From assembly GCA_950295325.1 (NCBI GenBank), contig OX485804.1, positions 372,001 to 436,000 on the forward strand: a DNA stretch of 64,000 bases, read 5' to 3'. Positions 1 to 64,000 of this stretch are shown one piece after another (the stretch's first letter is position 1; the number at the start of each line of letters is the position of its first letter). Position numbers and translations under genes: made by a program. Below the pieces are notes generated by a model. The model was not told the DNA's origin. It did not search any database and worked only from the letters and a program-made list of their open reading frames with translations. The stretch comes from Polytrichum commune. Lineage: Eukaryota > Streptophyta > Polytrichopsida > Polytrichales > Polytrichaceae.

Positions 1-174
1 CACTGAAGGATATTGTATTAAGATCTTTGAAACACAGAAGGACACTGTATAGGGTGTAGTACACGGCTTTGGACATCGAGGAACACATAAGCACTGGGAA
101 GAACATGGATATCATTAACGACTTCACTAACATGACAACCAAAAGACACGGCTAGTAATAGAAGCACATTAGTA

Positions 175-3100
175 CTATGTAATATGCACTGATTTTTTAC
201 GCCTTCGCGACGACATCTCCAAGAAACTTTGATGCCGTTTGAGAGAATTGTCGCCCATCCTTTCAGGAAAAGAACTCGTCATAGGAGAGAATTCCATTTT
301 GGCGACCCCCCTCGCAATCAGCTGGGTTTGCTTACCTCGTATATGCCTCAAGTCTGCAAGTAAGTAATCTTGGAGCGTTGGATACTCGTCGGCTGTCCTC
401 GTCAAGTCAATGTATATGTCATGCGCCTTGGTTTTAGGCCCAGACTGTGATAGCCGCTCTTGTGATAGGTCGATTGGATTTTTGGCGTCTCCCAATGGTA
501 TATTGGTGATCATGTCATTAGAATTGTGAGAGTCAATGACAATTGGGTCTGCAGGCCCACCTGAGATGTGTCCTTCATCGTCGCGAATATGTAATATATT
601 GTCATGTAGGTCTGTGTCGAGAGGAATTGGCTGCTGAGTTGGCCTTGCGAAGCACTGCGACAAGGGAGTTGCACGGTCAATGCCATGTTTGGTGCCTGCT
701 TCACGAAAAATGACGCCATCCTCAACATCCGGGTGCAGCATTTTGAAGACCTTCACAGTATGTTTGCATATCATGCCCTCTTTTGCGATGGGACAATCAC
801 ATTGGGCCCACTCGGAGTCCGGAGAATGAATGGTCCAGACTTTGGGTCGGTTGTTAATGGATCCAACATAAGCAACATCTTCATCCGGGCAAATGAGGAC
901 GTTTGTATTAGGTATGGCATTGGCCCTGATTATTGCTGTTACGACAATACCTTCTTGTTTTGTGTTGCGTATGAATCCAAACGCCTTGCACTGCACACCA
1001 TACCAATAGTGTGTAAGAACATCTCCCATTAGGTGATAGATTAGCCAATCCATGCGCCTTCCCACAAACCTCTCCTTTGAAGAATTGAGAATATTTTTCA
1101 AATTGGAGTGGTATGATTCAATGGCAGCGTTTGTGTTTTGGCCAGCATGTGGAATGCGTCGTACTGCAGCACACCACATTGTTGTTTTGGATCTCCAAGT
1201 GTCATTCATGTACTTCATGAATGCTACAGCCCGCGGTCTGGTGTTCGTTATTGTATCAAGTTGTCGGACAGCCCAATCGACTGGGTCTTCATCAACCTTG
1301 CACCCCCTACCATACATTATGTCTCCAAGCATCTGAAGAACAGTGGCCCTCTCAACAACTGCAGATATCTTCTTCACTGCATTCTCAGCCCAAGACTTGC
1401 GGACGTGCCATTGACACAGAAATATTTTGGCCTCCGGCCATATGATGCTGTACAAGAACAACAGTAGTTTAAAACAGCAGGTTCGTATAATTGTGCATGA
1501 AAGACATATATGGGACAATGAATATCAAAGAAAGTGAGGCAAGACCATGAATACCTCAAAGTATTGATTTTTGCCTGGGCATTGTCGACAACGATCGAAG
1601 AAGGTGCCCAATCTCGCTTGAGTGTGTGAACTCTATTTTGAAGTGCTTCAAGAACAGGGTGCAAATCTTGTTCGCGAGTGCGGGATATGACAAAGAATGC
1701 CACAGGTATGCCATTTCTCCACTCATCAAATACCATGATTGTGTACAGCGGATACTGGAATACGACAATGTGTGGATTATATAAACTAGAAGGTTTGCAA
1801 TGACTACTGCGAATTTTGAATAGACAAAGTACTGAATGAATAACCTTGAAGGACACGGAATTGGAAGTATAAGAACCATGAAGAACACTGAATGACATGA
1901 AAAATCAAAGGACACTGAGATATGGCTTACCCTAGTTTGGCTTGTCCCAAATGTAGAATCAATAGAGAAGGCACTATTGTGTCCAAATTTCACCATCATC
2001 TCCAACTGCCACCCAGATTGGACAGCAAGAGTGAAAGGGGAGTCGTTTTGCACTTGTGAATTAATGTCCAACAAGGAATGTTCTTGATAATAGAACACAT
2101 TTTCAGGGTTTTCCATAACCCACATTCGCACGCTTATAGGGTCGGACGGGTGTTTTTCCCAAAGCTCCTCCGCTCGCTTTCGACAAATGTTTCTCACATC
2201 AACCGGCAACAAGAATGTATCGCGGGTGACAGCACCATTAGAAAGGGCCAACTCTCGTACTTCCTTTGTGTGTTGTTGCATGATCTGAGCAGGAGAAAGT
2301 CCTAACGCATGCATTTGAGTTATTTTCTGCTTCAATTCTTCTTAAAGTCCAGCGCCTAGTGCATACCTAGTCCCACTAACCATTGTGCCATGGCAGAGCT
2401 CTCCGTGGAGATTCAAATGTTCGGTGTTCTCATATATCAACACACATAAAGCACCATCGAGGTACGGCTGTTTTGCCACAAAGGCCCGTTGACACCCTCG
2501 CTTGATGGAGTTTCCAGCCATGGTTTTCCCAATACGCTTCACCATTGCTACAGATGTTTTGTTCACAGGAAATGAATCATACTCAGGTACAACCTTCTTT
2601 CCTCGTTTTTTCTTCTGTGTATGGATGTTCTTCTTCCTTTTTGTCTGTGTGTATTTCATCAGCATTTGCATGTCCTGCGGGACAATTCCTGTCTTGTCTT
2701 CAGGACCAAAGTTGCATCTGTACCTGCTAGGCTGCATGAAGAGGATGATGCAATGCATGAGTGGTGTATACTTTGTACAATCCTGGGTGAGTATTAATCA
2801 TATCTGTAGTATAGATGGTGTTCAATGAAATCTGGGTGATATTTGAAAATCAATTAAGAATCACAAAACAATCTAAGGAAGGACATTGTGGAATGATTGA
2901 CATATTATGAATTGCTTACATATCGAAGGTGATTGTTAATCATGTATGTAGTATAGATGGTGTTGAATGAAATTTGGGTGATATTTGAATATCAATTCAG
3001 AATAACAAAGCATTATAGGGAAGGACATTGTGAAAAGAAATAGATATTCTGCATTGAGTACCTGTGTTTACAGATGTGAACCCTAAATGCTGGGAAGACC

Positions 3101-3542
3101 TACTTCCTGTGCAGTAATGACACCCTAAAACCCTGAAGGACATGGATTATCATAGCAAATCAATTTTGAAAAGGACAAACCTCACAACCATAGCTGCACT
3201 ATTTGCACGAGGGGACCTTAATGAATTGGCTGCAGTAACCCTAATGATTTCTTTGGTGAACTTGCAGGGATAGAGAGGGTGGTGTTGCTCTCCTTGAATG
3301 AAATCAGGGAGCCTATCCCATAAAATGACTGCCAACATCGATGTCATGTATTTTCCCTTCCCATGCGTCACATGCTTTGTCCATACCAAGTCTTGGAAGC
3401 AAAATTCACCAATAGGGGGGTTTTGGACTTGGTCTCTCATCTCCATGATGAGGTCAAGCTGCTTGGCCTGATCTGCAACAAGGTCTGTTTGGTGCAGATC
3501 ATCGTCCACATTCCATAATGAGTCAAGTCCGCCATTTGCCAT
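175..3542 (-). pseudogene. MULE (Mutator-like) transposase with SWIM zinc finger, one in-frame stop
   Basis: Four exons can be joined with GT-AG introns in consistent phase: 3542-3181, 2723-1931, 1754-1555 and 1447-175, about 875 codons starting at ATG 3542-3540. Exon 2 has a Cys/His-rich stretch (KRGCQRAF, then LHGELCHG) placed like a WRKY-GCM1-type DNA-binding domain, and the first candidate catalytic Asp (FSIDSTFGTSQ). Exon 3 has the second Asp (IVVDNAQAK). Exon 4 has the candidate Glu (NAAIESYH) and a SWIM finger, CDCPIAKEGMICKH, after the MULE core. This order matches autonomous plant MULE transposases, which cut and paste DNA in the nucleus. A TAA at 2344-2342 lies in frame in exon 2, so this copy should not make full-length protein. 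Exon 1 is the least certain part. Long MULE terminal inverted repeats were not found; the left end probably lies outside the window. Confidence 0.85.
2787..3032. repeat. Two direct copies of a ~105-bp unit in the MULE locus
   Basis: Positions 2787-2891 and 2929-3032 are diverged direct copies, each running from a TTAATCAT-type start through GTAGTATAGATGGTGTT to GGAAGGACATTGTG. The period is 142 bp. Both lie in the proposed first intron of the MULE gene. The GAAGGACA motif also recurs elsewhere in the first 4 kb. Confidence 0.8.
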
Positions 3543-6051
3543 TGGAGAAGGTTGATCACTTACAAATCATATGTGCAGATGATAAATGAACCTGCTGATA
3601 AAGGCTGAACCCTAAACTATGTAGACATGAATATCTGCATCACTTGTATTGCTGCCACTCTATGTGTGTATGAGCAAAACCTAAACTCAACATGTTTATG
3701 CTGGTTGAGAGTTGGGTGTGATTCAAAAAGTTCAGCAAGCATCAGAATGCTAAACATGCATGAGGAGTTAGAGGATCAAGCATCATAATGAAAGTGAATG
3801 TGGTGGGTTCTAACAAACCACCCTATCAATCCACATAGCACATCACAGACAGCATAGACATCACAACGTAGTAACCCGAAAACACGAAAGAGCACACTGG
3901 CTCCATATGATCCAGATCTCAGATCCGGAAAACCCGGAAGGACATGATCTGAAGTAATGACATGATCCGGAATGACATGACTGGAATGACATCATCTGAA
4001 TGACATGAACTGCCCATCTGTATGTCAATCGTGTTGCCGTCTTTCCGTCTATCGCATGGATGAAAAGACACTGGATGTAAACGGCTGACGTCACTGAACG
4101 GGCAGGGGCGCCGGGCAGCTTCTGACCTGTCAGGGTCCCCCTACAAAAGCTCGTAGGGGGTACCATATTGTCTGCCAAAGACTTCCTATGTTCTAAAAAG
4201 AGTTCCTATGTCTTAAAAAAGAACCACTTAAAGAAAGAACTCCATCTCGCATCAGGATCCCCTCACATAGGCCGGCTTTCTGTGAGGTAGGGTCCCAATG
4301 TTGATTATTCTGAAAAACACATCAGAAACAAGATGTCTTTCTTTGAAGGTCTTTATGTAGAAACTTCTTGGGGCCTTCCTATGAATACATGACATCTAGC
4401 CCAACACACAAGACTCTCTCACTTCATGCTCCAAACTGACATCAGATGTTGCAAAACGCCCTTTTGCATTATGCAGAACGTTCAGTTGGACACCATACTC
4501 TAAAACAGAGAAACCAGTGGAGCTTTCTATTCCAATGACAACCTTATTCCAATGTCTACCACACAAGAAACTCACTTGATGCTCCAAGTGACATTAAAGA
4601 CGGTTCAGAAACTGCAGAACTCACAAGATAGCTAATTAGCTGATTCAAGATCACACTTAGAGTCTGTAAGACACAGATCTTTTAAGGCGTCTTTATATGC
4701 AAATAACGCTTCAAATGACCCCATCGGAGGCCCAAGGTCCAGCAAGATTCTCAATTTATACTCCCAACTGATATTATGCAAGAATAATTCATCTATAATA
4801 TCAACACCATGTTGTGCTCATTACCAGCTGTAGGTGTTACTCAGGTGCTAAAATATCAACACCACACAGCCTGCTGCATGCCTAAATCAAGTACTTTAAT
4901 ATTTTATAAGGTGCTTAGATTTCATGTGAACATCTTGACATAAAATCCCATTTTCTCAAAGATTCACAGAAGACTTGAGAATATCACAGAAAGACATGGT
5001 GAACTGTACGCAATATTCCTCTGGACACCTTCAAATTGTCTTGGTCAAATGGTCTTGGTCTCTGTATCCACCCAGTCTCCTGTACGGACATCTTCAGACC
5101 AGAGTCTATGTCGAATTCCAGGTTTGATTATTATACTTATCATCTGCAAAATGCAAAAAAAACAGGCTAACTCTTGAGAAAACAATTTTCTGACACATTT
5201 ATGCTAAATTTGGAAATACAATCACAGAGAAAATTATGAGCTTCCGTAATAGACCCCTCTGAGTGTTGTCATAGGATGAGTGCCACCCAGTTTACATAGA
5301 AACAATCTTACATCAAATAGAACGCTCCTTGACAAGAGCACATACAGACTACAACACAATAACTTAGGGTATGACCAGTGCAATCACATCCAAGAACATT
5401 GAATGTACAGCAGACATTGAAGAAACAAAATATCCTGCTGAGTATCGACAGTCATACAGCACTTACAGATACAGGTAATCAGTGAACAACAAAATAAATA
5501 TCCAGAGAGATAATCACTCCAGAGATTTGAGGATATCATTCACAATCTAAAGCAAGGAAAGGGATTGAGAATAAGAATGAAATTGAATACAAACGAACAT
5601 GCAGCAATAGCCAAATGGTGGCAAGCCATCTGACCAGGGGCCATCCACAACAATCTGCCCAGCAGACACCACCTTCCACGACATTCCCACTGAGTTCATC
5701 AGTTCCCAATAGTGGATCCTAGTCTTGATTTTCTGATATATTTTCAGAGGTAACAGGAAGACTCAAGCAAATTGTTGTCTAGGATGTCTACCGAAACCTC
5801 AATTTCAACGCAAGGAAAGCAGGAGAAACAAAAGTGAAAATTTAATTGCTTCAAGGAAGCACCCTATCTTTGCTAAGAGGGGTTTGACAAGCTCTCATAT
5901 CAAGAAACTAACAAAAAGATTTATGAATGTTTGAAACACTCTAAAAGCAGTTCCAAAAAGAGAACCAACTTTAGAGAGAACACCTCTCTCTAGTTCAACT
6001 CATGAGACAAAGTTTACTTCAAAAAAACAAAAGAATAGAAAGTGAGCTTAC
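3543..6051. other. Non-coding stretch with short tandem motif and a hairpin
   Basis: No supported gene. Positions 3945-4012 hold a short degenerate tandem repeat of a GAATGACATGA-like unit. Positions 4137-4160 form a perfect 8-bp stem (CCCCCTAC / GTAGGGGG) with an 8-nt loop. A possible minus-strand exon-like open stretch lies around 5600-5735, but no family or splice context could be assigned. Confidence 0.5.
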
Positions 6052-7203
6052 ATTCAAAGACAGCCAGCCAATCTTCTTCCTCCCCATCAGGAACTTCTGG
6101 TGATACCCTGTAGTAATCTTCACGTGTAATGGGAGGAACTACACTGAGACTTGCAGTGTTTCTCTGTGCTTGCTTATCAGCTAAGATCTTCTCCGTCTCG
6201 TCTGTACGCAAGGGGGCCAGAAGATATTCTTCCTCCACATCACGAACTTCTGGTAATACACTGTTGGCATCTTCACGTGAAATGGGACGAACTACACTGA
6301 GACATTTGTCAATGTGCTCCAGCAAAGGCACCTGCATCACATCCACATTGAATACTGAATACCTCACAAGAAATCTCAATAGAGTAGAGGATGATAAGAA
6401 CTAGGTTTCCTAACAGGGGAATTTTGACAAGCTCCCCTCTTACGAATCCATTTAGTCACATCACAATGCGATCAACTGCTGACACGAGACACAACTCTAG
6501 CTACACTTTAGCATGGTGACAAACCTCAATGTCCTTGTTGATTGTATCATGGTTGGTGCAAGTCTTGTTTTTCTCATGCAGCTGTGCTTGCAAATCAGCT
6601 ACGATCTTCTCCAACTTCATAATACGATTGTTGGACCACTGTAAAAGATCGCCATTCTCAACTATCTCAGAATGTTGTGAAATCGTTTGTCTTGAGAACT
6701 CAGCCTCCCTTTCTCCAATCTCCATCTCGTCCGGACGAAAGAAGGCCAGATGATTTTCTTCCTCCACATCACGAACTTCTGGTATTATCCTGTTGACATC
6801 TTCACATGAAATGGGAGGAGTTACACTGAGACATTTGTCACTGTGCTCCTGCCAAGGTACCTGCATCACATCCACATCGAATACTGAATACCTCACGAGA
6901 AATCTCAATAGAGTGTAGGATGATAAGAACTAGGTTTCCTGAAAGGGGAATTTTGACAAGCTCCCCTCTTAAGAATCCATTTAATCACATCATAATGTGA
7001 TCAACTGCTGACACGAGACACAACTCTAGCTACACTTCAGCACGGTGACAAACCTCAATGTCCTTGCTGATTGTATCATGGTTGGTGCAAGTCTTGTTTT
7101 TCTCATGCAGCTGTGCCTCCCTTTCTCCAATCTCCATCTCGTCCGTACGAGAATCAAGCACTACATGAACAGATTGAACACGCTTTTTGTACAAACTCAG
7201 CAC
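6052..7203 (-). CDS. Hypothetical multi-exon locus with a tandemly duplicated exon
   Basis: Three exons with good splice sites are visible: 7203-7054 (50 codons), 6860-6525 (112 codons) and 6331-6052 (93 codons plus 1 nt). The first two are symmetric phase-0 exons ending with almost the same 25 residues (...HEKNKTCTNHDTI, then KDIE), and the last two start alike (VP..EH.DKCLSV). The pattern SV.PPI..ED...PEV.D.EEE occurs three times. Composition is charged and coiled-coil-like, for example EKIVADLQAQLHEKNK. I do not recognise the family. A start codon and the 3' end are not identified; the gene may extend upstream of 7203 and downstream of 6052. The locus may be a fragment. The DNA repeat beneath it has a 529-bp period. 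Confidence 0.45.
6190..7150. repeat. 529-bp tandem duplication covering exon and intron
   Basis: Sequence around 6195-6590 recurs at 6724-7115 with an offset of 529 bp and high similarity through coding and intron parts. A third, partial copy abuts at 6061-6190, and the second copy is followed at about 7113 by a junction that skips roughly 120 bp of the unit. Copies differ by scattered substitutions and indels, so the duplication is not a recent assembly artefact. Confidence 0.85.
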
Positions 7204-7960
7204 CTACATCCCACATTCATAAACAAACCTCATAAACAAACCTTTATCAAGAGTTCAATGGCAGAATACTTACTTTATTAGATGACACTCCAGGTAATTC
7301 TCACAATCGACATCCACTCCTCAGAGTACGACGATGAAGGAGTTTTGTGGATTCACAGACTGAGACCTGTGAATTCTACAACCTGGTCGATGCACAAAAT
7401 CCATTTTAGGGTTTATTCAACTCCAGTATAAGATATGGTCAAAGCCCCTAAAATTTCCCACACCCCTTCAAACTATGAATCTCCTCAAATTTCTGCTCAC
7501 CGACTACAAAATCTTCCGCACCAAACCCAAAAGTCTCACATTAGGTTTCTGCGATAGATCTTCTAGACTCGTATAGAAGAGATATCCATGAAGAGTACCT
7601 GATTTGAGGGTCTGAATGTGAGTTGAGGGTTTTCCATATTGGGTCACTGGAAGCAGAGAAAAATACAAATTCCTATTGGTTGCCAGTTCATTTACCAAGT
7701 GATTCACCATGGGGAACCAACATGTGGATTGTTGCTGGTGGCGAGCAGGGTATATGACTCCGAAGTAGGTTAGTCACCGCAACACTTAGATCCTTCAGAA
7801 ATGGATAGCAATTGTGTGCGCACATATAAGAGAGCAACCTCCGCCAAGAGGACTTCTCCTTTGTAATTGTGCAATCACAAGCTTGTCCTGGAGCCATACG
7901 GTGGCATGGATCTCTTGTTATTTCCCCTATTGCTAAAGGTTTTTGTCATAGGAAGGGAGT
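7204..7960. other. No assignable gene
   Basis: Short open frames occur on the minus strand near 7504-7897 but lack a recognisable domain. A donor-like AATAAA/GTAAGT on the minus strand near 7276 could mark an upstream exon of the duplicated-exon locus, which is inference. Confidence 0.3.
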
Positions 7961-8529
7961 ACTACACCATGTGTGGTAGTTAGTGTCACATGCATAATAA
8001 TGTCACTTATTCTATTTTGAGGCATATGCTAGGTTACACTAATGATCAACAACTCAACCATTAGTGTCACCTCATGACACTTGGAGTTCAAGTGCGCTTG
8101 CTACTATATTGGCTTGAGTTTGTTCCATAGTGTTATGAGCATGGTGTTATGAGGGTGTACTATCAATGCACTATCTTACACAATGGTCTAGAAGTTGACT
8201 AAAGTGTACACACATGACACTTGACATTGATATGCTCAAGAATACCTTCCTCTTGCATACTAAAATATGAACACATGACACTTGTCACTAGTAGGCTCAA
8301 TAATATCTTCCCCTTGCGTACTAAAACGCAAAACTATCATCTTAATCATCCAATGTGTTGTGTTTAATGTCATAATGTAAATCATTTTTCACATTAAAAA
8401 GTTAATAAATTGTGACAAAGAGTATCATATTGGCAATTAGCGAATGTGACACTTTTGAGACATCTAAGCATCTAGGTTAGGCGCTTCGCAAATAGTGCCC
8501 GTGACACTAAATACCATACACGGTGTAGT
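7961..8529. mobile_element. MITE, family A copy 1 (569 bp)
   Basis: The ends are 29-bp imperfect inverted repeats with three mismatches. The left end reads ACTACACCATGTGTGGTAG then TTAGTGTCAC; the right end, on the minus strand, reads ACTACACCGTGTATGGTAT then TTAGTGTCAC. No ORF is present, so it is non-autonomous. A 61-bp internal direct duplication lies at 8212-8333. No clear target-site duplication was found. The superfamily is uncertain; the right end preceded by C (CACTAC...) would suit CACTA, but the left end does not have it. Confidence 0.8.
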
Positions 8530-8667
8530 GCTTATGAATTAAAAGTTTCAAAATGAAATAAGGGACCCGCCTACGAAACAAGGAAACTGTATAGAAATAT
8601 CCCTCACACATGTAGACTCCTCTGAAATACAAGGTCACAGTACCTCACAAACACGTCAACAATATCT

Positions 8668-9171
8668 TCATTGGGCACACTTAAGTATGTCACGAAAACT
8701 GACCTCGTCCATGTACTTCTCCCATGTCTCGAAGATGAAGTCTTTGTACATCTGCGGCACAGGGTCTGCTTTCTTGGCAGGAGTGTACTCATTCAGAAAG
8801 CTAACTAGGGTTTCCGGTAACTCGGGCAACTTTTGGAAAACCTCGCCGAGGCTTCGGAGGTCCATGTCCTGGAACTCTCTCCCTCCCTTGGTGCGCTTCC
8901 GGCCCCCATAATGAGTAATGAGTTCAACCAAAAAGTTTGCCTTAACCAAGCGCAACTTCTCAGTAGGACTTATTCGGTGGGTGAACCTCCCGATGGCTTT
9001 CCCCTTATGTTGCACCCTCATTTGCACTTGGCTATCTTCAGGGCGAACCGCAAAATATTTACCGTTAGGAGCCTGGTTCTTATCATCTCCTTCCTCCACA
9101 GTGCCATTTTGACTCCCCTCGCGGAACGCGAAGTTGTCTCTCAAACAGGGTCTTTTTGATGCGCTTGACAT
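8668..9171 (-). CDS. Hypothetical protein, 167 aa
   Basis: The ORF starts at ATG 9171 (MSSASKRPCLRDNF) and ends at TGA 8668. It is charged and globular-looking, with segments such as EKLRLVKANFLVELITHYGG and RKRTKGGREFQDMDLRSLGE. I do not recognise a domain. A good donor (GACGAG/GTCAGT) at 8704/8703 gives an alternative model in which the first 156 codons are an exon spliced to an unseen downstream exon; the MITE at 7961-8529 would then sit in or beyond that intron. Either the short ORF is complete or this is the 5' exon of a longer gene. Confidence 0.5.
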   Translation of the reverse strand: MSSASKRPCLRDNFAFREGSQNGTVEEGDDKNQAPNGKYFAVRPEDSQVQMRVQHKGKAIGRFTHRISPTEKLRLVKANFLVELITHYGGRKRTKGGREFQDMDLRSLGEVFQKLPELPETLVSFLNEYTPAKKADPVPQMYKDFIFETWEKYMDEVSFRDILKCAQ

Positions 9172-11066
9172 CCTCTAGTTAGGAAAGAAGATAATCTGTG
9201 ATGGCAAGGATGGAGTTACGAGGATGCCAAACCCTAAACCTTCCAAATGAAATTTTAGCTCCTGCAACCGATTTCTGAACCGGAATCACTCTAAACCGCT
9301 ACACAACCACATACACACACTCGAATAACACACCACCAATTCTCATTTCGATAACACGCAAAGGATCTAGCTGGATTCACAGATTTTTCTCCAAAATCTT
9401 CACAGAATCTAGCATTCGGATTGAACCGGGCAGGTTGATGAAACACGACTTAAGACCAAACCCAGGCTCTCATGCAGTGATCCTCTGACCCTCCCTGCCC
9501 ACAACAGGGTGACTTATCCTTCCATTTCCGTTTTCTTGCAACCGCGGGGACTCCTCCCAATAATCCTCGCATTCCCGAAGAGACGCTGCGCTTCTCTCGC
9601 AATGACGCAAGAGGAACTTGACCGCGAATAACTTGCACAACTCGCACACACGACTAACAACAAATTTGGCAATAGCGCAGCTTGGCCTTCCCAAGGAGGA
9701 TGATTCACAAGATGTTGCAATTCACTAGCGTGAAATTAGAAACAAATCGCACAGGGCGAGAGCAGTGACAGTGTTTAAGCTTAAGACAAGCCTTGCAGGG
9801 TAAGGCATTGCCGCAGACGAGTGTTAAGTCCGTCGGCAGCCAAACTTAGCACTAATCTAAGTAGTGGAGCAGCCTAAACCCACGATTCCGGGATTAGCTC
9901 GCCGACTCTTGGGAGAACTCCAAGTGGCACCTACTCCTCCTCAAAAGTGCATCATTGCACGCACATGTTTTGGGACTCATCGGGCATCCTTTCCACGGCG
10001 ACACTCGGTAGGTAAGTATCTCTCTCATTTACTTCTGTTCTTCATTCCTCTTTCCATGCCGCTGCTACCTTTGCGTTTCACTTAGCCTATTTAGATAGTC
10101 ACTTTCACTGATTTTCTCTTCTTAAAGAGATTTCCAATACAAAACCAAATCAATGCAGCTTGAAAGGTCTTCACTTAGACTAGCTTAAAATCAAAACAAT
10201 TTCAAAAGAAATTACCCAATGAATCAACTTCAGTATAAGTCAACAAAGTGGTTGCATTTTTTGGGGACGAAAAAAGAAAAATTCAAAACCTTCGTTGGGA
10301 ATGGATAAGGATAGTTTGTAGAATGAAAACGTAATATAATAGAATCGGCTAATCACGACAGCCGCATATAAAATTAAATGCACATGTCAAGACAATAACT
10401 TGACAAGGTAATCCAAACTAGTTTTGTCCACTACAGGAGAAGGTTAAGGTGATTTTGTCTTATTCAAGAGATGACATAACCTATAAAAAATCCTTCTTGA
10501 ATTAACAAAGCCTATAATGTATTTAGGCAACCAATTATATTAAGCCACTGCGCCATCCTATCCTAGACTATTATAAATTATAATCTAATTAAGGTAATTT
10601 GAGCCATTGCATGATTGAAATAAATGTAGACCTTAGATTTATGAGGTTTGACATTTATAGTGGACATTCAAGCCATATATCAAACTCTGAGGAGGTGTTT
10701 TGAAGTTTTTTTCCCACTTTGACGCATGGTAATACATTCAAATAAGAGACTATCACTTTTCTATTACGTCGTTGATTTAGGTTTGAATTTAAAATATTCC
10801 TTGAATACTAATTTCAACATTGAGGTTAATTCATTTTTAAGCCATATTTCAATAGTTATGCTTTCGCATCTTTCCAATATTTTGAAATCTAATTAGCTTG
10901 TTTCAAATATTTTAATATTAGTATACAAGAACATTTGTGATAGTATAATATAAGTAAATATATTATAAACCATATCCAACTTTGTTGCCTAAATCAAGTT
11001 ATATATATATAATCTAACTTCCAAATTGGTTTCTTGTGCCTTATTCATGTCTATCCTTATGATAGT
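9172..11066. other. Non-coding stretch
   Basis: Positions 9172-9850 are less AT-rich and may be leader or promoter of the 8668-9171 ORF. Open frames at 9450-9720 overlap in all three minus frames and show no domain. From about 10090 the sequence is AT-rich with no supported gene. Confidence 0.5.
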
Positions 11067-11456
11067 GCACGGGGAGGTCACTCCATTGTCAAGTTGAACA
11101 CCATGTGCGAACAAAGTTTGCTATCCCTATATTACATGCCACAAATAATTTTAAAATTTATGAACTTTTTTTATATATTTTTTGAAATTTATAGTCATCT
11201 TCATTTTTGTAGTAATGTTTTTAGTTCAATTCTAGTTAGAAATGGTATGTTTTATAAAATTTATAAATTAAAAAATCATCAAATTTAGTTTCCTTATTTT
11301 ATAATGTAATAGGGACCATGAATATCTACTCATGAAAAAAAATTGATAAAATTTTGACCCATTTTGGTGATGCTTTATGTAAAAAGTAGAGTTTTTTACA
11401 TGTAAAGTGTTCGAACGTGGTTGTTCAACTTTACAATGAAGTGACCTCCCCGTGCG
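11067..11456. mobile_element. Foldback/MITE-like element (~390 bp)
   Basis: The arms 11067-11115 and 11411-11456 are inverted copies: the left begins GCACGGGGAGGTCACTCCAT and the right, on the minus strand, GCACGGGGAGGTCACTTCAT, with similarity continuing for about 45 bp through AAGTTGAACA. The interior is AT-rich without a real gene. Target-site duplications were not identified. Confidence 0.7.
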
Positions 11457-11584
11457 GTAGTGGTACACATCTCGCAACGTCCACAAAGATGTATTTCACA
11501 AACTCAAACCTATATTGTCATGAACCCACATGTTGAGCCACCGTAATCTATTTTCTCATTATTATCAAGAGATTTAATAAGGAA

Positions 11585-11742
11585 TTTACTAAGTGATTTT
11601 TCAAGGGCTTTACCGAGGTATTTACCAAGTGATTTAGTGAGTGATATACCAAGTTATTTACCATATTATTTAGTGAGAGGCTTGCCAAAGCATTTAGTTA
11701 GTGATTTAGTGAGTAACTTACGGAGTCATTTGCCAATTGATA
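11585..11742. repeat. Degenerate 12-bp minisatellite, about 13 units
   Basis: Units alternate between TTTACCAAGTGA-like and TTTAGTGAGTGA-like 12-mers. Because 12 is a multiple of three, one plus frame stays open and reads as a tetrapeptide ladder (SDIP SYLP YYLV RGLP ...), part of a 69-aa ORF at 11637-11846. No gene context supports translation. Confidence 0.8.
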
Positions 11743-14700
11743 TGGCTCATATTACTATAGACTCTTCACTTGAGGATTTTACTGAACCTTTACGAGACGA
11801 AGCGGCAGGAGATTTACATGAGGATTTGGTAGAGGTTGTTCTATGATTTCACCATATGATGGACTAGTGGATTGTGATAAAGGTTTCATTGGGAGACTCT
11901 TCTAGGATTAGAGAAGATTATTTACCAGCCAATTTGGGTCTTGTCTTTTATGAGGTGGATGATGATGTAGTAGTAACCAACACCTTTGAGGGTGTCATTC
12001 ATTTTTCAATATTTACTATGTTGGTGATTCTTGGATGAAATTTGAATTCCTAAATAGACAAGTAGAATAGCTTTGAAAATTTTGTCTACTCAAAACAAAT
12101 GACAAAGAGTGGTGGTAAAATATTTTTTATTTTGCTTATGTGGTTACACGGATAATATACCAAAAAAATGCGGATGATATTAAGATGACAATTGAATTTC
12201 AAAGATCAAGTGATGAGGTACAGAGAAAACTTGGATTAGATCGGGCAATAAAAAATTAGATTATGCATAATTTATTAGAAAATATGATTGAAAAATGAGA
12301 TATAATTAAATCCGAACTTTATAAGGCGTCGTCAATTTTGAGTTATTATTATTTTATTATTATTAATAGTTGACGTCGACATTACACATAATGCATTGAG
12401 CATATCAAGGCTATTGATGTTATTGGAATATTCAAGCACGTCACTAGCAAAAATATCTTGAAGCGACTCCATGTACATTTGGTATTGTTATAATTAGTAT
12501 TACAAGTTATTTCTTATATTTATGTTATTAATTATATAATTAATTTAGGATATATTATTTAATGATAACTCAAAATATTATTTTAATTTGTTTAATAATT
12601 TTAATATTTCAAACATTTAAAAGATGAATCCGTCTTTTCTTCGCTTGTGGGAGTGTACAAGCCTTTAATAGATATTATTCTTGTTGAGATGGGTGCCTTT
12701 GTTTCCAATGTTCTTAATTAGTGAGATTGGCCTATAAATAAGTGTGATGAATAAAATATTAAAATATTAATGTTTGTGTTTGTATTATATATTTATGATG
12801 TAAAATTGATATTTTTAATTTTTTTGTATATTAACATATATGGATGTTTTTTTCCAAAACAAACTACTTTTCCGCAGATGAAAGATTTTGTGTCAGATTA
12901 CGGCCAATCAAATGATATTATCAGTCATTATTTATTACATTATATAGATGTTGTATTGCAGGTAAATATTTTTTTGAATATATATTTTTAGATAAAATTG
13001 TTGTAATGGTATAAATTTATTTTTAGGAATATATATATATATTACTGCTAAGATGGTTCAAGATGGAGCTAGTAGTATTTATTATGAATACATGTACATG
13101 AATGGAATTCTTATTGATGGTTCAATATATTACAAAAAAAAATATGATGTTTTTTCTATCCAACTTAGAAGCACCTTTGGAAGAGAGGTATCATATGTGA
13201 CATATAGCAATAGTATTTAAATATATCAAATTATTTAATATAGAAATATAGCAATAAGATATATTTTGCTTACTAATATGGTCTTTATTGATTGTAGATC
13301 TTATCATATGGGGCACGTGAATTTGGCTAGTTTGCCTCTACATGTTTTATTCAATATACTCTATATTTTATACTCAAATGGCTCATGTTGGGAAAAAATG
13401 CTCTTTCGCTACTCCATCCCATTACACTAAGACTTCGAAGAATGAGGTCTTAGAGAGAAAACACAAAGAACTAAAGAATATGCATACTTCACATGATATA
13501 GGTCGAGGGGGTCTTTCAACCGGTATTTGTGAAGTGAATTTCAAACATATGCTTATGTTATATGAATGACTTATGTATGACTTGTTTTAGCCATTTGATT
13601 ATGACTATAATGATCATTTGTTATGTTTTTATTATTACTTATAATATCATTTATTTTGAAAATTAAAGATTGTGGATAAGGATGAAATGATATTGACAAG
13701 AAGATTCTCATACAGTATATATTTGATTTTGAATGTCATGCAATGATATGCTTTCGGTAAATTTTTAATATAAAATGGTGACATCATTGTAAATGTATTA
13801 CAAAAATGTCGTAGAAAGAATAGCAATTGGGGAAAATATTAAAGTATGTAATGAGAGATATATTTTTGGAGCATCCCTTGTTTCTTGCAACACATGAGAC
13901 TAGCCTTGAGATATGAGGGTCACGCGATAGCTAAACAATCAATCCATTTTTTTAGGAATTGATGTTATAAGCATAAATGAGAACAATTAAAAGCTACACA
14001 AGGACCCCCCAACAATTGTGCTTCATCAAGTTTTTTTGTTATAATATATATTTTAAAGATATGTATACTAGAATAATAATTATAAGTTGCTATATATATT
14101 ATTTAATTATGATATAATGTATTGTTATGACATGGGCATCAAGTTATGTAAAGGGTTTGGACCACTGACAACACTAGTAGTAGAGGTAGATTTATGAAGA
14201 CAAATTTTTTGACGTATGAAAAAATGTTCTATATTAGATGCTTCAAGTAATGAAACATCAAATAGTGCAATCCAAGACATCAAGAATATTATGCCATTTG
14301 GCACAAGACGTGTTTGAGGTAGAGCTCATGGTGAAACTCGTGGAATTGGACGTGGCTCTTGTGGACGAGGCTAGACAAGATTCACAACACCTGTGAATGA
14401 ATAACTAGATATTGTATTGGTGTGTTTATTTTTATATATAAAGATATATATGGGCACAAGCACAGTCAATTACAAAACTCCATTGAGCTAGATAGGTTTA
14501 AGTGAAACTGATTCAAAATCATATATTATTTTTTAAGAAAATTGTGCAAATAGTATGATGCAAGTAGATTTATTGAACATGTAATTGTCTAAAATTTCTT
14601 TAAAACATGATAAAATTACATTAAATTGATATTTTTCCACAAATTTTTGTGATTGTGCCCTCAAGTTTATAATGAATTCAAGGAATATGAAATAGATCCA

Positions 14701-14985
14701 ACTTCAAAAATATTTAAGACCATGAAATCTACATCCAAAACTACATTTAGCCATTGTTTTTTAGCAGTAATCTTGATGATACATTTAGTAAATCTTATCT
14801 TGATATTCAATATTTGAGTACCTAATACAAAATAAAGGAAACCATGAAAAAAAATTCAATTTAAACAACACATTGCTACTATTTTTAGGTGTTTGACCAA
14901 AACATTATGGTTTTAGGATACCGGAGCACTTTTTCCGTATACTTGACCATGTTTGCTCCCATATATATATATATATAGATCAATG
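11743..14985. other. AT-rich stretch with possible old transposon debris
   Basis: No intact gene. Short plus-strand open stretches near 13045-13190, 13380-13570 and a Gly/Arg-rich one near 14315-14375 look like broken coding sequence, but no family could be named. (TA)n runs occur near 13030 and 14962-14977. Confidence 0.4.
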
Positions 14986-14989
14986 TGGG

Positions 14990-15190
14990 CACAAAATGAA
15001 CAAAACACAACATCAAAAGCAACAATACAACAACCACAAAACTTCAAATGTTTGTATGCCATGTTCACCATATTTGTGTAGTTTTGCGATCTAGTGTTCG
15101 TCATGTTAAGAGTTGGAATTTTCCAAAAATATATGCATAAATAAATTGAAATACTTAAATCCTACTTCAAATATACCTCATAAAGATTAA
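14990..15190. repeat. Dispersed repeat, family B copy 1
   Basis: This segment matches 52130-52300 in direct orientation, sharing stretches such as CACCATATTTGTGTAGT, TTGCGATCTAGTGT and CGTCATGTT. No ORF or terminal repeats were resolved. Confidence 0.75.
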
Positions 15191-18100
15191 GTATGGAGGT
15201 AGCCAAGTATAAATTGGCTACATTGTTGCAAGACTTCATATGGCTCAAACAAGTATTTGAGATCAAGTGCTCAAAATGTTTGATATGAGCGTTCCTATGT
15301 TATTTAAAATAAAACATGTACAATGACCAAATTCAAGAGCAAACTTCGTTTTTACGCCAAGTTGCAGTTTCTTAACTCTTTATTGCCCCCCGTGGCCCAA
15401 GGTGTCATCACTTACCATGAGAGTGTTCTAAATAGCCACCTCCATCATCATCGGTGACTCTTGTATATATCAAGAAGAGATAGGTGTAAATTTTTTTAGA
15501 TTCCAATTTGATATGAAAGGGGAATAACGCTCCAAGGTAAATTTGTTCCTTGTAAAAGGTCACTGAGACTCAAGCAAGGACGCAAGTTTTCTTGTCTATG
15601 GGTGTTGTTCCTTGTATGAACCATCTATCTTTATGAGTTTGGGCAACAACCCAAAGAAAACACACTCCAAAGATGGCATTCAAGTTCAATCTATGAGACA
15701 CCCGTCATCCAATCAATGACCTATGACCACCTCTAGAAGATCCACACGAACTTCAAATGTGAGAATTCAAATTCTCACATGTATGTTATCTAATTTTGTA
15801 CATGTGTGTATATTTCAATTGAGTGTTCACATCCATCCTTGTCATCCAAATTTAGAAAGAAACTATATTTTCACTATTTGCCCCAACTTGATAACTTTGA
15901 CTTTGCAACCATTGAATTTTGTCAAATTTGATGGGAATGAAATTATTTTTGTTCTCAAGGCCTCGTTATGAAGTTGGCTTCTACATGCAAGTGGCAAATC
16001 AAAACAAATGTTGATAATAGTGAGCTCAAAAGTTCTCGACGTCAAAGGGTGGTATGAAAATTCCAAATTCATTGGAATGCACCTTGGGGCAATAAAGGCT
16101 TAATTGGTAAGACTCACCAACTTAATAGTTGATCTTTGCCAAGGAGTGGTATGTAGAAGTGGATTTGTATATTAGTGGCTAGGCACTAAAAATTCCAAAA
16201 TTTCAACAGAAATTTACAATGCCGACTGACAAAGTCAAATTTTAATAGTATATATTATGTAGGGAAACTTACAATTCCATCTCAGCCAGGTATAATTTAG
16301 TTGACTTGCATGATTCTGGTTTTTATGAGTCCAATCATCTGATATCAATAAGCATGGCAATGCTCCCTCACTCTTTGTAAAGTAAAAGAGATGCATAGTG
16401 TTCCACAAGGACCTCATCGCAGTATCTAATACTAAGGTTGTTGTTTTTGAGAATCACAACATGTTTAATCGTGACCCTTGGTCATGCTATTCTCAAGCCT
16501 AGGGTGATGGAGCAAAGGCTCAAGAAGTTCAAAAAGTTTAATTTATGTGCAAGTACACGATTTGACGTTCAAAAGCCATCCTTTATTCAAGGTTGACTCA
16601 CCTCACAATTATATAGATAATTTTATCAATAATGGAACCATAACATTACTCACCTAATGAGTTGTGTTCATGGGTCCCGTAGTAGGTTCGAGAATAAAAC
16701 CTTTGGATGCCAAAACCCTAGTGCTTTGGACTAAATTTGAAGGGACAACTCATCAACCAAGTAATGTTATGATTAATTTTTTCTTCCTTAATTCATTGAT
16801 TATGCATGTATTTCATTGAAGATGTAATATGATAGTTCAACACAAATGCCTAATTTGGGGTCTATGAAGCTCATTTCGAGTATGTCAAATTAGTTGTAGA
16901 AAGCTATCTCCAAGCTCTCTATATTAATTCAACCCAATTTCATAGATGGATTGGAGATATGCTTGTATGCAATGTAATTTCTTTTCCCCATTAAGTTGAG
17001 CCATGAAAAAAGTAACTTCAGTTAATCAATATTCTTCTAGCAATCTTCATCTATGCAAGTGCACATGTCATCAATATAAGGGCTTACACTAGTGATCAAC
17101 GATCATGACCATCATTTTCTAAAATCTCTCATTGATTGAGAAATGAGTGGTGTTCCCACTTCATTTTACACAATGTCACCTAAAATGAAAGCGACCATGA
17201 GTGAGCATGACAGAATATAAATGAGAAAGTGACATCGAAGCATGCATGTTCAAAAAAGGATAATGTTTGGTAGTCACCTGGATTTTGTGGCAAAGAGAAC
17301 CCAATCAAGTTGTCTCACCAAAAACAAACGCCCATGTCAAAGAAATATTATAGTTTTAGCCAATTCTATTTAAGCACTTATATTTTAGACATCTTATTTT
17401 AACATATTATTTTTTTTATTTTTTTTTATTTTTTGAATTTTTGTTAGAAATAATGCATCCCAGTCTAAGTTCACTTCACCGTACGTGACACGTGACACGT
17501 GACATGTATTTCTCTTGGTCATGGTCTTAAGACCATTGAAACGCCAACCATGACCATGATAAATCAAATATCAAATTATCTCGTTGTCACTGGTCACATG
17601 TGTGATAATTTCATCACTATAATATACGTATCCATAAGCACTTATGTGAAGACCTTAGCATATGCAAACGAAAAAAAATGGAAATATTAAAACTTTCTAA
17701 TTTGGAAGTCAAGATAAACATCACCTCAATTATTGGCGATGTTGTTTACACACAAATGTATGTAAGATTTTCTTTTTAATATGTACTTCATCCCACAATT
17801 GTGAAACTTACACTATATTCTATAAACTATTTAAGACCACTGACCACATTAGGATTACCCACCTTTTAAGTCTTGATGAACCAACAACTTACACATTTAT
17901 AAAAATGAAATACTACAAAAATGATTTCATGGAGACAATCATGTATCCAATTGTGTGGGACTCTTCAGCCCTTTGATTGTGCAGTGTACATTCTATTTGA
18001 TCCACCCCAGGTTGCAATCCTTATTGTGATTCTAGAATAAAGACAAATTGTGAGAAGAATTTGCATCATAAGTAGTAGCTAGCAACCTTGCTGTCAAATG

Positions 18101-21100
18101 GGATTGTGAATATATGTAAGTGTTCTGGAATACCTAGTTGCTCAAGCTTGAATAAGCTGAAATTATATCAGATTAATATTTCACCATACCTAAGAAATCA
18201 GTTTGTTGGAAGAAAAAATTCCAATGGTGTTTAAGCATATATTGACGTCATGTTCAGCATGGGTTAGCCCATGAATCATTCAACCCACATTGCCTAGTAG
18301 AATCATAGTTTGATTCCATTCGACGTGTTAAATGATTGTTTTCTTAATGGAGCAACATGTTGAAATTTTAGAAGAACAAAGGTCCAGTTATGGAGATCAT
18401 TACTTAGTCAGAAGTCTCCCTTGAAAATTCCAGTTTTGGGGTTCCACCTTTCAAGGGGTTATACTCACTCTCCTTACCCATTTTGGTATTGACTTGTCAA
18501 CTTGTACCCCGAAAACTAAGAACAGATGAAAATGTCAACTCTTATTGCAGGCTATTTCATACTCAACCACCCCACATGGAGTGGAAACACGATTTCACCA
18601 TGCTTCGAGCAAAGGGGATGTAGCTCAACGTGTACCTAGCACATTATCAACAAGTGATTTCACGCCCATAAGTTCATGATGTTGAGCCTTCCACAACAGC
18701 TTCGAGAAAAAAAACATCATTAATCGTATTTCTCTACTTCTAAATAGAAACAATCTTACCATTCAAATAATCGTAAATCATACACCACATTAGTTTGTCA
18801 TCATCATCCATAAACTTGTTCACTGGCTCTTATTGGTTTGCAAGATGTAATATCATGAATAAGTATATGAAGAGTAGTTACAGTAACTTGCTCTAAACGA
18901 GAGAATTATACCAAGTGATGGCACACATTTCAATAATGATGCTAAAGATGGTCAAGAAGAAATTCTGGAGCTGCATTTCACACCCTCCATACAATTTAAT
19001 ATGATGCTACTACTTACTACAGTAACTACACCAACATCAAAACGATTTGCAATTGTTGTCTCTTGTTTTTCTTCAGGATGGAAGACATCATAACCCTAAT
19101 GATGATATTCAAGTGACATGTTGTACTAAAAGATGTGACAAAATTTTAGGCCTTAAGAGTGCCATGAGGTGAATGGATCACACCAATGAGCATGTTAAAG
19201 TAATAAAAAGTGCTTACTAAATACATTTTCAAACCCAAGATTGTAAGACATATGAAGTTAAGACTTGTTGGTTAGGGTTGTAAAATTGTGTGCATATACC
19301 ATACATGAGTTCCTTGGTCCTTTAAGGGTAAACAATGTCTTAGAGAATTGCACAACGAATACCCCAAAAGTACAACTTTATTAAAAGTATTGGTAAACTA
19401 CACAAAATAATCTTATTAATGTGGGTGGAAAAATCTACGTGAAAACAAGTAACGTGGGCCACTCTAAGTCTCTAGTTGGGGTGGAAATAATGTGATTCCA
19501 AGACTTTGGGTCTTCCCCTCAATTTTTCTTGAGACTTCCAACCAACACCTTACATAAATTAAGTTAATTTCCTTATCAAAAGTAGTTAAAACAAAATGTA
19601 CACCCACATTGATTTCCTAGAAAATCAATAAATGTGTCCATCACTAATTTTAAACTTGAGATTTGGCATGCATTGAAAATTAAAACGATCCACAATAATA
19701 AGACTATTTAGAGTAGCGTTGTATGTTGGAAGGTGGGTAAGCAACTCACTTTGAGGGCAGAGAAGAGGGCAAACCCCAGACTCAAAAAATAAATCAAGCA
19801 TGCAATCCAACGATCAGGACTGCACATTGACTTCAATTGCCTCATTGGCCCCACTAAAAACATGGTACTGCACACCTTCCCGCAAAAAATAGAATAGAAT
19901 ACCAGTTCAGATGTGAAACTACCATCTATAACAATCTAGAAATTATACTACAGATCACGGAGTTTTTGAAATGTTGCCTTCATTTTGTAGGATGTGAATA
20001 TTTTGAATCATTTGAATTTATTTATTTATTTATTTTCCAAAGAAAAACATGTATAATGTAACATATATTTTGGCACCTTGACATTGAAAAGATGTTGCCA
20101 AATGAGTAGGCAACCGCAAATTTGGTGGGCAACATCAACATCGTCATTGACTGCTTGTTGTCCCTCCAAGTGCATCCATATAAACATGCAAGATATTCAA
20201 ACAAATGTTGGACTGTTTCGAAGAAATATCAATTCCACTTGGTTATGATGAGATGTTTTGCATTGTTTGTGCAACGGGTGGCGTGAAGGTATTTGAATTT
20301 TTGAATCTTATTTTTCTTACAAAAGATCATACATATTATATATCGTGGAAGAACCTTCAAACCTAGATAGAATTATACTAGTACAATGTGATATCAGGAT
20401 GGTATAGACCCAAATATGACTTCAATATACAAAGATTCTATCGTCTTGTATGTGGTTAAGTATCTACTATGTCCCATAAGATATTCTCAACCCTAACTTA
20501 AGCTACAACTTGAAGGATGGAGATGCTAACTGACTTTCAAACAAACAAGACAAGACTAAAATATGTGAAATGAAAATTATTACCATCATGGTCAAAAGGA
20601 TGCCAAATCCAAGAAACGAGGCGAATGCAATTAGTTTCTGGACAACCACCACTTCCACAAGAACCCGAACTCAATGATTCCAGCAATTACATAACACAAA
20701 GTAAGGTTAGACAACATGTTATTTGAACTTGGACCGCTCAGGCTCAAACAAATTATGTGCCACATTGCCACTTGACCTAAAATTAACATCTCTTCCTGAA
20801 AATGAAACATGAAGAAATTTGACAGAGAAAATTACCTCTTACGGATACTTGACCTAAACCAATGATATCACAAAAGTTCATGAACTATAAAGATTAATCA
20901 CGATGTTCACTATCAATCACCTCCAATTAGACTCCAATGAAATCATCTATGCGAAGAGAAACTCAGACCACATAGTTACAACCTCACCTCGAAGATTCCA
21001 TCCGCCAGGTTGTGAGTCTCCAGTGCTACAATGCCAATGCCTTGACACCCGCAAATGTGACAAATTCTCCAGCTACGGATTCTTAACCTCATCCAACGAC

Positions 21101-21613
21101 ACAACACACATACATGACACACTGTTGCATGAGTCGACTCACATTTTTCTTGGACATTTTGCAGCAATTCGTAGGATCCATGAGTTCCGTGTCATCTCCG
21201 CTGCCACTTTGGTGGGAATAGGTTCCCAATCCTCCCATTGCCGCCACCATCCTCACTTTCTCCATCACCAACTTATTCTACAAGCCTAGGCTTGAAGAAT
21301 ACAAAAATTCATATTCAGTACTATACCAAAACTCATTGGATTTGAGTAAGCTTAACACCACCATGCATTGCCGAAAGCAGATTAAGATGTCAGACCCTGA
21401 ACCCCCACCCCACCTTTCACAACTGATTGAAGAATGACGGAAATTTGGGAGCCCTGCGGTCTTGCAAAGACACTGGTCTCATAAAAAACACATACTGTAT
21501 TAATAGTAATCTCCTTCCCAAACATCAAAAGCTAGGGTATTCTTGGCTACTGGTGCCCTGAGGGATCGGCGTGGGTTCGAAACCAGTAGGTGGCATGAAG
21601 TGTCCCAGTTTGT
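15191..21613. other. Long non-coding stretch
   Basis: No supported gene. An inverted repeat pairs 16632-16670 with 16738-16772 (ATAACATTACT... and its complement) around a loop of about 70 nt. Positions 17482-17504 hold three CGTGACA-type units. Small ORFs here are short and domain-free, including a 128-aa one at 20903-21289. Confidence 0.5.
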
Positions 21614-21685
21614 GGAGGTATAGCTCAGTGGTAGAGCAATCGGCTGCAGTCCGATAGGTCAGCGGTTCAACCCCGCTTGCCTCCT
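21614..21685 (+). tRNA. trnC-GCA: tRNA-Cys (GCA)
   Basis: A full cloverleaf can be drawn. The acceptor stem has 7 pairs (GGAGGTA with TGCCTCC, one G-U), the D-arm is GCTC AGTGGTAGA GC, the anticodon stem is ATCGG/CCGAT with loop CTGCAGT giving anticodon GCA, and the T-arm is AGCGG TTCAACC CCGCT. The base after the acceptor stem is T, the usual Cys discriminator. CCA is not encoded, as expected for a nuclear gene, and there is no intron. The internal A and B boxes are intact, so it is probably functional. A plastid-derived copy is not excluded. Confidence 0.95.
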
Positions 21686-21689
21686 TTTT
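21686..21689 (+). terminator. RNA polymerase III T-run terminator
   Basis: TTTT directly follows the discriminator base of the tRNA-Cys gene, the standard pol III stop signal. Confidence 0.8.
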
Positions 21690-21936
21690 CTGTTTATTTT
21701 CCACGTCAGAAGTTTCCGGTATTATATTTATTTTGCATAAAATGTTACCCTGTACCGTTCAGTACAACTAAATCTACTTCAAACCAATCTCATCAACTGC
21801 CGTGCTTTAGATGTTGCTAAAGAAATTCACTATAGAAAGGAAAAAAAAATTGAGGTGACGTGGCCGCCCCAGAGGGCGACATTTCAGGAAGAGGCTATAA
21901 GCCTCCTCCTCAATCACGCGGTATTTGCCAGTGATT

Positions 21937-22158
21937 GTTTATGGTACTCAGTGTCACTTACTATTTGACCTTACACCATGTTATAACTTCTTACTTAAAA
22001 TGCAACTCTGACCAAGCGAAGACGTGTAAGTCCTCTAATGTCTATATATATATATATATATTTGATCTTTGCTTATAAAAACTAATATCCATACAAACTA
22101 TGTATAACACTGTGTAATTACAAATAGTAAGTGACACTAAATATCATAAACGGTGTAG
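21937..22158. mobile_element. MITE, family A copy 2 (~220 bp)
   Basis: The left end (GTTTATGGTACTCAGTGTCA then CTTACTATTTG) is matched in inverted orientation by the right end (plus strand CAAATAGTAAGTGACACTAA then ATATCATAAACGGTGTAG). The right end is also close to the right end of the 7961-8529 element (GTGACACTAAATACCATACA). The left terminus has lost its ACTACACC part. No ORF; a (TA)n run lies inside. Confidence 0.7.
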
Positions 22159-22803
22159 GGGTTGAGCATTTACCTTGGGGACCAACCCACAAGTGTTACT
22201 TAAGACACTTGTTCGTGGTTATCACTATTTCAAATGTGAAGGTTGAAGGTTTGGTGGTAGATCCAAGGCAAGTGTGCACAAATTGATAGATAACTACTAA
22301 CAGGGAAGCCGAGTTGAGGTTGATGAGTGTTTTTTTTAATCGTTTACATCCAAATGTTTGTCAACTTGATAGAGTTCTTTTTTTAGTTAGACTTGTGACA
22401 ATGACAAGAGAAATTCGAGACATATGATGTGCTATGCATATGTATATCACGTTTTATATTATTCCTTGGAGAATAGTATAACTGATGAGTATGGTCAAGA
22501 TGTCAAACTTGGTAGCCAAATAACTTATATGTTAGTGTGATTAACTTATGGACATGTTGGCAATTGTAGTGATGGTTTAACAACTAATGTTCTTTTGGTA
22601 TTGTTTCATCCAACTAATTATGTGCCCATAATAGTTTATGTAAACAATCCATTATGACTTAACATTGTGATTTGTTACTTTATATTGTTTAAAATTGTTC
22701 TAAATGTCATATATGAGGAAAACAAGGTTTTTGTGATGGCTTCACATTCCATGCTTAAATCAGGGTTTACAAAATTTATGATGGTCATAGATTTGTGTTT
22801 TTA
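22159..22803. other. No gene seen
   Basis: AT-rich sequence with no domain-bearing ORF or repeat structure that I could resolve. Confidence 0.4.
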
Positions 22804-22833
22804 CCCCCCCACCCCCACCCCCACCCCCACCCC
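22804..22833. repeat. C-rich microsatellite
   Basis: A run of CCCCCA units on the plus strand in otherwise AT-rich DNA. Confidence 0.95.
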
Positions 22834-22849
22834 ATTCAAGAAAATTACC

Positions 22850-23008
22850 AATCATTTCACAGAATTTCAGAGAATATTTTATGGTCTAATAAAGAAAAAT
22901 CAAAAGATGTCAACATGAAATTGCTTGCAACATGTCCAAATGGTTGGACTTGGAAACACTAGGATCTCGACCAATTATGCCAAAAATCTCTCCAACATTG
23001 CAGAAATA
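22850..23008. repeat. Fragment related to the 59-61.5 kb insertion
   Basis: It matches 59928-60060 in direct orientation: CATTTCA..GAATTT, GATGTCAACATG and AAACACTAGGATCTC occur in the same order, along with the final CCAAAAA.TCTC motif. It probably is a relic of the same repeat family as the sequence inserted in the copia element. Confidence 0.75.
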
Positions 23009-23378
23009 CATACACTAATATTGGAATTTGATCATTTTTTTTTTAATCTTATTAGAGATTATCAATGACCTACTTGCATTTGTGCACACCAATTGCCATG
23101 CAAATGTTTTTGAGTAAGAATCACATGACACAGAACTCAAAAAAATTGCACGTCACATGACACCCGTTAAAAACAAACATTGAGCCTACTAAAAAAGAAG
23201 GAGAATCAAGTAATAATCACATGATTAAGATGATCCACTTCAAGTTCTATGTTCTAGTGAAGGATATTTTAATTTAGGCTTCATGTGCACCAGTGTCATC
23301 TATGAGCAAGCAGCAAGCCAAACATATTATATTGCAATTTGAAGAGAGGATTCTTGGAGCAAGAGATTTTCGTGAGAC

Positions 23379-23706
23379 AGGTACACCAAATATGGTATTT
23401 AGTGTTTGATTATATTTAATTTTACTACAACCCTACCCTGTTCAACACTAATTTTCAATTCCTTGATAATTAGTGTGAGAAGATATGCTAGAAGATATGC
23501 TCAAATTCTTCTTTTATCAATGTTATTTTTTTTCCATATTCTTACTAACATTAAATTCAAACATATAACTTCCACACATTACCATAGTTGATATTTAGTA
23601 TTTGAGTTCACATTTAATGTTACTTACTTTCATAGGGTTATTGATATTTAGTGTATGCATTTGTATTTAGTATATCCAACACTAAATATCATATTTAGTG
23701 TAGTTC
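23379..23706. mobile_element. MITE, family A copy 3 (~330 bp)
   Basis: The left end ACACCAAATATGGTATTTAG then TGTTT is matched in inverted orientation by the right end, whose minus strand reads ACACTAAATATGATATTTAG then TGTTG. The core TATGRTATTTAGTGT is shared with the two other family A copies. No ORF inside; target-site duplication not identified. Confidence 0.7.
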
Positions 23707-26460
23707 TACATCTTTGCCTACATAATTTTGGAAGGCGAGGTTCTCAAAGGTCAACAAACACTTCAAGAACATACTTGACAAACTTGCAGTGAACAACAAC
23801 CCAACTATTGTAGCCGATATAATGATCAAATGCCTTCCAAATTACTAGTCATGGACAATATGAAATTCACATGTGCCAGTGGGAGGACTGAATGGGCATG
23901 CTTGGGGCATGTCTAATATATTGATGTGGGTGTTGGAAATGTAAGGAACTTTCCTTTGGCAATTTAGCAACACCTTGGCAATCAAGGGGTTGGCATTATT
24001 GAAAATAAAGCATGTTCATGCACACATTGAAAGTAAAGCATGTCATGGTGCAAAGTGCCCACAAGTTCGTACTTAGTTGTTCCCCAACATCTAACAGTGG
24101 GTTTACGTGAGGATTATATAGGTTAAAGAAACTCCAAAATCGAGCAATCCTATCGGTTAATAGTATACTTTTGCACCTAAAGAGTTTACAATGAGACACA
24201 AGTCTAAAGCATGAGAAACCATTGTGGTGCTAATGCAACACCAATAATATCATGTCAACACATGTTGGTCTCAATTCAAGAAAATACTCAACCCAATTTG
24301 ATAAACCAAACTTCAAACTTGAAGTAAGATCCAATAAGGGGAGTTCCGGACTGTAGATTTCTTGGAGCCAAACCCTAGCCTAAGTTTGATTTCACATTGG
24401 ATCCAATGTCACCTGTTGTGGACCATAAGTGAGCAAATTAAAATCATCTCCAGCCTAGTGGGAATGGTTGTAAATGTAAACGAGTGTAACCTAGCATACA
24501 CCTCAAAATGGGCAGGGATCCGTGGCACTCAAGTAAAGTCATCCGGTAACAAAAATCCGATGAGTCCATCAAGAAGTTTGGATGGAGCTTACTTTACTGA
24601 AACTCCTCCGAGTTGGCATGTAAGACCATTTTCTTCCTCATAGCTATTGTGAACTATTAGCTATATTGTAAATATCCATTAGTTGGCAAGGGGCAATGAT
24701 GTGGCCTTGGATGCTCTAAGCCTATTTTCTAACCTCCCATGAGTTGTTTCCAAGGCCATGATGTGGCTTTGAATTCCACATGATTTGATGAATATCGCAA
24801 GATTTCAACATGTGCAACATATAATTATGACGTGTTGTCATAGACATTTTTTGTTTGTTCATAATTCATTTATTTTTCACGGGTGTGTTTGCTCAAATTT
24901 TGTAATATATCAAAATAATATATATCACCTTATGGTAGATTGGTGAGCTCAAAAGATCAATTCAATAATAATAATAATAATATGTAATGAGATTTATTTG
25001 AAAATAATTAATATACATCATGCGATTTTAAAGATAATACAATATATGATGAGGATAAAATATTACAATAATTCAAATAGGTTATAGTCAGAAACTTATG
25101 ATCTTCTGAGTATACCCCATCCATAATGTTGTCCCACAAGTCTAATTCCAGATAACATAGGATCTATTTATACCTCATATTATATTACCTAAAAACAATA
25201 TTAATTTTTATATACTATTTTTGTTATATGTTTTATATTCTATCTTCATTGTTTCATTTTGGTCATCTTATGAACACTTGCACTAATCTATCATTAGGAT
25301 AACAAAGATAACACATGTAAATGGTAGGTCACAAAATTATAACCTCAATGTTAATGAGGATTTTGTAATGTTTCAGACCTCCAAATTAATTATGTGCTTC
25401 ATTGATGGTTTCACTTTTGGAATGAAATCCCAATCGATTGTTTATTTACTAATTGGAAGTGCACATATATATTGGATTTTAGACATTGAAGGTGAAGTGC
25501 ACTCAATATGGGATTTGTAGTCAAGCAACCTTCAAGAATACAAGGGCAATGTTTTTTTTGAAGTTGGACGGGATGGGCAACAATTTTCGGTTGGGTTCAA
25601 AAGATTCTTTAAAAATAACTAGACTAGTAGTGATAGGTTGGCAACGCATGATGCACCCACTTGCTTTTATACGAGGCAATTTTTTATTTTTATGTCTAAC
25701 CCCCTTTGCATTATTGCCTTAAGGATTAGATTAGACTAGGATTATTTAGAACTACTTAACTTGGTATTTTTGAAACCCTTGAGACAAGAAGCCGATGACG
25801 TAAGGTAGTGTCTAAAGTGGTTCATCTCATCCGTAAGATGAAAGAACTCTCACTAATGAAAATACATGAGTGCCACGAATCCCCGGCCCCTCAAAATAGG
25901 GTAAGTGACACTATTATGCATGGGACACTAAAACCAGAAATACCAGAAATTGTGTACTACTATTGCAAAAGTAATGAGCACTCCCACTTGATTAGGTAGA
26001 AGATGGTGAAGTTAACTCTTAAGTGTTCGAGAGGTGGACCACATTGGACCTCTCCATACATAAAAACATGCCGTATTAAAACTATACACTTTTACTTCTA
26101 ACTAATTATGTAAAAAAATGACCTTGTCGAATGCACTTTTTGAATCAGTTTAATACATTGATGTAATTGAAGATTTAAGTTCAAATTTTGCAACTTGGGT
26201 GCCCTTGGATGCAAATACATACGTTGTATTTTGATCATTGTATTTTGATCATCAGTGAACATGTGGGTTTATTTTGTGCTTAACATAAGGTGGGAGGAAG
26301 GCGGGGCGGGCAGGAAGGAGCCTCCGCCTGGACGCGACACAGTGCCGACGCCGGCCGGACGACTTCCGACACTCCCTTCAGAACATGATTTTGATGCATG
26401 GCTTCTTGCTTGCGGTGGTAGCGTCATCCTCTCACTGTTTTCTCTCTTGCTGCCACTTAG
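23707..26460. other. Non-coding stretch
   Basis: No supported gene. An (AAT)n run lies near 24966-24985. The sequence becomes GC-rich at 26280-26380, just before the exon-like segment at 26461. Confidence 0.45.
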
Positions 26461-26562
26461 GTGCAACGTCGGCAAAGTGACCACGTAATGGATGCAGTTT
26501 GCAACTCACAAGGGTTTGGAATTATAGTCAGCTTCGCTCTACGGCCTCCTGGGAAGGACCGG
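26461..26562 (+). CDS. Isolated exon-like segment, unknown gene
   Basis: The segment is bounded by an acceptor (TTGCTGCCACTTAG) and a strong donor (CGG/GTATGT), and is open for 34 codons in phase 0. It contains VCNSQGFGIIVSFALRPPGK, which reads like real protein. I do not recognise the family and found no convincing neighbouring exons. It is on the opposite strand to the gene fragments at 27.6-37.1 kb and may be another piece of the same mosaic or the remains of a separate gene. Confidence 0.4.
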
Positions 26563-27218
26563 GTATGTACTCTTCCTTCTGCACAATAGTTCCGATCTAA
26601 TTTAAGTTGCCCACCAGAGCGTCATAGCAGATTATTGGTTTAATGAGGTTACGTTATTGATATGGTGCTCGAGTTGTTTCTGGAAGGTGGTCCCATAGCA
26701 TTTAAGAAGACAAGAGGTGGACCCAATCAATGTGCACATTCAACTCCTTATGGTGGTTATGGTATAACTGGATTCGATATCAAAATTTGACAATGTGTAA
26801 GTGGACCATGTAAAGAATCTTCACTATGTTCAAATTGTAGACATGGTTACAGCTTATAGCCACAGTTTTCTTCTTGCAAAGATTGCAGTTTGGTGTTGAA
26901 TGACGCTCATAGGTGAAGTGAGATGTAGCCCCAAGTTGAAGTGCATACAAGTCTACATTCTGAGGGTTTCAACGTGCACAAGGAGCTTTTTTCATTTTCC
27001 CTGTGTATGTTTTGGAGATTTCTTACGTTTTCCCTGTCTCCTTTCCTAGTTTGTATGTATTCCCTGTGTTTGAATGTATCCTTGTAGGGATATTATTAAA
27101 GATTTTATGTTAGAGGGAAATGGATCGTTTTTATTGTAGGGAAGATACTATTATTTCCCACAATTTTAAGTGATAACAGGGAATTACATTTAGTTCTTGC
27201 AGGGAATTATTATATAGG

Positions 27219-27346
27219 GAAACTTGCACATTAACATTGAAGGGAAATTGTTTGTTTTTCTCGCAGGGCATTTTCATTCATGGAAACTTGCACACTAACA
27301 TTGAAGGGAAATTGTTTGTTTTTCTTGCAGGGCAATTTCATACATT
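27219..27346. repeat. Tandem duplication, 64-bp period
   Basis: 27219-27282 and 27283-27346 are near-identical, each starting GAAACTTGCACA and containing AACATTGAAGGGAAATTGTT. The flanking 26990-27200 repeats TTCCCTGT- and AGGGAA-like words. Confidence 0.9.
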
Positions 27347-27593
27347 TTCGCATTTTCATACAGGAAGACAACAATAAACAATTCGTATTTATTGTTTGAA
27401 CAACAATCTGAATAAAACAACGTTCATTTTCTCGAACCTCTGTAAAAACTCCAAATATAATAGATGCATGAGATCACCAGACCTTTGTAATAGACGCCGA
27501 TTAGGTTCATTAAATGTATCAGTTAAAGCTGTTTTCATGGATGAGATGCGAGTGTCCTTTCCTTCAAGCCCTGCTCATTACAAGAGTAGAGAT

Positions 27594-28645
27594 TCAGAAA
27601 TCCTTGACAAGTCGTGACTTAATATGGTCATCATATAGGAACTGAGAAAATGCTACAAACTTCTGTGCCAAGAACTGATACGTGAAGTTTACAGTGGTAC
27701 TGATGATACCAGTGCCGTGAGTTCGAATTGAATTTGCTTCATGCTTGATACTGATCGTATTGATGTGCTTACGGTATGCTGCACTTGACAACCTCTCTAT
27801 GAAAACCTACACATGGAGCCACAAAATAACTCAACTTCGAAATTTAATGGGTGGAGAACACCTGGGCTCAAAATTTCAAAACTATGATTTAGTACCCAGA
27901 ATTTTTAAACCAAGTAAATCAAGTGCGTTAAAGAAAAAAATCACCTGTGTGTTGAGGTTGTAGGTGTAAGAGGCTACAAAAATGTGGATGTTGCGCATTA
28001 TGTCTAATACATCAATACCTTGTTCAAGTGTCTGGCATGGTAGATGGATGTCATCCAGTTCCAAACCATACTTTTGTTCTGCCAGTTGCCGCATTTCTCC
28101 ATACGTCTGCATTAGCATCCAATGCATATGAGTTCATTTACAGATCCCATTCCACACTTGGTTCACACATACATGCATTACAGTTCAACCCTATGGCACC
28201 TTCAAGATTTTCTTACCTTCCAATTATGCAGAGCCACTGCAGTATGGTTGTAGAAAGCAACGTTGAGATATATCTCCACACGATTCTTTATGTGGATATA
28301 CTTGGTTTCTAATCGCAGAGGCTTCACGTGCACAAACCATGACAAGTCCCGAACCCCTGTCTGCAAACAGGACATACTCAATGAGAGGGATTCACATTAG
28401 AAGGGATAAGCTTGCTTCAATTGACAAAGCAAATTATTCTTCCTCAATGTAAGGTCACCCATTACCAAGTTCCACACAGCACTTTTATGCTTTTTATGAC
28501 TTTCAGAAGAATAAAATGCATCCAAGATAAAGAGGTAAAGAAATACCTTTGTAGGGTTGACATTGATTGTGCCTTTCAGGTGAGCAGAGTGTACGTGTAG
28601 GCGAAGATCAGTCTCAATGTCACGACAGAGTGGTAATAAAACTTC
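27594..28645 (-). pseudogene. WASHC4: WASH complex subunit 4 (WASHC4/SWIP) gene fragment, four exons
   Basis: Four consecutive exons with GT-AG borders, all phase 0: 28645-28547, 28360-28217, 28106-27945 and 27806-27594. They encode LCRDIETDLRLHVH, then GVRDLSWFVHVKP, then [19 protein letters not shown] with [19 protein letters not shown], then [20 protein letters not shown] and DDHIKSRL. This order and spacing match the conserved C-terminal half of WASHC4, a scaffold of the endosomal WASH complex that activates Arp2/3. About 199 residues are present of a protein usually over 1,100 long. The last exon reads into TGA directly after a KDF sequence where the family continues, and no upstream family exons are seen before the Tnp2 gene at 29066. 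It is therefore truncated at both ends, yet has no internal stop. A possible extra exon near 28660-28796 was not assigned. Confidence 0.85.
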
Positions 28646-29065
28646 CTGCTCTTTTCAGTAAGTGTTCCCCACATCCACAATTGAGAAGACTTAGAAACTA
28701 CTTTACAATTAATGTGATATAGCTCAAGCATTATAGCATTTGAAGGTTCAACATCAGCAGACTGGCGCAAAATTCCCTCAACTCCAACCCCTGTTTGACA
28801 GAAAATCAAATCTAATTAGAAAACACATCTTCATATATGCATAAAATCTATGAATCTGTTCTCAAACAGACATCTACAAACTAAGATACTTGAGGTAAAA
28901 ATGAAATTACACCATGCAACTTTCTAAGAAAACAGAGAACTGCTCATGACAATTGAAATCTAAACATTGTCCTGCAATAAACCATATCCAAGCAGCAGTT
29001 GTCTAAGTAATTTGTCTGTATAAATCCACCTAAAATACATACCTTGAGGTAGAACAAATGTTTGT
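28646..29065. other. Gap between the WASHC4 fragment and the transposase gene
   Basis: A minus-strand stretch from 28796 has an acceptor (TCTGTCAAACAG) and is open for about 50 codons, with a possible donor (AATT/GTAAAG) near 28705. It does not match the expected upstream WASHC4 residues and stays unassigned. Confidence 0.3.
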
Positions 29066-32000
29066 CTACACACCTCCCCATGAGATGGGAATACCCTTCT
29101 TGATTTGTGTCACATGATAATTTGACATCACGTACTCTCCAAGGCATCTCCACGAAAGAGGAAAGTCCTTCATTGACGCTTGATATTCCCTTTCTTTGCC
29201 TACAATTTTCCTCAATTGACTCATATGAACCAACCCTACATATGGATCATTTTGATCTCCCTCAACCTCTCCAGCTTCTTCAATTTGTAAGTGCCTCGGC
29301 AGTGACATCCGTCTCATGACACCTAAATTGAACTTCCCTAAACCTTGACTTGCTTCAAACCAATATAATTTCCCAACTTCGGGCCAAGGTGGTAGAACAC
29401 TTCTATGACCATCTGAGAGCAAATGAGACCTGACACTAAGATCACATAATTCATAAGCCACTATTGCGTCTTTCCTATTAGATATCGGGTGTTTAATGAA
29501 TTTGTGAAGTAATTGGTTGACAGGTCGTGTATCATCTCCAAAGTGTTGCCGAGGGTTTGATTTTAAGATTCTCATAGAAGAGAGCTCGGACTGTTTTGCT
29601 GAGCAGCTTCCTTCACTTGATGGTACTTGGTCAAAATACTCAGCACGGAAAAAAACTTCATGTACTCCCATGAACTCATGTACAAAAATACTCATTATTT
29701 TAGCCTTCCAAGTCCAAGACAAGTAGTCCATCTCTTCGCACTCCTCGACCCCATCAGGCCTAACCACTACTAAATCATTCATCTTATAGTGTGTTCCCCT
29801 GTGGATCAAAAATGACATTCTTTCAATCTCGTCCTTGAATTGATGTCCGCTCTCCTCATTCATCAGCCCTTTTTTCCTCCAATATTCTGTAAGGTATGCC
29901 TTTACTGTCTTACTCATTAGCCGTTTGTTTCCACTTTTCCATCCCACGCCAACCCCTTTTCTCTGCAAGACTTCTTTGCATGTACAATTTGGAAGAGTTG
30001 GAAAAAGTTTCCATAATTCAATGGCAGTATCTTGAGACGATGTCACAAAACATCCGTCTGAGTGATCTAAAGAGCATTTATCCATATAGACACCTGTATG
30101 CAAACACATCATTATGTTCAACAAACCCACCATTAATACTTGTTCATGTTGAAAGAATAAGTATACAAAGAATAAAACTAACAATCAATTAAAATGGAAG
30201 CTAAATACCTTCAACTCCATGCCTTCTTGATATAGTCATCAAATGATCATGCAACAAATGAATAGCTCTATGAGGCGGAAGTAACATGTCCAAATCAATT
30301 TGCTTCTGCTTATATAAGGAACTAAATCTTGTTCTCCCATGGTAAGCTGCATATGTAAGTTCATTTTCCTTCTTGTTGGTTTTGATGTTGACATAACTTG
30401 ACACCTTCCTTTCATGCCTAAAGCACCAGAAGATGTCATGTGATCCATGTCGTAGTACATCGTCCAATATCTCACCATTCCCTACAATACAAACAATGAA
30501 ATCAATAATCACTACTATCCAACATATGCATGTCACAATAATAACATAATATAAAAGAAAGCGAAATTAACACATAAAAAGTTACAATGCAATATTACCA
30601 GCTACGTGTTCAAGGATGGATCCATTAGGTCCATAAAGCTCTTCCCAATGGACCCTCCAAGCAGCTAGATATTCCCTTGCAATGGTTATTGCCTCAAATG
30701 TCCACCCATGTGTTCGAGAATGGGTAAAGAATATTCGAGAGATTTCCACTAAAATCAGCCCCAAAAGACAAAACTCTTCATCTTTTTTGTAACCCAGTCG
30801 ATCCAAGATATATGGTAAACACCACTGTATGAAAAGCACAAACTCTTCTGCTTTCCAATATCCAAGTCTATCATTGATGCCAGTAGGCCATCTAGCACCG
30901 AGGTCAGTAGGTCTATAAGCACTAACTTCTACTAAAGCTTTCTCAAGAATATCACCTCTTGAGTGGCACTCCTCTTTTAGTTTACAAACATATTTTTTTT
31001 AAATGCACAATGGTAAGATGTGCATCACATCATAAACCAAATCCAACGAGATATTAAACTCATACATGTAATATAGTCGCCAAAGCTTTGAAATACCAGT
31101 GATGCACATCTGTCTTGAATCAACTTTCTTCAAGTTATGTACCTGATACCATCAAAATCAAATTCATAAATATGATCAATGAAAATAAGCTAATACAACA
31201 TAATTTGAACAAATTGAACTATCTATCCTATAATAAAGAACAAAATGTTGATTTATATGCTAAACTTTGATAACTTACTTCAGATATAAGATTCTTCATA
31301 CTCCGCAATGGTGGTGGATAGCATGCTTGTCTTGGATTGTCATGGTAAACAACTCTCCTTTCAAATAAACCTTCTACCATCACATCCCTTCGGCATGCAT
31401 TATATCCTTTATCTTTTAATCCACCAATTTTTGTCTGAGCGGGATGATCACCTGTCCAAAGCATTAGCATCCCTCTTAGCCTAGCCTTCCCATTCTCAAG
31501 GATTGGCAAATTAGAGGAGATGAGATGTTGGGGGTAGTTGTAGTCCACCAAAAAACCAGTTGTAAAAAGGGTCTCCAAATCTCGAAACAATGGCTCTAAG
31601 AACATTGTGAGGATATGGTCTTCGGATTGCTTGATAATCTCCTTCGAGGAAGCCGGAATAAAAACTAGAGGAATAGGGCCAAGAATATTATTCTTTCCAC
31701 CATTCATGATTTCAAGTTCAACTGTCCATGTATTCTTGAACTTTGTAGAAGCACTCAGAAAACCATCCCAATGACCTGCTAAAGCAAAATTCTTGGATCT
31801 CCCTAATTCAAACAAACAGTAGACTCACAATCAGTATTTATAACAAAACATGCCATTTATAACAAAACATGCCAGAATCTCGGCGGTATTGTCACAATGT
31901 GTGCTAGCTCTAAAGAGATGATGATGGTGTAGTTATAAAGAATGGCAGGTATGGACATCAGCCCTTGGTGTCAACAACCTTTTTTTCACTCAATTGAGTT

Positions 32001-33530
32001 TGCCTATGTTGCAAAATATCCGCGAATGGTTTTAGAGGTCACAAGGTAAGGGCAAGGGTACGGCAAGGGCTGCCACTCTCTGCATCTTATAGGACTCCTT
32101 GCACAAGTTTAAAGGAAAAATATCCGAGTTGAAGAATGAGTAAAGACCTAAAGAACTACACTAAATTCTGGTAAGCCACAGATTAAATCTCCAGTGCCCT
32201 GTCGTCACAATTAAAAATACATCAGCCGACCAAATCATCACAAACTAGACCTTAAAAACATAAACCATAAAACATATGATAAGACCAATTGACATTGGTC
32301 TTGAGCTCAGAGTTGGTAACCCAGCAAGCAAACAACTATAAAAATAGTTCTGGAGAGTCAAACAAGGCACATGTACACAAGCTTATTAGCTAATAAACAA
32401 AGTAGAGTTGAAACTAACCTGAACAAAAGTCTTCTTACTGTGTACAGTTGTAGAGCACGCCGCGCATCTAAAGATGTACTCTTGAGTATTTTCATTCCAC
32501 CCATGTAGTAACTCTTCACAAGCAGAGGGAAAAGCACGATAAACTTGTGCACACTCTTCATTGGCACATCTCACTGGGAGCTCCCACTGTCGATCAGGAT
32601 CCCAAAATGCTTGGTTCATTCGAAACTTGGATCCATCCCAAAATTCAGATATTTTTGAAGGATGACTGTCAGATTCGATGCTACGCCACTCATTCCGATG
32701 CCTCCAGTGCTCTAGAAACTCATGACATTGTGTTCTATTCTTACACAATTGCTCCAACTCTCCTATGACAGAGATGTAATCGAATGGAAGAATGTCTTTT
32801 CTCAATGTTTGACAAATAGAACATTTCTCACCACACACCCGACAACTTCTTTTAAGTTTAGGTCCATTTAAGCATAGACACTTGACAACCAAGGGTCCCT
32901 CATAATCATCTTCTACACTAGGAACTAAGAGTTCAGGATAATGAGGTGAACCTAGACTTCCTGTACATACCCTCCACCTTACAGGCTTCAACATCCCTTC
33001 TTCTTCATACATTTTTAGCAATTGATCATATGAGTTAGGAATCTCTACCTCCTCTCCAATTGATCCTGCATACTTAAATAGCTCTCCAATACTCATCGAT
33101 TCATACCTTGTATTAGTGTTGATGCCAAACACTCTTTGTAAAATTTTCTCTTGTAGAGACAGTGATGCCTTACCCAAATCCAACTCGGCTTGGAGTAAAA
33201 CCATTTGAGTCTTCAAAGCAGACTCCAAGGTTGAAAAGTTTTGAGATGGTGCTGGAATCTTTTCTTCAACGCGTTCTCCATTTTCTTCTACGCCAACTGA
33301 TTCTCCATTTTCTTCTACACCAACTGATTCTCCATTTTCTTCTACGCCAACTGATTCGACTCCACTAATTTCAACTTCTCTGAGAACTTCTGGATATTGT
33401 TGGAAAGCAACATCTCCTGACGATTCTCGCCTTTTCTTGTGCCTATAAAATGACGCTGAGGATACTTCTCTTCCTTGACAATTTGGAGAAAGCATCGAAT
33501 TTTTCTCTTTGCCCTACTACTTGATTCCAT
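29066..33530 (-). pseudogene. Tnp2/Transposase_21-type transposase (CACTA/EnSpm group), decayed
   Basis: Five exons join in phase: 33530-32419, 31802-31279, 31142-30599, 30481-30209 and 30093-29066. Features in order are a Cys/His N-terminus (NCQGREVSSASFYRHKK), an ESVGVEENG triple repeat, Cys pairs (CRVCGEKCSIC; later CANEEC and FRCAAC), GHWDGF, the TGDHPAQTKIGGLKDKGYNA block, YDVMHI (the Tnp2 Asp-Met-His core), HGWTFEAI, and GSILEH. The last exon (342 codons) includes MNDLVVV and a WKAKIMSIFVHEF stretch with a weak BAH-like look. It would be a nuclear cut-and-paste transposase. Lesions: a likely frame change near 33495 between the first ATG and the main frame, a one-base deletion near 31790 after GDPR, and an in-frame TAA at 31001-30999. 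Terminal repeats of its element were not found. Confidence 0.75.
33274..33354 (-). repeat. Three 27-bp coding repeats
   Basis: Three near-identical 27-bp units encode ESVGVEENG three times in the first exon of the Tnp2-type gene, an in-frame minisatellite. Confidence 0.95.
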
Positions 33531-34862
33531 CCTGCAAACAATATCCAGGTCACATCTATCAGGCACTAAATTAAGCACATCTATCTTAAGGCACCTTATG
33601 TGAAATTTCACATATGTGAAATGAGTTGGACTACACTAAATTTTCTGAAGACAAGTAAATTTAAACTCTGTGATTCTTCAAACAAACTATGTACACTAAA
33701 AGTCATCAAATGCCATCGACAGATGGTCACTATAAGTACAGCATTTATTGCCAGTCCACTCAGTATTTTGCCACTGGATGTCAAAGGGAAAAGAATATGA
33801 TTCTGAACTCGGAAATTTATAAAGTATTTATCCTAGGTCCAGACTATTAGTTACTACCCTTAACCCCATTTCAGTAGTTAAGGATTGAAGCTTGTCTTAA
33901 TTCCTACTCTGTTACTTGTTGCCCCCATAAATTGCAAAATTGGGTATTGAAGGCAGTGAAGATTATTAAGAGAAGTGTACAGCAGCTCACCTGATTGTAC
34001 TCAAACTTGGCTGCTATTTGACCGCTGCTGTGGAGAAGAAATTTTACTGAGTGTTTAGGTAGGTTTACAAGCTGGGGCATTGGAAGGGGAGAGCTTGCTG
34101 CAGATTGTTAGTCAGGTTGGGATGACCTCTGTTCATCTATCAAATAGAAGACAACCCACAAACAGTAAGTTGAAGAACCATTGATCAAATGGCCTTCTTA
34201 CTAGAGGAGTGTCTAAGAACCATTCCACAACATTACTAAGATATCCAGTCTTGACAAATTGGAATCAAGGTCAACCAAACATGAATCTTAATACTAACTT
34301 ACAAATTAGATTGGAGCTTACCACATCTGAAGGTGCCATCAAGGTGATCTGCATGGAGCAACCCACCAACTCAGACTTGATGACACAAAATTTCCCTGCC
34401 ATCTCAGACTAATGTGTAATCAACTCACAAAAAGATTACAACCCCAGAAGAAGTCAAGGGTTGATGTCCTTTAATCTGAATGAACCAACAATGCGGAACT
34501 TCCATGGAGAGCTCCCAGAACTTTCAGAAAATATATATGGTAGGAGCATAGTCATAAAACTTCAATATATTTTCACTTTATTTTCATCAAAGTATACATA
34601 TATACGTGAAATATTATTCCACTTTTTATAAGGTAGTGGTAAATATGCATTCCACATCATAAACCAAATAAGATATCATCTCAATACTTGTTAGGGGATT
34701 TGTACAAATCATCATGCACCCTGTATCAACACACCCTGAACCCTTAAGGGTAAGGATGTTCACATGCGTATAACTTGTGCCACCATAACTTTAAGCAAGA
34801 ACATTAACTTTATATGTACACTCTTATTTTCAGTCTGGACTTTTGAAGGTCAAGTTAATTAC
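33531..34862. other. Region between transposase start and HISN3 fragment
   Basis: On the minus strand 34045-33997 looks like a short exon, with acceptor TTTCTTCTCCACAG and donor CAG/GTGAGC, and one frame contains SGQIAAKFEYNQ. Its gene is not recognised and it could be a leader exon. The expected downstream HISN3 exons are not present here. Confidence 0.35.
34622..34682 (-). pseudogene. Short relic resembling exon 3 of the Tnp2-type transposase
   Basis: The plus strand reads CACATCATAAACCAAAT preceded by GGTAAATATGCATTC. This mirrors 31011-31045 (GGTAAGATGTGCATC, then CACATCATAAACCAAAT), the segment coding the YDVMHI core. The similarity covers about 45 bp and is diverged, so it is an older second copy or a local duplication. 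Confidence 0.5.
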
Positions 34863-36124
34863 CTCATTCCTTCCACATCAACCCCATGCACAAGGAACTC
34901 ATCACAAGAAGCGGATAGCATGGCTAAAGTGGCTTCGTTCAAAACAAGTTCACTGAAGCATTGCCAACGGTCTGTCACAACCATATATTGACCATCCTGC
35001 CCCATGAGACCCAAAAAAGGTTGTAATAATGCATGTATTTGAGAGTAGCATGATGAAAGCTGTTAAAAGTGTCCAGAAATCTCAGCACGTAAGATGAAGC
35101 ACATCAACAAAAATATACAAATTCTTCTTCATGATCGGTGAAACCCCTTCTGCCCACCACACCCTAAGGAACACGTCTGATAACAGTGAAATAGTCTAGT
35201 ACAATATGTTTTGTCTAAAAAGATATTGTTTAGCAGATTGATCATGTTCCAAGGAAAAAATGTGAACAACCCTTGTGATTTGATCAAAAACAAAGAATCT
35301 GCAACAGGATAGTATTTTCATTTTTGAGGCCCAAATCTTACAGCAATTCACTGGAAACCCATTTACACTGCATAAAAGGAAGTGTAGAGTTAGCAAACAT
35401 TTTTTCTACAACTGAGATCGAGAACCAATCTTTCTTTCCCAGTCAGCTTCACTAACTCCTTTAGCCTCTTGTCATCCATTTTTCCATCTCGAAATACAAA
35501 CTGCACAAGATAACCTGACCGAGTTTGTTGAGCTTGAATTTCTTAAAATTGACACACTATCATCATATCACGATGATACTCTAGAACATATTGGGTTTTA
35601 AGAGGGCACATTTGAAACCCCTGTAACCCAAAAGAAAAATGTTCCTAAGATGTCTATCAGAATGCCCAGCTTTAATATCCATCACTAGAATTTATTTCCA
35701 GCATTGTTATGCTTACAAACGAAGTAAAAATTACAAAGCATTGGAATGTTTACATCACAGATTCATTTATACGTTTTACAGACAATTACACATTTGCATA
35801 CCCAGCAGAGATCTTCAATACGCACCCATTAAAAGAATCTCTTATTAGCAAGATCTCTCTTTCTGAGTACAAGAGTAAGAATTTCCGCCAAACTCTCAAC
35901 AATACTTTCTAAAACTTTTATGAACCTTATCCATAAACTGCAGAGAGAAAATCACATTTCAAAACAACTCACTGGGTGCTGCCGACAAATCCACCTGAAG
36001 CACAAACTGAAACAGGTGAACAAGGGATCATGGCATACAGATGTCACAATGACGTGACTTGCTCCAGCCTCCAGATAAGTTCTGGCATTATCAGTATTCA
36101 CGCCACCACCCAATTGCAACCCAC
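34863..36124 (-). pseudogene. HISN3: HISN3/HisA-like gene fragment (ProFAR/BBM-II isomerase), three exons
   Basis: Exons 36124-36039, 35500-35399 and 34996-34863 join in phase. They encode [12 protein letters not shown] and GASHVIVTS, then [13 protein letters not shown], then VVTDRWQCFSELVL and DEFLVHGVDVEG. This is the middle of the plant phosphoribosylformimino-AICAR-phosphate isomerase, the plastid enzyme of the fourth histidine-biosynthesis step; the family Gly-rich strand and the LDLSCRK, VTDRWQ and HGVDVEG blocks are all clear. About 107 residues of roughly 260 mature ones are present. The N-terminal half (transit peptide, CIDIHKG region) and the C-terminal YAGGV region were not found on either side. 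No internal stop is seen and splice sites are canonical, though the donor at 35398 is weak. It is a partial copy rather than the working gene. Confidence 0.85.
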
Positions 36125-37059
36125 CTGTAGTCATCATGAACATCATGTCATCATGGAAGAAGCGAGTTAGGAGCTCTTTACACTAGAGTTCAACTTGAGA
36201 GCTTGAACTTGCAAGTTTTGGGAGTTTGACAAGCTTGCATTCAAGCTCAAACTGTTGAGAGCTTCATCAATCTTCAAGATCTCAATAATTTGAGCAAGTG
36301 CAAAATTATAACTATTCTGATAAACCTGCAATACTAACAATTATTCTTTGCCGGCCAAATCCTTACTTGCTGCTAGAGTATCTTGCATAGTTCTCAAATG
36401 TTACTCTTATAGAAGCAAACACAGGTATCTTTTATGATACAGATCAGCAAACCAGATCACCAAGATAGGCACATGCAAAATGCACCTCTCTTCGGCATTC
36501 CATGCCCTTCCAGGAACAGATTGGCAGGCCTCCTTCACTTTCTGTAAGAATTCACCCAACAAAGATTCTTAGAAATAGCAGAGCATCCCTGTAGACAAAA
36601 ATGTACAAACTGATATTTATTGATCATCACCTTAGAAAATCCTCAAACAGTACCAAGAGGGCCACACACCATAGCCTATCCAATCTATACACACTCTTTT
36701 CCATGTCTTGACAGCACTCTTCTTATCTTCTCAGTCTAGCCTCCACCTCATTTGTTCAAGGTACACATAGCCTAAATCTGGTAAGAATATTAGAGCTGAT
36801 ACATCACAGATTTCTTGCTTAAAGTATGATGAGCTTATTCAATTAGACTTGGGCAGCCTAACTTTGTTCAAGCGATTTAGACGTACCCCAGGTTCCACAA
36901 TGGAATTGCTCGGCCGTCAGCTCCAAGAATGAACTGCTCCTCTGAAAACACATGGAGGTTGTCTTCAACTCTCCAGTTGGTCACCAGAAGTGCAACTTGA
37001 CAAAGCACTTACACTGTCATTTCAAGATAGTGACTGAGGGAAAGAAAGAAAGTAGATAC
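36125..37059. other. Gap with possible decayed exons
   Basis: On the minus strand 36951-36890 has an acceptor (GTGTTTTCAG) and a donor (GGG/GTACGT). A wider reading there contains NLHVFSEEQF, loosely like the kelch segment expected after the 37060-37121 exon. Another acceptor-flanked open stretch lies at 36548-36490. Neither can be assigned with confidence. Confidence 0.3.
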
Positions 37060-37121
37060 CTGACTTCCCGCAAAGTGTCACAGAAGCCACCAAAGAGGAT
37101 GAGTTTGTGCTTGTATAGAAT
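37060..37121 (-). pseudogene. Single exon of a KLHDC4-like kelch-repeat gene
   Basis: The 62-nt exon has acceptor AATCGTACAG and donor GTCAG/GTATCT and encodes LYKHKLILFGGFCDTLREV. The LILFGGF core followed by DTLREVR is characteristic of the KLHDC4/At5g50310-type kelch proteins. Neither the preceding SGHRM exon nor a clear following YYNDL exon is visible, so this is an isolated piece. Kelch motifs are short, which limits certainty about the exact family. Confidence 0.65.
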
Positions 37122-38150
37122 CTGTACGATTCAAGCACGACTCAAGAGCTTCAAGAATTTGTGTTATGAAAATCAAGTAAACCCTAAACCCATAATGTCC
37201 AGGGAAATCTGCAGACATTATGAAGAGAGGCATAATAGCTTCGGAGGCTTCTGATGAATCAAACCAGAGAAGCATAACATGCAGGGAAGGGGGGGCTACG
37301 GAGCTGATTGTAGGCCCTAGACATGTGTCAGCTGGAAGGAACTACACGCATGCCCTCCTTGGATGAAAAAAGGATGAAAAAAGGATGAATATGTGACCGG
37401 CGAGGATGTTGGCAGGGGGGATCTTGGATGAGAGGCACGCTACCCCTCTGAGGCCTGTACCGGGTATGTGCCCACTCTGGATCATCATTCCTCTCCGTTC
37501 AAGCATAGAGAGCTCTCTGTCTGCGCGGCAGGATGGCGCCCAATTCTATCTGCCCGATTAACCTGTTGCAAACATGCAGCTGGCTTCAGAGGATCGCGGT
37601 GTCGTTGTGTCAGCCTCATCTCGCAATCCTTGTCTATGGGAAGAATTGGAGCAGTGATCATCCACTGTAGATTCACTGCTTATTGAAACTCACAGGCTTG
37701 TCGAAACCATACATCAAACTCGGTTTGCATGCGGACAAAAAACGGCATCAATGCTTCACTCACCAGGAACTGGCGAGCGATCCTTGTATGTAGGAAGAAT
37801 TAGAGGCTGACAATACATCCTGCTTTGCGAACTTCAAACACACCATTTAGACGTCTACATCATTGATCCGGTTTCGAGCTTCGTGGTATGATATCCTCTT
37901 GCCGGTCCCGTTGGCCGTCTGTGTTGGTCCGAGTTTGCTTCTTGTTTTGTTTTGTTTTGTTTTTGTGATTGGTGAGTTTTCTGAAAATGAGTATCTATCT
38001 GTCTTGGACTTGTGGTTTGCCATGCAAACTATCTTGAGACTACAAAATGTTTACGGATGAAACAAAACGAGTTCCCTTAAATCGTTGAGCTCACTTTTAA
38101 AGAAAATCAACTCCAGTCCGAGAGGCGATACAAGACATCTCTTGGTATTG
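37122..38150. other. Non-coding stretch
   Basis: GC-richer than its surroundings at 37290-37700 but without a supported gene. Small ORFs on both strands overlap at 37468-37686. A segment at 37885-37970 (GGTATGATATCC...TTGTTTTGTTTTG) resembles 39288-39360. Confidence 0.4.
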
Positions 38151-38283
38151 CAAGATGAGATTGAGAAATAGGTTTGATCCTTGGTGAAGGAAGGAGGGAG
38201 CGAAACAGGAGGGATCTGAATTCCGAGTGAGGATTCCGAGTGTTGTGGATTTCCTGTTTTGGATCTTGTTTTTTTTTGGAGTT
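38151..38283. repeat. Duplicated block, short copy
   Basis: Starts CAAGATGAGATTGAGAAATA and ends CTTGTTTTTTTTTGGAG. It is almost identical to 39201-39427 except that it lacks about 95 bp in the middle. Confidence 0.9.
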
Positions 38284-39200
38284 TTTCTTCTTCTGTTTAA
38301 GATGTTCTAGAGGCCCCTCATGGTGAGGAGGTTGCATCGATCATGAACCTGCTCCATGGAGGAACTTCTGTGTAACTCTACACGCATCTTTTGTGTTAGT
38401 TAGGGTATTTCATTTGCTGACGAGCTCCATGAGGAGCAGGGTCGATGATCTCACACGAATTCTTGCAACTCATATAGGGCAGAGAACATACATAGCACAG
38501 GATTGATAACATTTAGATATATTTGTAGAGATATGGAAGGGGCAACATTGTTACCCTTTCTGCGAGGTATCTCTGGAAATTTACTCAATGTTTTCAGCCA
38601 ATGAGCCTAGAGGGAATTTTGTTTGTGCCAAGAAGACATTAGCAATCCATCCTTTCTTTGTTAAACACGACAACAGGAGTAAATGGTATGCTTGACAGGA
38701 CTCTAATGGTATGGCTGAGTAGATACTCACCAGCTACAGAGTAATTGCTCAAAAGATACTAAACAGACTGTCTAAAGTTCTGGTAGGCTATTCTCAACTT
38801 GACTGTGCAGGTGATGACCGTTAAATGATGTCCTATCCATCTCACTTTGTTAACAGTTTTGTGTAGGTTTGCCGATCTTTCCTTCTCTAATCCTTATTTA
38901 TCATTTTTCTGTCCGATGAACATCCTATGCAATTCTTTATCATTGTCCTACCTTTTGGTCTTAACTGTCTTTGTGCACACGTGAGATTTGCACTGCTGGG
39001 GATGTAGGATATTTTCTATGCCTAAATTCATCTTAAGATTATTGCATTGCATCTGTAGTTTTAATTATTATTCTTGAAGCCCTTTCAAATAAATGTAACT
39101 GATCTTTTTCTTACTCGTTTCTACAGACAACTATAAGCTATGCAATTGGAGCGCTTGGAAGGTGAGGCTTCTATTGGTTCCCGATTTTGGTAGGCCTGGT
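38284..39200. other. No gene seen
   Basis: AT-rich sequence between the two duplicated blocks, without a supported ORF. Weak inverted similarity links CCTGCTCCATGGAGGAA (38348) with the complement of 38424-38443. Confidence 0.35.
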
Positions 39201-39427
39201 CAAGATGAGATTGAGAAATAGGTTTGATCCTTGGTGAAGGAAGGAGGGAGCGAAATAGGAGGGATCTGAATTTGAGGACCGGCATGAGGTATGATATCCC
39301 TCTTGTGGTTTGTTCGATTTGTGGTTCTGTGCGAGATTTGCCTTTTCTTATTTGTTTTTGTTGTTGTTGTGTGAGGATTCCGAGTGTTGTGGATTTCCTG
39401 TTTTGGATCTTGTTTTTTTTTTGGAGT
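39201..39427. repeat. Duplicated block, long copy
   Basis: Same ends as 38151-38283 with an internal 95-bp segment (GAGGACCGGCATGAGGTATG...) present only here. That segment begins and ends near GAGG/GTGAGG, so it could be an inserted or a removed sequence. Confidence 0.9.
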
Positions 39428-39709
39428 ATACACATGCCAAGAAACAGCATCTGGAGAACCGTCCAATCCTCCGTTGCGTAGAAGTGAGCTATCATCTTGC
39501 GACTGGTCCATGGTGAGAGGAGTATCTGGACATGACAAAGATTGAACCACATCTGAGAGTACATGTCTCAGAGTACTTGTGTACTTATGTCACCCTTTCG
39601 TTGTGATTCCAAAACTTTGGCAGAGACATCTGCACTTGGAGCTCTGCAATCGGCCCATGTGAATTAGGTAACCAGGAAGGGACATGAATTACATGTATAT
39701 ATTCCTACA

Positions 39710-39731
39710 AGCACAATCACGTGATTGTGCT
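39710..39731. promoter_or_regulatory. 22-bp perfect palindrome centred on a G-box
   Basis: The core GCACAATCACGTGATTGTGC reads the same on both strands and is extended by one A/T pair at each side. Its centre CACGTG is the plant G-box, bound by bZIP and bHLH factors as dimers. It lies about 450 bp upstream of the kinase start, in a plausible promoter. Function is inference. Confidence 0.5.
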
Positions 39732-39897
39732 GTAGAGTGTTGTAGAGCGGACTCAATCTCTCTCTTCCTCCCCTTAAGTTTTCTGGAAAAATGGGTTGTT
39801 TGTGAACTACTATGCAAAACCCTACGGATCGGAGCAAGAAGTGTTTGCCGAGGTCGAATGTCCGTGCAAGCCGACTTATTTTAAGGTTTTTGTGGGG

Positions 39898-39905
39898 ATA
39901 TAAAG
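39898..39905 (+). promoter_or_regulatory. Candidate TATA box of the kinase gene
   Basis: ATATAAAG lies about 280 bp upstream of the kinase ATG. Transcription from about 30 bp downstream would give a leader of about 250 nt. An acceptor-like CAACGAGCAG/GT at about 40163 could indicate a leader intron. Confidence 0.35.
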
Positions 39906-40183
39906 TTGTGACCCCACTTGTTAGGGATTCTTGTAGGGAATAGTGAACATGTAGAAGGGGACGAGCACGCGTATCGCGAAATTAGACGCTTGCCGGATGG
40001 AAAGGCAACCCAAGGAATCGGCGGGCAGAGAGGGAAGGGGTGCCCTTTGGAGCGCTTCTCTTGTCGACAGGATATCTTCAAAATTCGCGGTGTTTATGGA
40101 ATAGTGGAACTGAAGGCTGGAGTTTCATCGCTGTTATTGCCTCTACTTTTTTTTCAACGAGCAGGTCTCCATTGGGCCCAAAA

Positions 40184-41821
40184 ATGTCAACCTTCGTGAG
40201 GTGGTTGTTTCATGCCATTGGACTTTGTTCCAGTTCTTCTCTTGAACCAGATTACTTGAAACTCTCTGTTGACTGTGTGCAAGATATCAAGAATGTGTTA
40301 TGTGCTGGTCATGAATTGCAATTAAACGGGAGGCAGTGTCAGGATCTTGCTTCGAAGCTTGAAATTTTCGTGGAGAAGATGCAAAACCTAGTCTTAAATG
40401 TTGAAGCATCAGGTTTGAGATCCTTTTATCCAGCTTTGAGGAACATGGACAAAGTCTCGGAGAAAGCGAAGTTGCTTGTCAATGACTGCTCCAAAGAAGA
40501 TTGGTGTAGAGAATCCATGTTTCAGATCCAGAATGAAGAAGCATTTGGAGAGATTTTGCGGGAGATAGGGTTATGCGACGAGCAAGCTAAAGCTATAAGA
40601 ATGCTTGGCCAATTGAAAGAGCAGAATCGAGTCAAAGATCTCGGTCTGCCTTCAACAATTTCACCCGCATCGGAGACAAATGACCTAGTTCTAGAAGATC
40701 GACATACATTGAAGGAGAGACTTCAAGACATGGCCAAAAGCAGTACCTCATCAGATAAGCATAAAGAGTACCTTGTGAGATTCATGTTGAGAAAACTAGA
40801 AGTTTGGTCTGGAGAGCAAAGTATTGAGAATTTGGACCCATCTGATCCAATAAGTTTGGGTACCATTTCAGAAGTGCAAGATACACAGGACAATGCATTG
40901 TCGGGCGAACAGGAACTGGCGTCTAAAGTGCAAAGAATTGAGAATGTGGGCATGTCTGATGCAATAGATTTGGGTTCAGATTCAGAATTGCAACATGGAT
41001 GGGAGAATGCCAATTTAAAAATCATTGGAGGCGGAGCACATGGAGCTGTTTTGTCCACCGAATGGCATGGCATCCCCTGCGCCAAGAAGGAATTTATTGT
41101 GCAGGCCAGTCACATTTTTCAGAGGGAAGCAGCTGTGCTGAGATGCCTCAACCACCCGAACATTGCCAAGTTCTTCTTTTGTGGCACTGAAAACCAGAAA
41201 TGTTTCATTGCGATGGAGCTAATGCATATGAGTCTGCATGAATTGATCAAGGAACGTAAAGGAAGGCCATTTTCGACTGATGTAGCAATAAACATCATTT
41301 TGCAAATCGCGAATGCAATGTACTATCTACATAAACAGGGGATTGCACATCGTGACCTCAAATCACTTAACGTGGTGATCAACAAAGTGTCAACCACTCC
41401 ACACCCTGGTGACAAATTTCAGGTGAAGTTGGTTGATTTTGGGTTGTCAAAGACAAAGGTGGAAGCTTCCAGGTCCAACCCAGTGTCTATAAGAAATTGT
41501 GGCACCACAGCATATAGAGCACCAGAGGTATTTTCCAAGGGAGATGATCCTGAAAAGGTGGTTTGGTTCAAGGCGGATGTATATAGTTTTGCTTTAATCT
41601 GCTCAGCAATTTTGTCCTTGAAGGAGCCCTTTGAAGGTGTAGACACGAAGACCTTGATCTGCCAGCTGCGCAACGGTGTGAGGCCACGTCTCCCACAAGA
41701 TTGCCCCCAAGAGTTGGCTGCACTCGTGGAAGAATGTTGGAATGCAGAACCTAAGTCACGACCCAGTTTTCTAGCCATTCGCACAAGGCTGGAGAAACTT
41801 GTTTTCTCGAGTGAGAATTGA
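40184..41821 (+). CDS. Protein kinase (TKL-like) with N-terminal helical domain, 545 aa
   Basis: The frame is open upstream to 40040, but ATG 40184 (MSTFVRWLFHAIGL) after AAAA is the likelier start. Residues 1 to about 180 are predicted helical (e.g. CQDLASKLEIFVEKMQNL), recalling the four-helix regions of plant MLKL/RPW8-type proteins; this is inference. Residues 230-275 hold a 38-residue imperfect duplication (IENLDPSD.ISLG / IENVGMSD.IDLG). The kinase domain spans about 277-540: glycine loop GGGAHGAV, lysine in CAKKEF (301/302), HRDLKSLN (389), DFG (418), YRAPEV, KADVYSFA and the final SRPSF arginine. All catalytic residues are present, so activity on Ser/Thr/Tyr is expected. No intron interrupts it. 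It is the only clearly intact non-transposon protein gene here. It could belong to a large, lineage-specific kinase family; the precise subfamily is unknown. Confidence 0.9.
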   Translation: MSTFVRWLFHAIGLCSSSSLEPDYLKLSVDCVQDIKNVLCAGHELQLNGRQCQDLASKLEIFVEKMQNLVLNVEASGLRSFYPALRNMDKVSEKAKLLVNDCSKEDWCRESMFQIQNEEAFGEILREIGLCDEQAKAIRMLGQLKEQNRVKDLGLPSTISPASETNDLVLEDRHTLKERLQDMAKSSTSSDKHKEYLVRFMLRKLEVWSGEQSIENLDPSDPISLGTISEVQDTQDNALSGEQELASKVQRIENVGMSDAIDLGSDSELQHGWENANLKIIGGGAHGAVLSTEWHGIPCAKKEFIVQASHIFQREAAVLRCLNHPNIAKFFFCGTENQKCFIAMELMHMSLHELIKERKGRPFSTDVAINIILQIANAMYYLHKQGIAHRDLKSLNVVINKVSTTPHPGDKFQVKLVDFGLSKTKVEASRSNPVSIRNCGTTAYRAPEVFSKGDDPEKVVWFKADVYSFALICSAILSLKEPFEGVDTKTLICQLRNGVRPRLPQDCPQELAALVEECWNAEPKSRPSFLAIRTRLEKLVFSSEN

Positions 41822-43181
41822 TCCTATGTGCAACCAGACTAATTACTCCTAACTGCAAATGCTCCAGAGAAGACAACAGTAGTCGAGGTAACCATCATTG
41901 ATTAGTTTCTTTATTATGATTGTTTTCCCACTAGGTCAATTCCATGTAAAATTGGTTCAAAGTTAGATATTTATTATCAGTGATCTGTTTTGCTCTGCCA
42001 AAACTTCTGTTGGTTATTGTTAACTCAGTGAATGCTACCTTAATGTTTGTTGATTAATACAATATTTACATTTCACATGATTATACCTTGATCATACCTT
42101 GATTATTAACACCTTGTACTTAGGGCCACTTTACACTATGTCCAATGGTCATGACCATGAAATTGTGAGGGACCAGGGTCCTTGTAACTCATTTGAAGGC
42201 CGTACCATGGAAACTGAAACTGGATTTGGTGTGGTCACGGGCCTTCGAGTGTAATGTAAAGACATTGTATGCCACCGGGCTCTCCACCGAACGTCATTCC
42301 ATTACCATCTTTTTCATGTAGGCCCTTCTACACAATGAGGTATAATAGATCAAGAGTTGCAAGATCTTGAATAGTCATGGTCTTCTGGTTCCGTGGTTTG
42401 AGGTAGGCTTCACGCAAAAGTCAGTAGAACATGTAAAATTATCCCATTAATGTCATGTAGGCTTCCAATGTAGGTTCAATCGTTCAAACTCCCTTGGCCC
42501 CTTAGGCCCTCGAGCTCTAGTAGTAATGTGCGCAGGCACATACTAACAGTAAAGAACTGCAGAAAATAATCTAGACTTGGATATGAGTGGGCGGCCTTCC
42601 TAAACATAAATTGCTCATACAAGGAGATGTTCACCTCTACTTGTTTGGCTCATACTTTCCCCACTATTTGTTTTAGCTTACAAAGCTTATGAGGGATATG
42701 GAGGATATGGAGGAGATGTTTCGATGGAACTAGAATTTGGATCAGATTCTCCACTTGTAATTTTGGTCTGAAGAATTTATACAGAAACAAAACCTCCAGC
42801 CCTTGAGACAAGAAAACTTTATGAAGACTTCTCACGTGCACATTCAGAAAACATAGATGTATTAGGCCCGGCAGGTTTTTCACAAATCTGTATGTGCAAC
42901 AATTTCCTAGCATCAAGGCAATCTACTTTGGAACGGTTCCCAGAGATTATCCCACAATCAGTTCAACCTGCGTTGGTGATAGATCCTTGATGATATATTC
43001 TTGCAAACCAATTGAGCACCTTACAGTCTTACCTGCTTATTTGCATGAAGTTGCAAAAGAATGCAAGGTTGCCCAAAGTATGGCAAACTAAGCTCTAGAG
43101 AACATGAAATTGCTTATATGTGGAAGGGTTGCGACACACAACTTGCAAGTTTGATGGCCCAAGGTAAATGAATTGGGACCC
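41822..43181. other. 3' flank of the kinase and non-coding DNA
   Basis: No further gene supported. A palindrome TGGTCATGACCA lies near 42145. Open frames at 42650-42916 and 42894-43091 have no recognisable domain. Confidence 0.45.
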
Positions 43182-43184
43182 TTA

Positions 43185-43200
43185 GAGCATCTTCAATGCA
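43185..43200 (+). repeat. Left TIR of the Harbinger element
   Basis: GAGCATCTTCAATGCA, preceded by target-site TTA. It matches 15 of 16 bases of the right end in inverted orientation. Confidence 0.93.
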
Positions 43201-43390
43201 ACGCAAGAAACGCCGCAAGGCCGTTGCGTCTCCTGCGGGAAGCTTCCCAACGGCTCTGAACGGGCTCCAATGCATACACGGCACCGCATAAAGCGGACCT
43301 GGCCCCGCCAAAGACCCTCCGTTGGCCGGCAAGTTGGCAGTGTTCCTTGCGCCCGCTACCCCAAGCCTTTCCTCGAGTCAAACTGCCACG

Positions 43391-44683
43391 ATGGCGACGA
43401 CCGGAGTATCCAAGGCAAAAAAGGGGAAGAATTTTTCCTCGGAGGAGGAGCGCCAACTCTGTCGATCCTTCCTGCATGTATCGCAGGACCCGATTGCAGG
43501 CAACGGCCAGCGTGCGGGTGCGTTTTGGGAACGAATTGCAAGACACTACCAAGAACACAAGCCGCAGGGGAGGGAGGATAGGCCAGCGAGGAGTTTGGAG
43601 ACCAAATGGGGGGCGATAAAACACGATGTTGCGAAATTTGTTGCCGTGCATTCGCAGGTGTTGAATTTGAACGAGAGTGGGGCATCGCTAGAGGACGTTC
43701 TTCAACGAGCGCTGGAGCTCTACCGTGTGAAGCACCCTAAGCAACAGGGCTTCCTCTACCTGCATTGTTGGACAATCCTGAAGGACATCCCGCGGTGGTT
43801 TGATTCCGCTGTCGAGGTGCGAGTGCGTCAAGCGATGAAGACTCCACCGCCACAGCCGCTGAAGAGGAGGCGCCTGAGCTTGGAGGGAGCAGACGCGTCG
43901 GAGCCTACCACAGTCGATGACGACGGAGAGGAGTGCGTCGAGGTGGAGGCTGCCCCAGCTTCTCGGCGGCCGCAACGTCCAACAGGCAACAAGGCAGCCA
44001 AAGAAGAATTGAACCGCGCTCGGGTGAAGGAGAGCACAATGCGTGCACAGGCGAAAGCCACTGCGGAGATGGCAGCTGCACATGCCGAGAAAGTTGCTGT
44101 AATGCGGGATCAAGCCGCCCTGCAACTTTTTTCTATTCCAGATGATTCGGCCATGAGCGACATGGCCAGAGAGTACCTGCAGTTGCGACGCGAGGAGGAG
44201 CTGAGCAAGGTGAAGAGGCGAATTCAAGCGTCGAAGGCGGATTTTGTGTGCAGGTCGCCTGATGATGTCGAGCCGGCAGTTGTTGTCGAGCCTGCTGCCG
44301 TTCGCTTTGAGCCGGCTTCTGTTCGCTTTGAGCCGCCTGCTGTTGTCGACTTCACGGGAGGGGATTCAGCCCGCAGTTGCTCGGAGGGAGCAGGCAGACA
44401 GACAAGACAATCCCGTGACACGGCTCCGTTCTCGGTGCGGGCGTCGGAATTCGTCGGAGGTTCTCAGGATACAAGAGAAGATGTCGTTGGGCAGGATGCA
44501 GGAGTGCATGGCGTCGACATTCACCGCCCCCCAATACCGTTTCCTTTTTTTCCTCCAAATTTTCAGAATGTTTGGGGATCGTCCGTAGGCTTGGGCGTCG
44601 GGTTAGGGTTGAGAGAGGGGTGTGATCCTGTGTATGCTCCGACGAGCCCTAGCCTGGACAATTTCCATGGCAGTGGGCATTGA
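43391..44683 (+). CDS. PIF/Harbinger ORF1, Myb-like/NAM-associated DNA-binding protein, 430 aa
   Basis: ATG 43391 (MATTGVSKAKKGKNFSSEEE) has a good context (ACGATGGCG); the frame is open further upstream but starts there are less likely. Residues about 15-130 are the Myb/SANT-like trihelix typical of Harbinger ORF1 (EERQLCRSFL, GAFWERIARHY, SLETKWGAIKHDVAKF, FLYLHCWTIL). A basic patch (PLKRRRL) may be a nuclear signal. Residues about 205-300 form an Ala/Glu/Arg-rich helix. A short Glu-Pro-rich repeat (VEPA.VRFEPASVRFEPP) follows, then a low-complexity tail. In characterised elements this partner binds the terminal sequences and helps bring the transposase into the nucleus. No stops or frameshifts are seen. 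Confidence 0.88.
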   Translation: MATTGVSKAKKGKNFSSEEERQLCRSFLHVSQDPIAGNGQRAGAFWERIARHYQEHKPQGREDRPARSLETKWGAIKHDVAKFVAVHSQVLNLNESGASLEDVLQRALELYRVKHPKQQGFLYLHCWTILKDIPRWFDSAVEVRVRQAMKTPPPQPLKRRRLSLEGADASEPTTVDDDGEECVEVEAAPASRRPQRPTGNKAAKEELNRARVKESTMRAQAKATAEMAAAHAEKVAVMRDQAALQLFSIPDDSAMSDMAREYLQLRREEELSKVKRRIQASKADFVCRSPDDVEPAVVVEPAAVRFEPASVRFEPPAVVDFTGGDSARSCSEGAGRQTRQSRDTAPFSVRASEFVGGSQDTREDVVGQDAGVHGVDIHRPPIPFPFFPPNFQNVWGSSVGLGVGLGLREGCDPVYAPTSPSLDNFHGSGH

Positions 44684-45250
44684 ATTTGAAATAAAATTTT
44701 AGTTTCGCAATCAGTTTGAGTGTAAATGCTCGTCGCCTGGAGCATTCGGAGGAGTGCTTGTGGGAGTTATCTGATTCACTTTAGGGTTGAATATAATGTG
44801 TTGTCTGTCTCAATTTCAATTGGGCTTGTTTTCTGGCTCAGTTTGAATGGAATCAGTTTGAATGGCTCAGTTTTCTGGCTCAATTCGGATGTGTGCTTGT
44901 GGGTTATGGCATTTCATTGAGCATCATGTGTGTTCATAGAGCTTCACAATTCCACCAAGAATAAGAATGTACTGATTACAATTTGTGGCTGCCGCTGTTG
45001 TAAACTTCGAGAAATCTAGACATTTGGCGTTGTGGGTTCTCGGTGTATCTCTTGTGAGGATGGGCTTTGGGTTCTGTTGGTTCGACAGCCTAGATTTTGT
45101 GCATTCAGGAATTCAGAGGTCACTCAAAGTGTGTCTCTCGAGCTGATGAGTCCTGCATCTGTGATTTGACCTAGAATCATCTGGGTTGTGCATTGTTTGT
45201 AATCTCAAGAGGTTTTTGCAGGGGTTTAGTGAAGCCAATACATGTAGAAG

Positions 45251-45834
45251 ATGCTGCAACTCTGCCTCTTGCCATGGAAATTGAGGACCTCAATGTCCGA
45301 AATTCTAGTCAATCGATTGGCCCTTTCTTGTACCTCCATTCAACCAGGCGCTACTGGAATTTCAGACAGTAGATTCATAAACAACGAGTTGGTATGGTCT
45401 TTAGAGAAGAGGGAGACGGTTAGTTACAGAAATGAGTTTCGGCCCCTGCGCTCCGTAGCTTGCATTGATGTGCAACCGCCAATAACCAAGCTTCTGAAGG
45501 TATGTCATGTGGGTCAATTGGAGATTGAATTGTTTCGTGCATTCACAGTCTGAGTGAACGCAGTTCACAGTTTGTTCAACACTTGAAAATTTGGTGACTA
45601 AATTTTGTTTGGCAGGTGCGGCGGACGAAGACGGTGGTCTTATGACGCCTGAGAACGAGTTACTTATTTCGAAATCGAGATACAACATCATCCTCCCCTG
45701 GTGACGGCTCTGATGGCAGCAGCTCCAGTGAAGATGGAGCTTCAGATGTTGAGAGAATCTCTGATTTGGAAGTAGATGAATCTGTTCTTGAATTCGAAAC
45801 ACTTGGGATCATCAACACTGCAGATTCAGTTTAG
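45251..45834 (+). pseudogene. Extra two-exon ORF inside the Harbinger element
   Basis: Exon 1, 45251-45499, ends at a good donor (CTGAAG/GTATGT). Exon 2, 45616-45834, follows a good acceptor (TTTTGTTTGGCAG). The phase matches and the final TAG is in frame, but a TGA interrupts exon 2 at 45643-45645. The downstream part has a Ser/Asp/Glu-rich tail (GSDGSSSSEDGASDVERISD). I do not recognise the protein. It is not part of the standard Harbinger gene set, so it may be a captured host fragment or a decayed accessory gene. The 5' start is uncertain. Confidence 0.4.
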
Positions 45835-46165
45835 GTTCGAATGTGGTTTAAGTTTTCAGTTTCAGCTTGAATGTGGTATCAGTTTCATATCGAATGTGGA
45901 ATGAGTTTCAGTTCAGTTCGAATCTGTTGGGAGTTATCTGTTTCAGTTTAGCATTCGGAGGTGTCTTTGTTGGGATATCTGCATGTGGGGGTTTCAGATT
46001 GAATGGAATTTCGAGTCTCTACATTTCAGTTGCAATTCATTGCAATTAGTTAATCGATTGAAGCATTTCAATTCAGGCACTGCAATTCAGGGAATTCAAT
46101 CCAGGCACTGCAAACTTTTATTGATTGTCTGATGTGCATACAATAGGCTCAAACATACAGGTATC

Positions 46166-47488
46166 TCACATGTAAGATTCCCCTCTCTTTTGCCACAAAT
46201 GCTCGATCAAGTCATTCCGCAAAGAGAAGTGACTGTCTGCGTTCTCTATTTCCCTAGTCCCTTCCCGGAGCTCCACGAATGACAATCCTCCACCCATACG
46301 GCCTCCCATGAGTCCCACATCAAAGTAAGGTTCCAAGTCTAAACCACTCTCGTCCTGTATTATCATGTTGTGCATGATAACACATGCTTGAATGATGTCG
46401 GTCATAGCCTCAATGTCCCACTGTCGACAAGGGTTGCGCAAGATCTCCCATCGTGCCTGAAGGACACCGAATGCCCTCTCCACGTCCTTTCTTGCCCCTT
46501 CTTGCATCTTCGCAAAATGTTTTTTCTTCTCTTCTTGAGCCTCATGGATCGTTTGAACAAAACAAGACCATGGGGGGTATATCCCATCCGTGAGGAGGTA
46601 ATAACGGGGGTAAACATTACCATTCACCGTGAAGTTCAAGTGTTGACCGTCACCACTGAGCATGTCTCTCACAATGGGAGACCGATCCAATACGTTGATG
46701 TCATTGTTTCCTCCGGGAAGGCCAAAAAAAGAATGCCAAATCCATAGGGATTGATCTGCAATTGCCTCCAGAATCACAGAGCGCTTCTTATCTTTGTCTT
46801 GGAATTGCCCTTGCCATGCAACGGGGCAGTTCTTCCACTGCCAATGCATGCAATCCAGTGAAGCAAACATGCCAGGGAATCCTCTGTGGGTGTTAATTTG
46901 TAATTGTTTTTGAAGATCCGATTCTGTGGGAATGCGAAGGTATTCACTCTCAAAGCAGTGGCGAATGGCATTCACAAAGCGACGCATTGCTTCAGTTGCA
47001 GTACTCTCTCCTAAACGACAATATTCATCGGTTGCATCAGCAGCAACACCATACGCTAGCATCCTAATAGCTGCTGTGCACTTTTGAAGAGAAGACAATC
47101 CTAGTCTCCCCAAGCCATCGCGTTTTTGGACAAAGTATGAATCAAAAGCAGTCACGGAGTCTACAATCCTCAGAAACAAATCCCTGCGCATCCTGAACCG
47201 ACGACGGAACTTGACATTGTCGAAAACAGGAATAGGAGCAAAGTAATCTCGAACCAAGTGTTCATGCCACAACTCCCTGTCTCTGTGCACAAACGCCCTC
47301 CCCATGCAGCTCCCTCTTCTTGGCCTCTGCCTCATCTCTTCATCAGATTCACTTGAATCTTGGTGGATTGCTGCAAGAAAATGCTCCTGGAGCTCGTCAT
47401 CGGAATCATCCAGAGCTTGTTGAATAGCACCTGCAAGTTCAGCCCGCCATTGATCCATGAATGTGCGTTCTCTATAATCTGCAACCAC
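46166..47488 (-). CDS. PIF/Harbinger DDE transposase (DDE_Tnp_4), 440 aa
   Basis: A single uninterrupted ORF begins at ATG 47488 (MVADYRERTFMDQW); a second in-frame ATG follows ten codons later. A helix-rich N-terminus (FRRRFRMRRDLFLRIVDSV) precedes the RNase-H-like catalytic core. Catalytic residues fit the family: D212 in SLDCMHWQW, D301 in LLTDGIYPPW and E337 in GARKDVERAFGVLQARW. The LGESTATEAMRRFV block is also typical. Length is normal for plant members. It cuts and inserts the element at TWA-type sites together with ORF1. Nothing in the sequence suggests inactivation. Host genes of the ALP1/HARBI1 type share this fold, but the surrounding TIRs and ORF1 identify it as a transposon gene. 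Confidence 0.95.
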   Translation of the reverse strand: MVADYRERTFMDQWRAELAGAIQQALDDSDDELQEHFLAAIHQDSSESDEEMRQRPRRGSCMGRAFVHRDRELWHEHLVRDYFAPIPVFDNVKFRRRFRMRRDLFLRIVDSVTAFDSYFVQKRDGLGRLGLSSLQKCTAAIRMLAYGVAADATDEYCRLGESTATEAMRRFVNAIRHCFESEYLRIPTESDLQKQLQINTHRGFPGMFASLDCMHWQWKNCPVAWQGQFQDKDKKRSVILEAIADQSLWIWHSFFGLPGGNNDINVLDRSPIVRDMLSGDGQHLNFTVNGNVYPRYYLLTDGIYPPWSCFVQTIHEAQEEKKKHFAKMQEGARKDVERAFGVLQARWEILRNPCRQWDIEAMTDIIQACVIMHNMIIQDESGLDLEPYFDVGLMGGRMGGGLSFVELREGTREIENADSHFSLRNDLIEHLWQKRGESYM

Positions 47489-47638
47489 TTCGAACTTCGG
47501 AGGAGCAGATGAATCCTGAGTTCACTGCGGCGTCGAAGTCCCTGGAGCAGCGGCGACACCTTCCTGGAGCAGCGGCGTCGAAGCCCCTGGAGCACAGACA
47601 GAAGGTTGACGTGGCCAGCCCGATGGTTGACGTGGCAC

Positions 47639-47657
47639 ATTTAGGGTTTAGGGTAAA
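47639..47657 (-). promoter_or_regulatory. Telo-box-like motif upstream of the Harbinger transposase
   Basis: The minus strand carries two overlapping copies of ACCCTAAA about 150 bp upstream of the transposase ATG. Telo-boxes (AAACCCTA) are common in plant promoters active in dividing cells; a role here is inference. Confidence 0.4.
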
Positions 47658-47757
47658 GAGCCAGCGTTGGCTCCCGATGCGCAGAACTGGGGACGCTGTT
47701 CTTGCGAGTCCAGAAGACAGACGTGACATATAGGATGCCGGGCCCATTTGGCGTGTA

Positions 47758-47773
47758 TGGATTGAAGATGCTC
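47758..47773 (-). repeat. Right TIR of the Harbinger element
   Basis: The minus strand reads GAGCATCTTCAATCCA; the element is followed by TTA at 47774-47776. Confidence 0.93.
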
Positions 47774-47776
47774 TTA

Positions 47777-50275
47777 CATGCGCATAAAATGGTGGAGCAC
47801 ATGTTCCTCCTTTTTTGGAGTGATTTGAGACCATTAAACATGAAAACTCTACAAGTTTGAGTTCAAAACATGACCTTGAATACCAATCGAAACAAAAGCA
47901 AGGACCAATCTTGAGACAAAGCTCCACCACGAAAGACACATGTAAGGATGCATAATTACTTACCTTGGCCCACCAAATTTGCAAGCTTGAGCTTGAGCTC
48001 AAAGTTTGTGCATGGCAAGGGTATTAACAATTAATTGGTCAAGTACATAATTTCCACTTCACCATTTGTTGCCTTCCATCATTGACCATGCGTGTGTTGA
48101 TCCAATGCGCCATGAAGACCCTCCCCTAGTTCTTTCATGCCAACATGTCCTTCAACTCCAATATGGTAGATACTTGGGAACCTACCAAGAAAACATGTTC
48201 TCAAAAATGACATGTGACAACTTTGTAATTTTTGCCCACTCAAACAAATTGACAACTCCCTCCACCTCCTCTCATGTTGCAAAAACAAACACTTGTTAGA
48301 CAACCTCCACACCAATCGGCATAATGAAGAAATACATGCACTAGCTAAGAACCTATCGGCGCATCCCACCACAAGTTGTTGCGCACTCATAAGTGTTGGC
48401 AAATTCAAAAATTATGCACCTAGTGTTTCAAAAGTGGCATTTGGATACATTTATGTGATTTCACTAGGACTGATTTGGGGTTGATGATATGGCAAATGGT
48501 GCATGCTCCTGTTGGCGGGGATGGAGGTTTCATGTTGTCAATTTTGAATCGTATCCTTGGGCTTATCCTTTGCCCCCCGCCTGCCGTACTTTCCCACTCC
48601 TTTGCATGTAATGGAAGCCTCATATGACTCGACTCTAACACCTTCTAATGCCTCATATTTGTTAGTGGTAGGTGGCCCCACCTTTCCATCTCAGTTCTCC
48701 AGTTTGCAGATAGATAGATAGAAACTCCGGTCCCTATTCAAAGGGGCTGGCGTGAATGAAGTGTCCGTTCGTATTGTCAAATGACCCGATGCCCACCAGA
48801 CAAGGGGAAATTTGGACAATACTACTCTCCCCTTCCGGGGATGGACACTATAGTAACCGGAGAAAAAAATAAAAATAAAAATAAAAATAAAGGTAACCCT
48901 CCTTAGTTGATTAGCGCGCAGTTGCGTCAGTGTTATAGTATAAGATGTAGTTTGTTGTGTTTGGTGAACGCCAAGTCATGTTTCCAGTTTGCACACATAA
49001 GTAGTGTGACAGTTTGCACACATAAGTAGTGTGACAATTTGTTTTCCTCTATGTACACGTTGTTGTAGCAGCATGTATACTTTGGTTTTATGATTGCAAG
49101 ATGTCAATGTTGCAAGGTAGTATGGGATGTGTAGATGGTAAGGTGTGAGTAAAGGTAGAGGGTGTTGTGAATCCTTATGTTGATCCTTTGTGTGGTGAAG
49201 TCCCTAAGATTACATTCGATAGAAAATATGTTGTTTCTAATCAAACATTTGCATGGACATATGGACTCTGCAACACTAGTCTTCACAACACCTAAAAGGC
49301 TATTCACATGGGTCTTCATTGCACAAAAGAAGCGGTCACAACTTTTTTTTTGTCCCTCTTTTAAATAAAAATGGCTATAGGTATACTCACTCAAAGGAAG
49401 AGGAGCTCATTGCTAGAGTGGAAAGAAATAGATAATTACACACCAAAAGACAAGTGGAAAAGGTTCGGATGGCACAACCCCGTACTACCTGCCATACATG
49501 TGACAACCAAGCATTTTGCCTAGGTTGGTGTTTTGTGACATGTCATGCAAAATAGGTATAAGATGTATGCACATGTTTACTAACTCAAGAGGGGGGGGGG
49601 GTTAAGGTGGGATCTACACTAACTCTTGTATTTAATGTCATATGGTATTTTAGGTCATTGTGGAAACTTTTCTAGTGACACATTTTATGAATAAGTTTAC
49701 AAGTATTGTCATCCCAACTTTCTCTTTGTTCATTCAAATACCAATCATTCAGAGTTTTTTATTTTTTTATTTTTATTTTTTTTAAATAATTTTGGAACTT
49801 CACATTTATGTGATGAGATATTGTCATGTATGATTGAATTTTGGATGAAAAATCACTTTGTGATATTTGCAAATGACATTTTTTGCAAATATTGTAAATG
49901 TGTAATGCCCAATTTTTTCTCAGAAGGAATGACAAATGATGTTAGGTTTACAATTAGTGTTGGTGACACTACATGTGCAGCAAGACAATAGAATCGGTGA
50001 CTCTAAATTTAATACTTAACTATACAGAGGTTGAAAAGTTTCAGTTCCTCTCACTAGCCATTTTTATTGTTTTCATTTTACATGAAATAAAAGTGATTAT
50101 CCGTTATACCTTATATCTGATGTAATATGTAAAAGCAATGATATGACCTGTCCATTTGAAACATTATTCAGCATGAATTGTAGGTAGAAATAAGTTTTTG
50201 GGTGAGGAGGATTATTTAATAATGATAATAAAAGGACAGTAAACCATGATATGGAGCGGGTAACGAGGAAGAGAC
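47777..50275. other. Non-coding stretch with simple repeats
   Basis: No supported gene. A 26-bp tandem duplication starts at 48985 (CAGTTTGCACACATAAGTAG). (AAAAT)n lies near 48866-48891 and a G10 run near 49591-49600. Poly-T-rich DNA lies at 49758-49785. Confidence 0.5.
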
Positions 50276-50362
50276 CTGGAGGGATTTCTTTAGGAGCTGC
50301 CCTAAGTCCAGTCTCAAAAATTTGTTTCACAACTCCAACATTGGAGGACATTTCCGGCATGA

Positions 50363-50370
50363 GGTCCAAC
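50363..50370. repeat. hAT target-site duplication, left copy
   Basis: GGTCCAAC, identical to 51730-51737. Eight bases is the duplication length made by hAT transposases. Confidence 0.95.
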
Positions 50371-51729
50371 CAGTGTTCAAGATTGAAGCCCTCATATGAG
50401 TTTCATTTTGAAGGGCTCTAAAATTTGAGCCCTTCGGTTGAAGGGCTAGTTCAAATTCAAGACGTCAATTCAGTAATATAGAAATAAAATATAAAAAACT
50501 CATATTAAACTTATGCATGATTTATATGGTGCATGCTTCCAATACAATGTGAAGAATTAAGAATCAACCATCTAACTCCACCTCTTCTAGTGATAATGCC
50601 CTACGCTTGTTGGTTCTTGTGCCAATTTTCCAAGATTCAAAAATACTATCCCAATCCATGAATTCAACTCCTAACCCATTTAGACTAACCCTCATTAAAG
50701 CATCTAGTGTGTCAAGGTTGAGTCTAGTTCTCCTTTCACTCTTAACCCAATTTTGCTTTGAAAAACCACGCTCACAAACAGCAGTGCTAGTTGGGATCAC
50801 AAGTATGGCTTGCCATAGCGACATCATAGTTGGCCAATTAATCATGAACTCCCGGTCATTGCCACAAAAAACCCAAGCTTCTTGCATACTTCGGCGTTCA
50901 CAAACGGAACATAACATCTCCACGAATTCTAGCAATTCCGCATTGCATTGATTAACAAGGTCATCGCTCCAACAGAAATGTGTCACCAACCGGTTCAACC
51001 ATTGTTCCGTTAATGTCCCTCTGTCCAATTCATCTACGGGATAGTGCTTCGGGCTAAAAAGCCGGGCCGCATTGAAAATGGACAAGTCAGGAAATCGATC
51101 ATTGAGTGAATCGATGATCTTCTGCACATACTGCCTCCCCAACATGATGCATGCCTCCAATGAGCCTCCTACGTCACACTCGGGCATGGAATCATAATGC
51201 AAGATATGCATTTTTTCACACCCAAAACTATCAACATACAATATCTGCCCATTGGGTACCACCTCGCGGAGAAACTTTCCTAGGTGTTTGGTTGTCAGGC
51301 CAAAACTTACACCCAGATAGTGTCTACGAAACAAGCTGATTGTTACATCAATCGTAGAAGCTATGCTAGTGATATCTACAAGATCAAACTGAAACTTGCG
51401 ATTGACCTTATTCAACTAGCATGTATCAGCTAGCATGTGAATGAAAAATTGACCTTATATCAGCTAGCATGTGAATGAAAAATTGGAACTGAAGAGAAGT
51501 TAGATCCTTGTACCATGTGGGTTCTTCAACCTCCCAAAGTTACCATGTACAGCGACCTCCTCGTCACTGTAGCGCTACAGTGTTGACGGGTGTAAAATTT
51601 TTGAAGACGTCAAGTGAAGTTTTCATTTTGAGTTTGGGGTTGCATTTTGAAGGGCTGTTTTGAGAGAGGTATATTTTGAAGGGCCAAAACGCGTTTGAAG
51701 GGCATTGAAGACTTCAATCTTGAACACTG
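50371..51729. mobile_element. hAT DNA transposon, internally truncated (1,359 bp)
   Basis: The TIRs are 18 bp and perfect: CAGTGTTCAAGATTGAAG at the left, and the same on the minus strand at the right. An exact 8-bp target duplication flanks both. Several TTGAAGGGC motifs lie in both subterminal regions, like hAT transposase binding sites. The single coding segment covers only the C-terminal part of a transposase, so the element is non-autonomous. Perfect ends suggest insertion was not very old. Confidence 0.95.
50564..51415 (-). pseudogene. hAT transposase C-terminal fragment with hATC dimerisation domain
   Basis: Open for 283 codons; the first codon is TTG and a TAG lies immediately upstream, so no proper start exists. 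The C-terminal hATC region is clear: WPTMMSLWQAILVIPTSTAV, CERGFSKQN, then KSERRTRLNLDTLDALMRV, resembling ZNF862-like hAT proteins. The BED zinc finger and most of the catalytic core are missing. Just upstream, 51424-51483, an about 35-bp segment (ATCAGCTAGCATGTGAATGA) is duplicated in tandem. The fragment cannot be an active transposase on its own; a dimerisation-only product is conceivable but unsupported. Confidence 0.9.
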
Positions 51730-51737
51730 GGTCCAAC
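51730..51737. repeat. hAT target-site duplication, right copy
   Basis: GGTCCAAC, identical to 50363-50370. Confidence 0.95.
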
Positions 51738-51754
51738 TGGCCAATGGACTTTGA

Positions 51755-52129
51755 CTAAGCATAACTTTATAACATTATCAAGCAATGTGCATTCATTCAT
51801 GTGGACACCAAAAATATAACCATGGACACACAATCTTAATATGCACTAGTTGCGGCATTCATAATTATATTTTTAGGGCCCGCATGAATGAACCCACATT
51901 ACATAATAATTCTATGTTGATCATAGAGAGTCCAAACCAATATTTTAGACATGGAGTAGCACTCTATATGTGACGAAGCAAATGAACATCAACATTTTTT
52001 GAGGGTCCAAGGTCAACTATATATAGTCATCCATATATAGAAAACATCACTATTTTTTTGGTTGCCCCTACTTAACTGACATTTGGATATATTTGGACAA
52101 ACCACTTGTCCAAAAAACCTAAAAAACCT
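51755..52129. other. No gene seen
   Basis: AT-rich sequence between the hAT element and the dispersed repeat; no ORF with a recognisable domain. Confidence 0.4.
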
Positions 52130-52300
52130 AACAAATGACAACTACAAAAACAACAACACAATAATTATAACTTTGAATGTTTGTATTCCATTTTCGCCAA
52201 CCACCATATTTGTGTAGTGTTGCGATCTAGTGTACGTCATGTTGGCGGTTGGAATTGTCCAATATTCATGCAAAATTCCAAATATACTTAAGTCTTATCT
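52130..52300. repeat. Dispersed repeat, family B copy 2
   Basis: Direct-orientation match to 14990-15190 (CACCATATTTGTGTAGTG, TTGCGATCTAGTGTACGTCA). It is diverged, about three quarters identical by eye. Confidence 0.75.
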
Positions 52301-54685
52301 TTGGATAATTAAACGTTGACACCATTGATTTTTGTGAGATTTCAATGGATTTTGGATTTTCTTGGAACAAAAGATGTGTGTTAATTCTAGGTAACACAAA
52401 CAAAGGCCTGATCATAAAAATAAATAAATAAATTTGATTCAAAATGGTTGAAGGCTACATAACAATGTGTTTGATATGAAATTCAATTAACCCAAGTAAC
52501 ATTGGACCATGGGGCAAGAAAGCATTAAGCCTTAATATTTGTCGAGATCACCATCTGATTATGAGATCGTTCCTCTAACCCATGTAGCACTCTAAAGTTG
52601 GAGGTCCTTTTTGATAAGGGAATATATTTTGGGGGAGTGTTCAAGGTTTTGGTTTAGGTTCAAAGTGTAGTGAAGAGAATTAACCTTTAGTGTACCGGCG
52701 GTAAAGATGTTCATTATCCAACGGGTGAATCCAATCCGGTCCATGTTGAGAGTTTGGGCCATGAAAAAGCTCGTACCGATTTCTTCAAGTTGGCCCGAAG
52801 TTTTGGCGCCAATATTATGCCACCTAAGACGCCACATGGGATGAGTGAGTGTTCATGCCCAACCCTAGTATAAAGCCCTTGGGCCAAATTTGATGAAATC
52901 GAGCGGTCTTATTGAACCAAATTTTTAGGCTTCGGGCCGGCCCTCAATCCAGCCCCAAGTGTAACTTGGCCCTAAGGGCCACTTCACACACGAGACTGAG
53001 AGCTTGTGACCAATATACTTCAAGCACTCTCATTGGTAGAAAAAGGTAAAATTGGTCCAAGTTCGCTTCACACTACGCTTGAGGGACCAACGGAGTAGGG
53101 GCCATTCACAGTTGGGGTACTACTTTTGGCCATCTAACGGAAAACGGATTTTTTTGGATAACTTCACATGCTTGGTATGCTTAGATTTGTATTGTGAAGC
53201 ATATTTTGGATCATACCTACATTTCATACTCCATATCGAGTACACTGACAAAGTTAATTTAGAAGGAATAGGGTCATCTAAGATATCCTTTTGATTCCTT
53301 AAAGGACATTCACGAGTGATGTCTTAATTGTTCACCTTAGGATCAAGGAATGAAAAGGACAACAAGAATCAATCGAAACGATCCCAAATTTTTTCCTCAC
53401 ACTCATCGTTCAAGTGTGTACCAATAGAACCAAATATGTATTGAATAGCAATTGCCCAACTTTACATGTGGCACCAAACATGTCCAAATATACATATACT
53501 CACGGCCACATGTAAAAGGAACGTCTAGTATTAGAATTGGACAAAAAAATTTATATGAATGGACACATGAAACTTTTACCAAGGTACCAAGATACATAAC
53601 AGGAAATAATTGACCACCAATACACACCTAAATAGCAAAAAAATGCCACTGATGTGGCCTAGGGTTTAGGGTTTAGGGTGATTATTAAATAATAATAATA
53701 AAATTTCTTGATAAAGCTTATGAACTATGTACTTATTTATGTAAAATTTATTGATCAAATAATAGTAAATCATGATAAAAACCAAGATCAATGCAAGAAA
53801 GTCCTTAAGTCCTTTGTCCCAAAAGTAGTACCCCAACCGTGAATGGCCCCAGTATGTGAATGTAAGATGGCTGTAAAGTCTACATGGATTCCTACATGGC
53901 ATCAAATGGATCATGTTAAAGATCACTTGCATTATTTTCAAAATCACCTCTTGGAAGAGGCCTAACACAAAACCAGAAGACCATGGCACTGCGAACGCTC
54001 ACAACCGTTGGTTTATTTTATTTTATCATGTGACCCGCATGAAAAGAAATTCATTGAAATGACATTTGGTTGAGGGCCTGGTAACATATGACTTCACGCA
54101 ATACTTGAGATCCGTTACCATACTACATGATTTTGGAGGTGGCTTGGGACAACCAATGGACACTTTCTTTTGGGCTCTCACAATTTCATAGTCACGGCTC
54201 TTGGCTCGTGTGTGAGGTGGCCCTAACTAATGAACGGGGAGTACCGAACTTTAGTTACGAGCTAGCCGGAATTTTTGGGAGATTTCCGAATGAGTTCGCA
54301 ATGATTCGGATGAGGTACCGACTTAAAATTGTTAAGGTCGGAAATTGACCGGTTCAAATGAGAAAAGATCGGCAATATAGCCGGTTGAGGCATCATATTT
54401 TAGGATATTTACCGAGCCAATTTTTAAATTTTAGGCAAGTAGCCGAAGGGACTAGGGATAGGGTGGAAATTTCTACTAGGGTAATAATAGAGTCATAACT
54501 CATAAGGTCAAGAACCATGGAGGCTAATTAATTTAGGGTTGGTTCCGTTCACTGGGCCGATTAGGGTTTTGAGGCTCTAAGCACCCAAGGACCCTCTCTC
54601 ACGAGTATAAGGAGTTTGAGTCCCTTGTGCAAAGTATCTCACTCCTCTACTGGGATTTTTCTCTGTGCTCGTTCGCTACTGCTCT
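52301..54685. other. Non-coding stretch with repeat relics
   Basis: Besides the inverted pair at 53098/53815, no gene is supported. Positions 53659-53681 hold about 2.5 TTTAGGG units, the plant telomere repeat, as a short interstitial tract. Confidence 0.45.
53098..53851. repeat. Inverted repeat pair (~33 bp arms)
   Basis: 53098-53129 (GGGGCCATTCACAGTTGGGG then TACTACTTTTGG) is repeated in inverted orientation at 53816-53848 with one or two mismatches. Weaker similarity continues inward. The 750-bp unit may be a decayed foldback element, or two copies of a repeat in opposite orientation. Confidence 0.7.
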
Positions 54686-54870
54686 TCCGCTTCTGTTTGC
54701 GGCGATCGTATGTTTGTGCATCCATCTGTGATTCCTCTTCTGTTTGCGGCGATCATTTGTTTGTGCTCCACCTGCGATCTACTGGAATCCACTTTGTTTG
54801 TGCGATTTCTCTTTGTTTGCGGCGATCGTTTGTTCCTGCATCCACCTGCGGCGATCCACCTGCGATCTAG
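54686..54870. repeat. Degenerate tandem repeat
   Basis: About four copies of a TGTTTGCGGCGATCGTTTGT plus CATCCACCTGCGAT-like unit of variable length; this creates overlapping Cys/Ser-rich ORFs that are not genes. Confidence 0.8.
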
Positions 54871-54904
54871 TTGGAGACATGTGTTTCGGAGGTCCAGTTC
54901 GGAG

Positions 54905-55075
54905 GTCAGGGACTCCATAATCATCAGGTTCGAACTTACTCCAATTCGGTGCATCTTGCGCTCAACTTTTCAATCCTCTGGAGTTTAATTGCCCCCCTGC
55001 AGTGATTAGTGTGCTTCGGGATCAGGGTATATCATATACCAACTGTCTCAATCATACAAGAACATTGTGTCATTT
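54905..55075. repeat. 171-bp direct repeat, copy 1
   Basis: Starts GTCAGGGACTCCATAATCAT and ends ACATTGTGTCATTT. It differs from 55978-56148 at only a few positions. Confidence 0.93.
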
Positions 55076-55522
55076 ATTCGCACACGGTTACCCCCTGGAC
55101 CCACTTTGGTGACACGATGACCACGTTAGGTTTCGACCTGTGATGCCTCAAGTTCATGAAGTGGTCACCCGTTTTTATGAACGTGCTTGTGTTCTGGAAA
55201 ATCAGCTGTTTTGATGTGCTTGATTCTTTTGGTATGTCATGCTAGTGAAGCCATTTCTGTGGACAACGTATATAATGGTTCCACTTCTTGGGTAAGGAAA
55301 CTGAGAGATTTCATGTGCTCGACATTAGTTACCGAGGGTTCCTGTGTTCAGCTTTGGCAGCAGATTCTGTCCTTCTAATGAGTGCTTCAAGAATACTCCT
55401 TGATGAAAGTGAACACATCAGCAAGGTACAGTCCTAGTGTAATTAGTCTGACTCTTAATCTTATCACGACATATTGAAGAAATTGTTTGAGCTTCTACAA
55501 GTGCAGTGGTAGTCATCCCCTA
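55076..55522. other. No gene seen
   Basis: Sequence between the direct-repeat copy and the GC-rich MITE. A 62-codon frame at 55187 has no recognisable domain. Confidence 0.35.
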
Positions 55523-55866
55523 ACATTACCCAACCCAAACGTCTTAACTCCGGCGCGGAGTTCGATGCGGCTCCGGGGAGGTTCGGATGCCAGCTCCGGT
55601 GGGTCCATTTTTCTGGCCCTCCCCGTTTTGGCCCCTTAATGATTTTTTTTGGTTTTTTTTTGCTAAATTTGGGTTCTACGGCCCCAAATTACTCTAGGAG
55701 GCCCCTTATGAGATCAAGTAAGGCCCCACCCAATCAAAAAAATAGGGGGCAATTTTTGCCCCAACCCACCCGAACCCACCGGAGCTGGCATCCGAACCTC
55801 CCCGGAGCCGCATCGGAGCCGCATCGAACTCCGCGCCGGAGTTAAGACGTTTGGGTTGGGTAATGT
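55523..55866. mobile_element. GC-rich palindromic MITE (344 bp)
   Basis: The arms of about 85-90 bp (55523-55609 and 55775-55866) are almost perfect inverted copies, starting ACATTACCCAACCCAAACGT and running through CCGGCGCGGAGTTCGATGCG. The right arm carries one extra 15-bp unit (GCATCGGAGCC...). No ORF. The palindrome reaches the very ends, so the target-site duplication (TA is possible) cannot be fixed. Confidence 0.85.
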
Positions 55867-55977
55867 CATCCGTAGTCATCACGTGTTGTAGAAGTATGCA
55901 GGTTAGGGATATCTATCGTGTCCCCATCATCTGCTATAAATTCTCCTTGTCTCTATATATCAAACTGATAGAAATAT

Positions 55978-56148
55978 GTCAGGGACTCCATAATCATCAG
56001 GTTCGAACTCACTCCAATTCGGTGCATCTTGCGCTCAGCTTTTCGATCCTCTGGAGTTTAATTGCCCCCCTGCAGTGATTCGTGTGCTTCGAGATCAGGG
56101 TATATCATATACCAACTGTCTCAATCATACAAAAACATTGTGTCATTT
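55978..56148. repeat. 171-bp direct repeat, copy 2
   Basis: Second copy of 54905-55075, 1,073 bp downstream. The GC-rich MITE lies between the two copies. Confidence 0.93.
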
Positions 56149-57196
56149 GCGCAAGTAGCTAGCGATTGTAGATAGCTGCCTGGTGATGAAGCTAGTATCG
56201 TTCGATGTAATTTATAGATGGTCAGAGATCACACTCTGTAGCATTGCGGGGTCTTGAGCAGGAAATGTCCTAAGATGGAAGGACAGGTTATACCCTTGAT
56301 TAGTTTGCAGCCCAATCATTTCACTATGTACTATGCGAAGAACTACACTTCAGGAGTCGATCGGTATCCATCTGGGGTTGCAGTGATTTTCAACCTTCTT
56401 CAGCAGTTCGGAGTGCCACTTGTAATCAACTACCAACTTGCTGCCTCTTCCTGACTGGTGAGTTTACGAAGATCGATCAGTCGCCTAGTTTTCCACAAAA
56501 ATAGCAGATGCAAGTTTATGGCTACTCATCAGTGGTGATGAGTAGTTAATTGACAAGGTTTTGGCCGGATCTCCTGTGTCCATGTCTCCAAGTCCATTCC
56601 TAGTTGGCAAGCAGTACGATAGCAACACACAAGTGAGAAGCCACTATTAAAGGATTACGCAATACGAAGATGATACCTAACCCTGATGTAGTGGTAACAT
56701 TATGAAAACTTTGAGCTCCGAGGAAAGAAGTTGTTGCAACAAGTTGCCATGATCTTATGTTGAACGAGGTTTCTAGAGAACGTTACAGTTCTCCAGGACA
56801 CATTTCAGCACCTTGAGTCGTAATTCATGGATTCAATGTAACCTGCTCACTCAATGTACATGACCTTGCGATCTAGCTACATCATAGGCATGCGGTATGA
56901 GCAATATGCTGTATTATGAGAGAGAGATCCCGAAGAGCGATCTTTGAGCCGATGAGTCTCCTTGCACAACGAAACTTAAATTCATTGACTCTGTGGTATA
57001 AGGCTCAAGGCTTGACATGTTTTCTCGTTCCAGGAGGTGGTCAAGTGGATGTTTGTTGCCCATGGTTGCAACAACTTAGAAAAATAAATTTGAAAGATCT
57101 TGTCATACGACACCTGGCACTAAGTAGAGGAAATAATGAGGTTTTTATACCACTAGCCAATTCTCCCGGATGTGATTCGCTCATGCAAACTGGGGT
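56149..57196. other. Possible broken gene 5' of the copia element
   Basis: Two plus-strand open stretches look protein-like but are unrecognised: 56254-56454 (contains NHFTMYYAKNYTSGVDRYPS) and 56916-57196 (contains LRKINLKDLVIRHLALSRG). The second runs straight into the copia LTR at 57197, so it may have been interrupted by that insertion. Confidence 0.3.
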
Positions 57197-57393
57197 TGTT
57201 AGAACTTATACATAGACTCGTCACTAGAGTTGCAACCTTCTGTTGCAACAGTTGTGACCTTTTCAGGATACAGTTGTAATCTTTCAATGTAACTCTTGAA
57301 TGAGTACATAAGGTGTGTTTATCAATACACTTCACTTCACTACAAAAACATTGAGCATTGTCTTGTCTTTATGCTTCTTCTATTATTCTAACA
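57197..57393 (+). repeat. 5' LTR of the copia element (197 bp)
   Basis: Begins TGTTAGAA and ends TTCTAACA, a perfect 8-bp inverted terminal pair with TG...CA ends, directly followed by the primer-binding site. Unusually short for a copia LTR. The left flank is GGGGT; its right copy would lie outside the window. Confidence 0.85.
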
Positions 57394-57407
57394 TGGTATT
57401 AGAGCGA
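57394..57407 (+). other. Primer-binding site (initiator tRNA-Met)
   Basis: TGGTATTAGAGCGA resembles the usual plant copia PBS TGGTATCAGAGC, complementary to the 3' end of tRNA-iMet, and abuts the LTR. Confidence 0.8.
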
Positions 57408-57426
57408 CGTAAGTAGAATTTCAATC

Positions 57427-57648
57427 ATGTGCTTCATTGAACTCTCTGCTGAAGTTTTTGATCCAGAGATAGAGGGTACAATGAATGAGCAGATTCTTGA
57501 GAATGGTGATATGCAATTAGAAGTCGAAGATGAAATGGAATTGCCTCCACAACTTACACAAGTTGCATATGGCATCCATAACCTACAGAATGAGAATTTA
57601 AGAGAGAGAATAGAGGCATTTTTCAATGAAGAGAATCCTCAATCATGA
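57427..57648 (+). CDS. Leader ORF before gag, 73 aa
   Basis: ATG 57427, acidic (EVEDEMELPPQL). It lies between the PBS and the gag start and is in a different reading register. I do not recognise it; it may be an incidental leader ORF or a decayed extension of gag. Confidence 0.3.
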   Translation: MCFIELSAEVFDPEIEGTMNEQILENGDMQLEVEDEMELPPQLTQVAYGIHNLQNENLRERIEAFFNEENPQS

Positions 57649-57680
57649 AGCTTTCCTACTGATAATAACAAGCTTCAATA

Positions 57681-58978
57681 ATGGCACAAAAGATAGATAG
57701 AAGTCACGTTTCTAAATTTGACAGAACCTATTTTAACATTTGGAAACACAGACTTACATTAATTTTCAAGGCAGAAAAATTATGGTCATTGGTTGACGGA
57801 ACAGAAGTAAAACCAGTAGCACCTACAGCAGCACAGATAACTGTTGGAGCTCCTCCTTTACCTGTTGCAGGAGCAGGAAGCATTAGTGCGTGGGAGGATA
57901 CTAGAGATACGCTGGCATTTAGGGATACGCTGGCTTAATGAAATTAACAATCATTAACAATCATTAACAATTGCCTTGATAATAGTGTAGTCTCCCATAT
58001 CCAATCATGCAAGACAGCAGCATTAGCATGGACATAATTAATAAGACTATTTGAATCTCAAGATGCCGTGACCAAAATGTATCTAAAGGATAAGTTGCAT
58101 ACCTTAAAGATGAGAGAAAATGATAGTGTCACCAAACACATTCATGTTTTTCGAGCCCATTTGGAACAACTGTTTGCCGCAGGAGCAGCAGTTCCAGATG
58201 ACGAGGTTGTACTCACTTTAACGAGAAGTATGCCTCCAAGTTATAGAACGTTCATAAGTTCTTTAAGAAGACAACTGAACTTGACATTACAGTCTTTGAT
58301 TACAGATTTAATACAAGAGGAAAATCTTATGAAAAATCTAAATCTAACTTCAGATAATACATCAGCCCTTTACACAAGGAAAAATGGTCCTAATTATAAC
58401 AGGAAGCATGTCTTTAATAGGAATCCTAAGAAGTTCTTAAACTCAAAAGCAGAGAGCAGTTCTAAAACCTTTGCAACGAAGAAACCTTTCTTCGGCAAAA
58501 AATGTTTTTACTGCAAAAAGTATGGACACATGATCAAAGACTGCAGAACTAGAATAGTTGTTGAGGCTATTAATAGAAACAATCAATCTAATGTGGTTGC
58601 AAAGGAGCATAAACTTTATGTTGCTGCATTAATAGTGAAGGAAGAATCAGATTCTGCTTGGTATATAGATATCGGGGCTACACAACACATGTGTTTTGAA
58701 AAGGAATCCTTCACAAATTATGAACCATATAATAAACACCAGCTTGTCTACCTTGGAGATAATTCTACACATAGAATTCAAGGAAAAAGAAGATGTCACT
58801 GTTACGCTTTTGAACGGAAAAATAAAACAAATACCTGATGTTCTTTATATTCCCGGACTAAGAAAGAACTTGTTTTCAGCTAAACAATTTGACAAAGTTG
58901 GTGGAGAACTTCATATCAAATCAGGCATCTGCACATTAACCAACCAATCAGGAGACATGATTGCGACGTGCATGTGGT
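57681..58978 (+). pseudogene. Copia gag and protease, broken
   Basis: Gag starts at ATG 57681 (MAQKIDRSHVSKFDRTYFNI, then WKHRLTLIFKAEKLW). It is disrupted at 57906-57975 by small tandem duplications (GATACGCTGGCATTTAG-like and AACAATCATT units) and stops; the frame resumes from about 58000 and is open from 58068. A CCHC zinc knuckle, CFYCKKYGHMIKDC, lies near 58504-58545. The protease site reads WYIDIGATQHM, so the residue after Asp is Ile where Ser or Thr is normal. One extra A in 58784-58788 shifts the frame before the conserved DVLYIPGLRKNLFS block. Coding ends at the 2.5-kb insertion. Confidence 0.9.
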
Positions 58979-61519
58979 AGCTAATTTTTGGATTTTATTG
59001 CTCAAAATTGAACTGATGTGAATATTGTCTTTATATAGCTGGATACATCCTAGCTAGACTGGTGAAGAAAGGACAATAGCCTGGTAGGAACTAAACAGTG
59101 GCTAGGAAGGGCTATAATCTAAAAAGAGCCGAGTAAGCAGTTGGAAGGGCTATAGACTAGTAACTGTGGCAGTTGGAGGCTCGGCAGTTTCACAAGAATA
59201 TATAGGCTAGGCAGAAGAGAGAAAAGCTCTCGAGAGGAGCAGGCTGGGAGAGCCGAGAGAGACTGAGTTAGATATGTTTTTCTCATTGATGATTATCTTT
59301 CATGCATTTATCTTGTTGATTTGCACAGAGCGATCTCATGTTGTTAGTTGTATTTTGAAGTGCTCGAGCGTTTCTGTGGGATTTTCAGGGTTGTAAAGAC
59401 TGTTGTAATTGAGGGCCTGTTTGTAAGCTATTATCTAATAATACTTAAATTATATCTTATGTCGATTGTCTCGAGTCTTTTGGTGAATCTAATAACAAAG
59501 TCTGGGCAATAGTGAGACGAGAATTGCTGTGCGAGGATATTATTGTTGTCTTGTGTAGCAATTGTGGTATTAATTTGTCTGAAGATAGGTGACCGGCGTA
59601 TAAGGTACTTTGATTTGCTTCAGTTTGATTTGGACGGCTGGTTTGCCCCTGTTTTGTAACTGCGATTCTCCACATCTATCCTGGTAACATTTTCCGAATA
59701 CAGTTGAGGCTATAGGCACCGAAATTGCAGTGAAACCTGAGTAAAGGGAATGTTGACTCATTAAGGCGGTCACTGTGATTCAATCGGGAGGGATTCCTGA
59801 AATTTATTGTGTAATGTATTTTGAAACTACAACCAATGGTTGGGGAGAGCCGGCAGTTAGTTACGGATGCACAGGTTGAGTTCGAGAAATAACTGGTTGA
59901 AGTTCAGGACTGCAGAAAAATTACGGATCATTTCAGAGGAATTTATAGAATATGTCCCAATTTGAAAAAGGAAAACCGGAGGATGTCAACATGTAACCGG
60001 TTGCGCTTGCAAACACTAGGATCTCAACCGATGATGCCCAAAAAATCTCCCCGATCACTGATTACACCCCGTAATGACGATAGACTTAATTACTTCATTC
60101 GATGCTTCAATTAATGTTTTGGGCTATCGTCTATGTGGATGCTAAATCACTTTGTTGATGGTACTCTCTTGACAATTATCTTAGGTTATGAGTATCTTCT
60201 TTTTGCAGTTTATAGAGTGTGGTCGGAGAGAGAGGCCCGATTAATCCGGGGCAGTCTATAATATGTCATTATCCTCATTGACCTTTGCTGTAGATGGGTT
60301 AGGATACTTCATTAAGGCTATGTTCTCGTTATAACAGGTTGTCTCCTCATTCTGCACAACCTCTTACTCGGGGCTATGATAGAATAATAATCTCAGGGTA
60401 TAAACGAGTAATTTGATATCCTTGGAATTTACTTGCGAGAAATGATAGGGATAGATGCGGGATCAGGGACTAGTGTCTAATTGGTGATCTAATTAGGGAG
60501 AACAACCTTGGATATGGTTATTGAGTATCGAGCGTGAAATCAGATTATCCATGCAGTTAGCTCTATGGTCCAAGGTAGTGTCTACATACTTATTATATGT
60601 TGGTTGTCTGCTCGAAAAGTTACCATGCGATAAGTGTTACCCTGTCGAGGCCATTGTCTGAGGCGAGTCAGTTGATATCAAGGAAGGCCAATGGACGTGT
60701 TGTTCTCGTGGTAAGTATAATTGACTTATACCTTGATTTCGTAAGGCAAGGAAGACTAATGTAACGTTTGGTTAATCTTGAGAGTTGAATTATTCTTTGA
60801 CATAATAATAATCAGAGACATACCTTGAGGACTAAGATGGATATTATCTAAGAATATGCATTTGAACATTAATAGGAATCAATGAGCCTAAGAGTGTTGT
60901 AAGTATATGTTGACGCGCATATGTGGTGATGGTTTATTGACGCATTGACCGAGCGCATGATTAATTTGATATGAATCAGGTAAAAAGACTATGGTCGGAC
61001 TGTGTAATTAAACTCCAATTTAATCAATGAAAACGGACTATCCTGAATGGATTACGGACAGGCATTTCAAGTTTCATTAAACATGATTAATTAAGGAAAG
61101 ATTATTGACTACTCCAAAGTGCCCGTGGCTTTGGTACCGAGACTAAAATGGGATACTATTGCAAGACTATTGACTATGGCTGTGCCTATGATTTTGCACC
61201 GCACTTGGTCCAATTAAAATGAACTCACTACCAGACTATTGACTGGGAATTTAGAGTGAGAAGAGAGACTGTCACTTTTGCATGCACTGTTGTGGAGTGA
61301 TCTTTTAGATGTTTTTATCCCCTGCCCGTAAACCACTTGTCATACCTGGCTTGAAATGAAGTGTTATAACCTTGTATTTACCCTAATAAATCTTATCTAA
61401 GACACCTAGATGATATATAAGTCACCTTTTAAATCTTCCCTGAGTGTTTCCCTGGGTTTTGTTTGTAACCAAAAAGCTAACTACAGTGCATATTAGAATC
61501 CGATTTATATAAGTTAGGT
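58979..61519. mobile_element. 2.5-kb insertion in the copia element, possible solo LTR
   Basis: Copia coding stops near 58978 and resumes near 61520, so this block is a later insertion. It has no ORF with a transposon domain. Its ends TGTGGTAGCTA (58974) and TTAGGTGTTACA (61514-61525) can be read as an imperfect TGT...ACA pair, a TATA-like AATATATAGG lies at 59197-59206 and AATAAA near 61385, all compatible with a long solo LTR. A target-site duplication is not clear. Positions 59928-60060 match a relic at 22850-23008. Confidence 0.65.
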
Positions 61520-61529
61520 GTTACAACAA

Positions 61530-64000
61530 AACCTACCCAAAGTGTAGTAGCAATTCCTGCCATTACACATGATAACAAAGCTGATTTATGGCATCAAAGA
61601 CTTGGTCATATAAGTAAAAAATGACTAAAACAAATATAGTTAATGTCAAAAGGCATTGAAACATTTGATGAAAACGAAATTACTTTATGTACACCCTGCA
61701 TTCAAGGCAAGCAGCATAAAGAAAAAATTCCTAAAGAAGGCCAGGGGTCCATAGAGCTACTGAGCTCCTTGGAATTGTACATTCTGATATATGTGGTCCT
61801 TTACAAACAGGAACACATTCAAGATGTAAATATTTCATCACATTTATTGATGACTTATCCATATATTGTTATGTCTATCTTATTATGCACAAGTCTGAAG
61901 CATTTGATAGATTTCTCTACTATAAAAACTTTGTAGAGAAGCAAACCAATCATAAAATTAAGGTTTTGCGATCTGACCGTGGAGGAGAGTATACATCTCA
62001 TGAGTTCAATACCTTTTGTGAAAAAGAAAGTATTCAAAGAGAATTTACAGCTGCATATACACCTCAACAAAATGGTGTATCAGAAAGGAAAAATAAAACA
62101 TTAGTAAATGTTGTTTTAGCTATGTTGTCACATGCTAACTTATCCAAAGTGTTTTGGGGAGAAGCACTTTTAACAGCAAATTATCTACAGAACAGAAGTC
62201 CAACAAAAGCTATAGATGACTACAAAACTCCTTATGAGTTATGGTTTGGAAGACAACCAAATTTGTCCTATCTTCGAGTTTTTGGGTGTAAAGCATATGT
62301 CTTTGTTCCCAAAGAAAAGAGACAAAAATTAGACTCACATTCTCAGGAATGTATCTTCTTTGGGTATAGCGAAGAATCTAAAGCCTACCGTCCTATGGAC
62401 ACTACTAATAGAAAAATAATCATATCAAGAAATGTGATATTTAATGAAAACTTTGACAATGTGCATAAGAACATACATGAAGCAGAAGAGATAGAAGAGG
62501 CAGAAGATTTGTTACTTCATGTTGACTTCTTCAAATCAAATCCCCCAAATTTGGCCCAGCCCACATCGAATGTTCCTCCAAGTCAAAGTATTCCTTTACC
62601 ACAAATACAGGTTGTTGCTTCACCTCCAACTGGGCAGCCTCTGCAAAATCAACAAATACCAATCAACTCCACAAATGTGGGAACACAACAACAACAAGGT
62701 TCACCTCCTCAAAATGACTTGATTGAGTCTTCAATAGAATCACATAATAGTGAAAATTTGTATAATGAGGAAGTAATTTCACATGAGATAAATCAAATTA
62801 CTCCTCCAAGTTCTTCTCGACCTAAACGAATTATTAAGTCTTCAAGAAGGTTATTAGAATCTATACAAGGAAGACCACAATCTAATCAACCTAAGAAACC
62901 TTACTTAAAGAAACATCATCAAGCTAATGTAGCCAATATATCCTTACAAGCTCCTCAAACAATAAAAGAAGCTTTAGAGAGACCTGATGCTCAAAAATGG
63001 CAAGATGCCATTAATATTGAATTAAATTCTTTGAAGAAAAATAAAACTTGGAAGCTTACCCCTCTTCCTTCCAATAGAACCCCAATCAGCTCTAAGTGGG
63101 TCTTCAAGATTAAGACCAATGCTGATGGTACTATTGATAAGTACAAAGCAAGGCTTGTAGCAAGAGGATTCTCCCAAGTTCAAGGCATTGACTATACAGA
63201 GACATTTTCTCTTGTGGTCAAATTGAACTCTATTAAAGTGCTATTAGCACTAGCTACACAATATAATTTTGAAATACATCAGCTAGATGTCAAAACAACA
63301 TTTTTAAATGGCAACTTAGATGAAGAAATCTACATGAGTTTACCCGAAGGCTTACCAATACCTTCAAATTCCCAATTAGTATGTAAACTTGCCAAATCTC
63401 TTTATGGACTTAAGCAATCTTCAAGAGCTTGGTATCAACGCCTTGATAGTTATCTGCTTCTTCAAGGCTACACAAGGTTAGAATATGATGCCAATATATA
63501 TATAAAAAGAGAAAATGACCAAGGCTTTACAATACTAACAGTCTATGTGGACGACTGCATGGTTGTAAGCAATAAAACTGCATTTATTCAACAAATCAAA
63601 GATATTATGCAACAAGAGTTTGATATGTCTGATGAAGGTGAAATTCATTATACCATTGGCAATGCCATCATAAGGAATCGGCAAGAAGGTTGGTTGATCT
63701 TACATCAACAAAATTATTTGACATCTAACCTTCAAGAGTTTAACATGTTAAATTGCAATCCTTTAAGCACACCTATGCAATCAGGTGTTCGTCTCAGCAA
63801 AGAAGATTGCCCTAATACAACAGAAACATGGGAAATTACACATCAATATCCTTATTCACAAATTGTTGGAAGTTTAATGCATGCATGTGTAAATTCAAGA
63901 CCAGATTGTGCTTATCCTGTAAACAGCTTAGCACAATACCTAACAAATCTAGGTCCAACACATATTCAAACCTTGAAGCGGACAATGCGCTACATTAAAG
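61530..64000 (+). pseudogene. Copia pol: integrase, reverse transcriptase, RNase H (5' broken, 3' cut by window)
   Basis: The integrase zinc region is visible (LWHQRLGHIS ... CTPCIQGKQHK), with TGA at 61622-61624 and TAG at 61637-61639 in frame, both explainable by C-to-T change, and a frame change near 61745. From 61771 the frame is open for 743 codons to the window end. Integrase catalytic residues follow: Asp in VHSDICGP, Asp in LRSDRGGEY and Glu in NGVSERK. RT shows KWVFKIKTNADG, QLDVKTTFLNG, SLYGLKQS and the YVDD active site at 63544-63555. RNase H begins with GSLMHACVNSRPDCAY and is truncated. RT keeps its catalytic Asp pair; the integrase DDE residues are also intact. Confidence 0.93.

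Follow-up and report, generated by a model that had tools for sequence, protein, structure and literature searches.

CACTA (EnSpm/CMC) transposons have terminal inverted repeats that start CACTA and make target site duplications of 3 bp (2–4 bp), and Pack-CACTA/Pack-TYPE elements, which lack a transposase gene, are bounded by a terminal repeat on either side. Helitrons make no target duplication, insert between A and T, encode a Rep/helicase protein and have TC...CTRR ends; mosaics of several genes, introns included, are typical of maize Helitrons. How DNA transposons take up host genes is debated, the proposals being gap repair, template switching at forks, and fusion of neighboring elements. 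The insertion described here, within a 64-kb window (the whole stretch of DNA that was analyzed), is a known type of gene shuffling in an extreme form.

The plant Pack-CACTA/Pack-TYPE elements are described as non-autonomous relatives of terminal inverted repeat (TIR) transposons that carry host gene fragments (PMC8903248). Our locus is similar in having intron-bearing fragments of host genes whose parents lie elsewhere, but transposase exons, one end and ~14 sources were found in it. The soybean CACTA element Tgm-Express1, with five captured gene fragments, likewise holds exons and introns of several genes; its ends are reported to be inverted repeats and its chimeric transcripts to be proven (PMC1947982), whereas the window copy has one end and more and shorter pieces. 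In the model of Catoni et al., as presented in a review (PMC13317346), Pack-CACTA elements arise by terminal deletions in neighboring elements. That model includes copies left with one end by aberrant excision, to which the one-ended copies here are comparable, but in the model two complementary losses make one element, and here the fetched surroundings of the copies yielded no partner with the opposite end.

Two further systems involve breaks more directly. Single-copy Pack-TIRs of animals are attributed to the filling of a break within a TIR element, independently of transposition, and 190 (67.6%) animal Pack-TIRs show microhomology at one or more breakpoints (PMC8277862). Breakpoint microhomology is seen here as well, in contrast with serial template switches and the apparent loss of one element end, which distinguish our locus from the animal cases as that source describes them. 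In yeast, foldback inversions and donor-templated insertions are recorded at breaks, including a short inverted copy of the flank and inserts from distant loci, as here (PMC11724301). The yeast break, however, was experimental and in a different kingdom, and complex insertions (at least two fragments) are given there as 5–7% in mutants.

Results

Comparison with two empty sites (L017 and L018) revealed that 12,742 bp, window positions 26977-39718, represent a single insertion within a kinase-gene locus. Six repeats of the flank were listed and two were examined; in both, 26976 is joined directly to 39719. The empty-site sequence is AACGTGATTG, and ACGTG is doubled around the insertion, giving a duplication of 4–5 bp in the window copy (ACGTG or CGTG) where a Helitron would give none. 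The exon at 26461-26562, which an earlier note on this DNA had considered a possible part of the element, belongs to the target-site flank, which is also present at other C2 sites that have no insertion.

The mosaic is real, and it is bigger than first described. The earlier note had ended it at 37121 and had counted three host blocks; those blocks exist, but ~57% of the insertion is host or other DNA, drawn from about 14 loci that are spread over five chromosome-sized contigs. The named donors include WASHC4, HISN3, a kelch gene, RhoGAP, SMARCAL1-like, BUD31, and acyl-ACP thioesterase; no source was assigned to 7% of the insertion. The WASHC4, HISN3 and kelch pieces and the transposase frames were confirmed on the minus strand, at the places where that note had put them. 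The features are as follows (donor positions as contig and Mb; strand where one is given).

26972..26976, target site duplication, left copy ACGTG (at least CGTG), defined against empty sites L017 and L018
26977..27364, minus, element left end, starts CACAAGGAGC; boundary common to 7 places genome-wide
27373..27601, minus, RhoGAP-gene fragment, part 1; donor C1:22.67 Mb, 91%
27601..28751, minus, WASHC4 fragment, four exons and introns; parent C2:4.0546 Mb; inside the RhoGAP capture
28747..28900, minus, RhoGAP-gene fragment, part 2; also present in copies on C5 and C6
28918..33585, minus, transposase gene region; open frames with weak Tnp2 similarity
33586..33638, filler at the junction, including two palindromes (33597-33622; arms of 9 bp)
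33639..34584, minus, SMARCAL1-like (SNF2) gene fragment, second part; donor C6:42.345 Mb
34617..36307, minus, HISN3 fragment, three exons and introns; parent C7:10.959 Mb; inside the SMARCAL1-like capture
36316..36874, minus, SMARCAL1-like gene fragment, first part; donor C6:42.344 Mb
36875..37022, minus (provisional gene strand), fragment of an unnamed gene; donor C1:77.654 Mb (98%)
37017..37149, minus, kelch gene fragment, 133 bp (37149-37017); C6:27.383 Mb, 93%
37152..37285, minus, BUD31 intron piece, 134 bp; 99% to C3 sibling L009, 89% to BUD31 itself (C3:23.24 Mb)
37289..38298, low-copy repeat pieces (C1:52.32 / C6:10.19 Mb)
37537-37778, tandem-array piece (C3:25.95 Mb), splitting the C1:52.32/C6:10.19 repeat pieces
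38299-38378, piece from C3:49.31 Mb
38377-38476, piece from C2:9.486 Mb
38478..39204, piece from C6:25.203 Mb
39201..39430, C1:52.32 / C6:10.19 Mb repeat, second visit
39435..39569, minus, acyl-ACP thioesterase gene fragment with an exon; donor C7:22.296 Mb
39562..39662, piece from C6:24.625 Mb
39710..39731, perfect 22-bp palindrome over the right boundary, an inverted copy of the flank at the insertion end
39719..39723, target site duplication, right copy ACGTG, defined against empty sites L017 and L018

The four WASHC4 exons (28649-27601) match Pfam WASH-7_mid with an E-value of 1.2e-91, and the three HISN3 exons (36126-34863) match His_biosynth at 3.5e-12. HISN3 has 9fcf as its closest solved chain (E 3.4e-38) and scores E 2.1e-41 against NCBIfam hisA_euk, yet stays under the curated cut-off of that model. 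The parental genes of both lie elsewhere in the genome and have exons on either side of the copied stretch. Missing exons lying next to the blocks, which the earlier note had named as evidence that would overturn capture, were not what we found; DNA from other sources adjoins the blocks. The kelch donor on C6 has a neighboring frame that matches Kelch_2, and the 133-bp piece itself, which the earlier note had called KLHDC4-like, has no Pfam match. Introns are kept in three multi-exon pieces (WASHC4, HISN3, and SMARCAL1-like), unlike in processed retrocopies, and the suggestion that a DNA transposon acquired genomic fragments with their introns is supported.

The main frames of the putative transposase are 33513-32389, 31824-31231, 30998-30585 and 30184-29069 (frame limits, not mapped splice sites), and 31877-32387 had no match among the copies compared. 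In three sibling copies, as in the window copy, the last exon keeps an open frame of 372 codons. The PF02992 (Tnp2) score is 17.8 bits (E 0.002) for the window copy and, for sister L052, 12.7 bits (E 0.071); the Pfam cut-off is 28.6 bits. The frames that were called a Tnp2-type transposase are therefore present, but because the score is under the cut-off the label itself is weakly supported. With these putative frames (33513-29069) the copy would differ from Pack-TYPE elements, which have no transposase gene.

The left end, CACAAGGAGC, was found at 7 places across the genome; its boundary is the same at each, and six different flanks surround it (two places on C5 share an identical surrounding stretch). 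A reversed-pattern control gave 0. The end reads CACAAGG and not CACTA, with agreement in the first three bases, CAC, and is followed by subterminal DNA with AGGGAA-type repeats, as judged by eye. The copies diverge by 1–5% over the left 272 bp. The inverted-repeat partner of this end is known from a sister subfamily alone: L051 has both ends, as a 28-bp imperfect inverted repeat (CACAAGG...CCTTGTG) with a 4-bp target duplication (ATCG), and L052 has the right terminal end. Neither the window copy nor the stretches fetched for its siblings yielded a right terminal repeat when it was sought, nor did any of the longest 25 of 87 inverted repeat pairs within 25–39 kb lie at the element ends. A regular Pack-CACTA with two inverted ends enclosing the host DNA is not supported. 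Where the right terminal repeat would stand, the sequence was copied from about a dozen loci and is 6.1 kb long; near the left end stand the RhoGAP capture and, within it, WASHC4. The family is low-copy, and copies with one end found have differing right-hand sides, their right breakpoints being placed by loss of homology alone.

Other copies of the family bear on the order of the captures, which are nested (WASHC4 within RhoGAP, HISN3 within SMARCAL1-like). Copy B (C2:5.35 Mb) has both WASHC4 junctions in common with the window copy, as the earlier note had suggested looking for, and lacks 27899-28374; the copy on C6 is without the WASHC4 piece.

Nineteen switches between sources were read. 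Seven overlap by 1–8 bp (those of the WASHC4 piece by 1 bp and 5 bp), two are blunt, six have 1–12 bp of filler, and four have 17–53 bp. Introns were rejected as the cause of gaps in the donor pieces, since GT-AG ends were present in 0/9 gaps read (gaps of other donors were left out). In copy L010 the gap of 1,148 bp in a TRAP-beta donor is a jump with a 2-bp overlap and no splice.

The palindrome at 39710-39731 is the longest zero-spacer palindrome in the 64-kb window, and the empty sites carry its flank half alone. Four further hairpins of the same class occur in the window, all outside the insertion. Over 20 kb, copy B shows a single hairpin of its class, and this lies 13 bases from the break. 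A hairpin was sought at the right breakpoint of the C6 copy, and none was seen.

All host-gene pieces that could be identified (8/8) run in the sense orientation relative to the transposase, or 10/10 if two provisional ones are included: the C1:77.65 gene (no Pfam match) and, in copy L009, a piece from a DUF707-gene neighborhood (C4:23.27) that may lie outside the gene. The count excludes C6:25.20, C6:24.63 and C2:9.49, in which strand was unreadable even with extended flanks and Pfam, as well as C1:52 and C3:49.31 (reading frames only) and C3:25.95. Separately, a 1.85-kb stretch of L009 (6005-7849) is 98.7% identical to C4:29.047 Mb, and its weak LRR frame would run antisense. It may be capture or flank and is a possible counter-example to the sense bias; it was left out of the count.

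Discussion

Our best explanation, with a probability of roughly 0.72, is that the insertion is one copy of a cut-and-paste transposon, CACTA-like (CMC-type) and low in copy number, and that its body was rewritten by stepwise, DNA-templated, template-switching break repair; in this best reading neither retroposition nor a Helitron is involved. Breaks inside the element or at its end would have been repaired by strands that hop from one template to another where a few bases are homologous, skip forward within a template, sometimes revisit it, and add fillers, with later captures landing inside earlier ones. On the right side the end of the flank may have been cut within 1–2 bases of the duplication and folded back on itself before joining, and therefore at least the last step probably occurred in place and not by transposition. 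One-ended copies with differing right sides suggest that foreign DNA gains entry where one end of the element breaks, and the uneven divergence of donors, 0% for two short pieces and up to about 20% for others, makes one single event unlikely. Some listed donors may, given that spread, not be the true ones. Several observations fit this explanation less well. The Tnp2 match is sub-threshold, 12/19 switches have no overlap, part of the insertion is sourceless, and same-class hairpins occur outside the insertion and not at the C6 breakpoint. In addition, the 5.6% difference of WASHC4 non-exon DNA from its parent, against 1–5% among element copies, fits poorly with a WASHC4 capture that post-dates the split from the C6 copy.

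A possible but clearly less probable course is that stepwise, Pack-TYPE capture took place at other sites over several rounds and that the 12.7-kb element, once complete, moved here by transposition, its right end being degenerate or replaced by a substitute. This shares its capture step with repair by template switching, is compatible with it for the older pieces, and differs in where the right side was assembled. The WASHC4 capture in copy B, the unequal donor divergences, the 99% identity of the 134-bp BUD31 piece to the C3 sibling, and the stepwise capture described for maize Helitrons (PMC3288121) all suit it. The missing right terminal repeat, a right boundary that is a foldback of the flank itself, and the right-half searches, in which no match among those listed spans two sources apart from the window itself, argue for assembly in place. 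The maize precedent would equally suit capture by a Helitron, but the target duplication, sister-subfamily ends of CAC...GTG, and weakly Tnp2-like transposase exons leave the Helitron style proposed in the earlier note with next to no likelihood. Only slightly less improbable is an assembly artefact or contamination. Numerous short pieces from several chromosomes might raise that suspicion, but the WASHC4 junctions are repeated in an independent copy, the empty sites give exact boundaries, and the donors were located in the same genome, to which the search was confined. Simple chimeric reads are excluded because most pieces are 1–20% off their donors (two short ones are identical).

The sense bias invites two explanations that involve transcripts. 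A reverse transcriptase that copied nascent transcripts before splicing and jumped between templates would agree with it and with a conserved end that is on the 3' side of the coding strand while the opposite end varies among copies. We consider this route improbable in view of the retained introns, the lack of a terminal poly(A) at the conserved end, the inverted repeats and 4-bp duplication of L051, which are traits of DNA transposons, and the unspliced TRAP-beta jump. A LINE-like 3' end, raised by the same two observations, was rejected because a terminal poly(A) is lacking and the sister copy has inverted repeats. It is somewhat less unlikely, though still doubtful, that capture was transcription-coupled, a repairing strand annealing to the coding strand exposed by an R-loop or to nascent RNA, so that genes would be copied unspliced and always in sense. 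If true, this would account for the 8/8 (10/10) count, and strand bias would be a signature of gene acquisition by transposons.

Most donors are 90–99% identical to the copied pieces, and sources, boundaries, target duplication and empty site are therefore readable, and rules of junction and strand choice testable. If the host is a non-flowering plant, the range of such gene shuffling would become wider. The captured exons look like passengers. Exons differ from their parents at 22/1178 sites and the rest at 126/3099 (p = 2.5e-4, exon limits by eye), which is about what would be expected if constraint acts on the parents alone; with the ratio near that expectation, we make no strong claim that the donors diverged before capture.

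Insertion and Target Locus

The genome searched comprises 408 Mb in 64 contigs, seven of which are of chromosome size (42–78 Mb; here C1–C7); the window is C2:372001–436000. The 77 bases to the left of window position 26977 are present six more times on C2, at 0.50–0.72 Mb. Of these six, two were retrieved, and in both the match to 26976 continues directly into a match from 39719. These empty sites therefore set the limits of the insertion at 26977–39718 (12,742 bp), with ACGTG on each side. The insertion separates two frames of the target locus:

26461–26562, plus strand: exon-like frame, left of the insertion
39986–41818, plus strand: protein kinase frame; its N-terminus weakly resembles MLKL (below cut-off)

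The exon-like frame, which the earlier note had left unassigned and considered a possible part of the mosaic, instead sits in the target-site flank and is presumably an exon of the kinase gene.

The Element and Its Ends

The left end of the element, CACAAGGAGCTTTTTTCATTTTCC, was found at seven places genome-wide when up to three mismatches were allowed, and the control pattern read backwards at none. These places are the window, C2:5.35 Mb (copy B), C4, C6, C3 and two on C5. Both C5 left ends lie in an identical stretch, and the seven left ends thus represent six different flanks. A sister subfamily includes a relative at C2:3.99 Mb (L051) in which both ends are present; they form an inverted repeat of 28 bp (86%, E 0.004), and the duplication, ATCG, is 4 bp long:

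L051, 994–5803: element with CACAAGG...CCTTGTG ends
L052 (C3), to 9186: right end as in L051, left end missing
L053, from 745: left end present, right side missing

Among the loci compared, the sister right end was matched solely by L051 and L052; no match to it was found near any of the seven left ends, in stretches of 64 kb (the window), 2.5 kb (one C5 place) and 9–20 kb (the rest). The match of the transposase to Tnp2 was below cut-off, and for this reason we call the element CACTA-like, not a member of CACTA.

A Patchwork of Captured Pieces

Alignment of 26977–39718 to the fetched loci assigned 36% to the element; host genes and further low-copy loci account for 57%, and 7% has no assignment. 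There are ~14 source loci, on C1, C2, C3, C6 and C7, with the repeat pair C1:52/C6:10 taken as one. Captures are nested: WASHC4 lies within a RhoGAP-gene capture, HISN3 within a SMARCAL1-like capture and, in the sibling copy L009, a piece of C4:23.27 Mb within a BUD31 capture. One low-copy repeat was copied in twice, which accounts for a self-repeat of the window. At the 19 source switches, seven overlap by 1–8 bp, two are blunt, six have 1–12 bp of filler and four have 17–53 bp; the boundaries are local-alignment limits that may be a few bases off, and the overlap counts are raw. GT...AG ends were seen in none of the nine donor gaps read (four SMARCAL1-like, one HISN3 and four TRAP-beta, the last in sibling copy L010). 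Short repeats are nested in two sibling copies, at L011:771–1332 (~560 bp) and L009:2985–3523 (538 bp), and are 96–99% identical at at least 39 and at least 37 places, respectively; both appear to be young families.

Host Genes and Their Parents

The WASHC4, HISN3 and kelch blocks described in the earlier note are real. The WASHC4 exons match Pfam WASH-7_mid (1.2e-91), the HISN3 exons match solved chain 9fcf, named as the HISN3 isomerase (3.4e-38), and the kelch piece aligns to a place on C6 where the adjoining frame matches Kelch_2. The WASHC4 parent is at C2:4.05 Mb, with WASH-4_N, WASH-7_mid start and WASH-7_C frames around the copied stretch. The HISN3 parent is at C7:10.96 Mb; the copied exons cover residues 93–199 of the 274 in 9fcf, and flanking frames at the parent match residues 20–94 and 216–269. 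Because these two parents, flanking exon frames included, exist elsewhere, neither outcome that had been named as contrary to capture (missing exons contiguous with the blocks, or no complete parents) was observed. A second, partial SMARCAL1-like stretch (L016, C2:67432964–67434116) matches 33639–34584, and the searches made gave no match between it and 36316–36874.

All eight identified host genes are sense on the transposase strand, which is minus in the window (two-sided sign test, 0.008): RhoGAP, WASHC4, SMARCAL1-like, HISN3, kelch, BUD31, acyl-ACP thioesterase and TRAP-beta (copy L010). The count took identified host genes with the captured piece inside the gene and left out six sources without readable orientation; SMARCAL1-like is our reading of the exons, its SNF2 match (PF00176) being slightly below cut-off. 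Adding two provisional pieces gives 10/10 (0.002). One possible antisense piece, L009:6005–7849 (1.85 kb, 98.7% identical to C4:29.047 Mb), may be either a capture or a flank duplication and was left out. The sense bias is suggestive, not proven. No sense-only capture bias was described in the titles and abstract openings that the literature searches listed; most subscription papers lie outside these searches.

For the WASHC4, HISN3 and SMARCAL1-like pieces, with exon limits set by eye, exons differ from their parents at 22/1178 sites and the remainder at 126/3099 (p = 2.5e-4). This contrast is about that expected with constraint on the parents only, and it gives no sign of use of the captured exons in these pieces. 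The non-exon DNA of WASHC4 (27601–28751) is 5.6% off its parent, more than the 1–5% by which element copies differ from one another (left 272 bp, 15 pairs). The excess is seen although the C6 element copy is without the WASHC4 capture.

The Right Boundary and Formation of the Insertion

The right boundary is spanned by a perfect 22-bp palindrome, AGCACAATCACGTGATTGTGCT, the longest zero-spacer palindrome in the 64-kb window. Its centre is within the target duplication, and the empty sites carry its flank half only. This arrangement would fit a flank that was cut where the element ends and then extended from the cut; foldbacks from a broken end priming on itself are described in a report on yeast (PMC11724301). 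With hairpins defined more broadly (arms of at least 10, spacer of at most 8), the window has five, one at the boundary and the other four outside the insertion. In copy B, one such hairpin occurs in 20 kb, 13 bases off its break; by this definition there is none at the break of the C6 copy.

The core idea of the earlier note, that a DNA transposon captured genomic pieces, holds. Our preferred reading is a Pack-TYPE-like capture in which a CACTA-like element, apparently one-ended, was rewritten through template-switching repair, part of which was probably done in place. A published Pack-CACTA model, as given in a review (PMC13317346), already includes loss of one end through aberrant excision. 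That the patchwork was instead built at other sites, and the finished element then transposed here, seems to us rather unlikely, and this alternative overlaps with rewriting by template-switching repair.

Other Features

Long frames resembling a Copia-type polyprotein were seen by eye at 61735–63999 and 58038–58835 (plus strand), and a TIR-NB-LRR gene, its frames also read by eye, is present in the genome. At the gathering threshold, Rfam matches the window once, at a tRNA gene (21614–21685, plus strand).
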